This document shows, piece after piece, positions 1 to 32,022 of a stretch of DNA of 32,022 nt. A program made the position numbers and the translations under genes. The first letter of the stretch is position 1; the number at the start of each line of letters is the position of its first letter. The stretch spans positions 1-32,022 of the forward strand of contig CABZEU010000002.1 of the NCBI GenBank assembly GCA_902524795.1. Reading direction: 5' to 3'. Under the pieces are notes generated by a model that was not told the DNA's origin, ran no database searches, and saw only the letters and a list, made by a program, of their open reading frames with translations. Source of the DNA: an uncultured Pelagibacteraceae bacterium (lineage in GTDB: Bacteria > Pseudomonadota > Alphaproteobacteria > Pelagibacterales > AG-422-B15).

Positions 1-2171
1 CTTGGAAAAAAGTTGCTGGCCTTAGTGATGACAGGATAATTAGAATTTCAACCAAGGATAATTTTTGGTCCATGGGTGAAACAGGTCCATGTGGACCTTG
101 CTCTGAGATATTTTATGACCATGGTGAGAAATTTACCGGAAAGTTACCCAGTGAAGCTGACGAAACTGGAGACAGATTTGTTGAAATATGGAATCTAGTT
201 TTTATGCAATTCGAACAGTTGAATTCTAACGAGAGAATTGATCTGCCTAAGCCCTCAATTGATACGGGAATGGGAATTGAGAGAATTGCCGCTGTCATGC
301 AGGGTACAAATGATAATTATCAAGTTGATAGCATAAAAGAAATTATTAACAATTCAATAGATCTAACTAAGGCTGATGACAATAAGTTAATTTCAAGTCA
401 CAGAGTGATAGCTGACCATCTACGTTCTTCATGTTTCTTAATAGCTGATGGCGTATTACCTTCTAATGAGGGAAGAGGTTACGTGCTTAGGAGAATCATG
501 AGAAGAGCAATGCGGCATGTTCATCTGCTTCAATACAATGATACTTTAATGCATCAATTGGTCCCAACCTTAATGCTCAACATGAAGGACGCTTATCCAG
601 AACTGTTAAGGGCAGAAGTATTAATCAAAGAGACATTAAAGTATGAAGAGGAAAAATTTAAAAATCTTTTAGAAAAAGGTATTACGCAATTAGACTCTAT
701 ATCTCAAAATCTTGGACCTAATGATATTTTTCCAGGAGAGTCTGCATTTAAGCTCTATGACACTTATGGGTTTCCTATTGATCTAACTCAGGACATATTA
801 AAAAGTAAAAATATTTCTATAGATATTGAAAGTTTTAATAAAAAACTTGAGGCGCAAAAAGAATTAGCACGAAAAAATTGGTCAGGTGCAGGAGGAACTG
901 CCACAGATAGGATTTGGTTTGAATTAAATAACAAAATATCTGCAACAGAATTTCTTGGATATACCAGTACAGAAACGCAAGGAGAAGTTTTGTCAATAAT
1001 CAAAAATGATCAAAGGGTGAATAAGTTAGAAGATAACGATACTGGAGCGCTCATATTAAATCAAACCGTTTTTTATGCAGAGTCAGGTGGGCAAATCGGG
1101 GATACAGGATTAATAAAAGGAGAAAATTATGAGTTCAAAGTTGAAGATACTCAAAAAAGAGGACATGTAATTATTCATATAGGCGTCATGGTTAGAGGAA
1201 AAATAGAAATTGGCTACAATGCATTGTTATCGGTTGATCAAAAGCAAAGAAATGATTGCCGGGCATATCACTCAGCTACGCATATTTTGCACCAATCTCT
1301 GAGAGATAGGTTAGGGGAGCACGTTACGCAGAAAGGATCTTTAGTTTCAAATGACAAATTAAGGTTTGATTTTAGCCATCATAGATCAATGACAAATATA
1401 GAAATTGAAGATGTTCAAAATAAAGTAAATGAAATTATCAAGAGTGGATCTGAGGTAGAAACACAAATAATGTCCCCGGATGATGCTGTAAAGGCTGGTG
1501 CTCTAGCCCTTTTTGGAGAAAAGTATTCTGATGAAGTAAGGGTTCTCAAAATAGGAAAATTTAATGACAAAATATATAGTACTGAGTTATGTGGAGGGAC
1601 ACATGTTTCAAATACAAAAGAAATTGGGGAATTGAAGATTATTAGCGAGTCCTCTGCTGCCTCAGGCGTAAGAAGAATTGAGGCTTTAAGGGGTGATGAT
1701 TTATTAAAATATAATGAAGAGAAGAAGAATGAAAATCTCAGGTCAGAAGAAAAAAAATTAGATCTAAAAAAAGAAAAAGAAATTTCTAATGTAAACATAA
1801 AACTTCTTGAGGAAGCGATGCAAATGAGCATTAGTAATGTTTCTGATCAAAATATAATTATTGAGTTCTGTGAGAATGTTCCAATTAATGAATTAAGACC
1901 AGTGATAGATAAGTATAAAAAAGTAATTTCTGGAGATTGCGTTATAATTATCTGCGCCAAGAAGGATGATAAGTTAAGTTTCTTAATTGGCGTTACTGAT
2001 CTACTGGCTAACAAAATTGGAGCTGACGAAATAGCTAAATTTGCATCTTCTATATCAAATGGAAAAGGCGGTGGAGGCAGAAAAGATTTTGCTCAATCAG
2101 GAGGTATGCTAATTAATGAAAATGATCAAAAAAAGAAACTGAGAGAGTTTATTATTGATAAGTTACAGTAA
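1..2171 (+). CDS. alaS: Alanyl-tRNA synthetase, 5'-truncated by the window edge
   Basis: Class II aminoacyl-tRNA synthetase that charges tRNA-Ala in the cytoplasm. The reading frame is open from base 3, upstream of the first ATG at 72, and encodes recognisable AlaRS sequence ([11 protein letters not shown], then [20 protein letters not shown]). The gene therefore enters from the left edge and ATG 72 is not its start. About 722 residues are visible; bacterial AlaRS is about 870-880, so roughly 150 N-terminal residues are missing. Seen in order: the end of the catalytic core with its [11 protein letters not shown] motif, the tRNA-recognition region ([17 protein letters not shown]), the editing domain with its metal-binding HSATH and CGGTH motifs, a charged helical stretch, and the C-Ala domain ending in a glycine-rich [15 protein letters not shown] segment. 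The stop overlaps the convergent icd 3' end by 20 bp. Confidence 0.98.
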
Positions 2172-3381
2172 GTTTTTTATTAAGGTTTCGTTCAATAATT
2201 TCTAAAAAATCCTCAGTACTATGCCAATCTTGTTCATGGGGCATTAATAAAGCTAGATCTTTTGTCATTGATCCACTTTCAACTGTCTCAACACATACTT
2301 TTTCTAACTTATCTGCAAATTTAATTAGTTCATCATTCTCATCCAGTTTCCCACGATATTTAAGACCCCTTGACCATGCAAATATAGAGGCAATTGGGTT
2401 AGTTGAGGTCTGTTTACCCTCTTGATGCAGTCTGTAATGCCTTGTGACTGTTCCATGAGCAGCCTCTGCCTCGATTGTTTTTCCATCTGGAGTCATTAAT
2501 ACACTTGTCATGAGACCTAGCGACCCAAATCCCTGAGCAACAGTATCAGATTGTACATCTCCGTCGTAGTTTTTGCAGGCCCATACAAATTTTCCATTCC
2601 ATTTTAATGCAGATGCGACCATATCATCTATTAATCTGTGCTCGTAATCTAAATTGAGTGATTTAAATTTCTCAGCAAATTCATTTTCATATACTTCCTG
2701 AAAGAGATCTTTAAACCTACCATCGTATTGTTTTAAAATAGTATTTTTTGTAGATAAATAGACAGGCCATTCGCGCATTAATGCATAATTCATACAAGAT
2801 TTTGCAAAGTCTCTGATTGACTCGTCTGTATTATACATTGCCATCGCTACACCGCTCGATTGAAATTCATAAACTTCTTTTTCAATGGGTTCTATATTTG
2901 GATTCTCTGGAGTCCATTTAATACTTAACTTCCCTTTGCCAGGTACTTTAAAATCTGTTGCTTTGTATTGATCTCCAAAAGCGTGTCTACCTACAACAAT
3001 TGGATCAGTCCATCCAGGCACAAGTCTTGGAACATTATTGCAAACAATTGGCTCCCTAAAAACTGTTCCACCAAGTATATTTCTTATAGTTCCATTCGGT
3101 GAACGCCACATTTCTTTCAGTTTAAATTCCTCTACTCGGTCTTCATCAGGTGTTATGGTGGCACATTTGACTCCAACACCGTATTTTTTTATAGCATTTG
3201 CAGAGTCGACTGTAATTTTGTCATTGGTTCTATCCCTGCTTATTACTCCAAGATCATAATAATCAAGGTCTATATCAAGATATGGAAGTATGAGTTTATT
3301 TTTAATAAACTGCCATATAATTCTTGTCATTTCATCGCCATCTACTTCAACTAGTGGCGTTTTAACTCTAATTTTATTCAC
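2152..3381 (-). CDS. icd: NADP-dependent isocitrate dehydrogenase
   Basis: Oxidatively decarboxylates isocitrate to 2-oxoglutarate in the TCA cycle, making NADPH. At 409 aa it matches the dimeric IDH type shared by Alphaproteobacteria and eukaryotes. Characteristic segments are the N-terminal [13 protein letters not shown], the substrate-loop [47 protein letters not shown], and the metal/cofactor segments [20 protein letters not shown] and [12 protein letters not shown]. The start is GTG (base 3381 on the reverse strand); it gives the N-terminus expected for the family and lies inside the LOG gene's last codons, an 8-bp overlap that suggests translational coupling. The 3' end overlaps convergent alaS by 20 bp. 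The alaS/icd neighbourhood is usual in Alphaproteobacteria; being the last gene of an efflux-led gene run is not something I know as usual. Confidence 0.97.
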
Positions 3382-3916
3382 AAAGTTCCAATTCTTTTTT
3401 TAATTCTGAGTGATTTTTGATTACTTTATATGCTTCTTTCATATTTTCTCCAGCAAAATCCTCATCAATAAGACGATCTATTAGTTTGATGAGTCCATCC
3501 CAAAAGTTATTTAAATTATAAATATAAATAGGCTTTTTATGTAGTTGAAGTTGTTTCCAGGAATATACTTCAAAAAATTCTTCCAAAGTTCCAATTCCTC
3601 CTGGAAATATAACAAAACCGTCTGCTTGTATAAACATTTCCATCTTTCTTTCATGCATAGTTTTGACTATCTTAAGATTATTAAGGCTGTTATTTTTCTT
3701 TTCTATATCGATTAAATGCTCGGTAATTACCCCATATACATTTCCTCCGCCATCAAGAACACTATTGGCCAATATACCCATTAATCCCATGTTGCCGCCA
3801 CCATATACAAGCTTGATTTTATTTTTTGCTAAAAGCGATCCAAGTCTTTTAGCTTCATCTTTATAGATACTATTTATGTGATTGGAGGAGCCACAATAAA
3901 CAGCTATAGACCTCAT
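3374..3916 (-). CDS. LOG-family protein (cytokinin riboside monophosphate phosphoribohydrolase-like)
   Basis: Nucleotide-processing hydrolase family, often mislabelled 'lysine decarboxylase'. Characterised members hydrolyse (modified) AMP to a free base plus ribose 5-phosphate. The 180-aa protein has the full signature: N-terminal [20 protein letters not shown] around residues 39-47, the MHERK segment near 88-92, and the catalytic [16 protein letters not shown] at about 105-120. The start ATG shares its A with the stop codon of the upstream RND gene (TAATG), and its stop overlaps the icd start, so it should be translated from the same message as its neighbours. Bacterial members may act in purine salvage or AMP turnover; the natural substrate here cannot be told from sequence. 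Confidence 0.9.
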
Positions 3917-6900
3917 TAATCTGCCAGGGCCTTATCATTTAGTATTTTAGTCTTGCTATAAAATATATTGTTTAAACTTTTTGGTAATGCAAGAAGAGCC
4001 GGCGTAACAAACAATGTGGCAACAGATGCAAATCCAATACCCCAAATAAGCGACCAAGCAAGAAGAACAAAGAAGTATGTTTCTTCACTCTTATATGCAA
4101 TTGTTCTATCAAAAATATCCAAACTTATTTGAAGTGCTGATGGAAGTAACCCAGTAATTGTTGTTATTGTAGTTAAAAAAATTGGCCTAATTCTATTTTT
4201 GCATGCAATTAAAATTGCTTCATAGACATTGCTTTTATCCTCTAAAAGTTCTTTACGATAACTGTCAATTAAAATTATATTATTATTTACAACAATTCCC
4301 ATGCAAGCAACGATGCCCAAACCTGAAAATACAATGCTGAATTTTAATCCAAGCAATAGGGTTCCAAGTAATATGCCTCCAATTGATAGAATGACAGAAA
4401 ATAAAATTACAAATGTATGATAAAAGTTATTAAACAAGGTAATCAATACTATAAAAATTCCCACCAAAGCCCCTAAGAATGCTAATATTAAAAAATTCAT
4501 CGAGCTGGCCGAGTCTTCTGCTTCACCAGCAAACTTAATAAATACATTTGAAGGCAAATTCAATTCATCTACCCAATTTGTTAGTTCCTGCTTGACTGTC
4601 GATGCATTTAATTCATCCTTGATATTCGCATCAATCACTAGTGTTCTCATGCCTTGTTGCTTTCCAATAGTAAAAATTTTCTCTCTTTTTTGCTTATCGA
4701 CAAAGTTGGATAATGGAACTAGTCCTTGAGATGTTGAAATATTGGTCTTTTCAATCGATGAGAATGTTTTTTCATCAGAAGGTAAATATATTTTTACAGG
4801 TATTCTGTCCTCAGCATTATCAGGAATAATATTGCCTATCGTAAGACCTGAGGTAGCAATTTTAATACTATCGCCAATGATATTTTTTGATAGATCATAT
4901 TTTTTTGTTTCTTTTGAGTCGACATTATAGATCCATTCGATCCCAGTAATTGGATTTTTAATATTTTCATCAGTAAACGACCCATCTGTAGTTAATTTCT
5001 GGAGCACTATGCCAGCAAACTGTCTAATTTTGGTGGAATCAGACGATTGAACTTCAATAGTGAGATCTTTAGCCCATTGCGACCCACTATAATCGTTCGC
5101 ACTGACATTAATATTTAAACCTTGAATTGATGATAATCTTTTTTCTAAGTCCTGAATGACCAAATCAGTATCTGGCCTATCTTTAAAGTCTATTAAATCT
5201 ACCCAAATATCTGCCACCATATCTGTAGGGTTATTGTCAAATAACCATATTCTATCTCGATAGATTGTATTTCCATAAAAATTCTTGATATGAGGGTGTC
5301 CAACTATTACATCAATTGTTTCTTCTAAATAACCTTTTGATTCTGAAGGAGACAAATTGCCTTTCGCCAAGATCTCAATTTCTAGACTATTTGCCTTATC
5401 CTCAGCAAAAAAAACATATTCTGTATTAGATTTTATTATCCCAAATACGATTGTCGAAAATATAAAAATTCCAAATAGCGAAACTTTTATTGGATTTAGA
5501 ATTATATAATTAATGACTCCTCCATAATACGCATAAAACAAATTATCGTAAGGATCTTTTTTTGTCTCCATTCCTGCAGTTTTCATTCCAAAAGATGATC
5601 CAAGTACAGGAATTATGATCATTGTAACAAAGAAAGAACATAATAATACAACTAGAACTGTTCTTGGTATTACTCGAATCCATACACCGAAAAAGTCTGG
5701 CCAAAAAGCTAAAGGTAAGAATGCTAAAACAGTAGTTAATGTAGATGCAAATATTGGATAAAACATATCATGAGCTGCATTGAGGTAGGACAATGATCTC
5801 CTAATACCTTTTTCCTGCTCTCTTCTTGCATATTCAGTAATCACGATTGGACCATCCACAAGTAGTCCAACAGATAATACAAGACCCATTATACTCATTA
5901 AATTATAAGACATGCCCATGAAATTAAGAATCGTAATTGAAAGCAAGTACGTGGTAGGTATGGAAATGCCAACAAGAAGCCCTACGCGCCACCCAAGAAT
6001 AGCTACAATTATAGTCATGACAATGATAACTGCGGTTATTACAGTATTCTCAGACGCTGAAATCCTATCATTAATATCCTTAGATTCATCGGCGATTAGT
6101 ACAGCTGATGCAAAAGGATTAATTGTTCCATCTAATTCAGCGAGTTTATTCTTAATGCTATCGTATAGTGTAATAGTGCTTGAATTTTCTTTTTTATTTA
6201 TTTGAAGTAATATGCCCGGATTGCCGTTTATGTTGACGTAGTCTTTGTTTTTGTCAAATGTTTGCTTTACGCTTGCAATATCACTTAAATAAATTGTCTT
6301 ATTAGATGATGATTTTATAGGCAACCTACTAAGTTCTTCTGCTGACTTGTATAAAGACTTAATTTTAACAGAATAGTCAGAATTATTATTTGTAATCTTT
6401 CCTGCAGAGATAAGGTTGTTATATTTCTTAAAAGAATCAAGGACATTATTAATTCCTAATCCATATTTTTCCATTGAGGATGCATTAACATTTATATCTA
6501 TTATTTCATCTTTCTTTCCTTTGTACTCAATATCTGTAACATCGTATAGTTTTTCAAACTCGTCTTCATATTTTTCAGCAATCTTAATTAATTCTCGATA
6601 ACCCATGTCGCCATGAATACCAACTAATACAAATTGATAATTAGATGATTTGTGTTCTACCACTTCTCTGAGATCATAACCTTGAGGCAGATCCTCAATG
6701 TTTAAAATTTTATTTCTCACTTCTTTTGCAATATTTGGCATTTCCGTATCTAATTCAAATGCAATTAAAAATGATACCAGTCCATCTTTCGTAATAGAGA
6801 TAACTTCCTTTGAATCTTTCATTGTCATCATCTCTTTTTCTATCGGCGCTGTAATTAATCTCTCCACATCTGTTGAAGATGCTCCATCATAATAAATAAT

Positions 6901-7047
6901 TACGGACACAGATTTTAAGTCTACATTTGGCCACTCATGCCTTGGAAAACTAGTGTAGGACAGAATACCTACTAAAAATATCCCTACCAAAATAGTATTG
7001 ATTGTTTTTTTTCTGAAAAAAATTGTATCAAGTATTTTTTTTAGCAT
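3916..7047 (-). CDS. RND efflux permease, second of a tandem pair
   Basis: Inner-membrane proton-driven efflux pump of the AcrB/HAE type, 1043 aa, the usual family length. The architecture is one N-terminal membrane segment (about 15-32), a large periplasmic porter/docking region, a block of five to six helices (about 335-490), a second periplasmic region, and a C-terminal helix block (about 850-1030). In the TM4 motif the sequence reads GLLVDGPIVITE (D398-G399) where AcrB has two adjacent aspartates (D407-D408). In the TM10 motif it reads GIVVNNNIILID where AcrB has the relay lysine. The start ATG directly abuts the stop of the first permease gene. Two non-identical permeases behind one adaptor suggest a heteromeric pump in the manner of MdtBC; that is inference. 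Substrate unknown. Confidence 0.93.
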   Translation of the reverse strand: MLKKILDTIFFRKKTINTILVGIFLVGILSYTSFPRHEWPNVDLKSVSVIIYYDGASSTDVERLITAPIEKEMMTMKDSKEVISITKDGLVSFLIAFELDTEMPNIAKEVRNKILNIEDLPQGYDLREVVEHKSSNYQFVLVGIHGDMGYRELIKIAEKYEDEFEKLYDVTDIEYKGKKDEIIDINVNASSMEKYGLGINNVLDSFKKYNNLISAGKITNNNSDYSVKIKSLYKSAEELSRLPIKSSSNKTIYLSDIASVKQTFDKNKDYVNINGNPGILLQINKKENSSTITLYDSIKNKLAELDGTINPFASAVLIADESKDINDRISASENTVITAVIIVMTIIVAILGWRVGLLVGISIPTTYLLSITILNFMGMSYNLMSIMGLVLSVGLLVDGPIVITEYARREQEKGIRRSLSYLNAAHDMFYPIFASTLTTVLAFLPLAFWPDFFGVWIRVIPRTVLVVLLCSFFVTMIIIPVLGSSFGMKTAGMETKKDPYDNLFYAYYGGVINYIILNPIKVSLFGIFIFSTIVFGIIKSNTEYVFFAEDKANSLEIEILAKGNLSPSESKGYLEETIDVIVGHPHIKNFYGNTIYRDRIWLFDNNPTDMVADIWVDLIDFKDRPDTDLVIQDLEKRLSSIQGLNINVSANDYSGSQWAKDLTIEVQSSDSTKIRQFAGIVLQKLTTDGSFTDENIKNPITGIEWIYNVDSKETKKYDLSKNIIGDSIKIATSGLTIGNIIPDNAEDRIPVKIYLPSDEKTFSSIEKTNISTSQGLVPLSNFVDKQKREKIFTIGKQQGMRTLVIDANIKDELNASTVKQELTNWVDELNLPSNVFIKFAGEAEDSASSMNFLILAFLGALVGIFIVLITLFNNFYHTFVILFSVILSIGGILLGTLLLGLKFSIVFSGLGIVACMGIVVNNNIILIDSYRKELLEDKSNVYEAILIACKNRIRPIFLTTITTITGLLPSALQISLDIFDRTIAYKSEETYFFVLLAWSLIWGIGFASVATLFVTPALLALPKSLNNIFYSKTKILNDKALAD

Positions 7048-10000
7048 TTAAGCAAATGAAGGCTTTCTGTATTTTTTGATAATATCTTTGATATGATCTG
7101 GTAAAACTAAAAGACAAGGTGTTAGTACTAATGTTAAAATTGCTGAAAAAGAAATACCATAAATGATACATTGAGCTAGTGGAGCCCAAGATGTGGAAGC
7201 ATTCGAGTCGTATGCAATATCTCTAGCTATTGGATCGATAGAATAGTTCAATGCTAACGGTATCAAGCCTAACATTGTTGTTAGTGATGTAAGAAAGATA
7301 GGTCGCAACCTCTGCGCACAGGCCTTAATTATTCGAGTTCTTACATCTTCCTCAGACTTAGAAGATATAACATTAAAGCTGTCTATTAGAATTATATTAT
7401 TGTTTACAACTATTCCTGCCAAAGAAACTATTCCAATTCCAGTTAAAAGTGCACTGAATACTTGATCAAATATAAGCAAGCCTAACATTACTCCGGCTGT
7501 ACTGAGTACGACGGCGCTTAGAATTATCGTCATCTGATAAAAATTATTAAATTGGGTCACCAATAATGCCGCCATAAGCATAATTGAAATAACAAATGCC
7601 TGTGTAACAAAATTTAGTGAATTTACTTGTTCTTCATTATCACCTCCAAACTCAATATCTACATTCGCTGGAACACTTTGTTCTTTGATCCACCTTTCAA
7701 ATAATTTCAATCTTGATTCAGGTGTAAATTCCGAAGATACGTCAGCTTTAATTATTGTAACATGCTTAGAGTCAAATTTTCTTATATAGTTTACTTTTTG
7801 TTGGGGTTTTTTTTCAACAAAATTTGAAATTGGAACCATGCCTGACTCAGTATTTATTAAAATATTTTCCAGTTCATCAATATATCTTTCCTTTTTTGGG
7901 TATCTCAGGACAATATCTAATTCTTCATCAATATCTTTTGGCCGATAGGACCCAATTGTAAGACCACTTGTTATTAGTCCAATCGAATTCCCAATGGTAG
8001 GTATATCTGCACCAAACTTTGCAGCTTTCGGCTTATCAACAAAAAGTTCCCATTCAACACCCGGCACTGGAAGCGTACTTTCTAAATTAACTATGCCATC
8101 TACTGTATTCAAATAGGTTTGAATATCTTGAGCAATATTCATTGTAGAGCTTCTGCTGGGCCCAAGAACTCTTATTTCAATATCCTTTCCAGTGGGCGGA
8201 CCGCCTTCTTGCGCTTTTATCTCAGTTTTTATACCCGGGATTTTATCTAATTCTTTTCTCATGTTTTCAATTACAATTCTTCCGTTTTCTCTGTCTTCTC
8301 TATCAGTAAATTCAAAGAAAAAAGATGCAATTGTATCATCCGAACTGCTACCACCTGTTCTGAAATTATTAAATCTACCTGTTTGTAGAAATAGATTTTT
8401 TATACCTTTTGTATTGAATACGATATCTTCAACTGACTCAGACAATTGATCAATTTGTTCAATTGTAAGATTTCCGCGTGCTTGGATTTTGCCAAAGCCA
8501 GCAAATGGATCACTTTGAGACACCAAAACAACACCCTGACCTATTGATGTATAAGTTGAAATAACAATAAACGAGAAAGCAATGATTGATCCGCTAATAA
8601 GCAAAGGTCTTTTAAGGACCAATGTCAAAAAATTAATGTATTTCCCGACAATTCCCTCAACTTTTGTAAGATCGTATGCATGTTCGGAACTTATTGACTG
8701 AACAGTTTTTTTACTCATTTCAGACGCCTTGCCAAAGATGCTACCAATTACAGGTACAATCATAAGACTATAAATTAAAGCCACAGTTAAGATAATGAAT
8801 ATTGTAAGAGGAAGAACTCTCATGAACTGCCCACTAACTCCGGGCCAGAAAAATAAAGGTATAAAAACAGCTAACGTTGTCGCCGCTGATGCAGTGACAG
8901 GCCAGAACATCCGTTTTGCAGCATAAATAAAAGCTGTTTTCTTATCATATCCTTCTACCATTTTTCTATCAGCTAACTCTACAACAACAATTGAACCATC
9001 TATTAACATCCCTAAAGCTACCAACATTCCAAAAATAACCATGAAATTATATGTAAACCCAAGCGCATATAAGATGAAAATAGCAATAATAATCGATACT
9101 GGGATTCCTGATCCTACTATTAAGGAAGATCTAATTCCAAATGTAATCATAGCTACAATTAGCACGAACATAGTAGCCATTATAATATTTCCTTGAAGCG
9201 AATTAACTTGTTCAAGCATTGTATCTTTAGTATTCAATACATAGCCAAGACGAATATCAGGAGAAATTTTTGACTTATATTTTTCCACAATATTTTCTAC
9301 TTTATTAATAGTGCTTATTAGGTTTGCCCCGCGGGCTTTTTTAACTCCTAAGCAAATACTTTGATTTTGATTAATACTTGTAAAGAAAGTTCGCTCTTTA
9401 AAATTTCTCTTTACATCAGAAATATCAGACAACAGAACAACACCATCAGAAGAGGATCTAATAGGTATAGAGTTTATTTCACTTTCATCTTCAAACAAGC
9501 CTGGCACATCAACTGAGAACTGTCCCTGTCCTGTTTCAATTTCACCGGCCATAACAGCTTGATTATTATTATTTATAGCTCTTATAATTTCATAAATAGA
9601 GATATTATAATTTTCAATTTGATTACGGTTAAGAATTGCCTCTAATTGCTCATCTCTATTGCCAATTAAATCAACTTCAAAAATTTCTGGAAGAAGTTCT
9701 ATTTCATTCTTGATATCTCGCATAATATTTAAGAGGTCTCGTTCTTGCGCAATATCTGAAGAAATTGCAACAATAATTGATGGGTCATCAGATAAAGATA
9801 CTTCTCGAACGATTGGCTCTTTAGCGTCATCCGGAAACTTTGATTTAGCTTCATTTACAGCGTCTCTGACACTATCTAATGATTTTGACATTGTCTCGGC
9901 CGCTTCAAACTCTACAACTGCTGCAGCATAACCCTCAAAACCAAAGGCTTGAAGTTTTTTTACACCCTCTATTGATCTCAACTCTTCTTCTAAAGGACGT

Positions 10001-10185
10001 ACTAATAATCTTTCAGAATCGGACGGTGATACGCCTGGCAGTCCAACTCCAGCATAAACAACTGGAATCGTAATATCAGGTTCAGCCTCAACAGGAATAT
10101 TCATTCTCCCAAATATGCCAGCTACAATAAATACTAACAAGAAAGCAAGAGCTGTTCTTTTTCTGTCTACAAAAAACTCGATCAT
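7048..10185 (-). CDS. RND efflux permease, first of a tandem pair
   Basis: AcrB/HAE-type RND permease, 1045 aa. The N-terminus MIEFFVDRKRTA with a first helix at about 11-27 leads into the porter-domain hallmark (PDITIPVV, then GVSPSDSERLLVRPLEEELRSIEGV). The TM4 motif reads GMLIDGSIVVVE (D396-G397), and TM10 reads GIVVNNNIILID. The canonical Asp-Asp pair and Lys of AcrB are thus substituted in the same way as in its neighbour. The two permeases are paralogues but clearly diverged along their whole length, so the duplication is not recent. ATG abuts the TAA of the membrane fusion protein gene with no gap. It forms a tripartite system with the adaptor and the TolC-like channel of the same run. 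Substrate unknown; heteromer with the second permease inferred. Confidence 0.93.
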   Translation of the reverse strand: MIEFFVDRKRTALAFLLVFIVAGIFGRMNIPVEAEPDITIPVVYAGVGLPGVSPSDSERLLVRPLEEELRSIEGVKKLQAFGFEGYAAAVVEFEAAETMSKSLDSVRDAVNEAKSKFPDDAKEPIVREVSLSDDPSIIVAISSDIAQERDLLNIMRDIKNEIELLPEIFEVDLIGNRDEQLEAILNRNQIENYNISIYEIIRAINNNNQAVMAGEIETGQGQFSVDVPGLFEDESEINSIPIRSSSDGVVLLSDISDVKRNFKERTFFTSINQNQSICLGVKKARGANLISTINKVENIVEKYKSKISPDIRLGYVLNTKDTMLEQVNSLQGNIIMATMFVLIVAMITFGIRSSLIVGSGIPVSIIIAIFILYALGFTYNFMVIFGMLVALGMLIDGSIVVVELADRKMVEGYDKKTAFIYAAKRMFWPVTASAATTLAVFIPLFFWPGVSGQFMRVLPLTIFIILTVALIYSLMIVPVIGSIFGKASEMSKKTVQSISSEHAYDLTKVEGIVGKYINFLTLVLKRPLLISGSIIAFSFIVISTYTSIGQGVVLVSQSDPFAGFGKIQARGNLTIEQIDQLSESVEDIVFNTKGIKNLFLQTGRFNNFRTGGSSSDDTIASFFFEFTDREDRENGRIVIENMRKELDKIPGIKTEIKAQEGGPPTGKDIEIRVLGPSRSSTMNIAQDIQTYLNTVDGIVNLESTLPVPGVEWELFVDKPKAAKFGADIPTIGNSIGLITSGLTIGSYRPKDIDEELDIVLRYPKKERYIDELENILINTESGMVPISNFVEKKPQQKVNYIRKFDSKHVTIIKADVSSEFTPESRLKLFERWIKEQSVPANVDIEFGGDNEEQVNSLNFVTQAFVISIMLMAALLVTQFNNFYQMTIILSAVVLSTAGVMLGLLIFDQVFSALLTGIGIVSLAGIVVNNNIILIDSFNVISSKSEEDVRTRIIKACAQRLRPIFLTSLTTMLGLIPLALNYSIDPIARDIAYDSNASTSWAPLAQCIIYGISFSAILTLVLTPCLLVLPDHIKDIIKKYRKPSFA

Positions 10186-11244
10186 TTAATAATTAATTTC
10201 CTGTCCCTCAATCACATATTCTTGGCCGACTGTAATAATCTTTGTTATTTCAGGTAATCCTTCCACCCAGAGACCATCTGGAGTGTCTTCAATAATAGAT
10301 ATTTTTTTAAAAGTTGCTCTGTTATCAATTGCGATTTTAACACCTAACTCTCCATTATCATCCAAAGATAATAAATAAGAAGGTATTAAATGCGCTGTTG
10401 TTTCGCGCACTGGTACTTTTATTTCTGCTGTTAATCCCTCTCTAATTTCTCCACCTATGTTAGATATTTCAGCTTCAACTGTATAAGTTCTTGTTAAAGG
10501 TGAAGCACTCTTACCGACAAAGTTAATTTGGCCTTTTAAAATTATGTTATTGAGAAGCTCAATTTCTACTTTTGATTTCTTTTTAACTTTACTTACTTCT
10601 TTTTCAGTTACCTCTCCCACAACCTTCATTGGATCTAATTGAATAATTGTCACACACGGCAAGCTTGGACCAATTAATGAACCTTTTTCAACATGCACTT
10701 CTTCAATGTATCCGTCAAAAGGGGCTAATATTTTTGTATTATTCAATTCATTTTGTGTCATCTCAACTTTAGCATCAGCACCTTTAAGTCTCGCCTCAGC
10801 CATTGCCAAATCATTTTCTGAACGATATCCGTCAATCTTAAGCTTGTTTATTGCGTCATACTGAAGGCTAGCTTGTTTTTGAAGAGCGAGCGCTTCATCT
10901 AAAATTGCAGCTCTGTTTTCTTCTTCCAAACTGCAAACTAAATCATTTCTTTTGACATAGTCACCCTTTTTAGAAGTAAAAATAACATTTGAAGAAGTTT
11001 TTGGATTTAGATTAATTTTTTTATTTGCTTCAGTTTTGCCTCTAATAGTTAGATAAAAAACTTTTTTCTCAGAACTAGTCTCCATTACTCTCACAGATAC
11101 TGATTCATCTACTTCGATAGATTTCTCAATATTTTCAACAACTTCAATATCATTATCTCCACTTAGAACTCCTGATAAAATCCACAGAAGTACACCTGCA
11201 AGGATGTAAAAAGCTATCATGTAATTACTTAATAAAAATCTCAT
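10186..11244 (-). CDS. RND-type membrane fusion (adaptor) protein
   Basis: Periplasmic adaptor of the HlyD/AcrA family linking the RND permease to the outer-membrane channel. It has 352 aa, with an N-terminal membrane anchor (about 6-28) and no lipobox. A lipoyl/barrel-sandwich half follows (KINLNPKTSSNVIF, KKGDYVKRNDLV), then a helical hairpin (about 110-170), the second lipoyl half (ILAPFDGYIEEVHVEKGSLIG), and beta-barrel and membrane-proximal domains. The hairpin is short, so a tip-to-tip contact with TolC would have limited reach. A good ribosome-binding site (GAGG; CCTC on the plus strand at 11251-11254) lies 6 bp before the ATG in the 23-bp gap after padR. This is the only clear Shine-Dalgarno I noted within the run, so this gene may be a separate translation entry point. 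Confidence 0.93.
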   Translation of the reverse strand: MRFLLSNYMIAFYILAGVLLWILSGVLSGDNDIEVVENIEKSIEVDESVSVRVMETSSEKKVFYLTIRGKTEANKKINLNPKTSSNVIFTSKKGDYVKRNDLVCSLEEENRAAILDEALALQKQASLQYDAINKLKIDGYRSENDLAMAEARLKGADAKVEMTQNELNNTKILAPFDGYIEEVHVEKGSLIGPSLPCVTIIQLDPMKVVGEVTEKEVSKVKKKSKVEIELLNNIILKGQINFVGKSASPLTRTYTVEAEISNIGGEIREGLTAEIKVPVRETTAHLIPSYLLSLDDNGELGVKIAIDNRATFKKISIIEDTPDGLWVEGLPEITKIITVGQEYVIEGQEINY

Positions 11245-11267
11245 ATTTAACCTCGATAATGTTTAAT

Positions 11268-11819
11268 TTATTCCTTTAATAGATGTCTATTCTTCTCAAC
11301 GTACCCAATTCCCGTTTCAAAAAGTGTTGATGCTAAACCTCTAATAAATTTAATTGATTTTTCATTTCTTAAAGCAGCAAGTTCATCGGGGATAGGGCCA
11401 TCATATTTAAATTGTTCAAGCTTCTGTTTTAAATATAGAACTCTCTCATTCATTACAGTGTCTAACATTTCATTTGGGAGATATTTGGAGAATAATATCA
11501 ATAAAAAAAATTCAGATTTTATCTGATCGCCAAAATTCCCTGATCTTATATATTCTGCAGCATCACTTAGTAAATTAGACTTCATCAGCTCTAATCCTTT
11601 TTTTGTGATTGTATAAACTTTTTTGTCTGGTTTTTTACTTTGTGTGTGCTGTTTGCAAGAAACATATTTATTAGATTGTAGATTATTTAATGTGGGATAA
11701 ATTGTTCCAAAACTTAAACTGTAGAAATCTGAAAGAGGACCTTCAAACATTTGTTTTATTTCATATCCAGATCTTGGACCAAGTGATAAGAGACCTAAAC
11801 AAAGAGTTTCTTTTTGCAC
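11268..11819 (-). CDS. PadR-family transcriptional regulator
   Basis: Dimeric winged-helix repressor family that often controls efflux pumps and responds to small aromatic or toxic ligands. In the 183-aa protein residues 1-85 carry the PadR fold: LCLGLLSLGPRSGYEIK, the recognition region FGTIYPTLNNLQSNKYV, and the wing DKKVYTITKKGLE. The C-terminal half is helical and fits the Vir_act_alpha_C dimerisation region. The start is GTG, one base after the TAA of the TolC-like gene; the next Met is too far in and would remove the first helix of the DNA-binding domain. Its place between channel and adaptor genes points to autoregulation of this efflux operon. The paired palindromes upstream of the channel gene are the obvious target. 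Ligand unknown. Confidence 0.93.
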   Translation of the reverse strand: MQKETLCLGLLSLGPRSGYEIKQMFEGPLSDFYSLSFGTIYPTLNNLQSNKYVSCKQHTQSKKPDKKVYTITKKGLELMKSNLLSDAAEYIRSGNFGDQIKSEFFLLILFSKYLPNEMLDTVMNERVLYLKQKLEQFKYDGPIPDELAALRNEKSIKFIRGLASTLFETGIGYVEKNRHLLKE

Positions 11820-11820
11820 T

Positions 11821-13110
11821 TTAATTTACCTCTAAATTTTCTAAACTAAGTATCCCAGCTAGATACATAATTTGAGTTTTTACTATTTCTCTATCTTTTT
11901 GTTTATTAAAATAATTGATTTCTGAGTTAAGCAACGCTTGTCTTGCAATTAAAACATCAAGTACACTTCTTTCACCAACTTCTTGCTCAATCACAGTACC
12001 TTTGTACGCAGTTTTATTGGCGTTATAATTCAGTTCTGCAGCTTTAATGGTTTGCTCTGAAATTTTATATTTATCCCAAATATTTTCAGAAAGGATTACT
12101 GTTTCATTTTGTGTTTTTTGCAAAAGAATTAATTGTGAATTTTTAAGTTCCTTTGCTTTGCGAACATTAGACAACGATTTACCAGCAGTAAAAATTGGCC
12201 AATTAAGGGTAGCTTTGACTTCTTCATTGGTCAATTCATCTACCTCTGATGAAAATTCATCTAACTCAGATTTAGTGGCAGTAAGATTAAGTTGGGGGTA
12301 ATAAGCCGAACGGGCAACTCCTACATTAGCATTCATTATTTTCATATTTACTTCTGCCATTCTAATTGAGTAATTATTTAATATTAAAATATCTTTAAAC
12401 TCTTCATATGAGTTCGGGATATCAACATTAATTTCTGAAAAAATTAAATTAATGGCTTCAACACCAACTAAATCAAAGAATGAGTTTTTTAAATTTTTTA
12501 GAATTATTTCCGAATCTAATAAATCAATCTTTGCAATATTTAAGTAAGCTTCAGCCTGAGCTACATCAGTTTTTGATGCAAGGCCAACCTCATATTCTTT
12601 TATTGTTGCATTTGATCTCTCTGAAACAGACTCAAGGTTATCCTTGTATGATCGAAGCGATTTTTCAGCAACAAGGACATTATAGTAAGCTTCAATTGTT
12701 TCTAAAATTATATCTTGAGTAACTTTTTGCTGATTAAGTATTTTTAAGTTTAGAGATTCTTTTGTTGAAACTGAATTGTAAAACCGATTGAAACCACTAA
12801 AAAGATTTTGGGATAAAATAATTGACTTACTACTTGGGGTTAACTCATATTCAGTAGCACTAATTCCAGATTGCGTTTTAATATTTAAGTATTCGTTTTC
12901 AGATATATTTGCATTAAGACTAATAGATGGAAAATAATTTGATTTAGATTGAAAATAATCCTCTTCAGCAATATCTACATTATTAGCCTCCATTTTAAGA
13001 AGTAAGTTATTAGCTAAAGACTCACTTATTGCATCATTTAGGCTTAATGCGCCAGCATTATTGCTTGACAATAAAGCTACTACTGTTGCTAAATATTTAA
13101 AATATTTCAT
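11821..13110 (-). CDS. TolC-like outer-membrane efflux channel
   Basis: Outer-membrane factor of a tripartite efflux system, 429 aa, near the usual 430-490. An N-terminal signal peptide (hydrophobic about 6-20, likely cleaved after NAGA) is followed by LSLNDAISESLANN, the standard start of the first OEP repeat. Long amphipathic helices follow, with a second repeat near residue 215-420 containing the typical ATLNWPIFTAG and QEVGERSVLDVLIARQALLNSE segments. It is the first gene of the minus-strand run. Upstream on its strand an AAAGGA ribosome-binding site sits near the ATG, and two matching palindromes overlap the expected promoter. It might serve other exporters of the cell as well, but its position makes it the dedicated channel of the two RND permeases. 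Confidence 0.92.
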   Translation of the reverse strand: MKYFKYLATVVALLSSNNAGALSLNDAISESLANNLLLKMEANNVDIAEEDYFQSKSNYFPSISLNANISENEYLNIKTQSGISATEYELTPSSKSIILSQNLFSGFNRFYNSVSTKESLNLKILNQQKVTQDIILETIEAYYNVLVAEKSLRSYKDNLESVSERSNATIKEYEVGLASKTDVAQAEAYLNIAKIDLLDSEIILKNLKNSFFDLVGVEAINLIFSEINVDIPNSYEEFKDILILNNYSIRMAEVNMKIMNANVGVARSAYYPQLNLTATKSELDEFSSEVDELTNEEVKATLNWPIFTAGKSLSNVRKAKELKNSQLILLQKTQNETVILSENIWDKYKISEQTIKAAELNYNANKTAYKGTVIEQEVGERSVLDVLIARQALLNSEINYFNKQKDREIVKTQIMYLAGILSLENLEVN

Positions 13111-13136
13111 ATAAACGTCCTTTGAAAAAAAGTATC

Positions 13137-13153
13137 TATATCAGGTTGATATA
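13137..13153. promoter_or_regulatory. Putative PadR operator, tolC-proximal
   Basis: Perfect inverted repeat TATATCA-GGT-TGATATA with 7-bp arms and a 3-bp spacer, 27-43 bp upstream of the tolC-like start. The same TATATCA-N3-TGATATA pattern recurs 30 bp away, centre to centre. On the tolC strand an AT-rich -10-like run (TATATAT) overlaps this site, so a bound repressor would cover the promoter. Assignment to the PadR protein is inference from adjacency. Confidence 0.6.
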
Positions 13154-13165
13154 TATAATCAATAC

Positions 13166-13184
13166 CTATATCAATGTGATATAG
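13166..13184. promoter_or_regulatory. Putative PadR operator, distal copy
   Basis: Perfect inverted repeat CTATATCA-ATG-TGATATAG with 8-bp arms and a 3-bp spacer. Its inner 17 bp match the first site's consensus. The centres are 30 bp apart, about three helical turns, so two dimers would bind the same face of the DNA. On the tolC strand it contains a TTGATA that could serve as a -35 element. It also lies 64 bp upstream of the divergent rlmE start, so it could affect both directions. Confidence 0.6.
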
Positions 13185-13248
13185 TAGTATTTGCCTATTT
13201 TTCAAGTAAAATACAAAAATTGTTAAATAATTGAAAAAAAACAATATT

Positions 13249-13872
13249 ATGAAAATTAAAAATAAATCTTTTAAGGATAAAAGTAAGAAATGGCTCAAAA
13301 GGCATGTAGATGATGAGTTTGTGCAAAAGTCTATTAGTGATAATTACAGGTCAAGGGCTGCTTACAAGTTAATCGAAATCATTGATAAATATAAAATATT
13401 AGATGAGGCCAAAAATGTAATTGATCTTGGTTCAGCTCCTGGAAGTTGGTGTCAAGTGCTTAAAAATCGAGGGAAAGGTCTGAATTCAATAATTGCTATA
13501 GATATTTTGGAAATGTCAGAAATTAAGGGCATTACTTTTTACCAAACAGATTTTTTATCTCTCGAATTTGAAAAAATCTCTAACATCATTGGTAAATTCG
13601 ATCTAGTACTCTCTGATATTTCGCCAAATTTATCAGGGAATAAAGTTTCTGATTTCCTTCTTTCTAGAGATTTGGTTGAAAATGCCTTAAGTTATTCACT
13701 TCAGAATCTTAATGCTGATGGGCATTTTATAGCTAAGTATTTCAGATCAGGTGATATTTCAGACATTCTTACTATATGTAAGAGGAACTTTTATAAGGTT
13801 ACATCATTCAAGCCAAAATCAAGTAGGAAAAATTCAAGTGAAATGTACTTAGTTTGTCTTAGAAAAAAATAA
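13249..13872 (+). CDS. rlmE: 23S rRNA 2'-O-ribose U2552 methyltransferase
   Basis: FtsJ/RrmJ-type SAM-dependent methyltransferase acting on the A-loop of 23S rRNA late in 50S assembly. It has 207 aa from ATG 13249; an in-frame TTG at 13231 would add six Lys/Asn-rich residues and is less likely. The catalytic K-D-K-E tetrad is present at K40 (RSRAAYKL), D123 (LSDISPNLSGN), K163 (FIAKYF) and E198 (SSEMYLV), positions nearly identical to those of the E. coli enzyme. The SAM motif is DLGSAPGSWCQ (59-69). It is divergent from the efflux operon and followed 43 bp later by guaB on the same strand, so rlmE and the gua genes may share a transcript. Confidence 0.95.
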   Translation: MKIKNKSFKDKSKKWLKRHVDDEFVQKSISDNYRSRAAYKLIEIIDKYKILDEAKNVIDLGSAPGSWCQVLKNRGKGLNSIIAIDILEMSEIKGITFYQTDFLSLEFEKISNIIGKFDLVLSDISPNLSGNKVSDFLLSRDLVENALSYSLQNLNADGHFIAKYFRSGDISDILTICKRNFYKVTSFKPKSSRKNSSEMYLVCLRKK

Positions 13873-13880
13873 CACCTTGA

Positions 13881-15382
<1,502 letters not shown>

Positions 15383-15386
15383 GTTG

Positions 15387-15785
15387 ATGAAATATTTTAT
15401 AATTTTAACTCTTTTTTTAAACTCATCGCATTCTTGGTCAGCGTCAAATTTTTACGATAATGCTCTAAAAAATTTCGACGAAACTAAATACAAAACAGCC
15501 ATTAAATATTTAGAAAAGGAAATTGTTTTTAATCCCAAATCGTCTGATTCATTTATTTTACTTGGAAAATCTTATGAAAGACTAGACGATTTAAACACCG
15601 CTCATAAATATTATAATATTGCGTTTACCTTAGTACCGCATAGTTTAGAGCTTAATTTTCTTTTAGGAAAGACAGCATATGGATTGGGTAATATAGAAGA
15701 TTATGCTGAATTCATATCTAATTTAGAAATCCTTTGTGAGAATGACTGTGAAGAAATTGATAATCTAAAATTACTGGCTGAGTAG
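15387..15785 (+). CDS. Small exported TPR-repeat protein between guaB and guaA
   Basis: A 132-aa protein starting at ATG 15387, the Met that opens a signal peptide (MKYFIILTLFLNSSHSWSA), probably cleaved just after SWSA. A longer in-frame start at 15327 would lie inside guaB and spoil the signal peptide, so I reject it. The mature part has two to three tetratricopeptide-type helical hairpins (NFDETKYKTAIKYLEKEI; SDSFILLGKSYERLDDLNTA; LNFLLGKTAYGLGN) and a C-terminal acidic tail containing two cysteines in CENDC. It is likely a periplasmic protein-interaction module. Translation should be coupled to both gua genes (gaps of 4 bp and 1 bp). No specific function can be assigned. Confidence 0.8.
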   Translation: MKYFIILTLFLNSSHSWSASNFYDNALKNFDETKYKTAIKYLEKEIVFNPKSSDSFILLGKSYERLDDLNTAHKYYNIAFTLVPHSLELNFLLGKTAYGLGNIEDYAEFISNLEILCENDCEEIDNLKLLAE

Positions 15786-15786
15786 T

Positions 15787-17325
15787 ATGATTTATATTGT
15801 AGACTTTGGCTCTCAGGTTACCCAATTAATTGCAAGAAGGGTTCGAGAGGCCAGCGTTTACTGTGAGATTGTAAGCAACACCAATCTTTTGAGTAAAATC
15901 AAAAATATGAAACCAACTGGAATCATATTTTCCGGTGGGCCCGCAAGTGTTCATAAGTCACGTACACCAAAAATTGATCAGAAAATCTTTTCGTTAAATA
16001 TTCCAATACTAGGAATTTGTTACGGAATGCAACTAATAGTGCATCAACTTGGAGGCAAGGTTGAAATATCAAATGAACGTGAATTTGGCAAAACATTAAT
16101 TACGCACACCAATAAAAGTAAGCTCTTTCAAAATATTAGGTTAAAAAAGAAGCAACATTATGTATGGATGAGTCATGGAGACAAAGCAATCAAGTTACCT
16201 AATGATTTTAGGACCATTGCAAAAAGTAAGAACTCTAAATTTGCAGGAATAGAAAACAAAAAACTAAATATTTATGGTCTACAATTTCATCCTGAAGTGG
16301 TTCACACACATCAAGGTGAAAAAATAATTAATAACTTCATAATTAATATTTGTAAAACTAAACCAATATGGAGTATGCAAAACTATCTTAAAACACAAGT
16401 CGCTAAAATAAAGACCAAGGTTGGAAAAAATCATGTCATTTGTGGTTTATCAGGAGGAGTGGACAGTATGGTTACTGCGGCAATAATTTCAAAAGCAATT
16501 AATAAACAATTAACATGCATCTATGTGGATACAGGTTTAATGAGATTGAATGAAACTGAGGAGGTTCAAACTTTGTTCAAAAAGCATTTTAAATCAAAGC
16601 TTATTACAGTGAATGCCAAGAATAGATTCTTCACTTCCCTTAAAGGAGTATCTGATCCAGAAAAAAAACGTAAAATTATCGGAAACTTATTCATAAATAT
16701 ATTCGATACCGAGTCCAAAAAAATCTCTAAAGCAAAATTTTTAGCTCAAGGTACAATCTACCCAGACATAATAGAAAGTCAAAGTTTTCATGGAGGGCCA
16801 ACCTCAGTTATCAAGTCACATCATAATGTTGGAGGTTTGCCTAGAGTAATGAAGCTAGACCTTGTGGAGCCTCTTCAGGAGTTATTTAAGGATGAAGTTC
16901 GTAGACTTGGCAAAGAACTAAAATTACCCAAAGAATTTATACAACGACATCCGTTTCCAGGTCCTGGATTAGGAATTCGAGTATTAAGTGATATTACAAA
17001 AGAAAAAGTACAGATGTTACAACAGGCAGATAAAATATATATTGATGAGATTAAGGCAGCTAATTTATATAAAGAAATTTGGCAGGCTTTTGCAGTTTTA
17101 TTACCTGTTCGAACCGTTGGTGTAATGGGTGACCAAAGGTCATATGAGTTTGTTTGTGGCTTGAGGGCTGTTACCTCTGTTGACGGAATGACTGCTGATT
17201 TTTACCCTTTTAGTGGTGAATTTTTAAGTAAAGTATCAACTCGTATTATAAATGAAGTAAAAGGGATTAATCGCGTCATTTACGATACTACTTCCAAGCC
17301 TCCTGGCACTATTGAGTGGGAATAA
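15787..17325 (+). CDS. guaA: GMP synthase (glutamine-hydrolysing)
   Basis: Converts XMP to GMP using ATP and glutamine-derived ammonia. It has 512 aa. Residues 1-190 form a class I glutamine amidotransferase with nucleophile C78 (GICYGMQ) and the His/Glu pair H168, E170 (LQFHPEV). An ATP-pyrophosphatase domain follows with the PP-loop SGGVDS (222-227), and then the dimerisation/XMP-binding domain ending in the family-typical PPGTIEWE. The start is one base after the TPR stop. Its last 23 bp, stop codon included, are duplicated at 17875-17897, which marks the gene's 3' end as a likely integration site that keeps the gene intact. Confidence 0.98.
   Translation: MIYIVDFGSQVTQLIARRVREASVYCEIVSNTNLLSKIKNMKPTGIIFSGGPASVHKSRTPKIDQKIFSLNIPILGICYGMQLIVHQLGGKVEISNEREFGKTLITHTNKSKLFQNIRLKKKQHYVWMSHGDKAIKLPNDFRTIAKSKNSKFAGIENKKLNIYGLQFHPEVVHTHQGEKIINNFIINICKTKPIWSMQNYLKTQVAKIKTKVGKNHVICGLSGGVDSMVTAAIISKAINKQLTCIYVDTGLMRLNETEEVQTLFKKHFKSKLITVNAKNRFFTSLKGVSDPEKKRKIIGNLFINIFDTESKKISKAKFLAQGTIYPDIIESQSFHGGPTSVIKSHHNVGGLPRVMKLDLVEPLQELFKDEVRRLGKELKLPKEFIQRHPFPGPGLGIRVLSDITKEKVQMLQQADKIYIDEIKAANLYKEIWQAFAVLLPVRTVGVMGDQRSYEFVCGLRAVTSVDGMTADFYPFSGEFLSKVSTRIINEVKGINRVIYDTTSKPPGTIEWE
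17303..17325 (+). repeat. 23-bp direct repeat, copy 1 (guaA 3' end; candidate attL)
   Basis: These 23 bp cover the last seven guaA codons (first one partial) and the TAA stop. They are identical, base for base, to 17875-17897. Identity breaks off immediately on both sides. Confidence 0.9.
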
Positions 17326-17354
17326 ATTAAAAATATAATAAAATCAATGACTTA

Positions 17355-17414
17355 AGATCAAACATTATTTAAAACGATTTGATCTCAATTTTACTCTTAC
17401 TAATTTTGATTAGT
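17355..17414 (+). terminator. Two inverted repeats downstream of guaA
   Basis: First: AGATCAAA (17355-17362) pairs perfectly with TTTGATCT (17378-17385) across a 15-nt loop. Second: ACTAAT (17399-17404) and ATTAGT (17409-17414) around TTTG. Stems are AT-rich and lack a clean U-tract, so rho-independent termination of the gua operon is possible but weak. They could equally be recombinase or regulator sites of the inserted segment. Confidence 0.3.
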
Positions 17415-17447
17415 TTGAATTTTTAAGGAATAATTGTAGATTTAGAA

Positions 17448-17753
17448 ATGTCCAATTTAATTGAATGTATAGATTGCGGTCATCAAGTTTCAAAACGAGC
17501 AGAGACATGTCCAAAGTGTGGTGCTCCAGTTGATGATGGATCAGTAAAATACTTTGAAAAAGACTTCAAAGATCCCCGTATCTATAAAAAGGAAGATCCA
17601 AACCAGAAGCTTATAATTGTTATTGTATCTATTGCTGTTTTCGCTTTTTTAATTTGGGCTGGTTCTACTGATGCCGGAAAAAAAATATGGAATTCAGATT
17701 ACAGTGAATGTAGAGAATATTTCAAGCAATCATATTGTGAAAATAGAGATTAA
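17448..17753 (+). CDS. Zinc-ribbon, single-pass membrane protein
   Basis: A 101-aa protein. At the N-terminus is a zinc ribbon with C7-x2-C10 and C21-x2-C24 (ECIDCGHQ and TCPKCGAP), the usual short 'zinc_ribbon' fold. A charged linker (31-53) leads to one membrane helix at about 55-71 (IIVIVSIAVFAFLIWAG), then a 30-residue tail with C88 and C97 that could form a disulfide if periplasmic. With the basic linker before the helix, the ribbon should be cytoplasmic. It is the only gene between the two guaA-end repeats. Similar ribbon-plus-helix proteins are widespread and mostly uncharacterised; I assign no function. No good ribosome-binding site is close to the ATG. Confidence 0.75.
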   Translation: MSNLIECIDCGHQVSKRAETCPKCGAPVDDGSVKYFEKDFKDPRIYKKEDPNQKLIIVIVSIAVFAFLIWAGSTDAGKKIWNSDYSECREYFKQSYCENRD

Positions 17754-17804
17754 CAATATATTTGCAACATTATTTCCATTAATAATTTCATTAAAAAGAA
17801 AATG

Positions 17805-17826
17805 AAAACTTACACAAAACTTACAC
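17805..17826 (+). repeat. Tandem 11-bp direct repeat (AAAACTTACAC x2)
   Basis: Two exact, adjacent copies at 17805-17815 and 17816-17826, with a period of one helical turn, 49 bp before the second guaA-end copy. Adjacent short direct repeats beside an attachment core resemble arm-type binding sites of tyrosine integrases; that reading is inference. Confidence 0.6.
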
Positions 17827-17874
17827 ACTTTAAAAATAACCTATGTGAGCATTGCTACACAAGGCTTCTACAAA

Positions 17875-17897
17875 CTGGCACTATTGAGTGGGAATAA
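17875..17897 (+). repeat. 23-bp direct repeat, copy 2 (displaced guaA end; candidate attR)
   Basis: Exact copy of the guaA terminus including its stop codon. In the guaA frame it reads GTIEWE-stop but is preceded by unrelated sequence (RLLQT), so it is not part of a longer guaA pseudogene. It lies in a 204-bp non-coding gap (17754-17957). Confidence 0.9.
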
Positions 17898-17957
17898 CAT
17901 AACAACTTAGCTAAAATCTAACCTAAAAATTAAATAGAATTTAACTATAATAAGGCA

Positions 17958-18473
17958 ATGAAAAACTTTTTTTATAAAATTTTTAAATTTTTAAAATCAA
18001 TATTTAAATTAAATTTTACAGATTTTACCTGGATTAAAACAGCAAAATTTATTGAATTAGATAATATAGATGTATCTGAGGATCCAGTAAGACCAGAGCT
18101 TGATCTCGATTGGAGAACCGCACATGATAGAAAAATTTATGGTTTAGAATATAACAATGAAATTGAGGGTATTATGTGTTTAGCATTTACTAAAGATGTT
18201 CCTCATTCAGTAAGAGAATTAGATTTAATGAGCCGACTAGCAGTCTACGAGCAAAATGCTGATACAATTATTGCTTATACTGTATGGTCTAGAAAAAAAG
18301 GGGCGGGTAGAAAAATTATGGAGGAGGCTTTAAAATTTGGAAAGGAGATGGGCTATAAAAGGATTGTTACTCTATCCCCATTGACACCCATAGCCACTCA
18401 TTATCACATTAGAAATGGCGCTAAACTCTTAGGACATAATCCAACAACACAGAATTTCGAATATTCACTATAA
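17958..18473 (+). CDS. GNAT-fold N-acetyltransferase
   Basis: A 171-aa protein. The C-terminal half carries the GNAT acetyl-CoA-binding motif A (SRKKGAGRKIMEEALKFGKEMG, about 113-134, with the R-x-x-G-x-G/A-type turn), followed by a beta strand (RIVTLSPL) and a motif-B-like segment with HIRNGAKLLG. The N-terminus (1-25) is unusually basic and aromatic (MKNFFYKIFKFLKSIFK), an amphipathic helix that may touch the membrane. A TATAAT at 17946-17951 sits only 6 bp before the ATG, with no clear -35. It lies just beyond the second guaA-end repeat, so in the uninterrupted ancestor it would follow guaA directly. Substrate unknown. Confidence 0.72.
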   Translation: MKNFFYKIFKFLKSIFKLNFTDFTWIKTAKFIELDNIDVSEDPVRPELDLDWRTAHDRKIYGLEYNNEIEGIMCLAFTKDVPHSVRELDLMSRLAVYEQNADTIIAYTVWSRKKGAGRKIMEEALKFGKEMGYKRIVTLSPLTPIATHYHIRNGAKLLGHNPTTQNFEYSL

Positions 18474-18537
18474 TACTCAAGACTAATAGTTCAAATCTAT
18501 GGAAACTAGATATAATTAAGTTATATATATAATAATT

Positions 18538-19980
18538 ATGACATCTAAAAAAAATATAAATGTAATGTGGTTCAGGCAAGACTTGAGGTTAGCTGACAAT
18601 CCTGCTCTATCAAAGTCACTAGAGGAGGGTAAGACCCTGCCAATATTTATATTTGATAGCGTAAATTCAAAGGAACACATAAATGGTTCTGCAAGCAAGT
18701 GGTGGCTGCACCATTCATTAACGAAATTAAATAAGTCATTAAAAAATAAACTCTGTTTTTTTAAAGGTAATCCAATAGATATTCTTGATGAAATTAATAA
18801 ACAATTTGAAGTTTCAAATATATTCTGGAATCGATGTTATGAACCTTGGAGAATCAAACGAGACAAAAAAATAAAAAAATATTTCAATGAGAAAGATATA
18901 ATTGTAGATACTTTTAACGGATCGCTTTTATGGGAGCCATGGAATATAGCGAAAAAAGATGGCACTCCCTACAAAGTATTTACTCCATACTATCGAAAAG
19001 GGTGTCTAAATTCTGATAAGCCTCGAATGCCACTACCAGCGCCTAATCTATCTAATTTAATATCAATTGATAATCATGATTTAAATATAGAAGACCTGGA
19101 GCTAATGCCTAAGCATAATTGGTATAATAAAATGACTTCTCTTTGGTCACCTGGAGAAGAAGGAGCACTTAATAAGATTGATGAGTTCATTTCAAATGGA
19201 TTAAATAATTATAAAGAAGGGAGAAATTTTCCATCCAATAAGAACGTTTCACAACTTTCACCGCATTTACATTTTGGCGAAGTATCACCAAACCAAGTAT
19301 GGTATAGAGCGAAAACAAAAGAGGGAAAACTCGGTATCAAAAAAGACTTAGATCACTTTTTGAGTGAATTAGGTTGGCGAGAGTTTTCCTTTAATTTACT
19401 TTTTCATTTTCCTTTTCTTCCAAAAGAAAATTTACAAAAAAAGTTTGATAATTTCCCATGGGATAATGACAAAGATAAATTAAAGAAATGGCAAAAAGGA
19501 CTAACTGGCTATCCGATTGTAGATGCAGGTATGCAAGAATTATGGCAAACAGGCTACATGCATAATAGACTAAGAATGGTAGTGGGGTCATTTCTTGTAA
19601 AAAATTTACTCTTACATTGGCATCATGGAGAAAGATGGTTTTGGGATTGCTTAATTGATGCAGATTTAGCTAGTAATAGTGCAGGATGGCAATGGATTGC
19701 TGGTTCAGGAGCAGATGCTGCCCCATATTTTAGAATTTTTAACCCTATAACACAGGGGCAGAAATTTGATCCTGATGGAAAATATACAAGAAAATATCTG
19801 CCTGTTCTGAGCGATATACCAGATAAATTTTTATTTAACCCTTGGGAAGCTCCTAGTGATGTTTTAAAATCTGCAGGCATAAAGCTTGGCGAAAATTATC
19901 CACTACCTATTGTTGAAATTGGTTCTTCCCGTCAAAAAGCCTTAGAGGCATTTGCTACAACTAAAACTTTAATAGCCTAA
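18538..19980 (+). CDS. phrB: Deoxyribodipyrimidine photolyase (class I CPD type)
   Basis: Light-driven repair of UV-induced cyclobutane pyrimidine dimers using FADH-. It has 480 aa. The N-terminal alpha/beta antenna domain starts with VMWFRQDLRLADNPAL. The C-terminal FAD domain has RNFPSNKNVSQLSPHLHFGEVSP, SELGWREFSF, GYPIVDAGMQELWQTGYMHNR, and the segment HWHHGERWFWDCLIDADLASNSAGWQWIAGSGADAAPYFRIFNP. The last includes the GWQW tryptophan of the electron-transfer chain and the dimer-binding pocket. The closest class is E. coli PhrB-like, and the antenna cofactor (folate or flavin) is not certain. It fits life in sunlit surface water. Its stop shares a base with the next gene's ATG. Confidence 0.95.
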   Translation: MTSKKNINVMWFRQDLRLADNPALSKSLEEGKTLPIFIFDSVNSKEHINGSASKWWLHHSLTKLNKSLKNKLCFFKGNPIDILDEINKQFEVSNIFWNRCYEPWRIKRDKKIKKYFNEKDIIVDTFNGSLLWEPWNIAKKDGTPYKVFTPYYRKGCLNSDKPRMPLPAPNLSNLISIDNHDLNIEDLELMPKHNWYNKMTSLWSPGEEGALNKIDEFISNGLNNYKEGRNFPSNKNVSQLSPHLHFGEVSPNQVWYRAKTKEGKLGIKKDLDHFLSELGWREFSFNLLFHFPFLPKENLQKKFDNFPWDNDKDKLKKWQKGLTGYPIVDAGMQELWQTGYMHNRLRMVVGSFLVKNLLLHWHHGERWFWDCLIDADLASNSAGWQWIAGSGADAAPYFRIFNPITQGQKFDPDGKYTRKYLPVLSDIPDKFLFNPWEAPSDVLKSAGIKLGENYPLPIVEIGSSRQKALEAFATTKTLIA

Positions 19981-20498
19981 TGAATACAGAAACTATTCTC
20001 CTTATTGTCCAAATGGTAGCAGCATTTGGTGTGCTGGTTTCTGTAATATATTTAGGTTTACAAATTCATCAACAAAACGAAATTACTAAAGCTCAATTTG
20101 GACATTCCCTAACACAACGAATGTATGAAAGATATTTTAATACAGCTAAAGATAAGGAGTTTAGTAATTTTTTAGCAAAGGATTGGGCTACAGGCGACTT
20201 AGACGACTCGGATAAATGGCGCGTTGCTATTTTTATAAACACTTTGTTGGTAGATATATTTGATACCTATGAAAAAGTTGACAAAGGGTTTGTCGATGAA
20301 TCTCATTTAAAAATGAGGATGCACATGCTGAAGCTTGGAGTCATGAAGGCACCCATAGCACAATCATCATGGAAATATTGGAAAGGGATTAAGTCAGATG
20401 AGTTTATTAAGTGGTTTGAAGATGAAATTTATGGAGATTCTGAATCTTTCAATGAAGGTTATCAAGAAGAAGTAATCCCTAATGTTAGGCGAAAATAG
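19980..20498 (+). CDS. Conserved small membrane protein of unknown function
   Basis: A 172-aa protein with one N-terminal membrane helix (about 5-26, ending VSVIYLGLQIHQQNE) and a helical cytoplasmic domain rich in Trp and acidic residues (DLDDSDKWR, SSWKYWKGIK, KWFEDEIYG). I know this layout, 'VYLALQIRQN'-like helix plus soluble domain, as a common uncharacterised family in marine Proteobacteria; no function is established. ATG overlaps the photolyase stop by one base (TAATG), so the two are probably translated together. Confidence 0.72.
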   Translation: MNTETILLIVQMVAAFGVLVSVIYLGLQIHQQNEITKAQFGHSLTQRMYERYFNTAKDKEFSNFLAKDWATGDLDDSDKWRVAIFINTLLVDIFDTYEKVDKGFVDESHLKMRMHMLKLGVMKAPIAQSSWKYWKGIKSDEFIKWFEDEIYGDSESFNEGYQEEVIPNVRRK

Positions 20499-20516
20499 CC
20501 AGTTTTTAAGCTTTTT

Positions 20517-20532
20517 ATAGAAATTTTTCTAT
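20517..20532 (+). terminator. Weak hairpin between the small membrane protein and panB
   Basis: ATAGAAA (20517-20523) and TTTCTAT (20526-20532) form an AT-rich inverted repeat in the 55-bp gap. With no GC pairs at the base and no clean U-run, termination is doubtful. Confidence 0.2.
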
Positions 20533-20553
20533 TTCTAAAGTATAAACCGCTGG

Positions 20554-21381
20554 ATGAAACGTAAATCTGTAATTGATATCAAAAAACAAAAGGGAAAAAC
20601 CCCTATTGTTTGCTTAACGGCATACACTTCACCGATTGCAAGATCTATTGATAGCTGCGGTGATCTTTTATTAGTAGGCGACTCACTTGGAATGGTTCTA
20701 TATGACTATCAAAATACATTGCCAGTAACCCTCTTTCAAATGATAGAGCATTCAAAATCTGTTGTTAATGCAACAAAACAGTCGTGCATTATAGTTGATA
20801 TGCCGTTTGGCACTTATGAAGAGTCAGTTGACAAAGCTTTTATGAATGCTGCTAAAGTAATGAAGGAAACAAACTGCAATGGAGTAAAGCTTGAGGGTGG
20901 AAAAAATATGTTTGAAACAGTAAAATATTTAACTGATCGTTCAATCCCAGTAATGGGACATATTGGTCTTCAGCCTCAAAGTGTACTCATAGATGGTGGC
21001 TATAAAGTCAAAGGAAGAAATAAATTTGATTGGGGCAAGTATATTGATGATGCAATTGCAATAGAAGAAGCTGGGGCATTTTCAGTAGTGTTAGAAGGTA
21101 TGGCTGAACCATTAGCTGCAGAGATCACATCAAAATTATCGATACCAACGATTGGTATAGGCGCCTCTCCTAATTGCGATGGCCAAGTATTAGTAACAGA
21201 AGATATGTTAGGCTTAACTGACATTGCCCCTAAGTTTGTAAAAAAATATGCAGATTTAGAAAGCATAATAAAAAAGGCAGCACAACAATATGCTGGCGAG
21301 GTGAGAAATAGAGAGTTTCCAAGTAAGGAGCATACTTATGATATGAATCCTCAAATTGTTAGAAAAGGTGATGAAGATTAA
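20554..21381 (+). CDS. panB: 3-methyl-2-oxobutanoate hydroxymethyltransferase
   Basis: Ketopantoate hydroxymethyltransferase, the first step of pantothenate (coenzyme A) synthesis, using methylene-tetrahydrofolate. At 275 aa it is a full-length TIM barrel. Active-site residues are in place: Mg-binding D43 (VGDSLGM) and D82 (VDMPFGTY), substrate-binding K112 and E114 (VKLEGG), and the catalytic E181 (VVLEGM). HIGLQPQS and the C-terminal RNREFPSKEHTY are also family-typical. The stop overlaps the next start by one base. panB followed by the YfgM-like, bamB and der genes is a common alphaproteobacterial order. Confidence 0.97.
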   Translation: MKRKSVIDIKKQKGKTPIVCLTAYTSPIARSIDSCGDLLLVGDSLGMVLYDYQNTLPVTLFQMIEHSKSVVNATKQSCIIVDMPFGTYEESVDKAFMNAAKVMKETNCNGVKLEGGKNMFETVKYLTDRSIPVMGHIGLQPQSVLIDGGYKVKGRNKFDWGKYIDDAIAIEEAGAFSVVLEGMAEPLAAEITSKLSIPTIGIGASPNCDGQVLVTEDMLGLTDIAPKFVKKYADLESIIKKAAQQYAGEVRNREFPSKEHTYDMNPQIVRKGDED

Positions 21382-22013
21382 TGTCAGATATTTTAAGGCA
21401 AGTTGATGAAGAATTGAGACAGGATCGTCTAATAAATTTGTGGAGACGTTACCGTGTATATTTAATTGGTGGACTAATCTTATTAATTGGTTCGGTACTT
21501 GGCTATCAAATTAACAAGTCGGTAAATCAGTCATTTTATGAGGAAGAAGTAGAGAAATATCTTGGTACTTCAGATTTAGTAGATCTTAATCAAACGATTG
21601 AAAACCTAGGTGAAATAAAAAGTTCAAATCAATTACTTATTTCAGGTATTGCGCAAATTAAAATTGCAACTCTATTAATGAAAAATGGAAAAATACAAGA
21701 AAGCAAAAACAAGCTTTTAGAAATAATCAATGAAGACAAAACAGGAGACATCATAACTGACCTGGCTATCTATTTTTATTTAATGAGTAATTTAAATGAC
21801 ATGACAATGGATGAAATAAATATATATATTGACAGTAATAAATTAGAAAATAGTTCTTTTAAATTTCTTTTTAAGGAAATTATTGCTATTAAAAATTTAT
21901 TAGCAGGTAAAATTCAAATATCCAAAGAAAAATTTGATGAACTAATTAATGATGCAAATACTCCAAGAGATATTGTTATTAGGGCAACTAAATTTTTAGA
22001 CACAATTAAATAG
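21381..22013 (+). CDS. YfgM-like membrane-anchored TPR protein
   Basis: A 210-aa protein. The N-terminal cytoplasmic segment (DILRQVDEELRQDRLINLWRRY) is the standard opening of the alphaproteobacterial YfgM/TPR_21-like family. A membrane helix at about 27-45 is followed by a periplasmic region of degenerate TPR helices (ISGIAQIKIATLLMKNGKIQESKNKLLEII). The relation to E. coli YfgM rests on domain layout and on position immediately before bamB and der, as in E. coli. It probably acts in envelope protein quality control with the translocon or periplasmic chaperones. Confidence 0.85.
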   Translation: MSDILRQVDEELRQDRLINLWRRYRVYLIGGLILLIGSVLGYQINKSVNQSFYEEEVEKYLGTSDLVDLNQTIENLGEIKSSNQLLISGIAQIKIATLLMKNGKIQESKNKLLEIINEDKTGDIITDLAIYFYLMSNLNDMTMDEINIYIDSNKLENSSFKFLFKEIIAIKNLLAGKIQISKEKFDELINDANTPRDIVIRATKFLDTIK

Positions 22014-22014
22014 T

Positions 22015-23313
22015 ATGAGAAATGTTTTATATATTATTTTACTATCAACATTTGTAATATTTAGTTGCACAAAAAAAGAAATAATTGAGAAAAATGCTAA
22101 TAGCTTTTCTATATTGGCCTATGATGCAGAGATATCAGAAACAATAGGTTTAAATATAGAAGATATAAGAATAGATCCTCCAAAAGAAGTAAAATATTGG
22201 TCGCAGCATTTTCAAAATCCTGGAAATAATTTGAATAATATATTCTCTTTATCTGCTATAAAAAATAAGACAAAGATTGTTTCTGGAACAAGAGGAGTCC
22301 TTAACATAATCCAGCCAATTTATTTTAATGATTTGATTTGCTACGTTTTGCCGAAAGGCTTCTTAGAATGTAAAAATCATAAAAATAATGAAAAAATATT
22401 TTCAATTGATATTAAAATTGATTCCAATAAAAATTATGAAGTAATAAGAGGCGGACTTGCTTATTTTGATAATAAAATAGTGCTAGTTGATGCTTACGGG
22501 CAGATTTTGCTTGTTGACTCTAGTGATGGAAATAAAATATGGGAGAAGAAAATTGAATTTCCCATATTATCCCCACCGCTAATTTATAGAAATCAGATTT
22601 TATTTATATCATCTGATAATCGGTTATTTTCACTTTCTTTAGAAACTGGTGACATTGAGTGGTCATTTCAAACAGTGGCTGAAGACAAGAAGAGTCTCAT
22701 AACAGCCTCTCCAATAGCCTTCGAGAACGTAATTATAGCTCCTTTTAGCAATGGTGAACTAGTTGCCTTTACTAATGACACTGGAAGACCCCTGTGGTCA
22801 GAAAATGTTTCAAAAATCTCATTATTGAGTAATTTCGATATTAAAGATATTTCAGCTAGTCCAGTCTTATCAAGTAATTCAATTTTTTCTGTTAGCACTA
22901 ACGGCAAATTGATATCGACAAATGCTATTAGTGGGAGAAGGAATTGGGCAATAGACATGTCAGGATACAGAACTCCAACTATTTCAGGAGGTCAAATATA
23001 TGTCATTGATGAAGATGGAAAACTTATTTGTTTAAATAAAAATACTGGTGAAGTTTTTTGGATTACAGAACTCAATAAATTTAAAAAAGGTCAAAAAGCA
23101 AAGGATTTGAATTTGTGGCTAGGACCATATTTAATTAATAATTTATTATATAATATTTCTTACTTTGGCGAGTTAAAAATTGTATCACCAATGACAGGTG
23201 AAATATTGTCAACTGATAGTTTAGGTGTAAAAGGCATTATATTGCCCCCAGTAATATTGAGTAATGCAGTATTTATAATGGATGAAAATTCCAATGTCTT
23301 CCACTTTGAATAA
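22015..23313 (+). CDS. bamB: Outer-membrane assembly lipoprotein BamB (PQQ-like propeller)
   Basis: Accessory lipoprotein of the BAM complex that inserts beta-barrel proteins into the outer membrane. It has 432 aa with a lipoprotein signal ending at C18 (FVIFSC). An eight-bladed propeller of PQQ-like repeats follows, each blade ending in an SGNKIWEKKI / TGDIEWSFQ / TGRPLWSEN / SGRRNWAID / TGEVFWITE type strand. The gene sits one base after the YfgM-like stop and its last 32 bp overlap the der start. The order YfgM-like-bamB-der matches that of E. coli. Confidence 0.93.
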   Translation: MRNVLYIILLSTFVIFSCTKKEIIEKNANSFSILAYDAEISETIGLNIEDIRIDPPKEVKYWSQHFQNPGNNLNNIFSLSAIKNKTKIVSGTRGVLNIIQPIYFNDLICYVLPKGFLECKNHKNNEKIFSIDIKIDSNKNYEVIRGGLAYFDNKIVLVDAYGQILLVDSSDGNKIWEKKIEFPILSPPLIYRNQILFISSDNRLFSLSLETGDIEWSFQTVAEDKKSLITASPIAFENVIIAPFSNGELVAFTNDTGRPLWSENVSKISLLSNFDIKDISASPVLSSNSIFSVSTNGKLISTNAISGRRNWAIDMSGYRTPTISGGQIYVIDEDGKLICLNKNTGEVFWITELNKFKKGQKAKDLNLWLGPYLINNLLYNISYFGELKIVSPMTGEILSTDSLGVKGIILPPVILSNAVFIMDENSNVFHFE

Positions 23314-24115
23314 AATAAATTTTTGTATTATTGGCAAACCAAATTCAGGTAAATCAACTCTATTTAACTGTTTACTTGAAGAAAGTATTTCTCCAGTAGG
23401 TGATGAATACGGACTTACAAAGAATTTATTTAAAGATAAATTTACGTTGTATAATTACAATTTTACAATTTTTGACACTCCAGGACTGAGACGAAAAAGT
23501 AAGATATATGATCTGGACGAAAAGAATAGAAACAAGGAAGTTATAACACTTATTGACAAGGTTGACGTAGTAATTTTACTCATAGATTCTGTTGAAAGCA
23601 TTACCAAGCAAGATTTTAGGTTAGCTGATTTGGCAATAACAAAAAAAAAGATAGTATTTTTTTTATTTAATAAGATGGATCTTATTGATGAGGGAAAGAA
23701 ATTTAAAACTAAGATAGAAAAATATTTATGCAATAATTATAGTCAATATCAAATGATAAACACAGATTTCATTTCTGCAAAAAAAAATATTAGAATTAAA
23801 AATTTTGTAAAACAAATTATAAACAAAAATAAACTTATACGCATTGAAATCACAAAAACTAATTTAAATAAATTCCTTAATTATTTAAATAAGCAATCAA
23901 AATATCCAAAAATTAAAAAAAGAGAAATTAAGCCAAAGTACATTGTGCAAATAAAGACTGGCTCTCCACTTTTTAAAGTTTTTATTAATTCCAAAAAGAA
24001 AGCGCCTCTTATATTTCAAAGATTCTTTGATAATGCATTTAGGGATTTTTTTAAAATAAAAGGAGTGCCTATTTCTTATCAATTCATAAGTTCCAGCAAT
24101 CCTTATTCAGACTAA
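23282..24115 (+). CDS. der: Der-type GTPase with a single G domain
   Basis: Der (EngA) is a ribosome-assembly GTPase, normally 430-490 aa with two tandem G domains and a C-terminal KH-like domain. This gene encodes only 277 aa. There is one G domain with G1 GKPNSGKS (18-25), G2 T46, G3 DTPG (65-68), G4 NKMD (130-133) and G5 SAK (165-167). A KH-like domain (about 190-275) ends in the Der-typical GVPISYQFISSSNPY. The stretch after G3 (LRRKSKIYDLDEKN) resembles the second G domain of full-length Der, so the first domain appears lost. There is no room upstream, since bamB overlaps by 32 bp. ATG 23294 (Met5) is a possible alternative start. The context supports Der rather than Era. Confidence 0.85.
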   Translation: MKIPMSSTLNKINFCIIGKPNSGKSTLFNCLLEESISPVGDEYGLTKNLFKDKFTLYNYNFTIFDTPGLRRKSKIYDLDEKNRNKEVITLIDKVDVVILLIDSVESITKQDFRLADLAITKKKIVFFLFNKMDLIDEGKKFKTKIEKYLCNNYSQYQMINTDFISAKKNIRIKNFVKQIINKNKLIRIEITKTNLNKFLNYLNKQSKYPKIKKREIKPKYIVQIKTGSPLFKVFINSKKKAPLIFQRFFDNAFRDFFKIKGVPISYQFISSSNPYSD

Positions 24116-24801
24116 AGCTGAATAATCTCACCGCTTCTTTCATTTGATAGCAAGAATTTTACAATCGCGCTTGCAACGTCAACTGGATCTTTTATTTGCT
24201 TTTTATTCTCACCTGGCATGATACTTTCTCTAAATTTAGTGTTTACTGCACCTGGATAGATAATATTAGCATTTATAGAAGTGCCCTTATTCTCATTGGC
24301 GAAACTTAAGAGTAGTTCATTTAATGCTGTCATGATTGGTTGATAAATACCCCAATATTGCGACTTCATTTCAGTTTTAATTGAAGAAATAATAACAAAG
24401 TTAGATTTTTTAGAATTTTTCAGTAAAGGATGAAAATGTTTCATAATTCTAAAATTAGAAATATAGTTTAAATTGATAATGTCATTTAATTCATTTAAAT
24501 CAATTGACTCTACAGGAGATAGCTTAGTAATTTGACCCGCAGATGAGACAATAATATCTAAAAATTTATCTTTTTTGAAAATTTCTTCAGAAAGATTTTC
24601 TATTACATTAGGCTTACATAAATCAATTGGAACAACTGTACATTTACATCCATTTGAAATTATTTTATCATTTATTTCTTCTAATTTAGATGTATTGCGT
24701 GACACAAGATATATGTGTTTAACCGACTTTGACAGCTCCTGAGCAACACTAGATCCAATTCCAGATGAGGCGCCCGTAATAAGACAATTTAGAGTTCTCA
24801 T
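24112..24801 (-). CDS. Short-chain dehydrogenase/reductase with substituted catalytic lysine
   Basis: A Rossmann-fold SDR of 229 aa. The cofactor motif TGASSGIG (9-16) is intact, and SSAG (86-89) stands for the usual NNAG. The Ser (S139/S140) and Tyr (Y153, in GIYQPIM) of the active site are present, but the YxxxK lysine is Met157. Alignment is anchored on both sides by YWGIY and TALNELL, matching the usual YWGxYxxSKAAL. The C-terminal NIIYPGAVNTKF is the normal PG motif. Reductase activity is therefore doubtful; binding NAD(P) remains possible. Two bp follow the cvpA stop; the 3' end overlaps convergent der by 4 bp. Substrate unknown. Confidence 0.85.
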   Translation of the reverse strand: MRTLNCLITGASSGIGSSVAQELSKSVKHIYLVSRNTSKLEEINDKIISNGCKCTVVPIDLCKPNVIENLSEEIFKKDKFLDIIVSSAGQITKLSPVESIDLNELNDIINLNYISNFRIMKHFHPLLKNSKKSNFVIISSIKTEMKSQYWGIYQPIMTALNELLLSFANENKGTSINANIIYPGAVNTKFRESIMPGENKKQIKDPVDVASAIVKFLLSNERSGEIIQL

Positions 24802-24803
24802 GT

Positions 24804-25319
24804 TTATATGCCTATTTCATCTAAATTTCTTGGTATATGTTCAAAGAAATCTATTCCAATATTTACCACTTCAGAAAATGAGCTGTTATCCATAAAGTCA
24901 TCTAATAGACTTAAGGATATATTTTGATTCACAAAAAATAAAGTTATGACAACTATAATATATCCCCTGAAAATGCCTAGGACTCCTCCAAGTCCCATAT
25001 CTACAACTCCTTTTTTTTTAGGTTGTAAAAAACCGATGAAAAGTCTCAGTATGAATGAAATAAAAATATATGAGGTTATGAGGGTAATTAGAAATATTGT
25101 AACATCAGATAAAGTTTCATTAGTAATATATTGATCTGCAACTGGCCTTAATAAGACAAAACAATTTTTAAGTATAAAAAATATTAGTACCCATTTAATT
25201 AAATTACAAAAACTTTTTAATAATCCATTTTTAATACCAAAAAAAATTGATATGAGGCAAATGATTAGGAAAGTAATATCAAAAGCATTAAGAAATTGAG
25301 AATAATTAAGATCGCTCAT
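24804..25319 (-). CDS. cvpA: CvpA-family membrane protein
   Basis: A 171-aa inner-membrane protein with four predicted helices (about 14-30, 38-58, 70-95, 108-130) and the conserved glycine-rich stretch VDMGLGGVLGIFRG between helices 3 and 4, the family hallmark. E. coli CvpA was named for colicin V production and is linked to envelope homeostasis and stress tolerance; the molecular function is not settled. Its start overlaps the end of the upstream exporter gene by 14 bp, so the pair should be co-translated. The C-terminal tail is acidic (LLDDFMDNSS). Confidence 0.85.
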   Translation of the reverse strand: MSDLNYSQFLNAFDITFLIICLISIFFGIKNGLLKSFCNLIKWVLIFFILKNCFVLLRPVADQYITNETLSDVTIFLITLITSYIFISFILRLFIGFLQPKKKGVVDMGLGGVLGIFRGYIIVVITLFFVNQNISLSLLDDFMDNSSFSEVVNIGIDFFEHIPRNLDEIGI

Positions 25320-27756
25320 CTAATGAATTTTTATTAAAATACCCAAGTAATATGGGTAATATAGTAAGACTTCCTACTAAAGCAATAAACATTGCAAGCG
25401 CTGTAAATGCTCCGAAGTATATTGTAGGGTAAAAATTAGAAAATACCAAAATTGAGAAACCTGCCATAATAGTTATTGAAGTATTTTTGATTGCAGTGCT
25501 AACTGTTTTCTGGCAATTATTGACCGCATCTGCGTGTGATCCAGTTATCGCAAAATATTCACGATACCTATAAACATAATGTATGCAATTATCTACCGCT
25601 ATCCCAATCGTAATAGAGGCAATCGTAATTGTCATTAAATCTAGGGGTATTTTTAACAAGCCCATAGTTCCCAATATAACAAAACAGGCTACTAAATTTG
25701 GTATTAAAGCAGCTAAAGCTATTTTATAGGATCGAAATAAAATAATTAATATTATAAATATTCCCATTAAAACAATTCCTAAAGATTTTATTTGAGAGTC
25801 AAACAGACTTTGCAACATGTTATTGTAAAGAATTAGTATGCCAGTAAGACTTACCTCAATATTTTTATTGTTATAATTTGATTCCATATGTTCTTTAAGT
25901 TTATTAACAAAATCTGCCCTTTTTAACTCTGGGTGAGTGTCGATTACCCGCAGAGATATTCTTGCTTGATTTTTATCAATCAACACATATGGTTTTAAAA
26001 TTTGATCTTTAATATCTTGTGGTAATTTTTTGTATAAAACTGAGAGTTCAAGAGTATCAAATTCTTCATTTAAATTAAGTTTTTCAGCAGTTCTTATAAT
26101 GGATGCCAATGAAAGTACTTTACCTACGAAATCGTACGTTTCTAGATAGTCATGAATACTCTTAACATTGTCAATTTTTTCTTTAGTAAACCAGTAATCT
26201 GAAGGATCATAATCAATGCCAAAATCCATTAAATCCTCCTCTTCAAAAGAGAAATCATCATTTGACCCATCTTTGAATTGAATAATAATATCCAATGGAG
26301 TAGTTCCACCCAATTGTTCATCAATTAATTTCATTCCTTTGTATATTTCAGTATCTTCTTTAAAGTAATTAACAAAACTATTTTCTACTTTAAGGGTACT
26401 TGCTCCATATACGCCAATAGCAAACAAAGATGTAAAAAATAATAATGTCAATACTGGGAATTTGATCGATAAGATAGAAAATACGTCCTTACTACTATTT
26501 TCATCCAATTGAGCGGTACTTTTTAAATTTAAGACTGATATTAAAATTGGTAAGAAAATAAAACTGGATACATATGTGATAGTTAGACCCATGCACATCA
26601 TAAGGCCAAAATCCATAACTGGTTTAATTCCACTTGTGTAAAGCGATGCAAATGCAAAAATAGTTGTTAGAGCTGCAAATAGACAAGGCTTATACATTTT
26701 TCCTAGTGCAAGTATAATATTTTGATTTATTGTAGATTTTTCCTTCTCTAAACTTATTTGTCGGTATCTTACAACTATATGTACGGTCATTGATAAAGAT
26801 AAGATCAAAACAAGCATGATAAAATTTGATGAAATAACTGTTACCTTCCATCCAAGTAGCGAAATAGACCCGATCATAGAAATTAAAATAAATATGCAAT
26901 TAGCTATACATGCAATCATCCACAAAGGGCTTCTAAAAACAAGATAGAGCACAATTAATATAAAAATAAAGGCTCCAATCCCGAAAATAATAATATCATT
27001 TTTAACGAATGCGATAGTATCATTTGCGATCATTGAAACTCCACCTAGATGGATTTTAATATTCTTACCTTCGAATTGCTCAATAATTGATCTGATAATT
27101 AAAATATTATTTTCTCTCTTTATATCCTGTTTCTTTTTTTCAATTTCATACTTGAAGTCTAGTTGAGATAAAAGTTCAAGCTCAGCATCATTTTTTTTAA
27201 CTAGCTCATTTAGTCTTATTCTTTCATTTACTATTGCATCGAAATTAAGATTTTTTTTTAGATTAATTAGCAGACCTGTAGTTGTTGCATCTTCACTAAT
27301 GATTAAGTTTTTGAAAATTGGACTATTAAGCAATTCTATCTCAGCATCAGCGATATTTACCTGTGGTGATTTAATTGTAATTATTTCATTTGCTAGATCT
27401 GATAAAGATTGATTATTAATCTCTAATAATGGCGCGTCAAAAATTGATTGAGTTGAGTCAACAAAGGGAAGCTTTTCAATTTCTGTAATAAAAGCATTTA
27501 AGAAATCAAGATTTTGTTTTTTAATGAATTTCTGTTTTGAAGTGAATGTAACAATTAAAAAGTCACTTGAATCATAGTCCTTGATTAATTCTTGATATCT
27601 TTTTAAATCATCATCTTGTTCTAAGATGAGAGTATCAGAAGATGCGTCAAGTTGAAAATTATCAGAATTAAATAGAAAAAAAAAAGCAATTGCTACAAGT
27701 AGCAATAAAGATAATTTTGAATAATTATCAAGAACTGACGAAAATACTTTTTTCAT
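25306..27756 (-). CDS. MMPL/RND-superfamily exporter (COG1033 type)
   Basis: An 816-aa membrane protein with the two-fold RND layout in short form. One N-terminal helix (about 14-30) is followed by a periplasmic domain, then helices at about 250-410 (with ILSLSMTVHIVVRYRQ in the TM4 position). A helix near 430, a second periplasmic domain and a final helix block at about 650-805 (ITIGIAVDNCIHYVYRYRE) complete it. The SSDTLILEQDDDLKRYQ segment after helix 1 is typical of the predicted-exporter group related to HpnN and MMPL proteins, which move lipids or hydrophobic compounds. The first periplasmic domain contains a charged helical stretch (about 175-225) likely to form a coiled coil. Substrate unknown; there is no adaptor gene nearby. 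It sits 3 bp after alr. Confidence 0.85.
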   Translation of the reverse strand: MKKVFSSVLDNYSKLSLLLLVAIAFFFLFNSDNFQLDASSDTLILEQDDDLKRYQELIKDYDSSDFLIVTFTSKQKFIKKQNLDFLNAFITEIEKLPFVDSTQSIFDAPLLEINNQSLSDLANEIITIKSPQVNIADAEIELLNSPIFKNLIISEDATTTGLLINLKKNLNFDAIVNERIRLNELVKKNDAELELLSQLDFKYEIEKKKQDIKRENNILIIRSIIEQFEGKNIKIHLGGVSMIANDTIAFVKNDIIIFGIGAFIFILIVLYLVFRSPLWMIACIANCIFILISMIGSISLLGWKVTVISSNFIMLVLILSLSMTVHIVVRYRQISLEKEKSTINQNIILALGKMYKPCLFAALTTIFAFASLYTSGIKPVMDFGLMMCMGLTITYVSSFIFLPILISVLNLKSTAQLDENSSKDVFSILSIKFPVLTLLFFTSLFAIGVYGASTLKVENSFVNYFKEDTEIYKGMKLIDEQLGGTTPLDIIIQFKDGSNDDFSFEEEDLMDFGIDYDPSDYWFTKEKIDNVKSIHDYLETYDFVGKVLSLASIIRTAEKLNLNEEFDTLELSVLYKKLPQDIKDQILKPYVLIDKNQARISLRVIDTHPELKRADFVNKLKEHMESNYNNKNIEVSLTGILILYNNMLQSLFDSQIKSLGIVLMGIFIILIILFRSYKIALAALIPNLVACFVILGTMGLLKIPLDLMTITIASITIGIAVDNCIHYVYRYREYFAITGSHADAVNNCQKTVSTAIKNTSITIMAGFSILVFSNFYPTIYFGAFTALAMFIALVGSLTILPILLGYFNKNSLDERS

Positions 27757-27759
27757 TAC

Positions 27760-28860
27760 TTATGAAATATATCTTCTTTGGTATCTTTTGCCTAGGTTTG
27801 TTAAAATCTCATATGGTATTGTATTTATGCTTTCACACACTTTATTGATAGGGTTCTTATTTCCAATGAATTCAAACTCTTTATTAGCTATTTGTTCTAA
27901 GTCCATAAAGTTTGTCAAATCGACTGTTACTAGGTCCATTGAGACTCTTCCAATCAAATTAATTCGTTTATTATTTAAATAAATTCTACAATTATTTGAA
28001 AAGAGTCTACTGAACCCGTCACCATAACCAATTGCAAAAGTACCAATTTGCATCTTTTTCTTTGCTTTAAATGTAGCTCCATAGCCTACGGTATCCCCTT
28101 TATTAATTTCCCTTGTTTGTATTAATTTACTCTTTAAAGATACTACATTTTTGTAATGTTTTCTCTCTTTGATTTGACAGTTGCCCCCATAAAGAGATAT
28201 TCCTGGCCTAACCATATCAAGATTATATTTTCTTCCCAGCAACACCCCTCCAGAGTTCGATATGCTGTGAAGACAATTTGGAAAATGTATTCTTATCTTA
28301 TCAAATTCCTTTAATTGAGTTAGATTTTTTTTGTTTTTTGGATCATCAGCACAAGCTAAATGACTCATTATCAGAACAAGATCTGAATTTTTAATTAATT
28401 TTGTTTGATTTTTAACAAGATTGACTGTTTCATTTTTATCTAAACCAAGTCGTGACATGCCAGTATCAAAATGAATTGCAATTTTAATTTTTTTATTAAA
28501 TTTACTTTGGTAGCGCTCGATTTTCCTAAGCTGTTTTAAATCATTAATAACTGGTATCAATTTATATTTGCTTATTATATTTAAGTTATTTAGAACTAAG
28601 CCATTTAGAATAAAAACTTCTACTTTTTTATTTATTTTCCTAATTTCCAAAGCTTCATCTGTAGTTGCCACGAAGAAGTGCTTACATTCTAACCTTATTA
28701 GTTGAGGTAAAACTTTTTTAACTCCAAGACCATACGCATTTGATTTTACAGTTGATGCAACTATACAATTTCTCTTTACTTTTTTTTTGATTTTTAAGTA
28801 ATTGTCACCTAAGGCTTTTAAGTCAATATCTAAAAAACTATTTTGATCAACATTCTTCAT
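27760..28860 (-). CDS. alr: Alanine racemase
   Basis: PLP enzyme interconverting L- and D-alanine, giving D-Ala for peptidoglycan. It has 366 aa. The PLP lysine is K39 in VKSNAYGLG (usually VKADAYGHG, a conservative variant). The barrel segments HFDTGMSRLGL and SNSGG, and the RPGISLYGG loop, are present. The second catalytic base is Y260 (TVGYGATF), and the C-terminal domain has the RVSMDLVTVDLT segment. Lysine content is very high, as expected from base composition. The gene follows dnaB by 11 bp, a common alphaproteobacterial order. Confidence 0.95.
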   Translation of the reverse strand: MKNVDQNSFLDIDLKALGDNYLKIKKKVKRNCIVASTVKSNAYGLGVKKVLPQLIRLECKHFFVATTDEALEIRKINKKVEVFILNGLVLNNLNIISKYKLIPVINDLKQLRKIERYQSKFNKKIKIAIHFDTGMSRLGLDKNETVNLVKNQTKLIKNSDLVLIMSHLACADDPKNKKNLTQLKEFDKIRIHFPNCLHSISNSGGVLLGRKYNLDMVRPGISLYGGNCQIKERKHYKNVVSLKSKLIQTREINKGDTVGYGATFKAKKKMQIGTFAIGYGDGFSRLFSNNCRIYLNNKRINLIGRVSMDLVTVDLTNFMDLEQIANKEFEFIGNKNPINKVCESINTIPYEILTNLGKRYQRRYIS

Positions 28861-28871
28861 TTTGAAAGACT

Positions 28872-30344
28872 TTACTCATAATTGTTTGAGTGATCTTTGC
28901 TAATAAAGTTCCCAAACTTTGTAAACTTACTTTCAAAGCTTAGTCTTATATTTCCCGTTGGTCCATGTCTTTGTTTCGATATAAGAAGTTCAGCTTGACC
29001 ATGAATTTCATCCATTTTTTGCTGCCATTCAATATAATCAGCGGTCCCAAGTGCAGGCTCACTTTTTTCTAGATAATATTCTTCCCTATAAATAAACATT
29101 ACTACATCTGAGTCCTGCTCGATGGAACCTGACTCTCTTAGATCTGATAATAAAGGCTTCTTATCTTCTCTTTGCTCAACCTGTCTGGATAATTGTGACA
29201 ATGCTATAACAGGAATATTCATTTCTTTTGCAAGAGCCTTGAGGCCTTGAGTTATTTCTGATAGTTCAAGAACTCGTGACTCATTTCTTGATATCTTACT
29301 TGGCCTCACTAATTGTAAATAATCAATCACGATTGCACCAAGACCGTTTTTTCGCTTTAGCCTTCTTGCCCTTGAAGCAAGTGTTCCAATATTTATTGCA
29401 GGTGTGTCGTCAATGAATAAAGGTATCTCCAATATTTTTTTTGATACTGATACTAAACTATCTAAATCATTTTCTGATAAATCACCTTTTCTCATATCAT
29501 TAGAACTTATCCTTGCCTCTTCAGATAAAATTCTTCTCGCTAGTTGCTCTGATGACATTTCAAGTGAAAAGAACAAAACACTTGAATTCATATCATTATT
29601 ATTATGAGCCTCTTTTGCAATATTAAATGCCATATTTGTTGCTAATGCTGTTTTTCCCATAGATGGTCTTCCAGCAATTATGATTAAATCAGAAGAATGA
29701 AATCCTCCTAATTTCGCGTCAAGATCCCTAAATCCTGAGGATAGGCCAATCACACTAGTATCTTTCTTGAATGCTTTTGTGGTAAGCTCTATGGCCTCTT
29801 CTACAGAACTTCTAAATGACCGGACTTTATTTCTTGTAGTTCCTTTTTCTGATATCTGATAAAGATCTTTTTCTGCATCTTCTATGAGGTCCCCGGGTTT
29901 TACATCCATATCACTTTCAATGGCATCATGTTGGACTTTCCCGCCAAGTTCATAAAGTCCTCGTCTTACAGCCATATCATAAATAATTTGAGCATAGCTC
30001 TTAGCATACTCTAAAGAAACTGCAGAATTCGCAAGTCTAAATAGGTAATTTGATCCGCCTATTTCCTCTAGATTTTTTTCAATCTCAAAATAACTTTGTA
30101 AAGTAATTGGTGATGCAATTTGACCTTTAGAAATCATTTTATGCATTACTTCAAATATAATTCTATGAACCGGTTCATGGAAATGTTCAGGATTTACTAT
30201 TTCAGTTATATCGTAAAATATTTCATTGTTAATTAGTAAAGCGCCCAGCAATCCTTGTTCAGCCTCCATATTATGTGGAAGCTGTTTAGAAGGAATCTTA
30301 TTAGACTGGATTTGAAATGTATTTGACATTGAGTCAATTAACAT
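28872..30344 (-). CDS. dnaB: Replicative DNA helicase DnaB
   Basis: Hexameric 5'-3' helicase of the replication fork. It has 490 aa from the first ATG; an ATG six codons in (30329) is an equally plausible start. The N-terminal domain (about 24-130, PHNMEAEQGLLGALL) is followed by a linker and the RecA-like domain with Walker A GRPSMGKT (225-232), Walker B region AIVIDYLQL, and the DnaB-specific LSQLSRQVEQREDKKPLLSDLRESGSIEQD segment with its arginine-rich H4 motif. No intein is present. It lies in the ribosomal-protein operon, separated from rplI by 134 bp that could hold its own promoter. Confidence 0.97.
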   Translation of the reverse strand: MLIDSMSNTFQIQSNKIPSKQLPHNMEAEQGLLGALLINNEIFYDITEIVNPEHFHEPVHRIIFEVMHKMISKGQIASPITLQSYFEIEKNLEEIGGSNYLFRLANSAVSLEYAKSYAQIIYDMAVRRGLYELGGKVQHDAIESDMDVKPGDLIEDAEKDLYQISEKGTTRNKVRSFRSSVEEAIELTTKAFKKDTSVIGLSSGFRDLDAKLGGFHSSDLIIIAGRPSMGKTALATNMAFNIAKEAHNNNDMNSSVLFFSLEMSSEQLARRILSEEARISSNDMRKGDLSENDLDSLVSVSKKILEIPLFIDDTPAINIGTLASRARRLKRKNGLGAIVIDYLQLVRPSKISRNESRVLELSEITQGLKALAKEMNIPVIALSQLSRQVEQREDKKPLLSDLRESGSIEQDSDVVMFIYREEYYLEKSEPALGTADYIEWQQKMDEIHGQAELLISKQRHGPTGNIRLSFESKFTKFGNFISKDHSNNYE

Positions 30345-30478
30345 TAATTACAAAAAATTGTCAGTATTTTAATCAAAAAAGATACTAACAGGATTACAAT
30401 ATTGTTAATATATTCTTAGGCTTTATATAGAGTATTATATTTACCTTTTAAATCTTTGAAATTGGTAAAGAATTATGA
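30345..30478 (-). promoter_or_regulatory. rplI-dnaB intergenic region with small inverted repeats
   Basis: In 134 bp I see three weak elements. TTTACC/GGTAAA (30440-30445, 30464-30469) could be a leaky terminator after rplI. ACAATATTGT (30396-30405) is a perfect 10-bp palindrome. GTCAGTAT (30360-30367) with ATACTAAC (30382-30389) gives an 8-bp stem with one G-U pair on the dnaB strand, 15 bp before its start. A reverse-strand TATAAT (30434-30439) might be a -10 for dnaB. None is strong alone. Confidence 0.3.
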
Positions 30479-30925
30479 TTAAGTTTTTTTTGTTATTTCA
30501 AGGTGAAGATTAACCGTAATATCCTCATATAAATTAACCTGTATTTCGGTTTCGCCTAATTCTTTTATAGGACCAAAAATTATTGCATCAGGTGAAATCT
30601 TTATTTCAAGTAAAGAAAATATACTCTCACTTATAGATTTTTGACTAACTGCACCATAGAGGCCACCTTCATCGTTTGCCTCCATCTCCATTGAAATTTT
30701 TTTATCCTCTAACTTTTCCTTGACTTCTTTTGCCTCAACTATTTTTTTATCATTATTAGAATTTATTTGAGTGAGGCGACTTTCTAAATCAGCTTTATTT
30801 TTTTTATTGGCAATGATTGCTTTTTTTTCAGGTATCAAATAATTTTTGGCAAAGCCGTCTTTAACAGTGACAATCTCACCAGCTTTTCCTAATTTATTTA
30901 ATGACTCTAGAAGTATAATATCCAT
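30479..30925 (-). CDS. rplI: 50S ribosomal protein bL9
   Basis: A 148-aa large-subunit protein. The N-terminal globular domain has the signature LGKAGEIVTVKDGFAKNYLIPEKKA (about 12-36). A long connecting helix (about 40-75, very rich in Lys, Asn and Glu) leads to the C-terminal domain with the GGLYGAVS motif (87-94). The start overlaps the rpsR stop by one base (TAATG). It is last in the rpsF-rpsR-rplI cluster. Confidence 0.97.
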   Translation of the reverse strand: MDIILLESLNKLGKAGEIVTVKDGFAKNYLIPEKKAIIANKKNKADLESRLTQINSNNDKKIVEAKEVKEKLEDKKISMEMEANDEGGLYGAVSQKSISESIFSLLEIKISPDAIIFGPIKELGETEIQVNLYEDITVNLHLEITKKT

Positions 30926-31119
30926 TATCGACCCGTATATGGTAATAATGCGAGAAATCTAGCTCTTTTAATTGCATTCGAAAGGTCTTTTTGTTTCTTA
31001 ATTGAAATATAACTTATTCTTCTAGGGGTAATTTTGCCTTTCTCGGAAATGAATTTTCTTAGAGAGGAAAGATCTTTATAATCGAAGGAAGAAGCGTTGT
31101 TTTTTGTATTACTATCCAT
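30925..31119 (-). CDS. rpsR: 30S ribosomal protein bS18
   Basis: A 64-aa protein of the small-subunit platform that pairs with bS6. Recognised by [25 protein letters not shown] and the C-terminal [16 protein letters not shown] start it at ATG 31119; a TTG one codon upstream is less likely. It is slightly short compared with the usual 75 because the N-terminal basic tail is reduced. It lies 7 bp after the rpsF stop. Confidence 0.96.
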
Positions 31120-31126
31120 CAAAAAC

Positions 31127-31453
31127 CTACTCTTTTTCCTTGATCATTAATGTAGGAGTTTCACCAAATGATTTAACTTTAATAGACAAGTATCTGATAA
31201 CATTTTCATTTAAATTTAATTTTGAGTTCATCAAGTCGATATTTTCCTGAGGTATTTCAATGTTCATGAATTCATAGAATGCTTTTTTATTGTTTTTAAT
31301 AGGATAAGCAAGATTTCTCATGCCCCAACTTTCTTGATAAATGACGTTACCATTTAACTCAGAGACCATGTTTGTATAATTTTTTAGCTCATTAGAAAGT
31401 TCATTTGAACTCAAATTTTGTTTAAGTATTAATACATGTTCAAAAAGAGCCAT
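31127..31453 (-). CDS. rpsF: 30S ribosomal protein bS6
   Basis: A 108-aa ferredoxin-like ribosomal protein that binds bS18. Evidence: the [14 protein letters not shown] opening, the [20 protein letters not shown] segment (the usual 'WGxRxLAYPIxKxxxAxY'), and [12 protein letters not shown]. It is the first gene of the rpsF-rpsR-rplI cluster and divergent from fabD. A 9-bp inverted repeat lies just upstream of its start. No convincing Shine-Dalgarno is visible. Confidence 0.96.
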
Positions 31454-31462
31454 AAATTAGTC

Positions 31463-31491
31463 ATATTTATTATTAAAGTCCGAATAAATAT
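31463..31491. promoter_or_regulatory. 9-bp perfect inverted repeat in the rpsF/fabD divergent region
   Basis: ATATTTATT (31463-31471) and AATAAATAT (31483-31491) are exact complements around an 11-nt loop, starting 10 bp upstream of the rpsF start. On the rpsF strand the loop reads CGGACTTTAAT. It could be a leader hairpin of the rpsF message or an operator within the shared promoter region. The arms are purely A/T, so chance is not excluded. Confidence 0.4.
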
Positions 31492-31493
31492 TC

Positions 31494-31499
31494 TATAAT
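31494..31499 (+). promoter_or_regulatory. Candidate -10 element for fabD
   Basis: A perfect TATAAT ends 26 bp before the fabD ATG, in the 72-bp divergent gap. The expected -35 position (near 31471) has only TATTAA, so this is a partial promoter match. Confidence 0.35.
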
Positions 31500-31525
31500 C
31501 ATATATTAAGCAAGTATTCTTTTAA

Positions 31526-32022
31526 ATGAAAACAGCATTAATTTTTCCAGGACAAGGCTCACAAATTGTTGGGATGGGGTACGACTTTTATTCTCATTTT
31601 CAATCATCACGTGATATTTATGACCAGTTAGACAAAATAATGGGAAAAAGTCTTGTAAAATTAATATTTAAAGGTGAAGAAAATGAACTTGCCATGACAG
31701 AAAATTCACAACCTTCAATAATGGCAACAAGCGTTGCTATTATTGCTGCTTTAGAGGAAAGTGGAAAAATTCATGAACATTCTTTTCATTGTGTGGCAGG
31801 CCACTCTCTTGGTGAATACTCGGCATTAGTTGCTAATAAATCACTTGATTTTAGAGATTCTGTTGAGTTGCTTAAAGTTCGATCCAAAGCCATGCAGGAA
31901 TGCATGCCACTTGGCGCTGGGGGAATGGCGGCAATTATTGGTGGCACTGAAGAGGAGATTACTGCCATCATAAGCGATATAAACTTAGAAGGAAAAGTTT
32001 TTGTAGCGAATGATAATGCAGT
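31526..32022 (+). CDS. fabD: Malonyl-CoA:ACP transacylase, 3'-truncated by the window edge
   Basis: Loads malonyl groups onto acyl carrier protein to start fatty acid synthesis. The frame is open from ATG 31526 to the window end; 165 residues are visible of about 310. Recognised by the N-terminal ALIFPGQGSQ, the TENSQPS segment (substrate loop), the nucleophile motif GHSLGEY with S94, and VRSKAMQECMPLGAGGMAAI, which carries the conserved Arg and the glycine-rich turn. It is divergent from rpsF; fabD next to the rpsF operon is a usual alphaproteobacterial arrangement. Confidence 0.96.
   Translation, partial: MKTALIFPGQGSQIVGMGYDFYSHFQSSRDIYDQLDKIMGKSLVKLIFKGEENELAMTENSQPSIMATSVAIIAALEESGKIHEHSFHCVAGHSLGEYSALVANKSLDFRDSVELLKVRSKAMQECMPLGAGGMAAIIGGTEEEITAIISDINLEGKVFVANDNA

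Follow-up and report, generated by a model that had tools for sequence, protein, structure and literature searches.

A 572-bp segment directly behind guaA in an uncultured bacterium of the Pelagibacteraceae is most probably a minimal integrative cassette that has no integrase of its own, is served by one in trans and belongs to a set of integron-like arrays at guaA. The segment lies in a 32,022-nucleotide stretch of contig CABZEU010000002.1 (assembly GCA_902524795.1), here called the window. As we picture it, a tyrosine integrase supplied in trans would insert a circular cassette that consists of a gene for a zinc-ribbon/membrane protein and a recombination site (two arm-type repeats, a spacer and a guaA-like core). 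In the genomes compared, the guaA end shows site-specific occupancy, empty alleles, arrays and recurring right-end sites; units have passed between hosts, guaA endings have been exchanged at five loci, and a clade of guaA-adjacent integrases is present in other lineages.

An exact copy of the guaA end brackets a single gene

The last 23 bp of guaA (CTGGCACTATTGAGTGGGAATAA) recur exactly at the far end of the segment, with a start-to-start distance of 572 bp between the two copies (Table 1). This duplication had been claimed in a preliminary description of the DNA, and our sequence search confirmed it. At up to 2 mismatches, these were the only two copies of the core in the source assembly (G000; 1,110,254 bp, 80% complete), and a reversed control pattern gave 0 matches. 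The pair was also the sole exact run of 23 among the direct-repeat families listed for the whole window, where by rough arithmetic about 1e-4 exact 23-mers would be expected by chance in 32 kb. As in guaA-targeted elements, the core copies at the guaA 3' end contain the published guaA core. No tRNA was found in the window; the target is guaA and not a tRNA of the tycheposon type.

The preliminary description had further stated that the bracketed segment holds one ORF and no integrase. ORF and domain checks agreed, since no integrase was found among the ORFs of at least 60 aa in the segment. Both ends of the module carry the core and no recombinase lies between them, which is the structure of an integrase-less unit. 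The cargo protein has a zinc ribbon at its N terminus, followed by what appears by eye to be a hydrophobic stretch. Among 53 genomes of the family its ORF occurred only in the window and in G046 (N-terminal 41 residues), in both cases behind guaA. Five weak relatives of the ORF were seen in viral contigs (37-70% over short stretches).

Table 1. Features of the guaA locus, in window positions
Feature	Position	Strand	Basis
guaA (GMP synthase), target of integration, with the attachment site at its 3' end	15787..17325	+	ORF; Pfam GATase, GMP_synt_C
guaA-proximal 23-bp core, includes GAGTGGGA (GIsul2 guaA core)	17303..17325	+	sequence search; accessible part of PMC9376610
Inserted module, 572 bp	17326..17897	+	missing in four relatives, where guaA leads directly to the GNAT leader
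AATCAATGACTTA, fit to the IHF consensus	17342..17354	+	weak; 3 of 24 modules perfect, background 1.5%
Cargo ORF, 101 aa	17448..17753	+	Pfam Zn_Ribbon_1, E 8e-6, 25.9 bits (cut-off 25)
Two direct repeats ACTTACACA of 11-bp period, read as putative arm-type integrase sites	17808..17827	+	
Complete right-end site: repeats, spacer, core	17809..17897	+	model R1, 80 bits, E 1.7e-22
Distal 23-bp core	17875..17897	+	the host's own guaA ending sits here in informative relatives
GNAT-family gene, which adjoins guaA where relatives in the window's clade have an empty site	17958..18473	+	

Two features had gone unnoticed before: a special repeat site precedes the distal copy only, and AATCAATGACTTA stands shortly behind the guaA copy. 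The IHF consensus is WATCAANNNNTTR, and in G035 and G046 the AATCAATGACTTA motif has the same offset as in the window, 16-17 bp behind the core. With a perfect fit in 3/24 modules and a fit within one mismatch in 13/24 (background 22%), the idea of IHF binding is used lightly here. No clear arm repeats were found at the left end of the window's module. Its left part was 89.4% identical to the first module of G046 over 179 columns and its middle 59.1%, so the module may be a mosaic or may have decayed. We saw no second genome with the exact module from core to core.

The guaA site is empty, occupied or stacked in relatives

We tallied the guaA 3' ends of 36 of the 53 family genomes, that is, those with long guaA matches plus G049; G017 and G043 (partial guaA matches) and genomes with weak matches only were left out. 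Within 5 kb downstream, 18 of the 36 loci carried a total of 24 distal core copies, one to three per locus, while 390,281 bp of control sequence (farther downstream and reverse strand), searched likewise, gave 0 matches. Two loci with <500 bp downstream (G028 and G045) are included in the tally, and a degraded copy at 178 bp in G016, which has 4 mismatches and looks like a remnant, is left out. G037 is counted among the 18 and may be something else: its distal copy has no clear repeat pair, encloses the gene that lies directly behind guaA in other clades, and ends in TGA, unlike the related empty loci, which counts against a cassette. A tree of the guaA region, made by a quick method and used only as a guide, has long branches for G045 and G046.

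Four relatives (G015, G039, G031 and G022) are empty, with guaA leading directly into what stands beyond the distal copy in the window. Over 300 bp, their post-guaA DNA was 85-87% identical to the window beyond its distal copy, compared to 54-61% for the start of the module. Different modules fill the same site in G035, G038, G034, G024 and others, and beyond their distal copies these four match the empty locus of G039 at 89-96%. The preliminary description had suggested looking for empty alleles and for other cargo at the site; both are present, and together they exclude an arrangement that is fixed in all relatives.

Modules are also stacked behind guaA, three each in G002 and G049 and two each in G046 and G011, while the window holds one. 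These arrays show small cassettes added one after another at a single site, as in additive flexible islands. Repeated insertion at guaA would yield such tandem arrays, in which the newest module would adjoin guaA.

The 24 modules of the family measure 355-2438 bp, and all are without an integrase. In 23 of them the main ORF has the same orientation as guaA, and the cassette genes would probably be read through from it. The cargo includes a complete type II restriction-modification pair (G026), a glycosyltransferase (G010), a formyltransferase (G024) and a methyltransferase (G011); a Fic protein and an acetyltransferase were found in a PS1-clade record (L015) and a SAR116 record (L022), respectively.

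A recurring site precedes the distal core

Most distal copies are preceded by a recurring site of about 70 bp in which two repeats of 11-bp period are followed by the guaA core. A repeat pair matching at 8 or more of 9 positions at period 11 was found at 14 of the 24 distal sites (background 1.0-1.3%), compared to 0/24 at periods of 8-10 and 12-15; at six of the 24 the match at period 11 was below 7/9. We read these repeats as putative arm-type integrase sites. The family repeat motif occurred at nine places in 43 genomes of the genus, all of them no more than about 2.1 kb downstream of guaA. Outside the family, in records of the PS1 clade, OCS116, SAR116 and Hyphomicrobiales, all six sites tested had a pair of at least 8/9 at period 11, made of other repeat sequences, and two further outside copies (L052 and L030) showed no such repeats by eye.

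From 19 sequences, including the window's, we built a model of the site (R1), and the window's own match in Table 1 therefore holds by construction. When the model was run over 385 genomes of the class, 13 were matched, the window's among them. guaA was seen in 6 of the 14 stretches fetched around the other class matches, the rest being mostly contig ends, so some R1-type sites may lie elsewhere than at guaA. In a search of the order (217 genomes), all 14 genomes with E <1e-8 belonged to the window's family. The distribution of the system is patchy. Low-scoring R1 matches that cover only guaA's own core were not counted as sites, and neither were marginal matches without a core in another family (G081, G092 and G109; 5.5e-4 to 8.4e-4). 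A match in G265 was dropped, as it is without a core and overlaps an integrase gene (P0003) in a stretch that has no guaA core.

At five loci the relatives' guaA ending sits on the distal copy

Five loci (G001, G012, G008, G024 and G038) were informative about the point of exchange. In each of them the end of guaA is unlike the one in empty relatives, which instead match the distal copy and the flank behind it (flank 92.6-96.3%). In G008, guaA ends in TAA and the distal copy in TAG, as in the empty locus of G003 (flank 92.6%). In both G001 and G012, guaA has GGGAATAA and the distal copy has GGGAGTAA, as in the empty loci of G041 and G025 (flanks 95.8% and 95.4%). G038 carries GGGAGTGA at guaA and GGGAATAA at the distal copy (flank 94.3% to G039), and G024 carries GGGAGTAG and GGAAATAA, the latter with an additional change (flank 96.3%). 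The ending is not the same in all empty loci of the second clade, G030 having TAG.

Since the relatives' ending sits on the distal copy, the exchange lies upstream of the last codon. This position is consistent with the published GAGTGGGA core. We propose that strands would be exchanged within GAGTGGG at the 3' end of guaA, whose last codons the incoming DNA would rebuild, and that the original end would be pushed to the far side.

Modules move between diverged hosts as units

G008 and G040 share an integrase-free module of 533 bp that is 99.1% identical (528/533) from core to core. Between the two hosts, guaA is 73.0% identical and the DNA beyond the module unrelated (52.5%). The near identity of the module, set against the diverged guaA and flanks, indicates that such modules move as units. 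Contamination would not be an easy explanation, as each copy lies within host-specific flanks. Movement without an integrase of its own is indicated for this sister module; the window's own copy may still be able to move.

Other shared cassettes show the same disparity. The cassette of a PS1-clade record and two family genomes was 94-96% identical, compared to 74-75% for guaA (over the 390 nt of guaA available), and the corresponding values were 93.6% and 76.8% for G049 and G001, and 92.8% and 66.9% for G452 and G369. A 95-aa module of G046 and G049 is less clear (93.8% versus 87.7% for guaA). Cassette transfer appears to reach across orders.

One could suppose that relatives recombine homologously across the guaA and GNAT flanks and that no site-specific recombination takes place at present. 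Within the close clade the flanks are conserved (85-96%), so homologous exchange is possible there and would look similar. However, modules are common to hosts whose guaA genes are 67-77% identical, the DNA beyond the module of G008 and G040 is unrelated, the boundaries fall at the core, and most right ends have an arm-like site. We therefore regard homologous recombination as very improbable and return to an integrase acting in trans.

Integrases adjoin guaA in other lineages

Among the 53 family genomes, no integrase (PF00589) match came closer than 60 kb to guaA. Contigs with guaA carried a single PF00589 match in the whole family, a Xer-like gene of G030 about 66 kb off, and not an integron integrase. 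Non-Xer integrases were present in six stretches of five family genomes (G031, G050, G049, G007 and G018), none of which (0 of 6) had a guaA core in the stretch. Only that of G050 matched P0001 (22%, 7e-5), while that of G007 matched P0002, a second recombinase of G345, at 34%. The guaA-adjacent integrase clade described below was not found in the 53 family genomes.

In G000 itself, only two integrase-family genes were found, both on other contigs and xerC/xerD-like by size and score (the genome being 80% complete). This could point to host XerC/XerD acting on the guaA core, in the manner of elements that use the chromosomal dimer-resolution enzymes. Repeats spaced by 11 bp about 50 bp from the core are typical of phage-type integrases, though, and it is these that stand at the site; moreover, dedicated integrases adjoin guaA in other lineages. 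We give the XerC/XerD reading almost no credence, and a dedicated integrase acting in trans is retained.

One of the R1-matched class genomes with guaA in the fetched stretch, G345, encodes a tyrosine recombinase of 411 aa directly behind guaA, and a distal site follows 7.2 kb on. Integrase homologs with E <=1e-43 started no more than about 300 bp from the guaA stop in 10/10 genomes. Nine of these ten were found by homology alone; the ten are Pseudomonadota, two of them outside the class. E-values were obtained with P0001 alone for G595 and G586; the remaining genomes were scored with alignment A2, of which they are themselves members. Two further class homologs, G295 (1.3e-38) and G573 (9.8e-32), were too weak for the 10/10 count and had no guaA in the 19 kb fetched. 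In the plasmid collection, P0001 and P0005 had only distant relatives.

The preliminary description had suggested looking for an integrase between two copies of the core. Such elements exist in other families (G345, 7.2 kb; G407, 5.3 kb; G586, 5.8 kb) and none was found in the window's own. The distal cores of these three elements have 3 mismatches to the window core, and by eye similar repeats stand at both ends of each (TTTCCAA in G407, TTACACA-like in G345 and G586). A link to the window's genus is provided by G024, where the first 150 bp of a 2.4-kb integrase-free insert agree at 87.3% with the left end of the element in G345, compared to 60.2% for guaA. This shared left end ties the family cassettes to integrase-bearing elements elsewhere. 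An integrase of the guaA clade probably serves the family cassettes in trans.

The same elements could instead be the source of dead remnants, as the preliminary description had considered: a larger guaA island would have lost its integrase and most of its cargo in place, leaving an immobile segment. Integrase-bearing guaA elements of 5-7 kb are present in other families, the G024 insert resembles one of them at its left end, integrases are truncated in G528 and G207, and the 178-bp G016 locus is an apparent remnant. On the other hand, the 533-bp integrase-free module travelled whole between diverged hosts (99.1%), all 24 family modules are integrase-free at 355-2438 bp, a pattern not expected from decay in place alone, and the repeats and core of the window are intact. 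Given this transfer of a complete integrase-free unit from host to host, a non-autonomous element, the other option of the preliminary description, is preferred over a pure remnant. It fits better, with the two not fully separable for the window's own module, and we consider a dead remnant unlikely.

A phage origin was considered and rejected: at the limits used, 50,697 phage records had no match to the DNA of the module, its ORF or the G345 integrase. The right-end stretch had a single match to these records, 23 bases long and at chance level (E 0.9). Exact matches to TTACACAAAACTTACACAC numbered 0 in viral contigs, and a peptide-pattern search of the same contigs found no relatives of P0001. 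The guaA-end pattern occurred in 13 viral-contig stretches, six of them with a guaA 3' end (58-69% over the last 70 residues). None of these six guaA ends had a distal copy, three of them having only 0.3-2.4 kb downstream.

Relation to known systems

Integrase-less units at guaA are already known. According to the accessible part of the GIsul2 report, that island inserts at GAGTGGGA in the guaA 3' end, its attR alone recombines with a bare guaA attB, and CR2-sul2 is a unit between two cores that lacks an integrase and moves by means of one from another part of the island (PMC9376610). The family modules resemble what is described there in their guaA target, their GAGTGGGA core and the lack of an integrase between core copies. 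By analogy with attR x attB in GIsul2, a visiting integrase would insert a circle carrying the core and arm repeats at a bare guaA end. GIsul2, as it appears in that part of the report, is a single island of about 15 kb in resistance-carrying gammaproteobacteria, with its integrase in cis. The guaA modules, in contrast, are sub-kilobase single-gene units in arrays, and no such integrase was seen in the host genome.

Integron cassettes mostly consist of one co-oriented gene with a recombination site on its 3' side, and are stacked behind a fixed target. The guaA modules are similar in having one co-oriented gene per unit, a 3' site and stacking behind guaA. They differ in that no integrase lies by the arrays, and in that a repeat-plus-core site and guaA take the place of attC and attI. 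An integron proper was rejected, given the lack of an integron integrase near the arrays; the single-strand fold of 17808-17897 was not unusual (z -1.61 and -1.66 on the two strands). CIMEs, with their accretion, and tycheposons likewise have units with attachment sites and without an integrase that stack at one site. No conjugative partner was seen here, unlike in CIMEs, and the target is not a tRNA, unlike in tycheposons, which are given as 4-200 kb in the available text of PMC10872708; the guaA units are far smaller.

Small cassettes at tRNA ends are also known from streamlined aquatic bacteria. In the sections accessible to us, the Methylophilaceae island fGI-2 is described with repeats that copy the final 20 bp of tRNA-Lys and sizes of 330 bp-42 kb (PMC10872708), and Actinomarinales with small cassettes of genes placed at tRNAs, which are marked by a direct repeat and pass from genus to genus (PMC7771536). 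Streamlined aquatic hosts, small cassettes and target-end repeats are shared with the systems so described. The remark in the preliminary description that such elements are rarely described in streamlined marine bacteria is thus right only in part, given these published tRNA-end cassettes. Unlike those islands, the present modules target a protein gene, guaA, and both the anatomy of the site and the guaA-adjacent integrase clade are resolved here. The Dehalococcoides ssrA islands are reported, in the portion available, as tandem, bounded by target-end repeats and equipped with an integration module in 16/31 (PMC3146451). They are unlike the guaA modules in using a serine recombinase and a tmRNA target, and in the size of the vcrABC islands (about 12 kb; same source). 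In the mainly open-access literature searched, as far as its text was accessible, we came across no account of cassette arrays at guaA in relatives of SAR11.

Implications

Streamlined ocean bacteria are thought to be poor in mobile elements, yet they vary in gene content. The guaA cassettes are a protein-gene counterpart of tRNA-based cassette islands, and their cargo extends to the complete restriction-modification pair of G026. With a docking site, a recombination site of about 90 bp and a candidate integrase clade in hand, the exchange can be searched for in single-cell genomes and reads, and tested in E. coli.

A broader picture, which we put forward tentatively and hold to be possible rather than probable, is that guaA of marine Alphaproteobacteria is the platform of a shared integron-like cassette system. 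Its cassettes would carry a single integrase site at their 3' end and pass between orders, and each gene, set immediately after the guaA reading frame, would borrow the transcription of guaA. Streamlined hosts such as the SAR11 relatives would lack an integrase of their own and depend on a visitor's, and variable genes (restriction systems, Fic proteins, acetyltransferases and small membrane proteins) would be swapped singly. These data suggest that minimal genomes may swap single genes without carrying the enzyme that does so.

Restriction-modification and other cargo at guaA

A complete type II restriction-modification pair, consisting of a C5 methylase and a BsuBI/PstI-type endonuclease, was found inside a 2.07-kb guaA cassette on contig C13 of genome G026 (locus L105). 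The right-end site of this cassette is of the same type as that of the window, and beyond it, at the contig end, lies the start of another cassette that matches the one in genome G001 at 92.5% over 147 columns. In a second genome, G045, the contig carrying guaA (C1, locus L107) ends 471 bp downstream of the gene, within sequence that by eye resembles the beginning of an M gene of a type I restriction system. On a separate contig of this genome (C32, locus L216), the 95-aa cassette comes directly after a right-end site.

Several other right-end sites also lie at or near contig ends (G369 C13, G452 C12, G443 C16, G389 C14, and G404 C1), as if the assembly had been broken by repeats. The arrays in these five genomes may be longer than observed.

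An insert was also observed 4.3 kb downstream of guaA in a PS1-clade genome (G540, locus L015). It encodes a Fic protein of 529 aa and an 801-aa protein in which zinc-finger-like units were seen by eye to be repeated.

Recombinases and distant guaA ends

Further recombinases (at L174:15258-15827, L225, and L219) are present in the integrase-bearing guaA elements found outside the window's family. The element of G345 encodes a second tyrosine recombinase, and those of G586 and G407 contain ORFs that by eye resemble serine recombinases.

In Omnitrophota, an unrelated phylum, a second copy of the guaA end with 1 mismatch occurs 903 bp downstream of guaA (locus L030). The guaA 3' end was also found in six viral-collection contigs (L135, L137, L140, L141, L142, and L145), which possibly represent prophage or island borders.
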